In this document: piece by piece, positions 1 to 64,000 of the stretch | Layout: every line of letters begins with the position of its first letter | How positions within the stretch are numbered: position 1 is the first letter of the stretch | Source: Trichostrongylus colubriformis | Lineage: Eukaryota > Nematoda > Chromadorea > Rhabditida > Trichostrongylidae | Assembly: GCA_963978905.1 (NCBI GenBank) | Contig: OZ022259.1 | Location: 33,972,343 to 34,036,342 of the forward strand | DNA: 64,000 nucleotides | Direction: 5' to 3' | The notes under the pieces: model-generated | What the model was told of the DNA's origin: nothing | Database searches by the model: none | Seen by the model: only the letters and a program-made list of their open reading frames with translations | Position numbers and translations under genes: made by a program

Positions 1-470
1 GATCAGTCTGTTCCTTCAGTGTAGAAAGTGCTTTGTCTTATCATCCACGTTCGCTGACGAAGCAATCGACACGTATCTTATTCACCTCATTTCCACAAAA
101 ACGCAAAAACGCAAGTTCCGCAAATCGATACGTATCTAATCTTCTTTCCACAAAGACGCAAAAACGCGAATTCCACGATTCCGCATTTCCACAAAAACGC
201 AAAAACGCAAATTCCGCAAATCGATACGTATCTTATCCCTTTCCGCATTTCCACAAAAACGCAAAAACGCAAATTCCGCATTTCCACAAAAACGCAAAAA
301 CGCAAATTCCACACTCTCCTTTCTCTAATCCTCTCGTCTCTTCGTGGCATGGAAATCGATACGTATCTAACGCTTTATCCGCATTTCCACAAAAACGCAA
401 AAACGCAAATCGACACGTATCTATTCTTCTTTCCACAAAATTGCAAAAACGCAAAAACGCAAATTCCAAA
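1..470. repeat. Minisatellite built from two alternating short motifs
   Basis: About eight copies of a CCACAAAAACGCAAAAACGC core and five copies of a CGATACGTATCT core (with CGACACG variants) alternate at irregular spacing. The open frames in this stretch on both strands are products of the repeat, not genes. The array may run left of the window. Confidence 0.9.
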
Positions 471-3400
471 ACTATGAACGCTGCCTAACAGCGGAGGGGA
501 TGCGGCGTCACTAACTTACTCTTTTGACTGCTATAACCATCAGGGTACGTTCACATATTTTACGGCGTCTAATTTCGTACACTGATATAGCTCGCTGTCT
601 TTCACCAGTCCCTTCGAAAAAGTCAATCGTGCCATATTCGCTCGCTTTTGAGGATAGCCTATGATCCACTAACTCCCACTTTTGCAACTGTAATTCCTCA
701 ATAGTATGTTTGCAACAGCTTCATCTAGGATTGTTCCCGGCTTCTTCACACAAGAACCGATAATCCGATGAATTTGGGAACGTGGGCCGCACTCAGTGTT
801 TTTACTTGCGTCAGCTTTGTACTTCAGTATCAACCCCTACTTTGACGACTCTGCTTCGTTCTAGAGAGAGGAATTGTAACTGCACGGTCATTCCATTCTA
901 GACGGATTTGCTCACTCCAGGGATCACCAGGCGGCTTGGATGGTGTTATCTGCATCTTTTCCCGCTCAATGAGCTATTGTGAAGCCGAGCTGTGAAATTT
1001 CCTAGTAAGCATGCCTGTTAACAAATCAGGGTGCACACCCATCGAAGGCTGTTCTCCTTGAACTTTTGCAAAGATTGTTCGTAAGACGTTTGTTGATTGT
1101 CCCTGTAAAAAGAAATGCACACAGACAAACGTTCACCACCGTCCAAAATTGAGTGAAAGGTTTACAAAATCGGTAAATGAGAACCGGTTTTTCAGGAATA
1201 CTTTTGGATGCAAACGGCATCTGCAGGGCTTCGTCATATACGTAGCCACATTTACACAGAGAAGGGTTTGGTGTCGTTTCAGGTCAGTATGTTCATTCAA
1301 AGATTGCGGAGAAATTGGAGGAGTACGAGATAGGGGTGCTCAGCAGGGTAATATTCTCTGCTAGAGGTCCAGCAGCAAGTTAGCTGTATAGCAACATGAA
1401 GCTCCGGGACACTGCAGTGGCCCAGCAAAAGTGGGCGGAGCCGCTCCAGCACGTCCGGTCAAGCTAGCAGCACACTCCGCCAGTGTTACTAGTGCTGTGT
1501 TGTTGCCATCGCCATTACAGATCTATGCTGCCGTTTTTAGTACTGGAGGTATCGCCCTTCGGTCGGTCTCCGCCCCTCCCTGCAGCATACACCAGTGGTA
1601 ACGTAACAGCACTACTGGAATAGTGCCGCTACTACTCTATTGTCCTGTTGTCACTATCGAGCAATGTATCACTCGTGCGCACTCTATCACTATCTCGTGC
1701 GCAGTAACGTGCGTTGTTTATCCTAATAACATCAGTGGAATCAATTTTCGACCATCTGGTCATACTCGAAAAATGTCAAAATTTTACTTTTTTCTGGAAA
1801 ATTGCACATGGGGGTTTTCGAGGTTGTGACGTCACAGCGAATTAATTATTCGCGCAAGTTCACCGCCGAACTGTGAAAATCGCTAGAGGACCCTCACTGG
1901 TCCCGCCACGATCGCCAGCAACACACCTGATCCCCCTACAATCCTCCTAATTTGGCAGCACATGCCGTTTGTACCCTTAGTAGAAACAGAGCCGTTGAGC
2001 GTGTCTGACCAATCAGAGACGAGCAGCTCGCTCGTGATAGGTCGACGACTGCAAGCACCGCCTTCTGACAGCACACTCCCGTAGATACGGCAAGTCAGCA
2101 GTTAACCGTAGTAATGCGACCCACCCTCACGCCCAAAGGCGGAGCAGCCAATCACAGAACTCGGCCGACCAATCACAGAGCGAGGGCGGGGCCTGGCAGT
2201 TGTACTGCCATGCCAGTCGTTTGAATTTCGGGTCCAGCACTACTGCTGTTATGCTGGACTTCTATCAGGGTTGAGAAAAAGCGGAATGAAATAGCGAAAA
2301 ACCCGAGAATTAGGAATCCGAAAACCCTTTTTCTTTGATGCCCCTTTGCGTCACTAGCCGTCATTAGACTGCAGATGGGCAAAGGGCTGGATCAGACGGC
2401 GTCGAGCGTTGCCTGCCTCACCAGCAACTCCGACGGATGAACGGCATGCTGGTAATGACGTTAAACTTTCGCCCTTTTCCAAGTGACAAATCGGTCAGAA
2501 CAAAATCCATCAGGATTTGTGTGGTGCGTACTAACACCCTACCCCCACCTCGCCAACACTTCGCTCTGATGTCACTTATGAAGCATCATTGTAGTGTATC
2601 TTGAAGTGGGTATGAGGTCCTTTTTCTCTTTCTTTTATCTTATGCATAGCTTCTGCATAATTTTGCATATAGGAGCCGCGACCAAGTGTAACAAACACAG
2701 CCTTCTCTCCCGTGTCCCTTGTCATCACTAGCCGGGGGTAGATTGAGATCGAGCTAGAGGCTAAATCAGCCGGCCGCGAATGTTGCTCCGCCGTCACCGC
2801 CAATCACCCGGCTTACGAACTGCAGAACGACGGGATTGTGATATGACCCCAAGCTGCGCACTCTCAATGTTAGTTACGCCACACGTCACCTCTTCTGAAA
2901 TGGAAGATTTGTTTTCAGAGAACATGTGTTCCCATTTATCACTTTCTCCCTACCTCTCCACGTGCCTTTTATACACAAATACGAGGCTTCAAAATTTACT
3001 CGAAATGACTCGCAAAGATTCTACAAAATTCTCAGGCAAAAATGTTGCGAAACAAATTCGAGCCTATATGCTAGCTTTGGGCTTTTCTTCTATCTGGCAG
3101 ATTAAAAGAATTTTTTGTCAGTTCACAACGGGTAGCAGATTTGTACTGCACTGACGCATGACACTGCACTTGACATGGTGCTGCCAACAAACCTATCCTT
3201 ATCTACCTCCGCCATGAGGGTTTTGAATGAAGGTTCCAGAAGCTGAACACTGCTCAATGAGGGGATAGTTGTTGTTGAGTGACAGGTGGAAGTCGTTGAT
3301 GGAGTTCTTTATTTAGTTGACAAACGAGCAAGTGAACTGAACAGTAGAACGTTGGCAGGTTTGAATATTCCTGGGAGCTGATCAAGTTCTTGTCCAAACC

Positions 3401-4617
3401 GTCCACATGCACGATAAACAGCGGAGGGTAAAGATTAAATGATAGCAAAGGTATGCAGAGCAGGACCACTATGAATCAATAAGAGGTCCTCAAACAGTAA
3501 AGATAGCTTTTATGATCTGAGGCAAATCCGATGCTTTTGATCGATACTCGTACTCTATGAATTTGCTCTGTGCTGTTGTGTTCACCTACCTTTAGTTCGA
3601 CTCTCGCGCTCCCTTTTATATGGTAGAATTCTTCCAGTCTCAACACTATGTCACGTCGTGATTCGCATTTTTCGTTTTTGGCTCCGCTCTCGACGAGGGC
3701 CCATTCCTTGTCAGCGGCACTTGCCCTTCAACTCTATTAATCTTTCTTTCTTTCTACCACGCCCATGCTTTTGGAACCACATAACCAATTTTTGTTGAAG
3801 CCTCGCCTATCATCGCAAATGGTCTGAAATCAATTGCGAATCTTGCAGTTAATGCCACTCGATGAATTACATGACCCGTCCATTGCGACATGTCTCCGCT
3901 CACTTTGGAAGTGTTCGATATGGCTTGGACCTTGACGACCTTTACCGATCTTGCCCTAGTCCCCACACTACGTTGGAACCGAGTTACGTTCCTTGTAGGC
4001 ATCACTCGGGTGCGCCCGCATACTGTGCGTATAATGCCGTAAGCCATGCAATCGACCGTTCATTGACTAAACTTGGGTAATTAAACTATGGAACTCAAAG
4101 GGAACGGCAACATATATAAATACGGTAGCAGTCCTAAAAAACATAAAGAAGTTTAGACATACGAAATCAATCCTGAAGAATATAGGAATTTATCCATACG
4201 AGAGCAATCCTAAAGAACCTAAACTAGAGACTTCAAAACTTAGCTAAAAACCCTAGAATATAAGCGTCATTCTGAAAGAGCTAGCATGAGTGATTCAGTG
4301 GACAACTAAATATGACAGAGCGAGTAAGAGAATAAAGGAATTGAAGAAAGGTAAAGGAAAAGAAAGAGTTGAGTCCGTGCCCCCTATCCTTCAGAGCGTC
4401 GCTATCCAGGCGACAATGCTGATCGTCTTTTATACCATTGCATCTGTGTCTGGGATCTGATAAGAGGTGGAATTCCAGCAGCTAAAACGAAACACCCAGC
4501 AACATTATAGTTATCAGATAAAAAAGAATTCAAACTATGTGAAGAAGACGAAAGAAAACTTGGCGAATTCCTTCTTTCAATCACATTTGTGATAGTGCGC
4601 GATATGTCTTTCAAAAA
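471..4617. other. 4.1 kb with no recognised gene
   Basis: Only short unsupported open frames occur here. There is no recognised protein motif, tRNA or element end. Two CCAAT-like direct repeats (around 2107-2190) and a GC-rich stretch near 1430-1620 are visible. Ancient dispersed repeats are likely but not identifiable by eye. Confidence 0.5.
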
Positions 4618-4870
4618 CTAAGGACTGACTTTATCCCATCGTTTCCGAATGTTTGAGCAATCCTGGAACCTAATTGGCAATTTTCGGTTCGAATGCCGAA
4701 AACTTCAATGCACACTCCGCCCACAATGCGCGGAGCTTAGTTAAGTTCATGTGTGCTCCTTACTTCTTGTCCATACCATACCCACTCGAAACTCTTCACA
4801 GGTGATTTTTCATGTTATATCTATTTTGACTTAGCATTTTATCCATAGTGAGGATTGCTACTATAAATTT
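4618..4870 (+). repeat. Dispersed repeat, copy 1 of 3
   Basis: Shares ordered blocks with 61380-61590 and 62520-62870: a TTGGAACC-like stretch, TTTTCxGTT, 'GCACACTCCGCCC', a TGTGCTC...CTTCTTG(C/T)CAT block and a 'CATGTTAT' end. It could be a SINE or the 3' end of a non-LTR element. No coding capacity is seen. Confidence 0.5.
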
Positions 4871-4917
4871 CAGGCGCTGGAAAAGCATCGGGTGCTCAGG
4901 TCTTGTCTAGAGGGTTA

Positions 4918-5369
4918 GGCCGCGGTCATACTTTGCGCAGCTGCGTTAGTTGACGCCGGTGCCGGCGTCAGTTCACGCAAGTGCCTGCGTGAGTTGACGC
5001 CGGCACCGGCGTCAAACTCAGGCAACCATTTGCCAGCCGCAGACGACGGCGTCAATAGATAATCCGCAGAGTTTGCAAAATTCTTGACCCAATCACACTA
5101 CAGTATGGTGATTGTGGCCGATCCGAATCTTGGCAGTGTGCCGATATGGTGATCGTGGCCGCTTCGTGTATTGGCACAGCGCCAAGATTCGAATCGGCCA
5201 CAATTATCATACTGTAGTGTGATTGGGTCAAGAATTGTGCAAACGCTGCGCATTATCTACTGACGCCGTCGCCTGCGGCTGGCAAATGGTTGCGTGAGTT
5301 TGACGCCGCTACCGGCGTCAACTCACGCAAGTGTCTGCGTGAGCAGCTGCGCAAAGTATGACCGTGGCC
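4918..5369. mobile_element. Palindromic MITE (family P), copy 1
   Basis: The two halves are inverted copies. Ends are GGCCGCGGTCATACTTTGCG and its complement, flanked by TTA/TTA. Internal blocks GACGCCGGTGCCGGCGTC and CAATCACACTACAGTATGGT occur on both arms. The 3-bp TWA duplication and pure palindrome suggest a PIF/Harbinger-type non-autonomous element. Further copies are at 38023-38458 and 55405-55729, with a short relative at 57888-58063. Confidence 0.8.
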
Positions 5370-5372
5370 TTA

Positions 5373-6315
5373 CATTTTTTTGCAGCATTTTTCTAAGAAC
5401 TCTCCGAGTATCTCGCAATAAGTTTTGGAGCCTCACATTGTTTTCTTTAATTCAGATAAGCAGAGATTCTGAGATGGCAAAATAATGAAGTATTTGTGCG
5501 GAAACAAGGAATCAAGCTCTCGTAGACTAGACAAAACATTGAAGTGATCACAAAATATTTCATTGATCGTAGACCAATTTCATGCGTTTCAGCGTTATGT
5601 GAGAAAGCTGCTGGGAACCCATCCCCTTGAAGCCAGGTGAAGCTTTACGGTCAGAAGACGCATTTTGGTCTTAAAAGTTAGGACAAAATCCCAAAAAAGT
5701 TAAAACTAAAAACGCGGGAAGTGACTTCCGTTTTCTTCTCTTTGGCCCTTGCTTGTAGGAGTTTTGATGCATGCCACTTCACTGAGCTACGGTCTAAGCC
5801 CATGAAGGTGTGCTATACATGGCACTGGTACGCTGTCAAGTAATGCGTATGAAATTATTGGTCGACCACCTTCTTCTTTAGATGCTAACGCTCCATTGTA
5901 AAAGATGCTTCATCTCTCCTAACAACCAGATTGCTCCTCCTGCTGAACTTGACCATTTGTAGAGCTACTTTTTGGATTTTTAATTAAGATTTTTTTTCTA
6001 TAGTGACGACTGTATTCGTGACCACTCCATTTTCAGCTCTTTTTGGATGAAGCCAACGGGAGAGAACTGTAAAGCGGAGGATGCTGAAGCATGCAGCGCT
6101 AAATATGTGAAAATATTCGAGGAGGGCGTTCTCTCGAAATGTGTACCGGGAACACGAGCCACTTCGTGTGTTGAGTGAGTTGGACGTCATTTTAACTAGC
6201 CGCTTTCCACTTTGGAATTTGAATGAATACGCGAAACTCATGGTAGAGCGCTCATCTCAGTTTTGTGTACGGTATTGAGCAGAGCCGCCATTCAGGCCGA
6301 ATTAAAAAGAGGGTG
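5373..6315. other. No recognised gene
   Basis: AT-rich spacer with only short frames and no supported motif. Confidence 0.5.
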
Positions 6316-6578
6316 GGGGTCGATTGGTCGAATTTTCGCTTCGCGGTCGCACTCGCACTCGCGGCGCCGTCAGCACGACCTGCTGCAGTCGGGTGCTCAG
6401 TATGCAACGGGCTGAAATAGTGAGGGACCTTCATTAATTTCATGTTGGAAGCTACGGAAGTTCTAATAAGTTGTGGTTGTTGCTGTTCCAATGGATAAAA
6501 CTACAAACAACTCACACTCGCTGTGCCGCTCGCTGCGGGCGGCCGCGCGAAGATTCAACCAATCGACCCCCACCCAGT
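6316..6578. mobile_element. Short palindromic MITE
   Basis: GGTGGGGGTCGATTGGTCGA at the left recurs as an imperfect inverted copy at 6545-6578 (GATTCAACCAATCGACCCCC). The arms are about 33 bp around a GC-rich middle (GCGGCGCCGTC). The interior has no coding capacity. Confidence 0.6.
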
Positions 6579-7362
6579 AAAAGATGCATATCGATCAGGT
6601 GATTCGACAGTCGCACGATCGAGGAGGGAAACAAAATTGTATATCCATCAAATGATTAAAGCGATTGCGCGATTAATGGGGATGGGAAAAGATGCAGGCG
6701 TTCAGGCGATTGCACGATGGAAGCGGAAGGGAAAAGGTCCGTGTAGATTATTTCGATGAGATTTCAAGCCGGAGTTTCACACGATGTCTGTTGTTGTATG
6801 GTCCGACTATTCCATCCACCTACGGACTTGATTCCGTTTCCAAAATAAACGTGGCGGTGATGACACCTAGCATCTCGCAACCATATATCAGTAAACAGTT
6901 CCAAAGTCCAAAGTCAACCACCAGCAAGGCACAGAACATGGTGTCAAACGGGACCAGAATTCCGCCGAGGGAATTCATGTTCGGATGGAATGAGACTAGA
7001 TGCGTAGAGCTGTCTAGCCTTATGTGTGGATTCGGCGCATTGGCGTATCTCGTAGGAAATCATGTTGACAAGCTAAGGGCGCCGCTCAATTGAGTCCTGA
7101 TGCGATTGTACAGCAATTATGTACGTGCAGTGTCTCTAACAGCACCGCGCACTTATTCCAGGAACCAACTTATCTAGCCGCGTTGAGTCGCAAGCAGCAA
7201 CCAGTGGTGCGTTATTCTCACCTAGGGTGCACAACACAGGCGTTGCATTGCATATGTACCACTCCTATGATTCGCGCTGATGCCCACGGTCATCAGCCAT
7301 TCAGTGGTCTCTTTATTGAATCCTTTTTCTTGCGAGTGGTCCTACATTAGTGGATGAATAAT
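6579..7362. other. No recognised gene
   Basis: Overlapping open frames at 6692-7093 and 7090-7350 have no recognisable domain, splice signals or codon pattern. Nothing further is supported. Confidence 0.45.
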
Positions 7363-7418
7363 GCGCATGATATCGCTATCCTTTTCTCAAGCGCATGATA
7401 TCGCTATCCTTTTCTCAA
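7363..7418 (+). repeat. Perfect tandem duplication of a 28-bp unit
   Basis: The 28 bases at 7363-7390 (starting GCGCATGATATCGC) are repeated exactly at 7391-7418. Confidence 0.9.
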
Positions 7419-7624
7419 AAACATTGTTCCAATATTGACACTGGTCTTCGGTATATCAGCCGTTGTTATATATTATTGGAACCCTTCAAAAACTCTTCTT
7501 TTTTTGGGTAGTAGCAACTAGAGATTTTCGAATCTGTTATTGTGCAAAGGGTGGGGCCTTTCTACTCATTGAACATGGTTCGCTCCGAAATAACCAATAG
7601 ACCTTCCTACGCTAGCGCAGTATC

Positions 7625-8086
7625 AAAGACACCGTAAGGGAGTAATTTTGGCTTACGGTAGAACAGACGTAGTGTGGACGAGTTCAAGTGGCCGCCATCG
7701 CACAAACTCGCCAATTTGACGCCTTGGCATGGTGCCAAGAGAAGATGTTTCCATTATAAAATTGTTCATTCCTTTTACCTTCTCCTTTGTTCTTTCTTAT
7801 ATTGTTTCTAGATGTACTTACATGAATGTTAATGTAGTTGGGAATGGCCACTCCACTGCGCTGGGAGTCAGGTGCTACAACTAAAGTTGGCCCGCGGCCG
7901 TCTCCCACAGCGGACAACTCGGAACGCCAGTGCGATGATGCGAATGGGGCGCGAATACACACCGCAGCGATGCACTTCTGAATTCGGGTTTTTTCACCGA
8001 TTATCGCTTCTAACCTTCTGCGTTCGTTACAAAATGCTCATTTCTTTGTATGTTTCTCTTGTTTCGGACCCCCTTCCGGTTCCTTT
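7625..8086 (+). mobile_element. Non-autonomous DNA element with CCGGAAGGG ends, copy 1
   Basis: Starts AAAGACACCGTAAGGG and ends CCCTTCCGGTTCCTTT, an inverted terminal repeat. The interior (GTGGCCGCCATCGCACAAAC, TTGACGCCTTGGCATG) recurs at 25305-25505, 27350-27806 (opposite strand) and 37108-37569. About 460 bp with no transposase. Confidence 0.8.
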
Positions 8087-8087
8087 A

Positions 8088-8790
8088 AGTTGCATTGCGG
8101 TGATCGCAGTAGACTTCCTTCTGAATGTTTATTCTTACGTACTTTTCAGTGTGTGTCAGCGTATCATTAACACGCAGACAGCAGCAGATGCTCCGCGATG
8201 CACCTCTGCAAGAAAGTCTCGTTTCGCTGTTGTCTTGCATAGATGTGATGTACTGTAGGGGAGCTGTCGGGCTCATTCTACAGAGTGGGTAAAACTGCGG
8301 GTCATGTGCACTCATTCCTGCTTGCTTTGCGAAGTCTCTTGCGGTCCCGACCGTTGCACCTGCTCCGGTAGCCAAGAAAAAAAACAATCTAAAGCGAGGT
8401 GCTAATCAATATTTGCGCCCCCTACAAGATTCCTATGTTACTTGCGAGATTGGTTTTCGGTAATGAAATCCTGTCATCAAATGATACACTCGTGCGAATA
8501 GGTGCGTCTCTTTCTTGGAAAGGAAGCAGTGTATTTCATTTATAATCTCACTGCGCAATCAACCAGAGCTTCACGAAACATAATACCAAATACACCACTT
8601 CCTAGTAATAAAAGTTTCTACAGCCTTTTGGTGACACTACTAGCCCTTCTAACAGTAATCAGGCGTAGTGTCATGGAGCTGCTCACACTTAGGCACGTTG
8701 CCCTCCATCCAGTCCTCTGAAAATAACCGAATGCATTGACGTGGCCCTGTGCAGCCACGCGACGATCTCCGTGCGCTAGAAGCGCCGAAT
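8088..8790. other. No recognised gene
   Basis: Spacer between two mobile elements; no supported feature. Confidence 0.45.
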
Positions 8791-8791
8791 A

Positions 8792-10361
8792 CAGTGCGTT
8801 TCATAATTAGAAGGTCACCCCTGAATTTTAGGTTTTCTCAACAACACCCCATTAAGGAATCTTTTTAGTCTCATAGACGGATTCCTCACCTGAAATAACC
8901 CTCGTATCCGATTTTTGGTTGCAGTCTCGTTTACCTTATGTTTTTAAGAGTATTTTTCGTTTTTTGCACCGTTTCATAATTATAAGGTCACCCTGAAAAA
9001 AGAAAAAATGTTGAGGCTCCAGCAAGTCTCTGAAGGTGCATATGTCTTCCAAATTCATCTTCGAGATACTACTCAATTTTCTTGTGGCTAGCTGCTATGT
9101 CTCGGGACAAAAGCCCAGATTTGGGATTTTTGTGGTGCCAAGCTTAGCTTGAGAGTAATTCCAAAAAAAATCGGAAGCTTCCTGTGCTCAGTTAGATAAC
9201 ATCTGAGTCATTCGGTGTCTTCACATATTTTTCATGCTCTGGACTCCCACGTGAGATCATTGTCATTTACGAGAAAGGAATTTTGGGGACCACTTCCTAC
9301 AGCACCTCCTTCATTAAGCAGATTCATTTGGAGTTGAACCATTCCTTGTCTGGAACCACAGCGCGTACAGTAGTGAGGAAGAGCAGAAACATCACCAAAG
9401 AGATAATGAAGAAGTTTCCGAAGCCTACACCACACCCTGAGGCGGCACAACTTTGAGTCATAAAATTGTTCTTGGGCACGGACTGAACAAAACTGAATTT
9501 GCATAGCAGTTGCACCCTGCATGCGAGTAATACCATCTGAATTGTATTTTTGAGTCTAAAAATATTCTATTTGTATGATGCTGTCGTGCAGAGGTAGTAC
9601 TAGTTTGGTCAGAGAAGTGCGCCAATCTACGGAAGCCTTGGCAATTTTTGTAGGAGAAGGGTGATGGCCTAAGTTTTTTTCGGCAGTGAGCTTGCACTGA
9701 AGCTTGCCTCTGAAACTTGCAGAATAGACTCCAGGTACTGCTAGAAGATCCTACGAAGAAATCAGTTGCCTTTTGGAGCCGATCGGCTCTTCACTATTGC
9801 ATCTTAAAGTATGGCAATGCTGTTGCTCACGTGGGTCATTCAACGTAATTGCGGCTAAAGTCCTGAAATACGCACGCTCAGCCATGGATAACATGTAGTC
9901 ATGGTCTCAGTTCCATTAGGGAGATCTAGAAGACATTACCTCGAATATTTACCCCGATGATTGTCAATTCTGGGAAGCAAAACTGCTGAAACAGGCAATC
10001 GTTGAAGACTGGAACAATATCTGTGGTGAGGTTCTCCGAAATTTAGTTTCTAGTTCACCGAATCTGCTTGTTAATGTCGTTCTCAAATAGGAGAGGGCCA
10101 CAGATTATAAGCTCCTTCGCATGCGCTGTTAACTCTAGCAAATTCTCTGTTTCTTTGGGGTGACCTTATAATTATGAAACAGCACAAAAATGAGAAAATA
10201 TTCATAAAAAATGTTGGCCTAAAAGCTAATGTTATCAAAACTAGTATGGGAAGGTTTTCTGTGATGAGGAATCTATAAAAAATACTTGAAAATTTTTCGG
10301 TCAGCTGCCTCTCTTGAAAACCGAAAATTTGAGGGTGACCTTATAATTATGAAACGCACTG
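8792..10361 (+). mobile_element. Tc3-like transposon A, degenerate
   Basis: The element is 1570 bp and flanked by TA. Its ends are CAGTGCGTTTCATAATTA and its complement. A second copy of the GTTTCATAATTATAAGGTCA site lies about 170-185 bp inside each end, the two-site layout known for Tc3. A decayed transposase remains on the + strand: an N-terminal-domain-like patch near 9370-9450, and a C-terminal patch at 9930-10090 with YPDDCQFWEA and AIVEDWNNI before a stop. The catalytic middle is unreadable. Abuts transposon B. Confidence 0.75.
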
Positions 10362-10363
10362 TA

Positions 10364-11937
10364 CAGTGCGTTTCACCGCTATACGTCCACCTATTATTTT
10401 GGCAGAATCAGTCCTAAACGACTCAGGTTAACTCTGCAATGTATGCCATTAGATTCGGCATATGAGAAAACGGTGATAAACACACTTTCAAGAATTTTGG
10501 TGCTCGAACCTTATTTTTACAAGATTTTTCAAAAATTTTGACCGTTTCACGCTATACGTCCACCCTCAATAATTGTCCCGAAGGGAATTTTTCTTTTCAA
10601 CCCGAGTATATCCACTCGCCAAAAGTGTACGGGAACATGTCCTCTCGCAATGCCACGTGGTTCTCGCCTGTCTACAGAAGAAAAAGCTCAAATTCGAGCT
10701 CTCCACGACGCCGGACTCAGCAACCGACAGATCGCCAAGCAAATCGGCAGGACTTACTGCGTGGTCGGCTGCTACCTCAGAAATCCTGCAAGCTACGATG
10801 CCCGTCGAACTAGCGAACGTCGGTCCAGGCTCTCCGTCAGAGATGAACGGCAGATCGGGAAGCTGGCCTCTAACAGCACCCGCAGTGTCAACCAGATTCG
10901 AGCAGATTTGAAGCTGTCTGCCTCCAAATCGACGGTGTGGAGGGCAATAAAACGTAATAAGAACATCGTGGTCATGAAGAAGGCACCGCGACTGACTGAA
11001 GCTCACAAGGCTGCTCGTCTCGAATTCGCTTGACGGAACGCCTCACTGGATTGGAAAAAGGTTCGGTTGTACAATTAAGCGTAGCTTGTGCACTGCTGAG
11101 TAACCCCATGTGTAAAGGTTGTCTTCTCTGACGAAAAGAAGTTCAACTTGGACGGACCGGACGGCTACAGATGTTACTGGCGTGATTTGAGGAAAGACCC
11201 CGTGCAGTTCAGCCGACGTAACTTCGGTGGCGGTACACTGATGGTCTGGGGAGCCTACTGTTGGGAGAGAAAGTTGGACCTGGCATTCGTCTCAAGCCGA
11301 ATGGATTCTCAAGAGTATCAGAACTCCTTAGAATTCAACCTGCTACCATTTCTGAGCCGATGGCGACGCCATAAGCCGATTTCCCAGCAGGACAATGCAA
11401 GTGTTCATGCTAGCCGGTCGACTTCATCATGGTTCCAACAGCACAACGTCGACTTGCTAGAGTGGCCAGCGTGCAGCCCAGATCTAAATCCCATGGAGAA
11501 CCTCTGGGGAATAATTGTGCGCAGGGTGTACGCCAACTGCAGGCAGTTTGCTACCGTTGACGAGCTCAAAAGTGCGATCTGGACGCTTGAAGTACCATCG
11601 ACTCTGGAATCCTGAAAAACCTTACAGCCAGCATGCCACACCGACTGATAGAAGTGGCTTCCAAGCAAGGAGCACAAATTGACTACTAATCTCGTTAATT
11701 TGTCTTTTTTGAGTTTGTAAATAAACTATTAATTACAGTGGACGTATAGCGAGAAACGGTTGAAATTCTAAAAAAATCTTGTAAATATAGGGTCCAAGCA
11801 CCAAAATTCTTCAAACTGTGGTTATCACCGTTTTCTCATATGCCAAATCTAATGGCATACATTGCAGAGTTGACCTCAGGCGTTTAGGACTGATACCGCT
11901 AAAATAGGGGGTGGACGTAGAGTAGTGAAACGCACTG
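10364..11937 (+). mobile_element. Tc3-like transposon B
   Basis: The element is 1574 bp with CAGTGCGTTTCACCGCTATA ends. It is flanked by TA at 10362-10363 and 11938-11939; the left TA also ends element A. Inner copies of the terminal site (GTTTCACGCTATACGTCCAC) lie at about 10543-10565 and 11735-11757, giving two sites per end. The interior carries a Tc3-type transposase with two lesions, so the copy is probably not autonomous. Confidence 0.88.
10650..11689 (+). pseudogene. Tc3-type transposase (DD34E) of element B, two lesions
   Basis: Begins MPRGSRLSTEEKAQIRALHD, a Tc3-like bipartite helix-turn-helix domain continuing to ASKSTVWRAIKRN. A 57-nt intron (11061-11117, GTTCGG...GTAAAG) precedes VVFSDEKKFNLDG, which holds the first catalytic Asp. 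The second Asp is in QQDNASVHAS, and the Glu is in SPDLNPMENLWG with Tc1/Tc3 spacing. Lesions: an in-frame TGA at 11031-11033 after RLEFA, and a frameshift near 11600 after which ILKNLTASMPHRL continues to TAA at 11687-11689. The protein would act by TA-targeted cut-and-paste transposition in the nucleus. Confidence 0.85.
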
Positions 11938-11939
11938 TA

Positions 11940-12319
11940 TAGTTGGGTCCTGAACCGATCGCAGGGATGGGTACAAAGTGGTACGAATGGTCCAATTAAT
12001 GCGATAGTTACAAAATTCGTGAACCAGCTCGTGGCGTGGCACGTGGCATATTCTGAAATATTTCGGGTGCTAAATTTGTCTCGTTTGAGAACATTCGGTT
12101 TCTTTTTTTTTTGGCACTATTCAGCTATGGCAGGGAAGGTTGCTTCCTTCCTCATGCTTAGGCAGAAATAGTGGGCACAGTGTGGCATCCCCTACTACAT
12201 TAGCACCGCTGTAGTGGCACTGAACGACGTCATCGCCTCAAATAGACGTCTTATTGAATGTTAGTTGAACTTTTTTGAACAACTCCCGTGTTTTGCGTAG
12301 TGAACTAGTCAGATTATTC
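11940..12319. repeat. Spacer with a dispersed-repeat fragment
   Basis: Bases 12195-12275 (TAGCACCGCTGTAGTGGCAC, then ACGACGTCATCGCCTCAAA) resemble 49795-49850 and 63190-63250, so an old interspersed repeat is present in three degenerate copies. Nothing else is recognised. Confidence 0.4.
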
Positions 12320-12321
12320 TA

Positions 12322-13200
12322 TCAGGTTGTCCCAATAGTCTTGTAGGATTTTTCCAAAAAATTCAGTAACTCTTGTTTACTTCGAGGCAGGATCAGGCGG
12401 TTCAGGAATATGGTAGAACGTGCTAAGCTTTCTAGAAAAATATATATTGACCCACCAGATCCCGTAGAGAGAGCTACAATGCCCGTTGTCGATACCCACC
12501 CAACTCGCGCTGTCATCTATTATGAGCGGTCTTGCGGCATCAAAACGACGGAAGCTTGCAACTCCATCAGCGCTGCATTGAGCAAGGGATGTGTGAGCTA
12601 CGAGACCGTGCGCCGCTGGTTCATCAGCTTCAGCAACGGCGAGATTGACATGGAAGGCAAACCACGCTCAGAACTGTGCTACTTCTGCGACGTCAAAGGA
12701 ATGCTTTTCCATGAAGTGCTGGTACAAGGCGAGACAGTCCCCGCTACCGTATGCACCCACCAGCTCCAGTAGCTCGCTGTCGCTCTTCGAAAAAAGCTCC
12801 AAAAAAGGTCTGCGGTCACCCTCCCATGACGACGCCCCCTCCATTTTCACGGAAAGTACCTAGGCAAGCTACACGAGCTCGGCTGGGATGTCCTGCCCTA
12901 TAGGCCATACTCTCCAGACATTGCTCCTTCTGACTATCACCCTCCCCATCCTCCTGAATTTTTCCCGGGCAAGAGAAAATTCGTTGATTATGACATACTT
13001 GCAAAGCCGATCGCTGACTTCATCGACTCCCAGAACCCCGAGTTCCGGGAGGAGGGAATCAACGATTTACCTATTAGGTGGTAGAGTCTTATCGATAACA
13101 ATGGTGAATACGTTGTTGCCTATTTGTTGTTTGTTGGAAGAAAAAATAATAAAAAAATGGTGGTCGAAAAAAATCCTACAAGAGTTTTGGGACAACCTAA
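12322..13200 (+). mobile_element. Internally deleted mariner
   Basis: An 879-bp element flanked by TA. Ends are T(C/T)AGGTTGTCCCA with CTTGTAGGATTTTT on both sides. The + strand encodes a mariner N-terminal helix-turn-helix region (SCGIKTTEACNSIS, SYETVRRWFISFSNGEIDME). This jumps directly to KGMLFHEVLVQGETV, so the segment with the first catalytic Asp is missing. After stops and frameshifts the C-terminal part reappears as LHELGWDVLPYRPYSPDIAP. It is a non-autonomous deletion derivative of a DD34D mariner. Confidence 0.85.
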
Positions 13201-13284
13201 TACAACCAGTTTTAGCTATGCAATGTACCTAACGCGTCCCATAGGTGAGCTGTGAACTGCGTATAAGATAATATGAACAACACT

Positions 13285-13600
13285 GTCTCAGCGATGTGGT
13301 TTCGCTAGGTAGGACGTACAGTTTTATTGAATTACACTTATGTGGATGAATTCGTCCACTGGTGTCACTTATAAGTCATAGTAATCGGAGTTCTGCGATT
13401 GTAGCCCATGATTGTAAGATCCACTGTCCGTTTTCGACTCCTTGCCCGCATCATGATAGCTTACTGAACTGCCCAAAACTTGGTAGAAAGACTGTTCTTA
13501 CATTCACGCAATTACCCACTCTTTCATAGGTCAAGTCCAAACGGCACTAGTCTGACAACCCAACATAGCTGTGTGCCATTACAGTGTGTTGGAACCTAGT
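13285..13600 (+). repeat. Dispersed repeat, inverted partner at 52090-52395
   Basis: Shares ordered blocks with the opposite strand of 52090-52395: TAGGACGTACAG, CCACTGGTGTCAC, CTTGGTAGAAAGACTG and ACCCACTCTTT. Type unknown; no coding capacity. Confidence 0.6.
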
Positions 13601-13757
13601 GCGACGGCAGCACACTGCAGAATGGCTGTGGGTAGGCCATTAAGTAGAAAACGCTATCACAACATTGTATTAGAAGTTCTTCTGTTGTGTCAACGAGGTT
13701 GTTGGGTGGTAATAATATTATTTATTATTATTTATTTATATGGTAATATTTATTTAT

Positions 13758-13795
13758 GGCCTGACGTTTCAACAGGATCGCCTTCCTCGAAGGCC
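13758..13795 (-). ncRNA. Hammerhead-like motif in the PLE tail (left arm)
   Basis: On the minus strand the block has a GGCC stem, then TTCGAGGA, a small AGGA/TCCT stem, GAAAC, GTC and a closing AGGCC. GAAAC-GTC with a one-pair stem III and a closing stem I is the layout of hammerhead ribozymes reported in Penelope-like elements. The CUGANGA core is not conserved, so activity is doubtful. Confidence 0.35.
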
Positions 13796-14038
13796 TAAGC
13801 GTGGCTCAAGACTAGGATTTTGTCCACTACACCGTCAAACGCTTCATCCCCTTAGCGGTTTCGACGGAGATCTAGGAAAACACCAGAGAAACTCCGTACG
13901 TCAGAAACAAACTCACCCAATCCACCACCGTACGAGTGGAACAACGCCATTCCGAGTTAGTTGTAATTAGTGAATGAGAGATGCCATGTCGTCCTTATAC
14001 ATATATAGTATTGCTTGGGACATGCATGTCTGCCATTT

Positions 14039-14554
14039 TTAGACCAGTAGCTCGCAATGTGGTGCAAATGGCAAGAGGTCATTTGTGACGGATAAGCACT
14101 CATTTCGGTTGTTCATACTTGGATTTTTTGCGGAAATCCAAAATGCCTCGAGCACTTTTCTAGCTGAAATCTCAGTCTCATATGCCAAAATTGTGCACTT
14201 AACATCAAAATCGTTTTCACCATGCTCCTCGGTCATATGCTTTCCCAAAGGTCTTCTCACGTTACCACGCCTTTTGCCAGCAAGATGTTCTTGTATACGT
14301 ATTGCTAGTGCTCTCCCAGTCTCTCCAATGTACGTTGCGTTACATGCCAGACATTCAATCAAATAGATGACACCGATTTTGGCGCAATCCCCAATTTTAC
14401 CATACGGACATGTAACACTGTTCTCTGGTATGCGCCGCTTAACGTAAAGCCTGTTTCGCACGAGCTGGCCTTTGATATTGCCATTAGGAATACTAACAAT
14501 GACAACATCATCGTCCAGTTTTGCTCGGACGAGGCATCTTCGAATCGGTGTCAT
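14039..14554 (-). CDS. Penelope-like element C-terminus with GIY-YIG endonuclease (left arm)
   Basis: An open 171-codon frame. CPYGKIGDCAK is followed by GVIYLIECLACNATYIGETG (GIY-YIG motifs) and RIQEHLAGKRRG, the Arg-containing helix. The frame then runs through HMTEEHGENDFDVKC and EAFWISAKNPSMNNR to a stop. The reverse-transcriptase part is missing, so this is a 5'-truncated copy. The right arm at 14541-14880 repeats the same part in opposite orientation. Confidence 0.85.
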   Translation of the reverse strand: MTPIRRCLVRAKLDDDVVIVSIPNGNIKGQLVRNRLYVKRRIPENSVTCPYGKIGDCAKIGVIYLIECLACNATYIGETGRALAIRIQEHLAGKRRGNVRRPLGKHMTEEHGENDFDVKCTILAYETEISARKVLEAFWISAKNPSMNNRNECLSVTNDLLPFAPHCELLV

Positions 14555-14880
14555 CTATTTGATTGAATGTCTGGGATGTAACGCAACGTACATTGGGGAG
14601 ACTGGAAGAGCAATAGCAATACGTATACAAGAACATCTTGCTGGCAAAAGGCGTGGTAACGTAAGAACACTTGGGAAAGCATATGACCGAGGGGCATGGT
14701 GGAAACGATTTTGATGTTGAGTGCACAATTTCGTCATATGAGACTGAGATTTCTGCTAGAAAAGTGCTTGAGGCATTTTGGATTTCCGCAAGAAATCCAA
14801 GTATGAACAACCGAAATGAGTGCTTATCCGTCACAAATGACCTCTTGCCATTTGCACCACATTGCGAGCTACTGTTCTAA
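14541..14880 (+). pseudogene. Penelope-like GIY-YIG endonuclease, inverted copy (right arm)
   Basis: GVIYLIECLGCNATYIGETG and RIQEHLAGKRRG match the left arm closely. A frameshift near 14670 moves the rest (MGKHMTEGHGGNDFD, EAFWISARNPSMNNR) to another frame, ending at TAA near 14880. Confidence 0.8.
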
Positions 14881-15122
14881 GAATGGGAGACATGCATGTC
14901 CCAAACAATACTATATATGTATAAGGACGACATGGCATCTCTCATTCACTAATTACAACTAACTCGGAATGGCGTTGTTCCACTCGTACGGTGGTGGATT
15001 GGGTGAGTTTGTTTCTGACGTACGGAGTTTCTCTGGTGTTTTCCTAGATCTCCGTCCAAACCGCTAGGGGGATGAAGGGTTTGACGGTGTAGTGGACAAA
15101 TCCTAGTTTTGAGCTACGTTTA

Positions 15123-15160
15123 GGCCTTCGAGGAAGACGATCCTGTCGAAACGTCAGGCC
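15123..15160 (+). ncRNA. Hammerhead-like motif in the PLE tail (right arm)
   Basis: Inverted counterpart of 13758-13795 and the same 38-nt layout (GGCC stem, GAAACGTC, AGGCC). It differs at a few stem II positions, and the core has the same deviation. Confidence 0.35.
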
Positions 15161-15222
15161 GTTAATAAATATTCCACCTAACAACCTCGTTGGCACAACA
15201 GAAGAACTTCTAATACAATATC

Positions 15223-16052
15223 GATGCCGAGGTTCTACGAAGAGAGAAGTTGGAACCTGCTATCACAACAATAATGTGGGATTATTGATAGCCCAGCACA
15301 ATTGGTATCCCCTAGTTGAGCGGTCGAATTTCCGTATTCCCCTATCGCATCCACTCACTTATGGACGGACAAACACAGATCGACATACAAACCGACAAAA
15401 AAACCGAGGCACAAAGTTGGAATTTATAAAATAGAGGGATTGAACTACCTTATTCACCGCTGACGCAGATTTCAAATCACATAACTTTTCGTTCTTGCAC
15501 TTCGATATCATTGCGTCGTACCATAGATGCGAAGGATTCGCACTATAGGTGCGGAAAATCAAATTCGTACCATTTTGCACACACTCGAATTGCGGTGTCC
15601 TGTACCTCACTTCAGACTGAGGAGGGTGAAGTCGGTTTAGGAGCCAGCTACATACGACCAAGCTTGCACACATAGCGACGCGCGCCGCTCGTGGTCAAGC
15701 GGAGTTTCTGTCCCACACGCAATGGCCGAATTCAGAACCACAATTATTCCTTCATCAGCGATATTTCGGTTTGCTCCCATCAATCCTCGCACGGCGATTT
15801 CCGGAGCTCACTAGATCTGTGAAGGGTCATTCCCAAATTGTCGATATCGGAGCGAAGTTTTTAGAACCATGCAATGAGTTAAAAGCAATGTATTTATCGC
15901 ACTTTCATCTACTGTTTTGATGCGGTTCATGACTGCTCGCTCAAGGTCGATTTCTTCTTTGATTTTATCAAAACACATATCCCATGTATGCTTGACTATG
16001 CACAAATTCTTTTCCATTTTTCTGCTAAGAAAACGAAATCTACCGGAGCATC
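15223..16052. other. Spacer with a repeat shared with 51830-51950
   Basis: Bases 15355-15425 (minus strand) carry a CAACTTTGTG...TCGGTTTGTATGTCG...TTGTCCGTCC block that recurs at 51840-51910. This is probably the 3' end of a non-LTR or SINE family. No gene is recognised in the rest. Confidence 0.45.
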
Positions 16053-16054
16053 TA

Positions 16055-16795
16055 CAGGGGGTGCAAAAAAAAGTAATTTTGTCTCGTCCACTTTCACCCC
16101 ACTTTAGTCGAACTACAGCAAATTCTGTTGAGGTATCCACACCCCCAGATTCAAGAGCAGAACTCACTCTATCAATATACTCCGTGGCAGCCTTCTGCAC
16201 GAGCAGGAACGGGAGCGAGGAAATAGTGAGCAAGATGTGTCACCTCAACTTCGCAAAATCCAAAATTTCGTCGCCCTCGTTCACAACCTTGCTGAGGTCC
16301 GCTCACTCTGGGTACCTAAGGGGATTCATATTAGGTGGTGTTTTTGAACATTCCGTTTTTTCCCGGATTCTAGCGTGTTTCGTTTCCGAGAGCCAAAACG
16401 TGCACTTACCACTGAAACCCCTCCGGAGGCGGATTTGGACATGAAAATGATACTTCGGATCATAGCAGCCTTGTCCAAGCAGCAGGGGCTCTGTGACTTC
16501 CATGAACCGAAGGGCCAATCCTCAGGAAGCTTTCCACAAAAGACCTACCATGGAACCCTGCTCCACTGTTTTAAGGGGACCTTGATACCGTGGGTGCTCC
16601 GAAGCCCGACTGCGCCGCTTAAAGATTCTATATTTTCATGAAAATGGAAGAAGTGAGTCTCATCTTGCTCCTGCTTTTAGAGGAACATATCGGGAATATA
16701 TTGCCCCAATACTTTGATTTCTTTCGTCTCCCTATGTTTTGTATAATTGGGAGATGTGAGCCGTGGGCAGAATTACTTTTTTTTGGCACCCCTTG
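16055..16795. mobile_element. Non-autonomous TA-flanked element (family G), copy 1
   Basis: The 741-bp element is flanked by TA, with ends CAGGGGGTGCAAAAAAAAGT and an inverted partner. The interior matches 59271-59888, including CCTAAGGGGATTCATATT. TA duplication and ends of this kind suggest a Tc1/mariner-mobilised MITE. No transposase was found. Confidence 0.8.
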
Positions 16796-16821
16796 TACAC
16801 TTCAAACTGCGTGAAAAAATA

Positions 16822-17721
16822 TTAGGTTGTAAGGAAAGTTTTGGCCGGTTTTTGAAATTTCAACTTCGAGAGATCATAACTCGGCTCAGAGTGCATCTTT
16901 TCTCACAGAATAAGCACCATTAGATTCGCTACACTCTTGGCAACACTATGCATACCTACATATCTCAATTTGATAAAGGGCTGATGATTTATATTGCGCG
17001 AAATGAAAAAAAGTCGACTCCAAATCGCCACTCTTTCTAAACACACTGCTACTGAAAGAGCTGGCCAGATGTTTTGGAAAGTGGGGCATAGTTAGCGCTA
17101 GATCTGATGAACATGATAGACGAGTAAGGGCCTTACCCCGCAACTGCTTCAATTAGTGAAATAGGATTTGTGAAAAATGCGCTTGCGCATGACTGCCGTA
17201 AGAGGTCCCGCGGCACCCATTTTTTTGGATTTTTCCAAATCAAGGCCACTTGAGGTGGTCAACTAAGGTTGCTTGTTGAAGGCCAATACTTGTGGATATC
17301 CCCTGCAAATATGAACGCTCATCGCCTTCTGCCGTCTAAGTTAAAGCGATTTGATCAACTGAAAATCCAAGCAGCTCGTTCTCATTTCTGCACTTCTGAA
17401 ACCAGAGACAAAGTGTTCCATCCAATGCTTCACCCCCTCCTCTTGCAGTATTCACATTTGTGGTCCTCTTCGATGGGACTCGGCTAAGCAAGAACTCCTG
17501 AGGTGAAGTCATCTTAAAAGTGCCATTTTCGCAGCACTTTAAAATTTCCCTAATAATTCGAAAACCTTGTGGCATTCCAAATAAAACATATATTCTGAAA
17601 GAGCAACTTCTTGTCTATCTAACGAGCACAATATGTCAGCTGATTCATGTTGACGCGCTCTGATATTGAAATTTATCCTGTGAACGCGAAAAAGCGGCCA
17701 GAACTTTCCTTACAACCTAAT
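16822..17721. mobile_element. Mariner-type MITE, 900 bp
   Basis: Ends TTAGGTTGTAAGGAAAGTTT with an inverted partner at the right, flanked by TA on both sides. The TTAGGTTG terminus is shared with the mariners at 12322, 33416 and 43104. No mariner protein motif can be read inside, so it is non-autonomous or badly decayed. Confidence 0.8.
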
Positions 17722-17844
17722 AAGTACGGTCACATCTGTGTTGTGCAAAAATCAGGCGATGCATACGTTCGTCCTCCATCCTATACTCCTATTTTCTGCA
17801 GATTTTGGAGTGAATAAAAAGGTGCTTTGAATGTTGAAAGGGGC

Positions 17845-18143
17845 GAAGGTGGTGTAGTGACAGGTGGCGCGCACCCCACTCTTATGGTGCGGGGATCAAA
17901 TCCCGCATCAACGCCCGCCCAGGCCAACCAAGCCTTCCATCCCTCCGGGGTCGGTAGATTGGACCAGACTCGTCTGGGAGGATAAAAGCACTGACTTGTA
18001 CATCGGCTGGCCACCGCAAGTCATTGTATATGCCACATCACATTCACCAGCCATCACGATTCTGAATGGAACTAGAATGTGCGGCGCATCCCACAGAAGG
18101 GATTGATTAACGCCGAAAACTTTATCCTTTATCCTTTTACTTT
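17845..18143 (+). mobile_element. tRNA-derived SINE, copy 1
   Basis: The head GGTGGTGTAGTGACAGGTGG, followed by GGGATCAAATCCCGC, resembles tRNA box A and box B. The body includes GCCCGCCCAGG. The end TAACGCCGAAAACTTTATCC runs into a (CTTTATC)n-like tail. Copy 2 is at 22511-22690. Confidence 0.65.
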
Positions 18144-18519
18144 AATTGTTGGATAGTCAGTTAACCCCTGCCCGCTAAGTCATATTTGTCTTTCAAGGCT
18201 TCCTATTCCTGAACGAAGTGCTGCCTATTGTTATGGAATTAAGGAACTCGGAAATCAAGCGTACGATACGGTAAACGATTTGTCATTGTGTGTGCAAAAG
18301 CAAGCAAATCGAGTTCAAATGCACATCAGATTCGTTATCATTTTAATTGTTCATGTTTTCAAAGTACATATGAACTATGTCGGTGCGTGTGCGTACATTT
18401 ATCTGTTTCTCACTAAATTCATAGCTCACATCGCAGCACTGGTAGGCCCTCGTTCTAGTGAGTGATTTAAGGGTTACGGGTACGTCAACTGTCACGAATC
18501 CGAACTGATCAAGGTGGGT

Positions 18520-18905
18520 GTGTGTCGTACGTCATATTTTCGCTCTGAGGCTTCGCAGCGCCGCGCCATCAGCACGGATTGCCAGCCGGCTTTGAAGAAC
18601 ATCCATAGAATCAGTCTATTCCCCTCAAGACGCAGTGGCTGGAACATTCGGTGCACTCTAAAAAATAGTAATAAATACTTTAGGTACAGCATCAGGGGTA
18701 ATGTGGTTATTAAGAAATCCCTCCTAAAGGTCACTCGCATGGAAACTAGAGGGTACAAGAGGCCTTTGTGCGAAAGCACCGTCGAAAAGCGCGCACACGA
18801 GCTACAGAGATGGCCTGTTGTTCAACAGCTGACGCCTCTGAATGACAGACCCCGCCTTCTGGCGACATGATTCGTGATTGGCTACAATGGGAGTGGCCAA
18901 GGAGA
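18520..18905 (+). repeat. Dispersed repeat shared with 39370-39600
   Basis: From about 18688 the blocks AGGGGTAATGT, CACTCxCATGGAAACTAG, CCGTCGAA, AGCTGACGCCT and TGATTGGCTAC occur in the same order in both places. Type unknown. Confidence 0.5.
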
Positions 18906-19955
18906 TAGGACAGTATTAAAGATATTAGCTTAAGCCTTATCCCAGAAAACAGGTGTTGTCGTATTTCCGAACATCCCTGTGTTTGCGACTTGGCAACATG
19001 CCAATGGAGAACTCTTCCGAAACATACCTCTTGTCGGAAAGGTCCGGGTCGAGAATCATTGGCGGTATGGAGTCTTGTTCATCGGGTCCTTAGCCATTTT
19101 CTCCCGTTTTTCCGTACTCTCGTATTACGAAGCACCAACTTTCATATTTACTACGTTTTGCATGATTCGTTCAAATATCCCCTATCGCTGCCTTTAAGAA
19201 GAGTAGAATATGGTGCTATTGCATGAGGGAGTGGGGGTCATCTCAGCAAGGTGCACACATAAGCGTCTCTGAGGAGTCAATATATACATTCAAGCGTGTA
19301 CTTTGGCTAAACCTCGGTAGAGAAGGAAAAGGTTCCTTCTAGGGTGATGAAAAACTAGCCCTTGATGGGACGTCCACATTCACTGCGATAACACCTAGAA
19401 TATGTAGAAATACTTTGAACACATGTGTGAACAAAAACGAATAAACTAAAAACAAGCAATAGAAATACTTCAAACAATGTAGAAACAGACTTTTGAACAT
19501 TGAAAACAATGATAACATATTAAGTAACAGTACCAATAATTCAGTAGCAATCCTAGTCATTAATGGTTAATTCATGCGCAGAAATTTAGAGGGAGAGTAT
19601 GCAATCGTACGCAGAGAAAGCAACTCGCATTCGTTGCGGCTAGCCGCACGAAAATTCTGCGTAACGTTGTATACTCGCCTCAAGGCAGTGATAGAGGGAA
19701 TTCGAACGAATAGTGAGAATTGTAGTGAATATGAATGTTAAGGTGTTCAGTTATACGACAGTGAAGAATAAATTGAAGGGAATGGCTAAAGACTCAAGAA
19801 ATAGGACCCTCTTTCTACCGCTGATTCTCGACGCGGATTCGTAGCTGGGAGGCGAACCGAGCCAAGAAAGTCGGCTGGAGCTAAAAAGACCCCCTTCACC
19901 ACAGCTCAGAGTCGCGCCTTTAGCGGCGGATTTCGACGCATATAGGTTTCCTACA
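18906..19955. other. No recognised gene
   Basis: Short frames only; no domain and no element ends recognised. Confidence 0.45.
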
Positions 19956-19959
19956 CCCC

Positions 19960-20365
19960 TAGTTTTTAAGTTAGTGACTCCTTTTAGGAACTCGTTACCC
20001 CCACCACCGTCTAAAGAGGCACACTCCGCGACAACCAGTTGAGTCGATTTACTTTCTTGAGAAGTAACTCCTGGGTAACCATCAAAGCCGCACCTTTTCG
20101 CTCTGCCATGGTGCCCTATCATGGCGCTGTACCTGCTCGAACCTCTCCGACCCCATCTATCTTGCACAGCTGACCAATAAGGGAGCTCGAGTGGGTGGCG
20201 TTAGGGTGAATTCGAGCAGGTGTAGCGCCGTTATGGCGCAGCGTGGCGACGCGAAAAAGGTGCAGCTCCAGTGGTTTTTCAAGGAGGTTCTGCTCCGAGA
20301 TGGTAAGTCGACTTATCTGATAATCGTGGTGTGTGCTTTTAAGGCTGGTAAGGAGCGTCGGACGA
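19960..20365. repeat. Imperfect inverted repeat, head to head
   Basis: Left arm (about 19960-20145) and right arm (about 20200-20365) are diverged inverted copies. Both hold TTCGAGCAGGT, GCGCC(A/G)T(G/T)AT, a GCGAAAAAGGTGC-like block and a block resembling AGTCGACT. Arm identity looks moderate, so this is an older event than the other inverted repeats. The 138-codon minus-strand frame over the left arm has no known domain. Confidence 0.5.
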
Positions 20366-20788
20366 CAAAGCTCATCAAATTCTTAGCACTCTCTAGATTA
20401 CCAGTAGAGCTTTAGCATTTTTAGGTGAGATGTGCCATAGGACGGGAATCTTAATAGCGGATAATCGCAAAAGACAGCTTTTGTCAAAGTCTGACAAGAG
20501 CCGATAACAAGTAGGTTTGCGGAAGCTGATGCACCGCTTGCTATTACGCGCATGCTACTAAATAGCTCAAGCGTAAGATGACCTATGGCGATGGAAGATT
20601 ACATTTCATTGTCGTTCCGATATCACTATAAAAAGAGAGTCCAGAGAGTGGTGAGTCTCAGAAACAGTTCTTAAAGAATCGTTTCATTCGTCGAGCGCTT
20701 CACTCTAAAGTCCTTCTCATGCGAGTTCCCAAGCCGTACCTGAAATGCACTTTTTGCAGTCCTTTCCATTTTAAAAAGTATTTTTCAG

Positions 20789-20879
20789 GTGGAACTTTTA
20801 TGTGCCTGCCGTCGAATTAGTTGAGAAAATGAGAAATATTGCGTACACGAGCCCTTCGATTCGCCTTGAACTTCTTTCG
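20789..20879 (+). other. Candidate upstream exon of the M1 aminopeptidase gene
   Basis: A strong TTTTTCAG acceptor ends at 20788 and an open stretch of 30 codons reads WNFYVPAVELVEKMRNIAYT and onward to a GTGTAC donor at 20880. The FYVPxxxLVEKM pattern recalls the 'YVPW...L' region of M1 enzymes, but the resemblance is weak. The 3' phase (0) matches the 22001 exon. This could be chance. Confidence 0.22.
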
Positions 20880-21469
20880 GTGTACAATGCAAGCGATTTT
20901 CATGCAGTAGAACTACATTTTGTTCCGGAAAATGTCGTTTTTGAACGTTGACAGAAACTGTACCATCACTTTATTCGAAGTTTGATGGGATGGCATGCGA
21001 CATCGGAAAACAATGAGTAGATTCTGTTTTGTCTTCTTGAAACCTGGGCATGTCTAGATGTTTAATGTTTCTTTTTTCTTCTGTGCCAACCAGGTTTGTT
21101 ATGGAACGTTTATTGGTCGACGATTCGAACAAATCGTCGTTGTCAAGACCTGAAGGCTCGAAGCTTCCAGTCTGTATCTCATTCGATAAAGGGTCCTGCC
21201 ATTTTCTTTGTCTTCAACCCTTGTTAGAACTCAAACTCAAAAATAGTCTAGTAAAGGGAACCAACCCACGACGTTGCAGTAGAAGTTTCCACTCCGCTTC
21301 TTCCAGTGACCGAGTATGGAAAAATGAGACACCGGTGGTACTCGAGACCGGTGTTGTCATAATCCACACAGCGAAATGAAAGGCAAAAATTCTGGTGTGA
21401 TGGCCATGCATTCATCTCGGTTGTTTCAGCTTATGGTCTTTTGTGTGGAATAGAACGCTCTAGAGCTTT

Positions 21470-21660
21470 CCTGCACCCCATGTCGTCCTCACGAGCAAGA
21501 ATTTTGCACTTGATATCAAAGTCATTGCCCCCTGCTCTTCCACTCGATGTATGTCAAGTGGAATGAGCAGGATTTGTCGTCTCTCTCCGGCTAAGTGTTC
21601 CTTGACGCGCGTTTCTGACATTCGTCCCGTCTCTCCAATGATTTCTAAATGAGTAGTATG
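21470..21660 (-). pseudogene. Penelope-like GIY-YIG endonuclease fragment
   Basis: On the minus strand a short reading gives IGETGRMSETRVKEHLAGER, the second half of the GIY-YIG motif plus its Arg helix, then PLDIHR. It fades into stops beyond. It resembles the arms at 14.0-14.9 kb. It lies just upstream of the M1 exons. Confidence 0.6.
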
Positions 21661-22000
21661 TCTTTGAGCTACTTTCGTGAATGATTATTGTTAATGAAAT
21701 GAGATGTTGTTTTGACTTAGAAGTGCCTACAGTAAGCAATCCTATCTCCCATTCGAAGGATCTACGTGCTTTTTTTTTTGAATAGAAAAAATTCCAGTCA
21801 TCCCAATAATGTGTCCGAAGATTCCACTTTTCATTTTTACTTTGATATTTTTACTGGGTACAAGCACTCTTTCTGGCTTTTCCTCTCATATTTCCATTTT
21901 GGGGAGATTTTAGAGAATTTCAGGGCCGCAAAAGAGAAATCGCGAGCAGAGTTGGCACGTGCAGCGCGAAATCTATTCCAAATGTGAGTCATTTTTTTAG

Positions 22001-25000
22001 GTGATGGAGTTGCTTAGAATGGAAACCGTTCCAGACGAAAGGGAGAGGCTGATCAGCGCACTCGGATGTCACAAAGATATCTCCGTTTTGAGGAGGTCTG
22101 TTGCTAAAAATTTGAAAATGCAGGCATTCCGACGTTCGTTCTTCATCTTAAAAATTATTTTGAAAAATTATAATCTTGGCATCTTTGAGCACTTTGGAAT
22201 TAGCGACGAATCGTGAGCAGTTCCGTTTGCAAGAAATAAGCAGCGTATTCGAAGCTGTTGCATCATATTCTGTATCCAGTGGCCTCGTATTCAATTTTCT
22301 TTTAGAAAATTGGAATAAAATCTACGGGAGGTGACTGATTTTTCTTGCTTCATCCTTTTACTTCTTTTCTTTATTCATTCTCTTAAGTTTTTGAAAATTT
22401 GTCTCCTTTTTCATGCTGTCGTCCTTGAGCTAAGCTTTAACCTTTTAAAATCTTGGTAATGACAGGTTTATACAATAGGTTGGGTATTTATCATGGCGAT
22501 TAAGAAAATACAGTGGCGGAGATGATGCAGTGACATAGGCGCATACTCTCATTTGCTGGGATCAATCGCAGCCCGCCCAGGTCATTCGAACCTTTTCTTC
22601 AAAGACCTAATGGCTTTTACTTACAACTACGATTTGTATGGGACTAGTATATAACGCTGAAAATTTCATCCATTATCATCCATCACTCTAAGCAACGTGA
22701 TGTGACTCCCGCGACAACGGTCGCGAGGCTCCTTTATCCGTTTACGCCTCTCTGCACACAATCCGATGTTGATGTGTGTGATGTCCTATGACTCGGCACA
22801 ACCAATGATAACTGGTCATTTTCATCAATCGACTTCGATTCTCAACCAGTCTGTTGCGGACGAACGGGCACGCACCCTTACAAAGTGGTTTGTACTATGG
22901 ATGTTTCTAACAAAAATTCTCCGCATATAGTCACAAGTTTTTGCAGCATGTCATACACCATTTGAAAGGTTTTTCTGCTGCACAAAAATTTATGTTGGGG
23001 GTTTGATTATGTTGTAATCGAGCCGACACTCAAGCCGCCAAAAAGGTAAGTCCAGCCAAAAAAAATTGGCCAAACCGGTGATTATTTGAAACACTATATT
23101 CCACTTTCGGAAAATCAATCAGTCATGTGTCCGTGCTCAGCCCCGACCTGTTCTGAAATTTCCAATATTTGGTTGATCGAGAAGTTGCGTCGTTTTTTCT
23201 AAACTCCATTTTCCGAGAGCATCACGTTTATTCGGAATGAAGATTTTTCTTTTGAATCCCTTGCTCAGCATTGCTTCATGGACCATTCGTAGCGATTTTT
23301 TTCTGCTTTGTCGAAAATATGTTTCGTTTTTGTTTTGGCTGTGATTCATATTGAATTTTAAAATTGTGATAGCGGCACAGTTGCACATCACCCAGCACAT
23401 CACTGCGTATTTATTTTTTCAACAGAAACTCGAGAAATCCGGTTTGTAATGTCTCTCCGTCCCTACTCATTACCTGTTCAGTGCTCATGATAGATGTATC
23501 AATCTATTCCAATTAATACAGTCACGCCCTTTCACCCATTTATTAAAGTTACTACCGATACAGCAATGGCACCTCAAATTTGTGTAATTAAACTAAATGC
23601 GCAAATGTTGAAAGTGAACATCATGGTCAGTGAACGAGAATAGATGAAAGGGGGAGTGGGCACGGTACGTGCTGGAAAAGGGTGGCAGCTGCACAGCGTT
23701 CATACCGTGACCGCAGCTGCCTTTTGCAGTTTTTTCATGACCTCTAAGAGTTCGCAAGTGTTGATTAGTTACTTCATCGCCATCTTTTTCCTCTTGTCAA
23801 CAGCGATAACCTGTACTTGTCGTTTCATTGCTTTTCCAGCTAATTGGTTGAGAAATTTTCCCAGCATTGATCTGAAGAAATTGTCAAAAATCACCGAGTT
23901 GTGGCGGAAAAACCAATTTTGGGAGAAGAGCGACTTGACTCAATCAATTGGTGGAACTTGGAGAAAACGTCGTGGATAAGTACGATGCATATGATTGGTT
24001 GATTTTTTTAACATTTGCCGGTTTGGTCGATTTTCGTAGACTAAAAATACTTGACCACCCTGAAAATCGTCCTCATTATAACGCACATAAAAACCGAACA
24101 TGTCATTTCAAAAAGCAGAAAAATTTCTTCCGAGTGACATATGACATACTGCAAATCTTGTAATTTTATAAGAAAAATTTTCTTTGAAAAAACAACATTA
24201 CTTATGGGTTGACCCAATAGGAGGACTAAGTATTCCATTCTCGACCAACATTTGTTTTCGATATGAAAAATTTTCCAAAGCACTACAGTCTGAAATAAAT
24301 TCTCCATTTCGTCAATAACTTCATTCGTCACTCAAGAAATGGTTACCTTCCTAAAAAAACTGCCTCGCCTGTGACCGCGAAAGCTCTACGTCATTAAGGT
24401 TATTACATCAACTAGGCAACCTTGTCGACTCACAATGTTTATGTTCAGTCTGATTATATTTTCTGAGAGCAATGACAGTTTGGTAGCCTGTTTTTATATG
24501 CTTCGGAATCTCCTTCGGTCCAAGAATATCATCCTATTTGAAGGGGTGCCCAACCACCCATGGGTGGGTGGACAACAAAGTTCATAATCCTGATCCAAAG
24601 CGGCCGGGGCAGCGCGAGGGTAAATTATATCAAGTGGCATTTCAGTGACTGCAGCACAAATATTAGATGCCTTTTCCTTAACTACGGGATCCTAAAGGAA
24701 CTTGTTAACAATTACGGTTCCGAGTATGAGTTTTTTTTTATTTTAGCCGGTTCTTCTTACAACTGGGCGAGATTGCCTTATATACATTCTGCAGAAGAAG
24801 AAATCGAAAAGTTCGCAAAACTTATGCATCAACCTAATAGGTTGACAGCTCTCCCTCACCACACGCACAGCCTGGACATTAACCTAGCTGATTAGCAGCT
24901 TTGACCTAGCTCGTCACCTGGACTCGAGAAACTGCAGGACGCACTCTTATGTCGAAGACGCGCTGAAATGCGCCTGTTTTATTCTGCGCTGGCTTGCTTC

Positions 25001-28000
25001 CTCGAGGAATCGCATAAGCGGCCCGGATCTTAAGAGTGAGCCGTCATCAAAGATAGTGGATATGTTTAAGCTACTTTTACTTGTACAGAAAAGTAGATCG
25101 CTCTAAAAACATGCGAAAACGTGATGTTTTGCGGGGTGCCGGAAAACACTATCGGAAGGTAGAGCAGGTTGAAGTCAACATGTATGGCACGCGGGCCTCG
25201 AACAGACCTCAGACTTGGGCAATTAAACACTATCCTTAATTACGAAAGAGATCAGCAGAGCTTTTCCTGATCCTTGAGACGATCGCTCTAGCCTCGGATC
25301 CCTTAAAGACACCAGGAGGGGGTAATTTTGGCTTACGGTGGGACAGACGTAGTGTGGACGAGATTGAGTGGCCGCCATTGCACAAACTCGCCAATTTGAC
25401 GCCTTGGCATGATGCCAAAAGAAGGTGGTTCTAATATAGATTTGTTTTTTTCCTTTTAGTTTTTACTTTGTTCCTTCTTACATTGTTTCTAGATGTACTT
25501 ACGGGTCAAGTCGGGGGTGGGGGGGAGACGCAAAATTTTCACCCACGTCAAAGCTTCTTTCCCTTCCTAGGGTTAGAGTAAAGCAGATGAGACCTATGCT
25601 TTGACAGATGCTTTTTAATGTGAGAGGAGGGGATATCAATTTCAGCCTAAGCCTACTAAGGGAAAGGAGCTTCGACGTCGACGCAAAGTTGCGTCTCCCC
25701 CCGACTTTATTTGACCCTTCTGAGATTTTCAGGTATAGAAATGCACAATTAAGAAGATCCGTAAGTAAACAAGTAAATATGTCACTAGAAAACAGTAAAG
25801 AGGAAATAATTCAAAAATAAGGCTACATCAGGCCGAAGACAAGCTTTAAAACGAACGAAGCGTGCTTGCAGTTCGGACGGAAGCGCGCCCTGGGGGCAAA
25901 TAGCGCCCTGTGGCGCGTTTTTCAACGCCGGTTTCGTTACACATCGTAACTCCCGAACCCATATGTTTGTTTTCAGACGCCATTGTTTTCGTAAACGTCA
26001 TTCCGCCCTTGCCCCCCTCCCGGTGCCTTTAAAGTCGCCGCACAATTTGGTCTATCAACGCCTCAACGCCTGAGTGTTGCCGTATTTGTCTTTCGAGTGG
26101 ACCTCTACCAGCAGTTCTTTGAGGGATCTCGAACTGCTTCACGAACTCTTCAGCATCTCCTTGTAACGCGTCCAGGAGGTAGTTCATCTTGTACAGATCG
26201 TCGATCTGTCAGGAGTGCACTGAGTGCTCGAACGCCCCCCAGAACGTTTCCCATTCTCGAATTCGTCCTCTGAATTTTGGAATGAGAAATGGGCCAAGTT
26301 CATCACCTCGCCGAGTATGGAGCGTCCTTTTCTGAGCTCGCTAAGTTCTTCCAACCAATTTGATATTGTAGTTGACGCAGAGTACGCCTTGTCGAGACGA
26401 GCTGTCGCAGCATTACGTTGGAGGTCACCTTTCAGAATATCCTCTATGGATGGGATGTCGTCCTTCAGTTCCTCCGCAGCCCGAATGTATTGCTCTGGTT
26501 ATTTGTCCACTTTGTCGATCTCCGCATCCAACACTGTCTTTGCCTGGCGAGGCATCTGCTGGTGCGAAGTGATGTACGCCAGTTGATCCTGCTCCTCAAC
26601 GAGTGGTTCAATTACCGAAGTTATGTACCCAGTTGATCCTGCTCCTCAATGAGTGGTTCAATTACAAATGAAAGAAAACCGCTATGCCGCTCGAAGGTAT
26701 TTTCTAGCCTGTTTAGCGTGCGTGTCAACAATCCATGTTGTGTGGATAGCGTGGTGGTCATGCTTGTGTTAGTGCGATGACGGGTTACAAAGACGTAGAC
26801 AAGTGCAATTGACGACGACTCGTGCAAGTGACAAACGTTTAGAAGATATCGTCTTACCTCCTTGTCCTCCTTGTTCGTCGTTACCGAATTCTACTTTTTG
26901 CTGGTAGCTTCGCTGCTTATTCTTCCGAGAGCGACGATTTACCGGGCTGTGCTTAGGTCCTAGACGGCAGTAGTTTCAGAATCGTCTGTCTGCGTTGAAT
27001 AGGTTGCTCTCGACTTGCTCCGTCAATCGAATAGTTCACGTTCCGGCGCTCGATTTCTGCTAGTGTCGTGAACGCCTGGGTCTCCTGGTCAGTCCTAGAA
27101 AAAGCAATCGTTCAAAATATCGGTCCCTGGACGAGTAACGTGAAGTTGTCCTTGACTTACTGGTCCGTGTCCGCGAACGGCTGCACTGCTCCAGACCGAT
27201 TAATGCTTTCCCTGCTCTGAGCCCAGTACTGCAACTGGAACTTGGCTTTAACTCGATGCTCGATCCGTCCTTGTCTGTCCAAAGGTCGATGCACCATATG
27301 CCATGGGGGCTCGAACAGATCTCAAACTTGGGTAATTAACTTTATCCTTAAAGGAACCGGAAGGGGTCTAAACAAGAGGAACATGTAAAGAAATGAGCAT
27401 TTTGTAACGAACACTGAAGGTTAGAAGCAATAATCGGCGAAATAACTCCGATTCGAAAGACGCTGCGGTGTGTATTTGCATCCAATTCGCATCCACACAT
27501 AGACTTTCCGAGTTGTCCGTTGTAGGAGACGGGCCACGGTCCAATGTTAGTTGTAGCACCTGACTCGCAGCGCAGTGGAGTGGCCATTCCCAACTACATT
27601 AGCATTCATGTAAGTACATCTAGAAACAATATAAGAAAGAACAAAGGAAAAAGTAAAGGGGAAAAACAAATTTATAATAGAAGCATCTCCTCTTAGCACC
27701 ATGCCAAGGAGTCAAATTGGCGAATTTGTGCAATGGCGGCCACTTCAACTCGTCCACGCTACGTCTGTTCAACCGTAGGCCAAAATTACCCCCTTCCGGT
27801 GTCTTTCATTACGAAGGAGTCCTTACATACGGTTCGCTCTGGGCGGAGCCAGCTCTGTGTTGTCATTCCAATACCAAGATCAGCCAAGTGATAACTATTC
27901 TACAGCTTACAAGATGGGTCATCGATACAAATCCTAAGAGGTTGAGCTTAGAATAATAATGACAATTCACCAAAAATAGAGAGGATTCCCCATAACATGG

Positions 28001-31000
28001 CAGAGGAGGTTGAAGTATAGCACAGAAATATCATCTTTGGTATAGGCATTTCCAAGAAGCGAACCCGATGTGTTTCGATAATTTGCTCACTCAAGGGGGA
28101 CAAAAACCTCAAAATTCCGAGCTGTTTATAATGTACATTTTTTAGTCTCCGAGATCTTCTCCTATTAAATAAAGTTATTGAGGTGTGCCTCAGTGTAGGC
28201 CATACTGAAGAACACTATAATAAGGTCAGTATTTGATCTCAATACATTTGTTGATGTCACGACTACTATCTGTTAGGACTCGATTCCGAGTCAACTATAA
28301 TGCTTGATCATAATAAGGTATTGCGAAGAAATATGAAGATGAGACCGCGGCATCAAAGAAAAAAGGAATCGGGCAGGCGCGGTTGTCGACTGGTCACTGG
28401 AGATAGAGCCGCACGTGATAACTGATGCTCTTTACATCACTCCTACAGCTACTTCGATCATGAAGTCACAGCGCGCACCTGTTTAGGCACCCGGGTAACC
28501 CACCAACTAGGCTTTTCAAAACTCAGTCACAGTATCCAGTTATTTAAGATTTTTAAGTTGAATTTATAGTATTTCGAGCATTGATCTCGCACACCTTGCA
28601 ATACACGCATATTGTAACCGTACTTCACTTTCCTCTAATCTGGTCTGTCCCTCGTGACGATACTTGGCCTCCCATTAGCATGGGACCAATCGATACACTG
28701 TACGCATCTATGTGTATCCACAGTGGCGCTCATTTGTTTCCAAACACTATGACAAACCTAAAAATTATTTGCTTTCCAAATTAGAAGAAATTCTGCATTC
28801 TTGGCACGAGTAACCTCAAGATTTCATTTCTGTTGGATGACGTCTGACTTTATTCATACAGTGTGTCCCAAAAGTATAGGTCCACCTTATTTTTCATCCA
28901 TATCTCCAGAATGGATAAGCGATTCCTTTCCAAATTTTTATATGTAGTACCTGATCACTGTAGCAATCAAGCGCCTCAGTAAAATTGAAGACATAAAAAT
29001 GCAAAATTTTATTTGATTTTTTTTTCAAAAATAAGGGTGTCCCAAAAGTATAGGTCCACTCAGCTTTTCCGCCTTGCTTCCATCGAAAGGTAAGTTGTGA
29101 GGTAGGTGTGTTGACGCATCCTTCTGAGATTTACTCTACAGTGAAATGCCAAGCGGTACGCACTTTTCCGAGTACGAAAATGGGCAAATTCTGGCCCACA
29201 AGGACGTGGGACTCAGCAGTCGCAAAATTTCTGAAAAGTGGGCCTATTCCAAAGCTCGATCAACAGCTTCTGTCGTACCATGGACCCGTACGGAACGAAA
29301 AAGGGAAGTAGAAGGCCGTAGGAGCTTTCTGAGAAGCAGGAGCGTCGGATCCTCAAAGCTGCGTCCAATTCCAGAAAGGGTGCTTGTCGACGGTGCAGGG
29401 AACTGGCACCTGCTGTATCGAAAAACACTGTGCACCGTCTGCTCAAGTCGTCTCCTCACATCGAGCGAAGATGGTTTTCGTCCTTGCCATACCTCACGAG
29501 GGCGCACGAAGAGGCTCGAATCCATTTTGCCAAGTAGAATGTCAGGTGGACCCATCAATAGGATGAGGTAGTCTGCAGGGTTACATTATTGACGTAGTAG
29601 TTCACACAGCATTAGTAATGGTGTTGCAGGTGATCTTTTCTGATGAGAAGAAGTTCAATTTGGACGGCTCGGACGGCTTAGCTAGTTACTGGAGGGATTT
29701 GGGGAAGGAGCCATGCTACTTCTTGAGGCGCGGATTTGCTGGTGGTAGTGGTATGGTAGGGACCGCCTTCTCTCGCTTTGGTTAGAGCAGGATACTATTC
29801 ATCACGCATCATATAGATTCCAGGGCTTTGCAGGACGTTCTAGAAAGTAATTTACTACCATATAAACAGCGGTACATACAAACATTAGGTGCACAGCCGA
29901 CCAACACCCTTTCTGGAATCGGACGCAGCGTTGAGGATCCGTCGCTTCTGCTTCTCAGAAAGCTCCTACGGCCTTCCAGTTCCCTTTTTCGTTCCGTACA
30001 GGTCCATGGTACGACAGAAGCTGTTGATCAAGCTTTGGGATAGGCCCACTTTTCAGAAATTTTGCGATTGCTGAGTCCCACGTCCTTGTGGGCCAGAATT
30101 TGCCCATTTTCGTACTCGGAAAAGTGCGTACCGCTTGGCATGGCACTGTAGAGTAAATCTCAGAAGGATGCGTCAACACACCTACCTCACAACTTACCTT
30201 TCGATGGAAGCAAGGCGGAAAAGCTGAGTGGACCTATACTTTTGGGACACCCTTATTTTTGAAAAAAAAATCAAATAAAATTTTGCAATTTTATGTCTTC
30301 AATTTTACTGAGGCGCTTGATTGCTACAGTGATCAGGTACCACATATAAAAATTTGGAAAGGAATCGCTTATCCATTCTGGAGATATGGATGAAAAATAG
30401 GGTGGACCTATACTTTTGGGACACACTGTAGTATTTTCACCGAAGATCCCTTTCGAGTAGGATAATCCTATCTCCTACTCTGAAAAGCTTGTGACTAGCA
30501 AGCTTGTGAGAACGAGAAAAGTCATATTAGCTGTGAGCGTGCACAGGCCACGCTACCATTATGATTTCCCGATTTGATGAATGGTTCTTCGGCAACAGCT
30601 ACCATTTATTCCTTCCTCTTGTCTTCCCATTTAACGAGAACTGTGATATGGGGGGTGTAGGTTGGGACACACGGATTTTGACCTAGGCCGCTATCCTGTG
30701 ACAGCTTGTGGCCTTTGCTCTGTGACATAAATTATTTAGACAATTTATTCAGGAATTTCCAAAAAGTGAATTTCCAATTTGAGAGAAAATTATTATCGAG
30801 CCTTCCATACTTCAGAGAGGATAAGTTTGTTGGAGTCAACTGTCACACCCGAATTCTCACCAGTATTCGCACAATGCTCTACTCGCTTTTCGAAATATCT
30901 TAGGAGAAAACTGTTATAAAGGACAAGTTTAAGGGATGTGCATGGTCCCCGCGTGACCTAGTTGCCCTACTGACTGTGTGTCCCAACCGTCACCCATGAT

Positions 31001-31836
31001 ATCGGCATATGTCCTCGTATTCATACCACCATTCGCACACTGCATTAAACAGAACATTGTGCCTCTACCTTGCTCAAGTGAGGTGAAGCGAAGATTTCTC
31101 GTTCGGTGAGCATTACACATGAGCTCCGTAGCCGATAAAATCGAGAACAACTTCTGATGTGGAACACCAGAGATTCTTGAAAGGAATAGTTGAAAAAGTT
31201 GTAAACTCGTGATGTCGTTTGAAAGTGTTTGAAGACTGGAAATAGATGAGTAGAAGTGAGAGACGAACGTTTCTCGTGGGATATGGTCTCGTGTCAGGGT
31301 GGGCGGAGCCAAAACGCGTAACACGTTGTGAGTTAGTGTGAAAGTCGAGAGATTACTATCATATGCAAGGATAGGTACTACTGGAAATCAGTAATTCATG
31401 TAAAAGGGCGAGAACGGGTAATTATAACACTTTTATGCTTGCGCACGCTACTTCGCGAATCTAGCGGTGGAATATATTGAACGCCACGATCAAACCCCAC
31501 GATCAAATAGAGACAGCGCCACAGATACACACATAGTAGTGCGATTTCGCCATGTATTGGTTTGAAATAGCATACGATATGTTCAAACCCAATTCTAAAA
31601 TGCCGATTTGCCAAGTTTTTCGAACGTTGGAAAGGAAATGACCAAGGAAGCGACCGAATACATCTTCATGGACGAAAACCGAATTTCTTTTCTAGATAAA
31701 GAACTTCATGAATGAACACAAAGAAGCGGCCGAATTGAATCAGTTCCACAAAGGTCTTGAACTTGTCAGGACTCGAATCACATGGATACATGACCATCTG
31801 AATCCACTGCTGGACTACTTTCAACAGAATCAGTGA
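22001..31836 (+). CDS. M1-family aminopeptidase, C-terminal exons only (ERAP1-C-like domain)
   Basis: Four exons join in phase: 22001-22095, 22190-22330, 28146-28224 and 31696-31836 (TGA), 456 nt, 151 residues. Diagnostic segments are ERERLISALGCHKD, FRLQEISSVFEAVASY, FNFLLENWNKIYG, LRDLLLLNKVIEVCL and RTRITWIHDHLNPLLDYF. This is the helical-repeat C-terminal domain found after the zinc-peptidase domain in M1 enzymes. The HEXXH catalytic exons were not found in the window; a weak candidate upstream exon lies at 20789-20879. Introns 3 and 4 are 5815 and 3471 bp and carry a SINE, mariner-like and CCGGAAGGG-type elements, BEL/Pao gag and a Tc3-like foldback. Splice sites are TTTTTTTAG, TTTGAG, TTTTTTAG and TTTTCTAG acceptors with GT donors. 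The gene may be intact with its 5' half farther left, or a remnant. Confidence 0.72.
22511..22690 (+). mobile_element. tRNA-derived SINE, copy 2 (in an M1-gene intron)
   Basis: GTGGCGGAGATGATGCAGTG, GGGATCAATCGCAGCCCGCC and a TAACGCTGAAAA...ATCC end parallel the 17845 copy, though more diverged. It is in the sense orientation of the host gene. Confidence 0.55.
22880..24217. mobile_element. Mariner-like MITE (family T), copy 1, with internal insertion
   Basis: Co-linear with 50555-51536: AACCGGTGAT, CAGTCATxT, ATTTGGTTGATCGAG, ATCACCGAGTTGTGGC and others recur in order. The right end TTGGGTCAACCCATAAGTAA (minus strand) is followed by TA at 24218. The left end is degraded. About 300 bp near 23550-23830 is absent from the other copy. 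No transposase is readable. It sits in the third M1 intron. Confidence 0.65.
25305..26030 (+). mobile_element. CCGGAAGGG-type element, variant with a different interior
   Basis: Starts AAAGACACCAGGAGGGGGTA and follows the 7625 copy for about 200 bp. It then has an unrelated middle and ends CCCTCCCGGTGCCTTT, inverted to the start. Either a chimeric family member or one with an insertion. Lies in the M1 intron. Confidence 0.6.
26040..26660 (-). pseudogene. BEL/Pao-type retrotransposon gag remnant
   Basis: The minus strand reads, with stops and frameshifts, a gag of the BEL/Pao kind. A charged helical part (LEELSELRKGRSILGEV) comes first. A segment around EWETFWGAFEHSVH and LYKMNYLLDALQGDAEEFVK follows, typical of the capsid-like region in nematode Pao elements. 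No protease, reverse transcriptase or LTR was found. It is antisense within the 5.8 kb M1 intron. Confidence 0.7.
26578..26665. repeat. Local tandem duplication in the gag remnant
   Basis: A block of about 37 bp beginning CCAGTTGATCCTGCTCCTCA occurs twice, about 49 bp apart, with one substitution. It probably arose by replication slippage. Confidence 0.8.
27350..27806 (-). mobile_element. CCGGAAGGG-type element, inverted copy
   Basis: AAAGGAACCGGAAGGGG at the left and CCCCTTCCGGTGTCTTT at the right. The interior matches the reverse complement of 7625-8086. In the M1 intron. Confidence 0.8.
28859..30428. mobile_element. Tc3-like foldback element C
   Basis: The 1570-bp element is flanked by TA (28857-28858, 30429-30430). 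The left 540 bp (28859-29398) and right 540 bp (29889-30428) are nearly identical inverted copies, around a 490-bp middle. Each arm holds two copies of GTGTCCCAAAAGTATAGGTC about 175 bp apart, plus the 5' end of the transposase gene. The normal 3' half, with the second catalytic Asp and the Glu, has been replaced by an inverted copy of the 5' half. In the last M1 intron. Confidence 0.9.
29146..29860 (+). pseudogene. Truncated Tc3-type transposase in element C
   Basis: Starts MPSGTHFSEYENGQILAHKD with a helix-turn-helix-like GLSSRKISEKWAYSK; frameshifts follow. A 62-nt intron (29568-29629, GTAGTC...TTGCAG) sits immediately before VIFSDEKKFNLDGSDG, the same place as in element B. The frame breaks after GGSGMVGTAF and then enters the inverted right arm. 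No second Asp or Glu motif is present. Confidence 0.8.
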
Positions 31837-32347
31837 AATTCAGTTCTTGCTCATTATTACATTTATGGTGTTGTTCATTATACAATGTTGAATCTCATTC
31901 AACGATACTCTAGTCCTATCATTGCTACTTCTAAGAATGTAAATGTTGTATTGTGCTGTGAATAATGAACGTTCTGTAAGCAGTATTCCAAAAAATATGG
32001 AGGAAATCGAATTCTGAATACTGTTAGAAAACGAGTGGTCGCTGATCGTTCAAATCTTTTTTGGGGCGCGCCACGCGTTAGACTTCTCTTCTGGATGAGA
32101 AGGGCTCTTAGCTGAGTTGTGTAGATCAGCCGATGCACATTCCCCTTTGTTGGCTCATGGGCACAGCTTCGTTCTCCATTTATTTCACCTATCTGTTTCT
32201 TTATTTTTCACCGTTGATTGACTACGACGAGATCCGTCGGTTATCTGAGTGCGGTAGCTGGAGTACTGATAGCCGAGTGATTAAAGGAATTGTTCACCGA
32301 TAAGTGAGTTTCTTTGCTACCCATATATTAATGTTGTATTTGTCTAA
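31837..32347. other. Downstream of the M1 gene; nothing else recognised
   Basis: 3' flank of the M1 aminopeptidase gene. No clear AATAAA was seen close to the stop. Short frames only. Confidence 0.4.
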
Positions 32348-32640
32348 TAAGGGCCGCACGCGAAGTTTTAAGTGAAAAAGCGAGAATTCGGCTAAGATAC
32401 AGCTCCCCGAATTCTCGGCCGGATGAGCGTGGCTTCCGAGTAAAAGCCCCGTCTCGCCGTCCACCGCGGTTGGGAACGGAGAAAGGGACTGTTTACGTAA
32501 ATTTCTTTTTCTACGATGCGTCTTCGACCACGGCAGACGACGGGGTGGACACTTGCCCGGAGGCCCCGCGCACTCGGCCAAGGCTTTTTGGTGCTGTATC
32601 TTAGCCGAATTCACATTTTTGCGTGAAACTTTGTTGTGTG
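32348..32640. mobile_element. MITE (family R), copy 1
   Basis: Shares ordered blocks with 60811-61078: GGCTAAGATACAGCTCC, CCCGTC, TCCxCCGCGGT, GACTGxTTACGTAA, CGGCAGACGAC and GCGTGAAACTTTG. The 60811 copy has clear inverted ends and TAA/TTA flanks. Confidence 0.65.
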
Positions 32641-33334
32641 CACACTCAAGGCTAAGAATTCCAGTTCATGCATTTTCACAAACTGTGTCTTGATGAATTG
32701 CAAAAATGGCAACATTGTCAGCATCAGGTCGTGGTTGAAAGACAGGCAGAGTGAAATGCCATCACACATAATATGTCCTAAAGTCGCAGGAGGGCTAGGG
32801 ATTTAGCAAAGATGTCGCCCGAATGTTGCGCGCGGAACCCACGGCCGATCCCTTGGATCGGTGTGCACGAAGGGGCTGCCAAAGCGTAAATGACTTCAAC
32901 TGAAGAAGGTGTTAGGTTGATCTGTACACCTCGAATCACTTCATTGATTGCTACAAAAACCCGGGGAAATCCCGATGTTCAGGCTTTTGCCTGAAAATGT
33001 GGCCATCACCTTTTCCAATGTGAGCAGCCAGCCAGCTATTCACTCGCTGCTATGGTGGATCAAGCACGCACTAGATGCTGTACAGTCTCTCAGCAATTGG
33101 TACTGCCTGACACACTCTCTCGAAAACGTTTTTTTTTGTTTTGAAGGTTACTCATATACTGACATTCCATGAAGTTCACTACCATTGACCTGCTCCAAAG
33201 ACGTGAGAAGGATCTCAGGCAGTGTAGTCCTCAACAAAAAGGCACTCGGATGCTGTATTGTGACAACACTGAAGCATGTTCTCGGATTCTGTAAGACCAA
33301 CATATATAGTCACCGGCTATAGAGAGTGGGGCTG
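32641..33334. other. No recognised gene
   Basis: Spacer with short frames only. Confidence 0.45.
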
Positions 33335-33415
33335 TACAGGGTGCGGCAAAATTAGTGCACCTAAAAATTTGAATTTTTAAAAAGTTTTCAGAAACTTTAC
33401 CACTCGCCTAATATA

Positions 33416-34652
33416 TTAGGTTGTCGCATTGAAATTTTCACTTTTTAATGTGATCCTATATTTTTGTTTGGAAACTTCTAAACATTTCCTGGCTAGGGAT
33501 GTATGAGGGTGTGTTCCCGCGCAATCGAAACCGTTAGTGTTATCCGCTCAAGCATTCTAACCTGTTAATAATGAACTTTTCACGCAACCAAGCCCGTTTG
33601 CTTCTACTTCAGAATATCGTCTGAAGCACACAGCAGCTGAAGCCCATCGGAACATTTGCAGTACGATGGGCGAGTCCAGCCTCTCCTACAAGACAGCCTC
33701 GAACTGGTAAAATAAGTTCGACGACGGGGACTACGAGCTTGAAGACTCACCTTACCCCGGACGCAGTGTAACCATCGATCTGGAACGCCTACGCGAAGCT
33801 GTAGAAGAGGACCCCAGAAATTCTACCCGCGATCTGGTGGAGGCATTTCAGTCACATCACTCCACAATAGCTAGATATCTCCATCAAATGGGAAAGTCGC
33901 ACAAATAAGGATCTTGGATACCACATCAACTGACTGCAACCCATCAACGGCAGCGCATCGAGGCCTGCATGGCAAACCTTTCTGCACACAAGAACTCGAG
34001 CTGGCTTTCCAATTTGTGACTACTGGGGATGAGTCACGGGTGATGCACGTCAACCATAGCCACAGGCGCCAATGGCTCGGAGAAGGCGAGAAAGGAGTGC
34101 CAGTACCACGACCTGAACAAGGGGCTCGGAAGGTGATGTCGTCTGTCTGATGGAATATGCGCGGAGTGATTCACTGTGAGCTGCCACCGGACAATACTAC
34201 TGTCACCAAGGAATATTTCTGTGAGCAGCTGGATCGCCTGAGCGCTAAACTCAGATTGCAGGATCGTATTCACTTTTTGCATGATAATGCTAGACCCCAT
34301 GTAGCTACAGTCACTCGCCAAAAAATCCTGAATTTGGGCTGGACTACCGTGGTACACCCTCCGTACTCGCCCGACCTAGCCCCAACAGACTACCACCTTT
34401 TCCGCTCCCTGAAGGCGTTCCTGGTTGAAAAACAATACGATCCTCGAGGGACCTAGAATCCGACCTTGCGGAATTTTTCGCTTCTAAGTCTTCCGATTTT
34501 TACCGTAATGGCATATTAGACCTACCTCGTCGTTGGCAAAGAGTTATTGATTCTAATGGAATGAACTTTGAATAAATCGATCTGATTGTACTGTTAACAA
34601 ATTGAAGTGAATTTTTTGTTGATAAAGTGGAAATTTCAATGCGACAGCCTAT
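33416..34652 (+). mobile_element. Mariner, full length but broken
   Basis: Ends TTAGGTTGTCGCATTGAAAT and an inverted partner (CAATGCGACAGCC), with TA at the junctions. Approximate ends are given because one base differs between sides. Carries a DD34D transposase pseudogene. Confidence 0.85.
33570..34575 (+). pseudogene. Mariner DD34D transposase, multiple lesions
   Basis: Readable parts in order: MNFSRNQARLLLLQ; ETASNW-like SYKTASNW and LEDSPYPGRS; LVEAFQSHHSTIARYLHQMG; the first Asp in VTTGDESRVMH; MRGVIHCELPPDN; the second Asp in LHDNARPHVATV; and YSPDLAPTDYHLFRSLK with the third Asp. Stops fall at 33622, 33709, 33906 and 34148, and there is a frameshift near 34450. Confidence 0.8.
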
Positions 34653-34920
34653 ATGTTGACTGAAACTTGTGGAACTTATACGTTTTTGAGTACAGAATGG
34701 TTAGGCGCTCCAGCTTACAAAGTGCTATTATCATACTTCATAAGGCCGGCAATCAGATGAGAAATACTGTGAAGATTTTCCTTGCCTCTCCGTGCCCCAA
34801 AGAACGTTGCAGGTTACAGCAAAACGCTACAACATGTTGAAGACCGAAGATTCATTATGTTGAGGAGGGGTGTCGAGGATGTTTAGGATAAAGCCTGGTA
34901 CAAGCGCAGCAGGCACTCAC

Positions 34921-35223
34921 ACCCAAGCGGGTGGGGGGAAATCCGCCAAAAAACCGCGTGGCCGTCCGCGGCGAGCGGCTCGGCTGGTGCGAGTACCAGT
35001 GGCAGGGCATGGCAGCCTTCAAGCGAGACAGTGTGGTAAAGGTGGAGGAGGCAGGGTGGCGTGGTTGGAGGAGGCAGTGTGGCATGGCTGGAGTGCAGAA
35101 GTGACGCAGCCACGCTCTGCCGGGCTCCCAAGAGCAAAATCGATTCGCAAGTCGTACTGGTGGCGCCGCGAGTGCGACGCCGCTGACGCGATTTTTTGGC
35201 GGATTTCCCCCACCCCACCCAAG
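34921..35223. mobile_element. GC-rich palindromic MITE
   Basis: GGTGGGGGGAAATCCGCCAA near 34931 is mirrored by TTGGCGGATTTCCCCCACCC at 35197-35216. The overlapping open frames on both strands here (up to 126 codons) are a by-product of GC-rich inverted arms. Confidence 0.65.
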
Positions 35224-36933
35224 CTGGATTACCAAGTACGTTAAAGACTAGTACACAAGGTAGTCTGATACGCAGGAAACAGAGAAAAGATCTCTCGAGA
35301 TGTTTGTGTGATATTAACAGTTACAGTGGGGAGCATCTTCATTCTTATTTCATCAATAACGAGAATTCAAAAATATATGTGCAAACTGGTTCCAAGTAAA
35401 AATTACTGGCATACTAGGTGCTTTGATCAGGCGCAAGTGCAAAAAAAGCATCAGAAACTGTAATGGACGCGCTCATCGAGGACAAAACACAATATGCAAG
35501 AACGTCATCAGCAAGACGGAGCACCGTTTGAAGAGCGCGACGATTAGCAATGAGCCCTCCTCCTGCGTATAGGTGACGCCCGTTGACAGTAAAGTGGCCC
35601 ACCGATGAGTCTATCCACGCAAATTTTGACCCTTCGCAGTTCCTGAAATAGAATTTCGCAACCAAAAGGCGCCCTTGAGCATTTCAAAGGTGTTCTGTAT
35701 TGCAACGAGGCCACCAAACTCAAGCGGCCTCTGCGGTTCTCCACGAAAAATCCTAAAGCTTTTTCAAAAAAAAACAAGCTTTTCAAGAAGAGTGATACCG
35801 CCCTGCCTTTATCAGGTCAGATTCCTCGACTGTTTGTAGTAATAAAGATTGTATCGTATTCAAAATTTACAAAAACATCATATTTGAAGGAGGCGGCCAT
35901 CCCTCTTCCTTATTTACAGGGATTATTTTTTCTGCCTACGAAAACGTAGTGGATTGAGACATTTACTGTTGTCTAATGTATGTGTTCTTTGAAAACAGCA
36001 TTACACTTCTGACAGCTGGATACCACACTATCTGCATTGTACAGCATAAGATTATGAATCATAGGATACTTTAGCGAGGTCCGTATCCATATATTCGGAT
36101 TTAACATCAAGGTACACTGTGCGATAAATACAAGTTAATATGAAGGAGGTGTACATCATATAAAGCGAAGCAAAGATCGAAAACCTCTGAAAGCGTCCGT
36201 TTCTGCCTTCCAGTCTGCACGAGCTTAGGATATGGAAGTCGATAATTAGAGTTTTTTTTACTGTTGACTATCATCTTAAAAAATCCACCACTGGGTCTGA
36301 ACACCCACACAATTATTCATTATTCTAATGTTATCACATCTGGCGCTGTTCACATTTCCGCTAACGAACAGTAGCAAGGTCAAGGGCGAACACATTGGAA
36401 TACTATCAAATGAAGATTTAGTACCACAGACCAGGAAGATAACATATTTTGCACTTATGAATAGTAACTGTTGACACATGACCAGAGATTCCAAAAAAAA
36501 AACACTGTCGGTTGACAGGAGCATTTTCTCCTACTACATGAGAAGTGGGTTATGGGAAAATTTGGTGGAACTGACAAGCAGAACGGATAAATATGATAGA
36601 GAAGGGATCAATCTATTCCTGGGACCGGTGCAGTACGGTCTTGCGCAGCAATACACAATTCCTCCTCTTCTTCACATGGTGCCTAGATGCCCGTACCTCA
36701 CCTAATACTTCTAATGTCACGAAACTCCTTTACTGCATGCTAGGGTAAAACTCCTGTCACAAAAAAGGACTGAACTACGTCGTTTTGATAAGGCAGCAAA
36801 TGCAATACAAAACGAATGGTAGCAAGAACTAGAGTACGTTCTGGTCCACCAGATTATTGCTCCTCATAATTTATTCTTACATAAGTACAACAAGGATTAT
36901 TGTTTGGGGAGGATACCACAGATCATAGAAATG
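35224..36933. other. 1.7 kb with no recognised gene
   Basis: Short frames on both strands without domains; no element ends recognised. Confidence 0.45.
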
Positions 36934-37911
36934 TAGTAGCGCTCAAAAGTCTTCGGTCAAATGGTTTTTTACTTAGGTTTTTCACTTGTAACTTTTTTGC
37001 GACTGGACCGATCTAAGAGAAATTTCAGTATGTTGTACTTGGAGACACTACATAAAAGTACGCCTAAGTATACTATTTTGGCGCTCAACGGTGTAAGTTA
37101 CGTGGTTAAAGACACCACAAGGAGGTAATTCTGGCCTACGGTAGAACAGACGCAGTGTGGACGAGTTCAAGTGGCCGCCATTGCACAAACTCCCCAATTT
37201 GACGCTGTGGCATGGTGCCAAGAGAAGATAATTATTTTATAAATTTGCTTTTTCCTTTTACTTTTTCCTTTATTCTTTCTTACACTGTTTCTAGATGTAC
37301 TTACATGAATGCTAATGTAATTGGGAATGGCCACTCCACTGCGCTGGGAGTCAGATGCTACAACTAATGTTAGACCGCGGCCCGTCTCCTACAGCGGGCA
37401 ACTCGGAAAGTCAGTGCGATGGTGCGAATGAGGCGCGAATACACACCGCAGCGATGCACTTTTGAATTCGGGTTTTTTTACCGATTATCGCTTCTAACCT
37501 TCTGCGTTCGTTACAAAGTGTTCATTTCTTTGTATTTTTCTCTTATTTCGGACCCCTTCCGGTTCCTTTGAATGCAATTTTTTGTTATTGGAGTGCCATC
37601 CCTATGCCGTCCCGTTGTGCGCTGTCATCAAAAGTCGTGGTCTTTCTACAAAATATTGATGTTCTCTGAGACTTGCTCGTTTTGTTTTTGTAAAGAAAGC
37701 CGTTTTCCTTGACCAAGCCTTTTTCTTTTTTTTTTTTTTGGGGGGGGGGTGGTCTTCTATTAAAAAACCATGAAAAGTGTCAAGCGGCACTCAAGTAGAA
37801 GGAAATGTTGACAACAGGTTCAGGCAGCAATATTAAAATTTTGACAAATTTGGTCAAGTAGAAAAAAGTTATGACAAAAAGGTGTTCGTCGGAGATTTTT
37901 GAGCGCTACTG
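36934..37911. mobile_element. DNA element with TAGCGCTCAAAA ends, interrupted
   Basis: Left (C/T)AGTAGCGCTCAAAA at 36934 and its inverted partner at 37898-37911, with TA on the right. Its middle is interrupted by the CCGGAAGGG-type element at 37108-37569. No transposase is readable. Confidence 0.6.
37108..37569 (+). mobile_element. CCGGAAGGG-type element, copy nested in another element
   Basis: Starts AAAGACACCACAAGGAGGTA and ends CCCCTTCCGGTTCCTTT, with an interior like 7625-8086. It is inserted inside 36934-37911. Confidence 0.78.
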
Positions 37912-38022
37912 TATATCAGAGCGCATGAAAGAACCACAGACTTGTAAAGTGCAACAGTGAGTCTCTGCTATATGCGGATGCACTGCCCGCGTTGCCCTCT
38001 CCTTGACTCCATGACGGCCTAA

Positions 38023-38458
38023 GGCCGCGGTCAAACTTCACGTGTCTGCGTGAATTAACGCCGGTGCCGCCGTAAACTCACGCAAGTGTCTGCGTGAGAT
38101 GACGCCGACACCGGCGACAAACCGACGCAACCATGTGCCTGCCGCAGCCGACGGCGTCAGTAGATAATGCGCACCGTTTGCAAAACGCTCGACCCAACTA
38201 TACTACAGTATGGTGACCGTGTCGAGAGCCCACGATTAAGATTTCGAATCTTGGCATAGTGCCATACTATGACATATACTAGTTTGAATCCCTGGGCCTT
38301 CGCCACGATCACCACACTGTAGTGCGGTTGGGTCGAGCGTTTTGCAAACGGTGCCCATTGTCTATTGAAGCCGTCGTCTGCGGCAGACACATGGTTGCGT
38401 CAGTTCGACGCCGGTGCCGGCGTCAACTCACGCATACACGTAAAGTACGACCGCAGCC
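38023..38458. mobile_element. Palindromic MITE (family P), copy 2
   Basis: GGCCGCGGTCAAACTTCACG and an inverted end, flanked by TAA/TTA. GACGCCGGTGCCGGCGTCAA and CACTGTAGTGCGGTTGGGTC match copy 1. The centre differs somewhat from copies 1 and 3. Confidence 0.78.
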
Positions 38459-38461
38459 TTA

Positions 38462-39369
38462 CGTTCAGACTTGCCGCCTTGTCGCCGCTAACCATCGCTG
38501 ACCGCGCAGCCTAAGAAAGTGATTTGAGTTTTTCTGTTATACTGCCCCTTGCAATTACCGTATCCCTTACATTAGCAAGATTTTTCCCTGAGCTTACAGA
38601 AAGGGGCTGAGAAATAAGTGAGATAACCGTGTGCGAAAATGGAATGTTACCTTAAGAAGGGCTCGTCCGCATACCGTAACCCACACCTCGTTCCCTGGTA
38701 ATGAAGAAAGCCCACTAGTGTGAGCACCAGCCAAGACCAAATAAAATGCATCATGCCAACGAAAAATTCAGAATCAATTTGGAGAACGGTTGGCTTTATT
38801 TGGGGCGAGCTGTTGTGGACTCACATCCTTCCACAATATGTCCACGACAAATGTATATACGCGATAACGGTGAGCGCCTTTGATTCCCGAATGAATGATA
38901 AGTATCAACTGAATGTAGCCATGTGCACGACCTCACTGTATCTCATGTCCCAGAATGCCATGAAGTATAATAGTTCCCTTTAGACCGGGGTCAAGCGTTG
39001 CGTCCATGAATATTTCGGGGAAGTACTACCCCCATGTCATTGCTCAGAAGGAACGAAACGCCAATGATGACATTCGCTAAACGATTCAGCCGAAAATGTG
39101 GCGCATAAAACTTAGTCGAGAATGGCACGATTCCTTGCGAAACGATCGAGATCCCGAAGAAAAAAAACCGAAGAACACATTTCTAAAACGTATCGTCGCA
39201 AAAACTAGTTCGCGCGATAGCGGGCGCGTTATCTATGCTGTAGTAATTTTGACTATTCTAAAATCAACCGTTACATCCTACAATCTCCAACTTGATGAAG
39301 AAGACCTAGTTATTTCCTAAGTGGGAATTTTGTTCAAATTTCCATGAAATTTCCATGTTCTCATTTTGA
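38462..39369. other. No recognised gene
   Basis: Short frames only. Confidence 0.45.
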
Positions 39370-39600
39370 AGACAACATTAGGGGTAATGTTGTCACTGAG
39401 TAACCTTAAAGGAAGTCACTCACATGGAAACTAGGAGCCTAATAAGCCCATTTATGTAGAAATCCCCGTCGAAGAGAGCTATTGCGAGCCGTAGAAACGG
39501 GGTAGCGGTTAGCAGCTGACGCCTTTACTTGACAGACTCCTCCTCCAGGCGACGTGATTCCTGATTGGCTACTGTGGGTGTGGCAAAAGAGAAGTCGCGG
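39370..39600 (+). repeat. Dispersed repeat shared with 18688-18905
   Basis: See the 18520 entry; the same blocks run in the same order. The Penelope-like sequence begins right at its end. Confidence 0.5.
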
Positions 39601-40700
39601 AGTTTTCTGTCAGTCAGTGGGCTCTCCCACATTGCTGATGATAACCTTGAACACATTGGGGCCATTTGAGCTAAGTTCACCCGCGGTAGGCCTATGTGTT
39701 TTGATTAGCACGTATAAAGTGGGACACAGTGGCAGATCACATTTGAGACAGTTGATGATGGTGTTAGATAGACGTGGAGCATATTCCTTTTCGCTTTGCA
39801 GTATGGTGTCTCGTCTTGGTTGCGTAATGGCTTTGTCAAGTGCTTGAGGGAGGATCATGCACTCACCTCCTTTCACTAATTGACAGTCGCATGCCTCTTC
39901 TCTAAGGCGGTCCCGTGCTTCTTTGAACCTCGTTTTCGTGAAGGTGTTAAATAAGAAGTGGTGCGTTTTTGTGCGTGTTGCTGCATCATATTTAGACTAA
40001 CGTAACGAAGAGGCGAAATTTTGTGCCCACAACTGGGTGCGGCTCTTGTGATCTATGATACGCAGCGGGTAAAGGTAAAGCAGGGAAGCATCTATTGCCT
40101 AGGTCCGTCGCATCCTCCCGCCGCGCTGTATTGGCTCTACACCGGAGGCGATCTATAAGGGTCTGCAGGTTGTCTGCGGGTTGTCTACAGTTTCACGGGC
40201 AACCCAAGGAGTGATTGATTGGAACGGAGCGAAACTGGGACCCAGCTCCAACAATGACAGCGCTTCGCTAGAGAGTGTGACGTTACCTAACTCTGTGACC
40301 TGAGGTTTTGGTAAGTGCTCTGCATCACTAAACGCTTGCTGGTGGCTAACGTCACTAAAGTTGCTTCTATGCACTACTCGCGATCTACGATACCTTTGCT
40401 GGTCTACAAATCTATCGAACTTGTCCTGCAGTCTTGCTTTAGCCCTAGAACGAATCAAATCACAAAAGTTTTTTGACCTGCCCTCAACCCTGTCCCAAAG
40501 GCCCTCCAGCACGATCCATTTACAACACATCTCTTTTGCGATACACTCCTTCAAACATGTATACATTTCAACACGTTGCGATCTTATTGCCATATTGAGT
40601 AGTTGTTGTTCCAGCGATGGTACCTGAGGGGAATCCTCCGGAAGTCCGTAGATTACGTGCAGCCGCTTGCTGGTGATAGTTTGACGTGATGCAAGATCCT
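39601..40700 (-). pseudogene. Penelope-like element, N-terminal and early reverse-transcriptase part
   Basis: Minus-strand frames: from about 40690, RLHVIYGLPEDSPQVPSLEQ leading into RSQRVEMYTCLKECIA, RAKARLQDKFDRFV, LSLLELGPSFAPFQS, then at 39876-39610 ILPQALDKAITQP, CPTLYVLIKTHRPTAG and FKVIISNVG. This is the region ahead of and into the first RT motifs of Penelope-like proteins. It is cut at 39600 before the catalytic part. Confidence 0.7.
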
Positions 40701-41069
40701 ACAGCGGCACAGAAAGTGGATGATCTGCCTTGTAGCCAATCTGTCGGTAATGGTCGGCTGGTACTTTTTTCAGAATATTCCCTCTAGTCTCTCTTTTAAT
40801 TTTGGCATAGATAGACTCTGACAGGGAAAAGCTTCAGACTCAATTTACTCCAAGGCTTCCACAATCCCGAGAACCTTTTCAACAGAGTACTAAACCAGCT
40901 CTCGGTATCGATCAATCGGAATGTATCATGGGCTTACCTTGGTATTTTGCTACCAGGGCGCGAGATGGACCACCAGTAGGACAACTTTTCAGTAGACTAA
41001 GGAGCACTACCTCCACCTCTACGACCTCTACCGCGTCGTTGACCAAAACCTACAGAGGCCAAAAAAGGG

Positions 41070-42440
41070 CGCGATGTTACGGGTTATGATCACACATTCC
41101 TCCTTCCTGTTAATTTTTGGGTCTTTTGCTGCAATCCAAAATGACTCCAATGTTTTCTGCGCGGTAGTTTTGGGTTCGAGTACCAGGATGATGACTGAGA
41201 CTGCAAATTCGGTACCCTCATGGACTGAACACGATGCATGCCTATGGGAGTTCCGGTTCTTGAACTCTTAAGATCGTCCAAGTGTTCCTTAACTCCCGTA
41301 CGAATGGGACGCCCTGTTTCACCCGCATATTCACTGCCGCAGGCCTGACAACGGATGAAATAGGTTGCCTCCAGGTTCATGCAGTCACCCTTTTTCTTAA
41401 AGGGGGAGACGACACACTCGGGGGTGTCCACAAGTTGTTGTACAAGCGGTTTGGCACCAGCTGCCTCCTGAGATTCCCTGGGGGTATCTCCACAATCCTG
41501 ACGTCTTGTTGCAGATCACATCTGTGCAAACTTGCCCTGAACGCTTTGCTTATTGCTCCAGAAACGTGAAAAGATACTTTATCGATCGGTGTTTTGCCGG
41601 ATCTCGAGTAGATGTGTGATACTCCTGCGCTGTGACCGCGTGTAAGGGTACCCATTGGATCGGGCAATGCTATGCCATGTTCAGCGACTCCTTTTTAAGT
41701 TCCGCATCCGAAATTCTACAGTGGCAGTTCTGAACATACTACCGACTACAACCCGCTTCATTCTCTTAGGGTGGGCTGAATGGTAGTGAATTAGAATACT
41801 CTTATTGAGGGCTTTCGATACCATTTGGTCTTGGATGCTCCTCTCGAAAGCTGAATTTGCACATTGAGAAACGGCAACCAGTTTTCTATAGGCTTCTCTC
41901 TCGTGAAGTCAAAACAATCAGCGTGATCATTTAAAAGGTCGGAACTTGCGTCCACTTCTCGTTGGGTAGAGCACATAATAATGTAGTCGTCGATGTAACA
42001 CATGTATAGAACTGGCTTGCAGTCTATCACCGGTTTCTCATCTTTGGCCATAAAGGCTATGGCTAACACTGGGGCTAGACGTTGGACCATGCCCAAACCT
42101 CTAAGCTGTTTGTAGTACTAGCATGACCACCTAAAGACCGAACACTTGAGGCACTTATCCAACATGGACATTATTGTGAAATGGATAACCGGTACAGGTA
42201 GAGAGTGCACTCATGCTCGCACAGTAGATTATATGTAGCTTCCAACGCTGCCTCATCTGACACATTGGTGTATGAGGACGTCATATCAAACGATTCCGTA
42301 ACAACTTCTTCTTGGAGATTGATACTAGACAACTTTTCAAGCAACATTTTGGTGTTGATTGGTGATGATTTTGCACCAAAACACCGATGAGGAATAGCGC
42401 ATTGTGGCGGGAAATACAAAGGAAAAAAGGGACGATGTTG
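41070..42440 (-). pseudogene. Penelope-like element, RT catalytic part and GIY-YIG endonuclease
   Basis: Minus strand in order: SFDMTSSYTNVSDEAALEAT (RT motif A region, 42171-42419); LYMCYIDDYIIM with the YxDD catalytic pair (41791-42096); FLNVQIQLSRG; a linker; then ATYFIRCQACGSEYAGETGR and GVKEHLDDLKSSRTG (GIY-YIG endonuclease, 41090-41431), ending TGRRNV. Frameshifts separate the pieces. RT would copy RNA at the nick made by the endonuclease. It lies upstream, on its strand, of the N-terminal part at 39.6-40.7 kb, the order expected from tandem copies. Confidence 0.8.
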
Positions 42441-43530
42441 GTCTCAAAAGGTGGTATTATATTCGAGCGATTGTAGTGAATGGAATACGAAGTAGTTGAG
42501 AATGGCTATTATGTGGGCAAAGCAAAGCGGAAAAGGCATGAGCAGTCATGAAAAATGAAACGATTGATAGAGTTAAAAATGAGCAACTCACGAACGTGGA
42601 AGAAAATAAAGGAGAGAAAGTTCATAGTTACATTTCAATACTACTTGTGCGACCGACTTTTCGGCATCCAGGTGGGGCTCAGGGTAGCCCTCGGCCAACG
42701 GATCGGAACTAGTCGTCTTATCTTGGGGGTTTACGTAGCCCCACAACGCTGAAAGGTCATCATGCAGGGGTTGGCGTTCCAAACTTGTGGTTGTGCCGGG
42801 CTTTCAGTAATGCGGCGTGCTTGCGCCCGAGGAGACGGACTCTGCCGCAAAAAATGCCCCAGTCTTCCACAGCTGAAGTACGTGTTGGAAACCCCGAAGC
42901 GATCTGAGTGGATGCCGGAGCCAGTCCGATCAACTTGCGTTCGGCTTGGCCAAACTTACGTTGGGTGGGAGGATTTGGATTCCTTCGATCATGCTGGCGT
43001 AGACCGAAATCCATGCGTTTCACCTCGGCCGCCAGTGCTTGAACTGGGTTTCCGAGGTGAGAAGCGGTATGCATCAATTCATCGCTAGCGGCCCCTGCAA
43101 GTATTAGGTTGTTGCAAAATTAATTTCGGTTTCAAGTAGCTTTTAAGTTTTCCAGCCGGCCTTTTCCAGGGCTGCGTATAATCATGAACCGAGGCGACTA
43201 TCGAGTCATCATGCTTTATGAGTTTAAATTGGAACACTCCGCAGCGGAGGCAGCTCGTAATCTCAGCAGTGTTTTTGGGACGAATTATCCTGCGAACGAA
43301 CAGTGGAGCTCTGGTTTGAAAAATTTGCTTCTGGCGATTTTGATCTCGAAGAGAAGTCGGGTCGCGGCCGCAGGTCATCGTTTAATGATCAAGATTTAAG
43401 GAGAGCCGTCGAAGCAAATTTATTTATTTATTTAGTGGACATGTGCAAACACATGCAACAACTCAGATAACAAACACAACCAAACAAACCTAGAACAATA
43501 TCAAACTGTGTGAATTCAAATTACATAAAA

Positions 43531-46326
43531 TTACATAAAATCGCCAACACGTTGTTTGAAAATGGTGTACTTCACCGGGTAGACATTCTTACGTAACAAT
43601 GAGTTAAAACCTGACCGTACTCTGTTTGTAAAAAACTGCGACCTGTACTTGGACTTTGCTGTATTTGTAGTAACTCTTATCGACGCTCCTCTTGCATTAG
43701 TTGGCAACACTAGGAAGAAATTACGTGAATCTATCTTTACCAACTGTCTGAGAATTTTGAAAGTCATGAGTAGGTCATACCGTTTCCTCCTCCATTCTAG
43801 AGATTTTAGACCTAACTCAACATTTCTGACCACCCTATTAGGGATATCAGAGTATTTTAGACCTGAACACCTTAGCATTAACTTCCTCGTAAAACCATTC
43901 TGTACAGATTCCAAGGCCTGGATATCCTTTTTTGAGCATGGGTTAAAGACCGTAGTGCCACACTCCAAAATAGGACGCACATAAAGTTTATATGAGCGTA
44001 GCAAAATGTTAGGGTTTTTAGTGCGAAGTGACTTGAATAAATTGAAAATTCTGCGAGTACATTTGGCCACTACTGTTTTGTAATGCTTAGAGAAGTTTAG
44101 CTTATAGTCGTAATGAAAGCCGAGATCTCGAACTTCTGGCACTGACCTCAGCTGGACATGACCTGCAAAATAGACGGGTTCGTTCGCATGTGAATCTAAG
44201 CGCATTACCTGTGTTTTATCCGAGGATAGAACTAGACCATTGGCTTTGGACCACTCTACAACCTTGTCAATAGCAACCTGAAGGGCTTTGTCAGAGACAA
44301 CATCTTCTACCACTTTGTACAACTTAATATCATCAGCGTAGATATTACACTGAACACCCATACCCTGAAGCTCATATGGCAGATCTGCAGTAAAGATATT
44401 AAACAGTACTGGGGAGAGAACACCTCCTTGAGGTACTCCGCTACAAGCCATGCGTATTGACGAAAAGGCATCTCCTACCAAGACTTGGAACGTTCTATTA
44501 TCAAGAAAGTCTCTTATCCAGTTCACTACCAGAGCGTGAACTCCCAGATGTTTCAACTTACGAATTAGAACCTCATGGGACAACTTATCAAACGCCTTGC
44601 TGAAATCAAAATAAACCACATCCACATTCTTTTTTGAGTCCAATGCAATCGTCCAATCATTCATACAACAAAGTAAAGATGTTTCAGTGGATCTGCCAGA
44701 ACAGAAACCATGGTGCGATTGAGAAATCATACCATGTTTATCCATATGACTCAACAGATACTTTTTGATTACTTTTTCGAATACTCTGGCAAAAATGGAA
44801 GTCAGACTCACGGGTCTGTAATTATTGGGATCAGAGAGTGGTTCCTTTTTAGGAAGCGCTAAGATTATTGAGTGTTTCCACTTACACGGAACCTCACCGC
44901 GCATTAGACTGAGATTAAACAAGAATTCCAGGGGACCACTGATTTCATGAATGCAGTGTTTCACAAACTTGAACGGTATATTCTCGCTATTGGTAGAGGC
45001 CGCCGAGGACCATTTTAGCAAAATGTCGGCGATAGAGCTCTTATCGAACCATGGGGACGTTTCACAGACAGGCTTACCGGGGATAGCCAATTGCGTCCAA
45101 GGAACCGTTGTCAGTACAAAGGCATTTTCAAAAATGTCTGCTAATACCTCTGCCTTAGCTTCATCGGTGATAGCCCTTTCTGAGTTAACAGTCACCAGCG
45201 TACCTATTCTATGTTTGTCGGAAAGGCGCGTTCTAAGAATAGCATATAATGCTTTTAGTCCACCTTTAGATAGTTGTTTACCCTCTACATACGCATAGAA
45301 TTTATCCAGCTTCTTTAGCCACTTCCTACTGATAGATTGAAACTTATTCCAAAAACACCCGTTTTGAGAAACGACAGCCTTTCTCCATAAGTTTTCCCTT
45401 GCTAGCTCCATTGCCCGCAGGTATTTTGGCAATTGGAGTCTCTTACTTTGAACTTGGTGCTTGAGTGGAATGAACAGTTCCATAGCATGGTGTAGTATTG
45501 CCAGGAACATTTCATACTTCCCGTTTAAGCTATCAACGTTGTTAAAAGAACCCAGCCAGTCAACGCTTCTGAGGTACGCCCTCATCTCATCAAAGTTCGC
45601 ATTCTTGTAATCTCTACGCCAGACGATTGTCTCCGCCAATCCACAAGAAGAAGTAAGACGAAATTTCACAGAGGAGTGGTCACTGGTGCCTAATGGTAGA
45701 CCTTTCTGTACTGGGGATACAGCAGAACTATCACTGCAAAAAAGCAAGTCCAAAAATGAAGCACCCCTTGTAGGAAAAGGGACGAGCTGAACAAAACCGT
45801 GGGTGCTAAACATGTGGAGGCCTGTGAGGTTATTCAAGTGAGACCGGGATGATACTGGGTGAAACAGCTGAGGGAGATTGAAGTCCCCCGCAACTACACT
45901 AATAGCATTGCATGAACTCAAATCACTAATTGCCTTGCTGAGCTGACCAGTTTTAGACGATGAGCAAGATGGGGCCCTATAAACCGCAATAATTCTGTAT
46001 TCTGAAAAATGGAACATTATATCACATGCTAATATTTCGTATGAATCCTTAACCGACTCACTAAATAACACATTTGCCGAATGAGGCCTTCGGACCATGA
46101 CCGCAACTCCACCACCTCTTTTTCGCAATCTGTCTGAGCGATATACCTCATATTGTGTTGCAACCATACCAAGTAAAGGAGCCGTGTCGATTTTAGAGTT
46201 CAACCATGTCTCCGACAATATAGCTAGGTCGAAGTCTTCCTTACAAATAAGTGCAGCGAGAGCATCAGAATTTCTAACCAATGAACGTATATTAGATATC
46301 TCTGAGTATTGTCCTGTCCCGAAGCC
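43531..46326 (-). CDS. CR1-type LINE ORF2: AP endonuclease plus reverse transcriptase
   Basis: An open frame of at least 916 codons without any break. Its first part is an apurinic-type endonuclease: LAILSETWLNS (catalytic Glu), VVAGDFNLPQLF (Asp/Asn) and LGTSDHSSVKF (Asp-His). The reverse transcriptase has FARVFEKVIKK, SHHGFCSGRSTETSLL, VYFDFSKAFDKLSHEVL, GVPQGGVLSPVLFNI and the catalytic YADDIKLY. The C-terminus has LESVQNGFTRKLMLRCSG, as in CR1. It performs target-primed reverse transcription. The frame can be read upstream to about 46326 (NIRSLVRNSDA), so the annotated start may be internal. The RT and endonuclease signatures are complete, suggesting a recent insertion. Confidence 0.93.
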   Translation of the reverse strand, partial: GFGTGQYSEISNIRSLVRNSDALAALICKEDFDLAILSETWLNSKIDTAPLLGMVATQYEVYRSDRLRKRGGGVAVMVRRPHSANVLFSESVKDSYEILACDIMFHFSEYRIIAVYRAPSCSSSKTGQLSKAISDLSSCNAISVVAGDFNLPQLFHPVSSRSHLNNLTGLHMFSTHGFVQLVPFPTRGASFLDLLFCSDSSAVSPVQKGLPLGTSDHSSVKFRLTSSCGLAETIVWRRDYKNANFDEMRAYLRSVDWLGSFNNVDSLNGKYEMFLAILHHAMELFIPLKHQVQSKRLQLPKYLRAMELARENLWRKAVVSQNGCFWNKFQSISRKWLKKLDKFYAYVEGKQLSKGGLKALYAILRTRLSDKHRIGTLVTVNSERAITDEAKAEVLADIFENAFVLTTVPWTQLAIPGKPVCETSPWFDKSSIADILLKWSSAASTNSENIPFKFVKHCIHEISGPLEFLFNLSLMRGEVPCKWKHSIILALPKKEPLSDPNNYRPVSLTSIFARVFEKVIKKYLLSHMDKHGMISQSHHGFCSGRSTETSLLCCMNDWTIALDSKKNVDVVYFDFSKAFDKLSHEVLIRKLKHLGVHALVVNWIRDFLDNRTFQVLVGDAFSSIRMACSGVPQGGVLSPVLFNIFTADLPYELQGMGVQCNIYADDIKLYKVVEDVVSDKALQVAIDKVVEWSKANGLVLSSDKTQVMRLDSHANEPVYFAGHVQLRSVPEVRDLGFHYDYKLNFSKHYKTVVAKCTRRIFNLFKSLRTKNPNILLRSYKLYVRPILECGTTVFNPCSKKDIQALESVQNGFTRKLMLRCSGLKYSDIPNRVVRNVELGLKSLEWRRKRYDLLMTFKILRQLVKIDSRNFFLVLPTNARGASIRVTTNTAKSKYRSQFFTNRVRSGFNSLLRKNVYPVKYTIFKQRVGDFM

Positions 46327-46359
46327 TCATGCCAATCTAAATGTGTAAACAAAAATGTG

Positions 46360-47060
46360 AGGCTCCAAAATTTATTAACAAAAAACTCAAAAGTTTTCAC
46401 AAGGTGTTTCCAAAAATATCGCAAAAACAATTTGAGTTTAATGGCTAGCTTTCGGCGCCTAGCGCCTTTCTCAAGCCTGAAATTATGCAATTTATTTATA
46501 TATAAAATGCTGCTGCCACCTACCCTATCCTACCCGGTTGCCGGAAGTGGAGCAGAAATGGTTGACCCACCCTGACCTAACCCTTAAATAGCGTTGACGT
46601 GCTGTGACTGTGGTGATATGTGATATCACATTCATTCTGCAGTGCAAGTCACTGCAGTCATGTGATTAGATGAAAAGAGTCACGCAGCTCGTCTTTGCTA
46701 TTTATTTCTGGGGATAGCCTTTTTATTTCTAGTGCCTCCAATATTTTTCTTTCCACTGTGTTTTCAATGGAGCGGTGCAGCACTTTTACAGTGAAGTTGG
46801 GAGGTCCTTCCTGGGTATGTTTTAGTGTTCTATGTTTGGAGAAACTATTGTTTACGTATGATGTGGGATTTTGTAAGGCCCTGCGATGTTCGTCAAGTCG
46901 TTTGAAAAGGGGCCTTTTTGTTTTCCCAACATATTTTTGCCCACATCCTTGGCATGTTACCAGGTACACGGACCCCCGGAGTTGGCAAATTTTATCGCTA
47001 CTGCAATAACCGCACCCATCCCTCCCACATTTGTCCTCGTAGGGCCTAGAATAGGTGAGT
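46360..47060 (-). pseudogene. Penelope-like GIY-YIG endonuclease fragment inside the LINE
   Basis: An open frame (46658-46969 and upstream) reads GCGYCSSDKICQLRGSVYLV, then CQGCGQKYVGKTKRPL (the YVGKT form of the GIY-YIG motif) and FKRLDEHRRALQNP. It runs on to ERKILEALEIKRLSPEIN and a stop. An untranslated tail with a hammerhead-like block lies below 46480. It belongs to a different PLE lineage from the 14 kb copies (YVGKT instead of YIGET). Confidence 0.75.
46443..46477 (-). ncRNA. Hammerhead-like motif in the second PLE lineage
   Basis: On the minus strand the order is GGCTTGAGAAA, a perfect GGCGC/GCGCC stem with a TAG loop, GAAAG, CTA and GCC. This parallels the GAAAC-GTC layout of the 14 kb copies: one-pair stem III, UH cleavage site, closing stem I. 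The core differs from CUGANGA, so activity is uncertain. Confidence 0.35.
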
Positions 47061-47167
47061 AACCACTTTAAATTTGGTGGTGGCCTAAATATAAGTTTTA
47101 CTGGAAGCGTTTTACTGGAGTTTATTAGATAATAAACACTTTACAGAAAATTGATCAAACCGAAGAT

Positions 47168-47440
47168 TTTTCACATGTTTTTCGGCAGAGAGTTTCTCAC
47201 ATTATCATGAGTAGAACAATCAGTAGGAGTATTAACGGAATTTGGACTATTCCTAGAATTAACGGAACCCGAGTTATTTGCTCTGTTGGCAAGACGTTCG
47301 CGCAGCTGGTCTCTTTCTTCTTTCGACAAAGATGGCCGGAGGAAAACCCCCTTATTAACGAAAGAGCGCAGGCGCGGAGCCCGCCTGACCGCTAGGTTTT
47401 GAAATCTAGTTGCAGGCAAGACAACTTTGATGAGGCGGGG
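47168..47440 (-). CDS. CR1-type LINE ORF1, C-terminal end only
   Basis: Minus strand: LIKVVLPATRFQNLAVRRAP, then RPSLSKEERDQLRERLANRA and a Ser/Asn-rich tail ending NSLPKNM. A basic region of this kind ends ORF1 proteins of nematode non-LTR elements. It is cut at 47444 by the 5' truncation. Confidence 0.6.
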
Positions 47441-48720
47441 CCGGAAATCCGGAGACGAATACTCGTACGTTAGCAGAAGACCTAGGCGTACATTACTCTA
47501 CAGTGGCCAGACATTTGCTGACAATCGGCAAGGTGAAGAAGATGTCGAAGTGGGTGCCTCATGACCTGACCGATGAGCAGCGTCTAGCACGTTTCGACAC
47601 CTGCTCTAATCTCCTAGTTCGCCATAAAAATGAGCCATTTGTAAACCGTATTACAACTGTAGATGAAAAATGGGTTCTTTATGATAACAGGAAGCGGGGA
47701 TTAATCTGGGTAGATAAGGATGCTCCTCCAAAAACTTTTCCTAAACCCGACCTTCACCCTAAAAAGGTTATGATTACTGTGTGGTGGTTTTGTAAAGGTG
47801 TAATCCATTACAGTTTCTTGCAACCTGGTCAGCCAGTCACAGCAGAGTCTTACTGTTGTGATCTGGAGCAAATGTATAGAAAGTTGCAAAAATTGTGGCC
47901 GGCGGTGGTGAATAGAGGAGGGCCGATCCTGTTGGGACAACGCAAGGCCACACACCTCACAAATCACTCGGCAAAAATTGACGCACTTGGGTATAGAAGT
48001 TCTCCCTCACCCAGCGTATTCTCCCGACCTTTCCCCAACAGACTATCACTTTTTTCGAGCCCTCAATTCTCATCTGCGTCAGAAACAATTTACTAATTTA
48101 GACGATGTTGAATGTGCCTTCCTTGACTTCGTTGATTCTCGTGATAGTAGTTTTTATAGTGAAGGCTTAGATTTATTGCCTGTTCGTTGGCGAAAGTGTG
48201 TAGATTCTGATGGTTTTTACTTCGATTAATAAACTTGTGTTTAAGCTGAGTTATAGTAGTTTGAAGTATGCGGTCCATTTCCAAAATTAATTTTGCAACA
48301 ACCTAATAACTGTTCTATCATCTGCGCATTGGTCGCCGCTTGCTCGAAGGTAGCGGAATTATCGAGGCGTACGAAATACTGTATGTCTCCCCGTACCCTA
48401 GCCACGTATTCCTCTAACATACGCTCTCGTTCTGCGCTACTTAGTGTTGGCCTGCGGTGGCTGCATGTACCAGATTGAGTAATCTGTCCGCAAAGGAAGT
48501 ATGGATTCGGTAGGACCTTGCTAACAGGTTGTAAGCGCTTAACGGGACATGTACCTCTGCTAGCGGCTTTGAAAAAAGGATGGAGGTGGGCCACAACAGC
48601 GTCATAATCTTCAAGCTCTGCGCTAGATAACTCTTCTATTTTTTCGATGGCCACCCCTTCCAAAAAGGCCGATTCGAAAGTTTGCCTTTTGTTCTGAGGT
48701 TTTGTGCGCGGTGATAGTAC

Positions 48721-50552
48721 GTCCGCAAATTGCTTGAGTCAGATGGAGAATTGGAGGCTTCACCATCACCGAAAAAAAGACAGCCTGGACTTGGTCACCT
48801 CAGGAATGCACGATACCACTGTTGGTAATAACTGGAAATGATCAAACGAATGCTCGTTGAGCAAGCTCACGTTATTGGCCGGAATCTTTCACTTTCATTA
48901 TATCTTAGGCACCACCAAACCATGCATCGTTTTTGCTACCGATTGTGCTAACCTTCCAACAGCATTATCCGTAACGATAGATCGGGGCGAAGAAAAGGAG
49001 CACAAAAAGTAGGAATGGCAGCAGATATTATATCCATGATGTACAATTGCTATCGAGTCCAATCGTTTCGTACTGATTCACCGCCCACAAAAGTCCATAA
49101 GTAACCAAGATGATCTTCTGTTATCGATAATTTTCGATCTTGGGAACATCAATTCAGTTGCGCATGCAACCGTTAACGGGGCTCTCCTAACATTTGCACC
49201 TTTTTTTATAATTATTATGCGCGCGATCAAGAAAACCAACTAAAATGGCCAATTAAAAGAAGCTAACGGTACGATAGAGGATACCGAACGTCGTCATCGA
49301 CGAGAGTTCGCGGGCGTGAATCATCGGGACGACTTGAGACAAAGCCCACTGTTCGGTTGATCAGGCTGAACGGTGGGTTACGCTGGCATTACTCTAAAGC
49401 ACCGTAGGACTGCGGAATTTACTAGGAAAGGGTTACGATAGAGACACAGCGGGTGAAGAAAATGGGAAAAGTGGAAACGTACGGGTAGGCGAGTGCACTT
49501 ACTGCCAGCAAAGCAACGAGCACAATAGGTTTCAATAATATTTACTGAAGTACCACATCCATATCACTAACATATAGTACGCGGTAAGATTGCACTCAGA
49601 CGTCCACAGTTCACGATGGAGATCACCAAGCCGTCCGCGTCCGCGGCGCTGTCGTCTCGCCGACTCCCTGATCCCTGAGACATCGGCGTTGGCCCGTCAC
49701 GTTAGCTCCGCTTGCCATCTGAACGGGCAGCATGCAGTGACTAAAAGGCTTATGGGTAACAATGAATCTAGAGCAGCAACCCTTTACCTCTGCTATATTA
49801 GCACTGTAGTGAAATTAAACGACGCTAGCATCTCAAACGGATGTCATACTCGTGATCAGCACCACAAGTAACCGCCCTGCAAGAAGTTTCAGCGAGAAGT
49901 ATTTTTGACCATTTCGCGGTGTCTGTGTAGTGATAGGAATAGTCCCAGATTTTCGTAGTCATACTGACGCTCGAACATGTTTTGAGGCGCTGATAAATAT
50001 AGACGGCGGAAGGATACTGTAGTGGTAGGCCGTCCGCGATTACGCCCGGCTACCGCTTGAATTTATACCGTGGCAGCTGGGAACTCACTAAAGGAAAGCA
50101 AGTCTCATCTGTTTCTGTGCAATTAGCTGTTATTTGAGTCTCTTTTCTTTCGACTCTTCGAAAATCCTTGTTTTTCACTGTCTAAGTGTACCACAAAAGG
50201 GTTCTAAGGGAGGGGCCACTCGACAAAAGCAGAGTTCGAGTCCAGCATCTGCCTATAAGCACTCTCAAAGTTATTTATGCCTAGATACAGATAAGTAATT
50301 GAGGAAACGTTTAAATATTCTACTATCAGTATATTACGAGAAAATCGCTTCAATTAAACCGAGCAATCATTTATGCGTATTTGCAAGGCTGAGGAAAAAG
50401 AATCTCCTTCCCTCGCTCTTAGGCCTAACACGATAGAAAAAAGAACACTAACTTGTTCCCGCTGTCATGCAGCTTGGTTTTCACAATGGAGTGATACCTA
50501 TTTTATTTCTGTTGGAAATTCATCGAGTAAGGGAGCAGGATTGGCATTATTA
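48721..50552. other. 1.8 kb with no recognised gene
   Basis: Short frames only. Bases 49795-49850 belong to the degenerate repeat also seen at 12195 and 63190. A box B-like AGAGTTCGAGTCC at 50232-50244 is too isolated to call a tRNA or SINE. Confidence 0.45.
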
Positions 50553-50554
50553 TA

Positions 50555-51536
50555 TTGGGTTATTCCATAAGTAACGTCGTTTTCGGACGAAAATTTTCTA
50601 ATAATTATACAAGTTTGTGCGACATTTTATACATCGTTCGAGAGCGATTCCCTGCTCTACAAAATGATATGTTCAATTTCTGGATGAAAATGTTGGAGTA
50701 GGGCCGATTTTCGGGCTGGCCAGGATGGGTCCAGTTGAAAAAAAATTGACCGAACCGGTAATTAAAACACCATATTTCACTTCAAAAAAAGCAACCAGTC
50801 ATCTATACTTAGGGTCGACCTCTTCTACAAATTCCAATAATCGGTTGATCGAGTACTCACGTCGTTCTTCTCTAAATTCCTTTTTCCGATAGCACGTTTA
50901 TACAAAATAAAATGTTCCCTTCGAATTCCTTGTTCAGCGCTGCCTCATAAGCCATTCAAAAGGATTTTTCTCTTCTGTCAAAAATATATTTCGATTCTGT
51001 TGTGACTGCGATTCAGATTGTATTTCAAAACCATGTGATAGGAGCTCTGATGAAATTATTTCACATATTAATTTCCTACAGGTATTAAGAAGTCCGGTCA
51101 GTGATGTTTGTCTCTACTCATTACCGCGACGTTTCACCACTCTTTCAACTGATGTTTGAGAAAATTTTCTTGTCTTCCATTTGAAAAAAATTGTCATAAA
51201 TCACCGAGTTGTGGCAGGAAAACCAAACTTGTAGAAGAGCAAGGCGACTTTCCAAGCAACCAATCGGTAACTTGGTCGGGGCTAAGTACGAGACTCATGT
51301 TTGATTGATCGATTTTGGAGTGAAAGATAGTGTTTTAACTAATTGCTTGGTCAATTTTTGCAGACTAAACCAACCATTTTACCAGCCTGAAGATCGGCTC
51401 CATCATGACGAGAAAAAACAAACATATCGTTCCGTAGAGGTGTCTACCTAATGATATATAAAACGCAACGCAACTTGTAACTTCATAAGGAAAAATTTCG
51501 TTCGAAAAAAAGCGACATCACTCAGGAATCACCCAA
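50555..51536. mobile_element. Mariner-like MITE (family T), copy 2
   Basis: Left TTGGGTTATTCCATAAGTAA and right inverted TTGGGTGATTCCTGAGTGAT. TA is present at the left (50553-50554) but not clear at the right. Co-linear with 22880-24217 and lacks its internal 300-bp segment. No transposase. Confidence 0.7.
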
Positions 51537-51829
51537 CGCACAGGGAAACGGTGGATGACAGTGAGGGAATGAATCGTTTTCTTCTAGACAGTGGTTATTG
51601 GCGGTTTCATGTGCTTTGGAATTGTGTCCAAAAGCTCCTGTTGTTTTAATTTTTTCCTAGTCGTTTAAATACGAAATTCGGCACTCTGTCGGTATGAGGG
51701 ACAGCAGTAGTTCATCCCATAGTAGCTTCTTCCTTTTTGAAAGGAAGTCATGCCGCTTGCAGTCATCTTTTCGTGTCGTCTCTAATTTTTTGGCTTGTTT
51801 TCATTTTGCTCGGATGCGTTTTTAGGAGC

Positions 51830-51950
51830 ATCCCTCTGCTGTATAAACCAGAACTTTGTGTGTCGATTTGTATGTCGGTTTGTATGCCTGTCCGTCCGCA
51901 AGTTAGTGGCTGTGACTAAAATGATAGGGAAAATCGATTGCTCAATATAG
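51830..51950 (+). repeat. Dispersed repeat shared with 15355-15425 (opposite strand)
   Basis: AACTTTGTGTGTCG, TATGTCGGTTTGTATG and TGTCCGTCCGCAAGT match the reverse complement of the 15.4 kb stretch. Probably a non-LTR or SINE 3' end. Confidence 0.5.
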
Positions 51951-52089
51951 GGGGATAATAATTGGTGCTGAATTACCAATCTAAGACCACTTTATCGTTG
52001 TGATAGCTCTTCCTACTTATATAAACACATATCACCTGCTCCCGCAGCCACTCTCCGGTGTGCTGACTTCGCATTGGGTGTCACCACAC

Positions 52090-52395
52090 TGGGATGGCAT
52101 GTAGGTATGTTGGTTTGTCGGAGTCGTGGTGTCGTTTGGAGTTTTGATAGTTCTAATCAAAGAGTGGGTTATTACGTGAATAAAAACGATTGCAGTCTTT
52201 CTACCAAGTCCTTAACGTTTCATTAAGCCATCGTGGTGCGGGCAGAGAGAAAGAAGGGTCGTGGATCACGCCACCATGGGGTGTAGTCGCAGACCTCGGA
52301 TTACTATGACTAATGGGTGACACCAGTGGATGATTTCACCAGCATAAGTGCGACTTCGATAAAGCTGTACGTCCTATCTTTGCTAAACCACGCTG
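52090..52395 (-). repeat. Dispersed repeat, inverted partner of 13285-13600
   Basis: Same blocks as the 13285 entry on the opposite strand. Ends about 370 bp before the TBC acceptor at 52768. Confidence 0.6.
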
Positions 52396-52809
52396 CTGAA
52401 TTAGTCCTGTTTAGATTATCTTGTGCGTAGTCCGCAGCTCGCCAGTGCTATGTGACGCGCAAGGTACTTCGCGTAGCTAACAGTGGTTTGTTTGAAACTT
52501 ACCGTTTTCTCTATGTCCACATAGCCACACAGCGGCCATTATTCCGTCTATACCAGTTTCTTGCCTCCAGTGTCAGCATTGACACTAGTAAGAATCGTCG
52601 AATGTAGAAGGACTTATGTTGAGCATTGGTGTAGTGGAATTTTGTGGGATATTGAACATGAAGATCGCGTCAACGGATCGTAAACCTTACGCTGAAACGT
52701 GCAGTCTAGTGTTGCAGTCGAAGTGAAGTTTACAATTGAATCGTGCTGGAAAGTTCTCATTTTTACAGCTCACACTCGATGTATCGGATTCGACCCATTT
52801 TATGACAGC

Positions 52810-55800
52810 ATGGAGTCACCCGTCATGGAAAGCACTTCATCGCTCGAACCAACTATATCGGATAGAATTACTGCAAGCTGTCCTCCAGAACCATGTGCCA
52901 TATCCGATTATGGACGCTTTGCCGCTGTAGTCAACGATTCGAAGGGTTTCGTTGGCTCAGGAACCTTTGAAGATGTGCCATTCAAGAGGGAGAGACCGGA
53001 AAGGCCAGGAGAGGTATGTTTTTGTGGCATCTATACCTTCAACAGCCAATTGTCATAGAAATCGGGTCTTTATCACTTTCCGCTTGTGTAATATTTATTT
53101 CGCATTCAGACGCAATCCGCCTGCGAAAGTAGAACTCTCAGCAGAGCTTGCAGTACACTGTTGGAGGAGGCCATAGAGGAAGAATCAGAAGTGCCAGCTG
53201 AAACAGATCGTTTCGGGTTTTTCGTGCGGTCGGATGAAGTATATCCGGTAAGGTGAGTTCCTCTGCCCCAGTTCAGCAAATTCAAATTTTGGTTAAAGTT
53301 GGGTTGGGATTGAAATGGTTCTGTTTTCGGATTGAATTTTTCTTTTGGAGAACAGAGTCTTCCATCAATCTGGACAAGCTAAGGAAACGAGAAAAGAAGT
53401 GGATACATATGTTGGACAACTGGAGGTACTTTATGGACGAAAAGTACGTTTTGAAGATATTTGCGTACTCACTTTCTTGTGGTGCCAGAATTCAGCCCTC
53501 AAAAAAGTAGCTTCAGGTTCCCAACAGTGCGCGAACGCTGCAGAAAAGGGATTCCACCCTCAATGAGAGGAAAGGCATGGAAGTACCTGTGTGGTGCAAC
53601 ATATCAAATGGAGGTCTCTTCCAATCGGACAGTTTTCGACGCAAGTGCTTTATTATTCTATGATTAATGTGAGGAGAAACTAATTGGATTCGAATCGTAT
53701 CAAGTTGTCCGTTCGAGATTTTTACATTCCCTTCCTTTTGCCACTGTAAATAACCTGGATCATGCTCTGAAACGAGAGTTCCATATCATGCGACGCTTCT
53801 CCACCCACATTTTTATCGGAATAGATTTAGAGATGCATGAGCCAACCGGGTGATCCTAAGTGGATCGACGAAATTGAGAAGGACCTAAATCGGCAGTTTC
53901 CAAATCACGAAATGTTCTCCAGGACTGGCAAATTCGGTGACGCGGGGTAAGTTTTTCGCCGACGCTGCAAATCTGGTGCTTGTCATCAAGGTTTCAGGAA
54001 GGAAGACCTGTTTCAACTTCTGAAAGCGTGGACCGTTCTTCACCCTGAAGAAGGATACTGCCAAGGCCAAGCTCCTGTGGCCTCTGTACTTTTGATGCAT
54101 ATGCCCCTCAGGTATTGAATGATTCTTTGACATTGTCGTATGAATATTTTTTTCTTTTTCAGAGATGCGTTTTATTGTTTTGTTCAAATATGCCATAGAT
54201 ATCTTCCCGATTATTATAGCCCTGGTTTGGTAAGTTTTGAATTGTTTTATGCTCATCAAATTTTGAAAAGTATTGTTTGTAGGAAGCAGTGCAAGTCGAT
54301 GGGGACATACTAGTCCAGTTGCTAAAAGAAAAGTCGAGAATCAGTTATCAACACATGGTGAGGTGTACTTCTTAACACTGCATATCTGCAAGAAAGTCTG
54401 ATGAAAACGCGAAAATTTGCGCTATGAATGCGAATTTTAACGTCGTAAGGCTGTTTAGATTTCCTTCCTTTGCTTAGTGTTATAGAACTATTATTCTATT
54501 TTACACCAACATCATTTTTGCCGCGAAATTCCTCAATATCAAGGGACCACACAAGTTAGAATTTCTGCGAGGAGAATGCATGCAAAAAAAAGAGATTTTA
54601 TCAGAAAAGTTGGCTTCATGCACCATATCACACTATCGTTATCATTAGTGTTCAGTAAACCCAACACTAATGATTACGATGGTGTGATAACGTGCATGAA
54701 GCGAGGTGAAGGTACCAGAAAGGGAGCAGGTCGGCTGTGTTGTTGCTCGCCACGTTCACTTCTGATCAGGAGGAGCGAAATCTGGCATGGCTATTTTTCA
54801 AAGGTTACCAGTGTGTTAGAATAATTTCTAGTATTCCAAGACGTTTGATAGCTGCTGGCCGAATGATGCGACTTGACCAGAAAGGAGTCTGGTGAAATCA
54901 AGGATTGCTTTTCCAGAAAAAACAAAACGTGGAGCCCGTGCTTTATATGGTGGAATGGTTCATGTGCATTTTCTGTCGCACTCTTCCATGGCCAACAGTT
55001 CTACGCGTTTGGGACATGTTCTTTTGCGAAGGTAAAGTGATCATATGTGCTAAAGCACAGCCTAGGAGTGCTATAATTCAGGTGCAAAAGTCTTGTTCAA
55101 AGTAGCTGTGGTATTGTTCAAATATGGACTAGGTAGTAAAGAGCAATGCAAACAGTATCCTGATCTACATTCAATAGTGACTCGTCTCAGAAATCTTCCG
55201 CAAAAAATCACTTCTGAAGAGTTCTTAGTGGAGAAGGTAATCTTATACTACTTATTATTCGTCTAGTATGTCTGTGTGTGTCAGTCTGCCTGTCACAAAA
55301 TTCATATGTCGCATCGCAGCAAAGCTAGAACACAGAATTTTACAAGTGATAGAAGAGATTAAAGGGCCTCTAGCGATGGTAAACCGAAAGTGATAGCAGC
55401 TGTAAGGCCGCTTCCATACTTTGCGCACCGACGCCGTCACGCGCGTGACGGCGTCCATAGATGATGCGGTCCCAATCACACTACAGTATGGTGTTGTGGC
55501 CGATTCGAATCTTGGCGCTGTGCCAATACACGAAGCGGCCACGATCAATACACGAAGCGGCCACGATCACCTTATTGGCACAGCGCCAAGATTCGAATCG
55601 GCCACAACACCATACTGTAGTGTGATTGGGACCGCATTATCTATGGACGCCGTCACGCGCGTGACGCCGGCACGCGCGTGACGCAGGCACGCGCGTGACG
55701 GCGTCGGTGCGCAAAGTATGGAAGCGGCCTAAGAATTGTTAAGCAGCCTCGAAAGCAGACGTCGTCAAACCCGTTTCGCCTTTCGGGCGTCCTATAGGGC

Positions 55801-57016
55801 CGACCCTCAAAGGTGTTTAGAGGGTGGGTCGAGAACATTGAGGTGGGTATTCGATTTGGTAACGGTTGATAAAATTCGATGAAGCGTGTGAGGAGGCAAT
55901 TTGTCACCAGGGCCGTTTCGCTTTTCCTGCTAAATGTTCACATTCACAGGCATTGCAGGGTACGGAGACCTCAATGATGTCTTATCAATATCGATAACGG
56001 CTACAGGGGCTGATAAGATCCGTCGAAAAATGTAGAAACTGGTTCACCCCTTGCTACTACTATGCGACCGTTATAGAAGAAGCGTCTGATGCTCAATGCC
56101 ATTGGGTGAACATATTTTGTTCGCTCTGCTATCAGTTGCCGATGTATCGATCGCTAAATTGCCTACGTTCCAAATGATGGTGCAGGTCTTCTGATACTGC
56201 GATCTACATATATGATCAAGATACGACTTAGATTTGTGATAGCAAAGCAAGTGATTCGTTTTCTCATGGTACCAGCAACAATTATGGGTCTCGACCGCTA
56301 GACCATTAAAATTCCAAATAGTTGTCCATGTTCATGAAGAGATAGGCGTCGATAACAGGCATATGGATCTACCGCAAACATGTAAGAATTAGATGCTCAC
56401 CAAATGGACGAATTGCTCCCAATCGATTCTATTGAATACAAAACTATCGGTCCCAGAACTATCTAAGCTCCCAATAGTGACCACATCAGCTAACTGAATT
56501 ATGGATAGACGCATTTCATTCCTGATCCATTTACATTGGTCCTCGACATCATTGTAACAAGAGGTGTGGGCCGCTAGATTATCTTAACCGCCGAAGAATC
56601 GTGGCTTCCTTCAGTGATGCGATATGCAGTAGTAAATGACTAATTTATCGACACCCAGTAGAAGCACTATATGCTCAGCTCTTCTACTACCCTCTACACC
56701 GATATCAGTTTCGTCGGGAGTCCCGGCTGCTAAACAGCGTATATGTTTGTAGAGAACCAGTTGGGCTAGTGCTCGGTACTGCGCTTGTTACAGTGTGGAA
56801 CTGCGCGAGGCGATATTGGTTGATCAGTATCGACCATTTCCCAGTATATAATTCTGTTGTGTTACTCGCCCAGCCAGTTATATTCTAGATTTATGCTTAC
56901 AAAGTTATAGTACGTACATATTTCAGGTTTGTGAACTCAATCTGAATGATGCCGATCTCGAAAAAATACATTTCAGAGCTCTAAAGCTACGACAAATCAA
57001 AGTTGCCCAGAAGTAG
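52810..57016 (+). CDS. TBC-domain RabGAP of the TBC1D10/EPI64 type, 11 exons
   Basis: Predicted exons: 52810-53013, 53110-53252, 53351-53443, 53517-53640, 53831-53946, 53998-54111, 54163-54229, 54283-54357, 54917-55031, 55082-55236, 56927-57016. All phases agree and give 1296 nt, 431 residues plus TAG. The N-terminal third is acidic and contains ETDRFGFFV, as in TBC1D10 proteins. The TBC domain starts near [12 protein letters not shown] (about residue 157). IEKDLNR supplies the arginine finger (R209) and GYCQGQ the glutamine finger (Q249), so Rab GTPase activation is expected. [14 protein letters not shown] and [10 protein letters not shown] are further family motifs. The start follows a TTTTTACAG acceptor at 52768, which could be a trans-splice site or the end of a 5' UTR intron. 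The frame stays open upstream to about 52699, so an earlier start is possible. AATAAA lies at 57140-57145. Family and fold are clear; the target Rab cannot be told. Confidence 0.88.
53641..53830 (+). other. Probable GC-AG intron in the TBC gene
   Basis: The exon before PGDPKW reads through a GT at 53614 to end in NRTVFD. The next bases are GCAAGT, a consensus GC donor, and the acceptor is TTTAG at 53830. Using the GC donor gives NRTVFD joined to [11 protein letters not shown], which matches the N-x-x-x-F-D spacing before PGDPKW known in TBC1D10 proteins. The GT donor at 53614 (GTCTCT) is also in phase but would drop nine codons of that segment. Confidence 0.6.
54613..54702 (+). ncRNA. Near-perfect hairpin in a TBC-gene intron, miRNA-precursor-like
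   Basis: Arms 54614-54650 and 54665-54701 pair over 37 positions with three mismatches and one G:U, around a 14-nt loop. One more pair (54613:54702) extends the stem. Size and pairing suit a pre-miRNA or a small hairpin-siRNA source. It lies on the sense strand inside the 559-nt intron between exons 8 and 9. The alternative is a tiny palindromic MITE. No mature miRNA seed was recognised. Confidence 0.4.
55405..55729. mobile_element. Palindromic MITE (family P), copy 3, in the last TBC intron
   Basis: GGCCGCTTCCATACTTTGCG and its inverted partner, flanked by TAA on both sides. Near-perfect arms include CAATCACACTACAGTATGGT and GATTCGAATCTTGGC. The CACGCGCGTGACGCC-type unit is present more times in the right arm. 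Confidence 0.85.
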
Positions 57017-57139
57017 CTATACTTTTAAGTGTTGGCGCATAAAAAATAGGTTACTTAGTCGTGGATTACCAAGCTCCGTCCTCACAATGGAACTGGGCTA
57101 TAATAATAGCAATTAGTGTTACTTGGAGAAGTCAATACA

Positions 57140-57145
57140 AATAAA
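57140..57145 (+). terminator. Poly(A) signal of the TBC gene
   Basis: AATAAA lies 124 nt after the stop codon of the TBC-domain gene. It is the first canonical signal downstream, and the spacing is usual for a short nematode 3' UTR. Confidence 0.55.
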
Positions 57146-57887
57146 CTTTTGCCTAGTCGGGTATGATGCTCTGGTACTCATTACTTCAGCCGTACATCTT
57201 GCTCCTTCATTTATTGAAGTTGTATGTTCAATGTTTGTGGTTGTGGATAAAGTGGAAGTTGGATTGAGCCCATGAGTGCAGGGCCAAGTCGTCATATTAC
57301 TATTTGATTTGTTAAGCTCATTTGGAAAAACTTTGTATGAAAATTTAATCCTTGTTTGAAGTACTCTGCCGTTTTGTTAGTCTCAATGTGTTTCGTATAG
57401 TAGCTATTGTTTCAATTCTCTTATACGATAGAATAATCAAATAACTATTTTTGTGATGTTTTTGTGATTGTTGCTTAATTTTATTTTCACTATAAATTTT
57501 TGTATTTACATAGGTCCTTTAAACTCACGATCAGTGTTCCATTGATAATTGCCATTTTTTAAGCGCATAATGTTGTGATTTAAGGGTCAAGCATGCATTT
57601 CAAATGTTTGGTTCTTTTCAAGGCTTTGTTATATGCATGAATTAGAGCTTATACTCATGTGATAACATGTATTAAAGTGGTTGCTTAAGGTGTAAATTGG
57701 AATTTCTCTTCAGTGCATTAGCAGCGGTTCGGTGTCTATTGTATCCAATAACTGTATATAGATTGAGCCAATACTCATCAGTGGCGCAGTGCACTGCGAA
57801 GTGGCAGACGGCATCCGGAACCCAGTTGGCGGAGACAGTTATTCACGCAATGACGAAGAATGAAGAGTGTTACTCTGATTTCTGTCA

Positions 57888-58063
57888 TACCGCGTTCATA
57901 CTTTGCGCCAGAAGAGCGTGGCTGCGTTCGTAGGTAGCAAGGCAGAGTGGAGGACGGGGAGGTGCAGAAACGACGCAGGCAACGAGCCAGGGGGCACAGG
58001 CGGGAACGCAGGACATGTATCCACCCGCTGCCGCCGGCACCGCAATGTATGAGCGCGGTCTTA
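57888..58063. mobile_element. Short relative of palindromic family P
   Basis: TACCGCGTTCATACTTTGCG at the left and CGCAATGTATGAGCGCGGTC at the right form inverted ends like those of family P. The GC-rich middle is unlike the other copies. Confidence 0.5.
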
Positions 58064-59268
58064 CAGCTTGACCTGATACAACCACAAGAAGTACGTTAAG
58101 TATAAACGCAGACCGAAGGGTGGGGCAACACTTTGAATCATGCTGTAGATGCTTCACTGCACCGGTAGGAGCTTTGCTAAAAAATGCGCGGTACGCAGAT
58201 TGAAGGTTTTAGGCAAACAAACTTACCATTCGTGGTGATTCCTGTTGGATAGCTGAATCATAAGCTACTTTGTACGCGATATTGTGCATTTGCGCAAACA
58301 CACAAGGTGTGGCTGAGCAAATGACAAAAGATGTTGTACTCAAAGACATGGTGAGAGGGATGAGAGAAGTCAGTGCGGGGAGCATGTGCCCTTTGAATGG
58401 GCACAGCTATCAGATAGATAATTTGAAGAAAATTCGCCGTGCCTCAGGCTCTCTACCACCACCTCACCGGGGTGCTTTGGGCCGCTGTCATATTTTGCGA
58501 TTACGGTACCGCTGTCGACGCTGTTGCCGGCGGGCAAAAACGGGGAGTGAGCTCTCTGAGTCTGATACCAGCTTCTGCGTCGATCAGATGACATTTAGCG
58601 TCTGTGCCCGACACGCCTTGCCGGCAACGCGAACTATGCAGACAACGTCACGGTGAGGTGTGCGCCGACTGTGGCGTAGCCGTGGAGGGCTACGCAACAC
58701 AATAACGCTGGATTGGCTGGCTGCGTCACCACCTTTCATGATGGAAAGGGAGCGAAAACACGTCCCCGTTGAATATCAGCGGTAGAAAGGAGATTCCAGC
58801 CCTCGGGTTTTGTTCTTTTCTCATTCCGTCCTTTCACTGCTGTACATTAATGTGCATCTATACCTTCATATCCCCCGATCGACTAAAAATGCCCCTAACA
58901 GCAAAATCCGCCTCAAAAGGCGTGCCTTAGGGTTCTACCACCACGGAAGCGGAGTGGCCATCACAGTGGTCCATCTAGATGTTATGTTGGGTGGTTCGAG
59001 GGAGCAATCGTAGCCCTAACACGAAACACCTCAATATTTCCTGTGTCATACATATTATGATTAAGCGCTGTGGGTATGCGCGGCAGTTTAAGACGATGTA
59101 TACAAATCGTATCCCATCACTGAAATCAAGTCAATTTAGATAGAGAGGATGGCACGAAAAAAAATAATTTTAAAGCGGGGCGTGAATCTCATCTAAGGCA
59201 AGGAAGGGAATCCGGGGTGCATGAATGGCTTCTTCATCACACTTTACCCGACCCTCGCCCCACCGTAT
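58064..59268. other. 1.2 kb with no recognised gene
   Basis: A GC-rich stretch at 58480-58700 contains a GCCGCTGTCATATTTTGCG block resembling a family P end, but no partner end was found. No gene is supported. Confidence 0.4.
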
Positions 59269-59270
59269 TA

Positions 59271-59888
59271 CGGGGGGTGCCAAAAGAAGAAATTATTTTC
59301 TCTTCCACTTTCAAACCTACTTTAGTCGAACTCCAAAAAATTCTGACAAGGTATTGTCATCCCTAAAGTTAAGAGCAGACTCACTCTATCACTATACTCC
59401 GTAATGGCCTTTTGCAGGAACGGGAGATTGTCGAGTGAACAGGATGTGTCACCTCAACTAGGCAAAATCCGAAATTTCGTCGTCGTTCACAACCTTGCTA
59501 AGATCCGTTCACTCTGGATACCTAAGGGGATTCATATTGGGTGGTGCTTTTAAACATTCCGTTTTTTCAGGCTTCTCAGCGCCCTTCGTTTCCACGAACC
59601 TTCGGACCATAGAAGCGTTGTCCGAGCAGCAAGGGCTCTGTGACTCCCATGAATTGAAGGGATAATTTATGGGAGCTTCCCACAAAAGGCCTACCACGGA
59701 GCGTAGCTCTACTGTTTTAAGCGGATATTTTGAAGAAGGTGAAAGTAATGAGTCTCAGCTTGCTCCTGTTTCTAAAGGAACATTCCGGGAATATTTTGCC
59801 TTATTACTTTCATCTCTTTCGTTTCCCTATGTTTTGTACACTTAGCGGATGTGAGCCGTGAGCAAAATTACTTTTTTGGCACCCCCTG
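59271..59888. mobile_element. Non-autonomous TA-flanked element (family G), copy 2
   Basis: TA, then CGGGGGGTGCCAAAAGAAG. The right end is inverted CAGGGGGTGCCAAAAAAGT followed by TA. It is 618 bp and co-linear with 16055-16795, with deletions. Confidence 0.8.
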
Positions 59889-59890
59889 TA

Positions 59891-60810
59891 GATAGCTCCT
59901 TTTTGGGACACCACTCGCAGTATCAGAAGAGATCTCGTCTTTCGACGTGTGCTCGTAAGATTGGTGATTTGTTTACATTCATCCCTCTCCTCTGTAAACG
60001 ACACCTTCCGTCCACAGATAATTTTGCTGATTCTTGTTTCTTTTTTACCATTATTTTCATCATTATGTATCCTGAGAGTGGCACGAGTACTCCGAAATTC
60101 AAAATTATGGAGAGCTATTTGAGAGCACCAAAAAAGCAAAGCACATGAGAAAAGAGCTTTCTGCAACGGACTGCATTTTGACGATTTCGCATTCGATTCC
60201 TCGCGACCGCGAAATTGCGAAGTCGCAAATCGCGGTGTTGCAGAGCTCGTTTGAGGTGTTTATATTTAATACAGAGTTTGGAACAGGCGAGTGCGGGGAG
60301 CGACCCGATGCGCGCGTGTTAAAGGAATCGTGCACAGAAAAAGAAGTTCCTCTGTTACCCATATATTTATGCTGTATTTACTTGAAGGCACACCATTCGA
60401 TAACCAAATGGGTCGCTTATCTTCTCAGGACCCTTGGACGGTTGTGAAGATCGCACCATTTCCGCGACGCCACGGCTTACCCTCGCCGCGCACGGCCTAG
60501 TCGACCTGAGCCGAGTTGAGCCCACCGAGCCGAATCACACCTACCCTTAGACGAACAAATTTCCAATGTAGCTCTTACGTGAAGAGTAAACCTGCAAGAA
60601 TAGGTGATATCGTAGCGTTTTGCGCGATTCATTGAGCAAAACTCAATTCTAATTACCAATACTCGTACGAGGACTGAGAGCAGAAAGCTTTATTTTTTGG
60701 TAATTGTGAAGGGTTTTGATTATTTTTCTTCGTTGGTGAGTAGACCAGGGCCTCTCAGTCCTGTAATACGCGCGGTAATTCTCACGATTTCTCGCGAGGA
60801 GTACCTTTGA
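59891..60810. other. No recognised gene
   Basis: Overlapping short frames on both strands without domains. Nothing supported. Confidence 0.45.
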
Positions 60811-61078
60811 TAAGGGCACATGCAAAGTCTCACGCGAAAAAAGTGAGAATCAGGCTAAGATACAGCTCCTCAAAGTGATGGTCAAGGTCTCACAGCAAAT
60901 ACCCGCCCCGTCGTCCGCCGCGGTCGGAGACAAAGGGAGGGACTGCTTACGTAACGTTCTGTTCCCAATTTGCGTCTCTGACGCGGCAGACGACAAGGCG
61001 AGCACTTACTATGAGGGCCCGCTCCCTCGGCCGCCAGATTCTCACTTTTCCGCGTGAAACTTTGCATGAGGCCCTTAT
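60811..61078. mobile_element. MITE (family R), copy 2
   Basis: Inverted ends AGGGCxCATGCAAAGT(C/T)TCACGCG, with TAA at the left and TTA at the right. The interior matches 32348-32640. Confidence 0.75.
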
Positions 61079-61379
61079 TAGGCAAATGCGATAAGTGTAC
61101 CAGTTGGGCTGGCGCACACTACTGCGCACGTAATGTCATGGGCGGCACTGGCTCGGTCAGAATTGCTTGTTTCAATCCATTACCACATCACCCTCCGCCC
61201 ATTGTGGAGGTTTTCACTCATTTTAGCATGTTTAATATAACTTTGACATTAGTCATTTCTGCCGATTTTTTACTGGTCTCGAGGCTGCATTGGAACCGAG
61301 TTATGAATTTTCGTTGTACCGACCCCCACTCAGGCGCCCACCGTGTCCAGGCCTCTTTTCATGGGTACTCGTGGCAGAC

Positions 61380-61590
61380 CTTAGCCCAACTTTTCCTCAC
61401 GTTGGATCATTTTCGAACCGACCGAACAAGCAATCTTTGATATAAGGACAGAACGTTTAAGTGCACGCTCCGCCAACCGTGTGCAGACCTTAACTTGGTA
61501 CATGTTTGCTCCTATCTTCTTGTACCATGCCATACCCATCCCAAGCTCGTCTCTATTTGATACTTGACACTTTATTACATGACATGCATG
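61380..61590 (+). repeat. Dispersed repeat, copy 2 of 3
   Basis: See the 4618 entry. Contains GTGCACGCTCCGCC and CTTCTTGTACCATGCCATAC. Confidence 0.5.
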
Positions 61591-61929
61591 TAAGAAAAGA
61601 AATTGCCAGCAAATATCCGGTAGAAATAGAATTATAAGCAAAAGAAAAACCGTACAGCATGTCACGCAATTCATAATTGATAAAACAGCGGAACCTGTTC
61701 GGCAACGTATGGCGATAGGAACAAACTGATCAAGAGAAAAGAACTAATCGAGAAAAGAGAAGAAAGAAGTAGAATTAGCTAGTCATCCTATTCAGTACTA
61801 TTCAGTCCAAGATGCGATTGAGATAGGTTTTGAAGAAAATGACCGAAACAGCGAGAGGGTTGTGTTTGGCCAAGGTTGATCCAGAACGATTGACAAAGAA
61901 GTTATGCCGAAGACCACCGCGGGCACCTT

Positions 61930-62510
61930 TGAAAATAATCTTACTGAGGCTTCCTCTAGTTATTGATGGAAAAAATGATTTGATTTTACCTGTACCTGGC
62001 TATTGAGTATTTTACCTACCATGACGACATCATTAACCTTTCTCCTGACTGACTGAGAGGGTTTGCAACCCGAGTAGTTTGTCTCGAGAGAAGAGTCCGG
62101 CACTGAAATGTAAGAGAAATTAAGGCAGCGTAAAAATAGTTTACGCGTGAAGCTATTCTGAGCGGCCTCTAGTCTCTTTTGACACAAAACTGCTTACATG
62201 GGTTGAACACTGTGGTACCATACTCTAGAATTGGCCTGACATAGCTCTTATATGCAGCCAGAAGAACTTGTGTATTGGTGGAGGATAAAGCTTTGAATAA
62301 GTTGTAAGTTCGTCTTTGCATTGAGAGTGAAATTTCTCGCAATGAGTGGTGAAATCAAGCTTGCTATTGAGATGAACGCCCAAATCCACCGTCTAATCCA
62401 CCGCCGTGAGATTGATGCCATTGAGCTCATATGAGGAAAGTCCATTCCTGGTTCCGAGATGCACTACTTTCGTCTGCTCCGGGCAGAGGGGGAGACATTT
62501 CCACAAGTTG
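61930..62510 (-). pseudogene. CR1-type LINE 3' fragment
   Basis: Minus-strand pieces VDLGVHLNSKLDFTTHCEKF and AAQNSFTRKLFLRCLNFSYI correspond to the region after the RT catalytic motifs in the intact LINE ORF2 (VRDLGFHYDYKLNFSKHY and ESVQNGFTRKLMLRCSGL). Degraded by frameshifts, no catalytic part. Confidence 0.75.
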
Positions 62511-62519
62511 TTTTTCATA

Positions 62520-62870
62520 TAGCGTCCGAGCTCCGCCCACCAGCACAAATGCTCCGCCCACTGTTCCCAGACTCATGACTTCCAGATCTCATCCCTCACC
62601 TTAATCCATCTCTTCACCACGTTTGGGTCATATTGGAACCCTATTAATAATTTTCAGTTGAAAACGAAGCATTCCAGTGCACGCTCCGTCCTGCGCGGGC
62701 GGAGCCAATCTTAATCCATATGTGCTCTTTTCTTCTTGCCATTCGCGACCCATCCAGAACTTGTCCCCATCTCCACAGATTTCATGTTATGCCCAATTTC
62801 GTGACAGACGGACAGACAGACAGACGAAGCGAGCGACGAGTTTGATTATAATAGAATGGGTAACAGAGGA
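62520..62870 (+). repeat. Dispersed repeat, copy 3 of 3, with GACAGACGGACAGAC tail
   Basis: See the 4618 entry. This copy ends in a short (CAGA)n-like tail around 62803-62826, as seen at the 3' end of some nematode retroposons. Confidence 0.55.
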
Positions 62871-64000
62871 ATTCTTTTTCCGTGCACGTCCTTTAAGAGC
62901 ACTTATGGAGTTGGGTCCTAAGCCGTCTACCGTGTCTCACACATAATATATCGCCACATGGCACACAGCGTCGATGCTAATGTGCTTGTGGGACACTCAT
63001 TGTCGCACTGCCGTTTTTACTCGAAACCGTTCTACAATGATCATACACTAAGGGGTATGTCTTTACCTAAGCCTCACTTTAGCGGGGAAAGGGTTTCTTT
63101 CTAAACTGGCGCTCAGGCTTAAATCTTAGGCAAAAACAGTGCAGTTAGCTGATGCCGAGCACGGTGGAGTGCTCCCCTACTCTCCCTCCTCACTACATTA
63201 GCACCGAATCTTTCTTTAACGATGCACTCCTCGAGTCGTCATACCGTCTCAAGCGTCTGTAGATCTTGCGTAAACGTAAAATCTATAAATTGAAAGTCGT
63301 AAACGTTCTGAGTTTGAGCAAGCATAGACCAAACAGGCGCATGTTCTACGAAAACTTCCCGTATAGATTGAAATCCTTACTACTTTCGTTTTGTAGTCGA
63401 AAGCCCTTGAATGGCTCTTTAAGCAAACATTTGTAGAGAAAGACGACTTGAATTCTTTCAAAGTAGTCTTCTGACATTGATTTGATGTTTTTGCTTTACA
63501 GTTCGACCATTCTGACATGACGGATCGGCCCCTCAGCTCAATGTAGTACCAGCAAAACATGCGTATAGATCCCGTATGCATGGTGCACCCTAAAAGGAGT
63601 AATCAGCGGCAAACTCCTCAGTTTGGGGGCGTGCAAAACGACTCGTCCGTGTCCTGCGGAAAGCAATCTCCTTTATTTCCATCCCTCAAAAGCAAAAAAA
63701 CCCGAATCACGAAAAAGCTAGTGACTGCATACGGACAGCCAGCAAGCGTGCCTTATTGACACTCAGCTCATCTCGCTTCAATTATCTCTTAACCTACAAG
63801 TGATGAGCGTGTCGGAGCCAATGACGAAAGACGACCTCTTTATGACCGTGCCTCCTTCTTCTTGTCTGTAAAAGGAAGCAAATGATGCAGTTCCCACGTC
63901 CTACCGCTTGCCAACATCAGTGGTGCTATGCGCGATAGTAAAAGCGCTCCATAGATAAATAGTTGCTGAATGGGAATCTCCTTTAAAATAGTGGTCAATA
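62871..64000. other. No recognised gene
   Basis: Bases 63190-63250 hold the degenerate repeat also at 12195 and 49795. No domain or splice structure is supported elsewhere. Confidence 0.4.

Follow-up and report, generated by a model that had tools for sequence, protein, structure and literature searches.

The window, by which we mean the whole stretch of 64,000 nucleotides of Trichostrongylus colubriformis DNA that was analysed, carries a Tc3-like element of 1570 bp at positions 28859-30428, with the ends CAGTGTGTCCC...GGGACACACTG and a flanking TA on either side. The right 539 bp of this element are an inverted copy of its left 539 bp (96.5% identity, gapless). When the flanking TA is included, the arms (28857-29397 and 29890-30430) have 541 nt each and differ by 19 mismatches and no gaps. 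The element thus has a foldback architecture, with arms of 2 x 539 bp out of 1570 bp and a loop of 492 nt between them. Each arm bears a two-site terminus, in which a 26-nt direct repeat at positions 2-27 occurs again at positions 176-201. We take these repeats to be transposase binding sites, as in Tc3. The TA target duplication and the CAGTG ends are as in Tc3-like elements of the Tc1/mariner type. The features are collected in Table 1.

An original prediction, made from the letters of the window, had described the locus as a Tc3-like transposon with its 3' half replaced by an inverted copy of its 5' half, with the two-site terminus and the start of the transposase gene in both arms, and with TA on both sides. 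This structural observation is confirmed. The arms of 539 bp are 96.5% identical to each other and the right half is foreign to a normal one, the 26-nt repeats and Tc3-like pieces are present in the left part, and the bounding TA is seen here as well as in 53 of the 54 copies read whole from the genome (see below).

Table 1. Features of the foldback element and of its surroundings in the window
Feature	Position	Strand	Remarks
Comparison Tc3-like element of ordinary architecture, 1574 bp, TIR 213 nt, HTH and DDE_3 domains	10364..11937	+	
Possible exon, M1-type aminopeptidase C-terminal (ERAP1_C) domain; weak	22191..22331	+	16.3 bits vs. cut-off 38.2; E 0.002
TA target-site copy, left	28857..28858	.	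sequence; TA on both sides in 53/54 copies
Left arm, 539 bp: terminus, 5' leader, start of broken transposase gene	28859..29397	+	
Outer 26-bp site of two-site terminus, left	28860..28885	+	
Inner 26-bp site, left	29034..29059	+	
141-aa frame from left-arm ATG; transposase-like at start only, then out of frame (most other copies read: 58 aa)	29146..29571	+	
Spacer with transposase exon 1 end, a probable intron, and the DDE exon start including an in-frame stop	29398..29889	+	
Foldback junction	29889..29890	.	at 78/78 genome sites of exact spacer 30-mer
Right arm, 539 bp, left arm inverted, 96.5%	29890..30428	-	
37-aa frame from right-arm ATG (most other copies read: 58 aa)	30028..30141	-	
Inner 26-bp site, right	30228..30253	-	
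Outer 26-bp site, right	30402..30427	-	
TA target-site copy, right	30429..30430	.	
Possible last exon of same M1-like gene	31698..31836	+	reading of sequence; outside matched stretch

Transposase remnant

The second HTH region in the left part of the foldback matches PF21517 (30.3 bits vs. a cut-off of 27.2). SDEKKFNLDG is found at offset 781, and the DDE exon opens with VIFSDEKKFNLDG. When a protein-cluster search was made with the foldback transposase, 18 of 143 candidates reached E 0.001. The top-scoring relative is a Haemonchus contortus protein (41% identical over 99% of the query); the remaining ones are 30-54% identical over equal or shorter parts. Among the best-scoring named relatives in our searches are Haemonchus contortus, Ancylostoma ceylanicum, and Ostertagia; the transposase has one in a wasp as well.

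The ordinary Tc3-like element at 10364-11937 served for comparison. Its TIRs comprise 213 nt only (85% identity) and the right half of 28859-30428 is therefore foreign to a normal right half. The foldback reading ends just before the point where the comparison element has QQDN, and there the inverted left arm follows. According to the assignment that we presume for these residues, the DDE triad thus lacks its second D and its E. The length of 1570 bp was considered as proof of an in-place replacement and was set aside, as an intact relative is predicted from 10364-11937 to have about 1590 bp, which is a loose match.

In the window copy, a frameshift and stops break the transposase gene in both arms. 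About the first 31 residues of its arm frames (141 and 37 aa) match the unbroken frames of other copies, and a frame of 58 aa is found in both arms of 44 of the 54 whole copies. It had been predicted that the element encodes only an N-terminal fragment. The DDE part is indeed missing, but the frameshift leaves neither arm of this copy with an intact N-terminal domain. Given the missing DDE part, the stops, and the frameshift, the foldback is a non-autonomous derivative and not an autonomous Tc3-like member.

The comparison element and another Tc3-like element (8792-10361) lie back to back, with one TA common to both. The latter has 1570 bp with a TIR of about 218 nt at 69% identity; no transposase was noticed in it by six-frame translation and by a Pfam search of the plus strand.

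Genomic setting

The foldback had been placed in an intron of an M1 gene. One possible exon (22191-22331) matches solved structures with E 0.002 and scores 16.3 bits in Pfam, which is under the cut-off, and no second M1 exon was detected by Pfam from 3.9 to 43.2 kb (E up to 0.1; minus strand from 13.7 kb upwards). From this single weak match, the foldback may lie within an intron of an M1-like gene, for which 31698-31836, a stretch outside that match, reads as a possible last exon. Rfam and tRNA scans gave no matches.

Further repetitive sequences are present in the window. A second large palindrome at 13664-15219 consists of inverted GIY-YIG remnants, presumably Penelope-like, with arms of 430 and 128 nt (97% and 95% identity). 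Shorter, MITE-like near-palindromes are located at 4973-5342, 38086-38439, and 55432-55669, with related sequences among them. A LINE frame (43531-46326) extends over 931 aa without stops; its best relatives, Ancylostoma and Haemonchus proteins among them, are 44-47% identical. A DUF1759 match at about 26125-26274 (minus strand) represents a gag remnant, which we assume to be BEL/Pao-like.

Young foldback copies

The genome to which the window belongs (331 Mb, or 330.9 Mb to one decimal, with 329.6 Mb on six large contigs) was searched for further copies, as had been suggested with the original prediction. At least 88 copies were found in addition to an older set, a lower bound that includes copies known from their junction only or from the fetched sequence only. 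They occur on all six large contigs (C1, C3, C5, C6, C7, and C8).

With the left arm plus 53 nt of the spacer as a query (592 nt), the best 40 of 638 candidates all match from end to end with 98-100% identity. Each of these 40 loci was read out and proved to be a complete foldback with TA on both sides. With the whole element as a query, the best 40 of 430 candidates match over the full length, two of them being short of the left end by 1-2 bases. Taken together, the two sets comprise 54 distinct whole copies, which were chosen as best matches to the window copy and hence are not a random sample. The foldback is complete in all 54 (1518-1574 bp), and 53 of them lie between two TAs. Their divergence from the majority sequence has a median of 0.51%, a mean of 0.63%, and a maximum of 1.66%. 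Comparison of the 300-bp flanks gave three matches in all, one of these within a single copy; as the flanks differ otherwise, the copies are separate insertions.

An exact 30-mer from the spacer occurs 78 times in the genome, and the foldback junction is present at each of these sites (49 in whole copies, 14 by the exact junction pattern at the expected distance, and 15 by reading, one of which is collinear, yet altered by small gaps). The element at 28859-30428 is one copy of a multiplied mobile foldback family rather than a one-off, and the last wave of multiplication, with a median of 0.51% from the majority, is recent.

Older foldbacks and deletion derivatives

The terminal 30-mer occurs 415 times in the genome, while its reversed control is absent (0 occurrences). 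With two ends per element, this number would correspond to about 207 elements. From the first listed part of these occurrences, 12 further elements were taken as paired spans away from the known copies; they were chosen by span and 11 are located on C1, so that this sample is not random. TA is found on both sides of all 12.

Ten of the 12 are full-length foldbacks of 1568-1581 bp, which align with the window copy without a break at the junction and share 87-89% identity with it. Their arms have about 553-561 bp (92-97% identity) vs. 539 bp in the window copy. Pairwise identities among the ten range from 90.5 to 99.6% (0.4 to 9.5% apart), with two tight clusters, one of three elements at 99.2-99.6% and one of two at 98.9%. 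Because the older elements are collinear with the window copy through the junction, the foldback is older than the split into subfamilies and has since moved in more than one wave.

The other two are deletion derivatives (L110, 499 bp; L111, 992 bp), which have kept both ends and the TA flanks and are possibly the start of a MITE series.

Probable sequence exchange between the arms

The majority sequences of the two arms, as computed from the 54 whole copies, differ at 22 of 540 positions. Among the variant cells at such sites, 204 of 212 have the base of the other arm and 8 have a third base, although part of the 204 can reflect an older state that was retained in one arm. Both homogenised states occur beside the mixed state at 11 sites (37, 141, 234, 243, 245, 248, 286, 287, 351, 391, and 453), which form 8 groups (243/245/248 and 286/287 being counted together). 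This pattern needs either exchange between the arms or recurrent mutation. At five of the 11 sites (141, 243, 245, 248, and 391), one homogenised state is found in a single copy only. All four states occur at sites 286-287, the rarest of them in one copy, which is the window copy.

Eight differences at 483-535, adjoining the loop, are kept in 52-54 of the 54 copies. The distinction between this region and the rest fits conversion in the outer part of the arms with little of it near the loop. It would also fit a right arm which came from a diverged copy or which aged longer near the loop. Palindrome arms are known to undergo conversion, and such a process has been proposed for inverted repeats that are conserved in Caenorhabditis (PMC1803023).

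Origin and movement of the family

The lack of a related intact element had been named as a result that would speak against the prediction, and in the limited sets of loci that were sampled none emerged, which goes against the functional part of it. No element with the same ends and a normal right half is present among the 78 spacer sites and the 54 whole copies, all of which are foldbacks, or among the 12 further elements, with their ten foldbacks and two deletion derivatives. Loci which carry the transposase part that is missing in the foldback were retrieved with the C-terminal half of the transposase as a query; from the best 150 of 3239 candidates, 30 loci were compared and none (0 of 30) shares the foldback ends. 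An exact-anchor pattern for the normal continuation had 0 matches, a weak search since the anchor fits one subfamily only.

The C-terminal query turned up another abundant Tc3-like family instead, with elements of about 1.55 kb and TIRs of 218 nt. Two of its copies (L086 and L087) are 97.8% identical, and many rows among the matches listed have one TGA in the DDE part.

We consider it very likely that the element at 28859-30428 belongs to a long-lived non-autonomous foldback family, which descends from a Tc3-like transposon, was formed once by inverted templated repair, and has been moved in trans since. Formation would have been one event during repair or replication of a Tc3-like element, in which the left half, and not the right half, served as template for rebuilding the right end, since both terminal repeats are alike. 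About 550-560 bp would have been copied in inverted orientation and joined within the transposase gene. The intact ends with their TA, an inverted copy anchored at the outside, and an abrupt inner junction within the gene are what would be expected from repair at the wrong terminus, judging from the product. Template switching during gap filling of TIR transposons has been described (PMC8277862).

As both ends have kept the two-site terminus, the foldback could be moved by a foreign transposase. The transposase of another element would recognise these termini and carry the foldback to new TA sites, and a cross-acting Tc3-like transposase is the likeliest mobiliser. Spread has proceeded in at least two waves, represented by the older set (87-89% identical to the window copy) and the recent set of at least 88 copies. 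The arms would meanwhile keep swapping sequence, a process that may preserve the palindrome, save for the part close to the loop. Arm peptides and hairpin RNA may be by-products, for which there is no sign of function.

Alternative explanations

The original prediction had suggested a trans-acting silencer: the transcribed foldback would yield a long hairpin RNA, and small RNAs made from it would silence the parent transposase, as proposed for Mu killer. A single hairpin is predicted for the inner 1488 nt of the element, its stem having nearly 500 bp, and the whole arms (539 bp) have just 19 mismatches, so that a hairpin RNA from the foldback is possible in principle. In Mu killer, too, one terminus is present twice and a part of the transposase gene is inverted (PMC3440606), and in C. 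elegans, Tc elements are silenced by RNA pathways (PMC6829131). The sampled elements include no close relative of normal structure, as if the parent were gone. No matching target was found among them in the genome. The recent last wave (median 0.51%) is unlike a family that silences itself, and the location in an intron of the host gene is tentative. The same window has a further palindrome whose arms add up to a similar length (430 + 128 nt), besides several that are shorter. For Mu killer itself, the read-through hairpin model is disputed in the cited article, which favours short antisense transcripts (PMC3440606). With recent multiplication and no related intact element in the sampled set, the silencer role is unsupported and we regard it as quite unlikely.

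A variant of this idea has the killer outliving its victim. The hairpin-making derivative would have silenced and eliminated its own autonomous parent, it would persist and spread via a borrowed transposase which the hairpin RNA does not match, and exchange between the arms would keep the hairpin nearly perfect. These three proposals taken jointly have a slender chance of being correct.

The foldback might also have formed several times, with every subfamily derived separately from a normal family. Such a history could account for the longer arms of the older elements (about 553-561 bp vs. 539 bp) and for subfamilies that are about 10% apart. However, each of the ten older elements of full length gives one continuous alignment with the window copy over the junction, in seven of these ten the right-arm frame runs past the arm into the same sequence, and the shorter arm fits decay of its inner end. 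Multiple origins therefore are quite improbable, and we retain a single origin by templated repair.

According to another part of the original prediction, the element could act as a dominant inhibitor, in that the head-to-head arm frames yield a stand-alone DNA-binding piece of the transposase which blocks the termini. The 58-aa frame that most whole copies (44 of 54) have in both arms, together with longer frames over the same domain in several older elements, would be in line with this, as would a match of the 58-aa frame to the Tc3 DNA-binding domain, at a sub-threshold 15.0 bits (cut-off 21.1). The 58-aa frame has no match among solved structures and only sub-threshold matches in Pfam, and the arm frames of the window copy are broken by the frameshift.

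The substitution pattern argues against a selected peptide. New changes in the arm frames of 40 young copies number 10 silent, 31 replacement, and 2 stop, compared to about 24/73/3% expected without selection for those frames. Before counting, 32 changes to the other arm's base, with 0 silent and 32 replacement among them, were excluded as exchange; gaps in the frame, present in 11 of the 80 arms, were left out too. For seven subfamily representatives, dN/dS is 0.77 for the left arms (bootstrap 0.43-1.50) and 0.91 for the right arms (0.50-1.87), computed over up to 79 codons minus gapped and stop codons. Between subfamilies, the leader (positions 1-280) differs by 6.1-6.8% and the frame by 7-11%, depending on codon position. 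The arm reading frames thus appear to evolve as if neutral, with no sign of selection, though the intervals are wide and compatible with weak selection. With counts and dN/dS near neutral, a functional arm peptide was rejected as unsupported, and its action as a dominant inhibitor is very unlikely.

That the palindrome stems from an error of assembly or sequencing, or from a rearrangement unique to this locus, is practically excluded, even though chimaeric long reads can in general produce palindromes: the arms differ at 19 of 541 positions, and the same structure or junction recurs in at least 88 copies at different sites, which also settles the check for an artefactual inversion that had accompanied the original prediction.

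Comparison with known systems

Foldback derivatives are often regarded as dead ends. Here, a foldback made of a mirrored half of a transposase gene has lasted through about 10% divergence, its last wave is young, and no full-length relative has been found so far. This raises the questions of which transposase moves a seemingly parentless family and of how a long palindrome that is being copied keeps its arms alike. Every copy could give rise to a hairpin whose arms exceed 500 bp, and the family would therefore lend itself to a clean test, under natural conditions, of whether hairpins from transposons supply the small-RNA pathways of nematodes.

Foldback transposons as such are already known (Tc4, Galileo, Tetris, and Tm1, in the literature covered). 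A Tc3-derived foldback family of the present kind was not found in that part of the literature, which consists of titles and the beginnings of abstracts. The arms of Galileo, Tetris, FB, and Tm1 are made of repeats and are not known to contain transposase code. These elements have the foldback architecture in common with the window element; they are P-type, Mutator-type, or other elements of Drosophila and root-knot nematodes, as far as the same titles and abstracts describe them.

Tc4 has long arms and a coding variant, Tc4v, and its branch and termini differ from those of the window foldback. By its title, the report of Yuan et al. (1991) presents Tc4 of Caenorhabditis elegans as a nematode Tc element with an unusual fold-back structure. 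Compared to Tc4, the window foldback is Tc3-like, has two-site termini, and carries the transposase start inside its arms.

Closest in the window is the Tc3-like element at 10364-11937, which resembles the foldback in its length (near 1570-1580 bp), its TA targets, its domains, and the presence of two sites in each terminus. It is unlike the foldback in having TIRs of 213 nt and a normal right half with a whole DDE domain. Mu killer of maize resembles the foldback in being an inverted duplication of a terminus together with the start of a transposase gene (PMC3440606). Mu killer, however, is a single locus derived from a Mutator element and silences its parent, whereas the foldback in the window belongs to a family that has multiplied.
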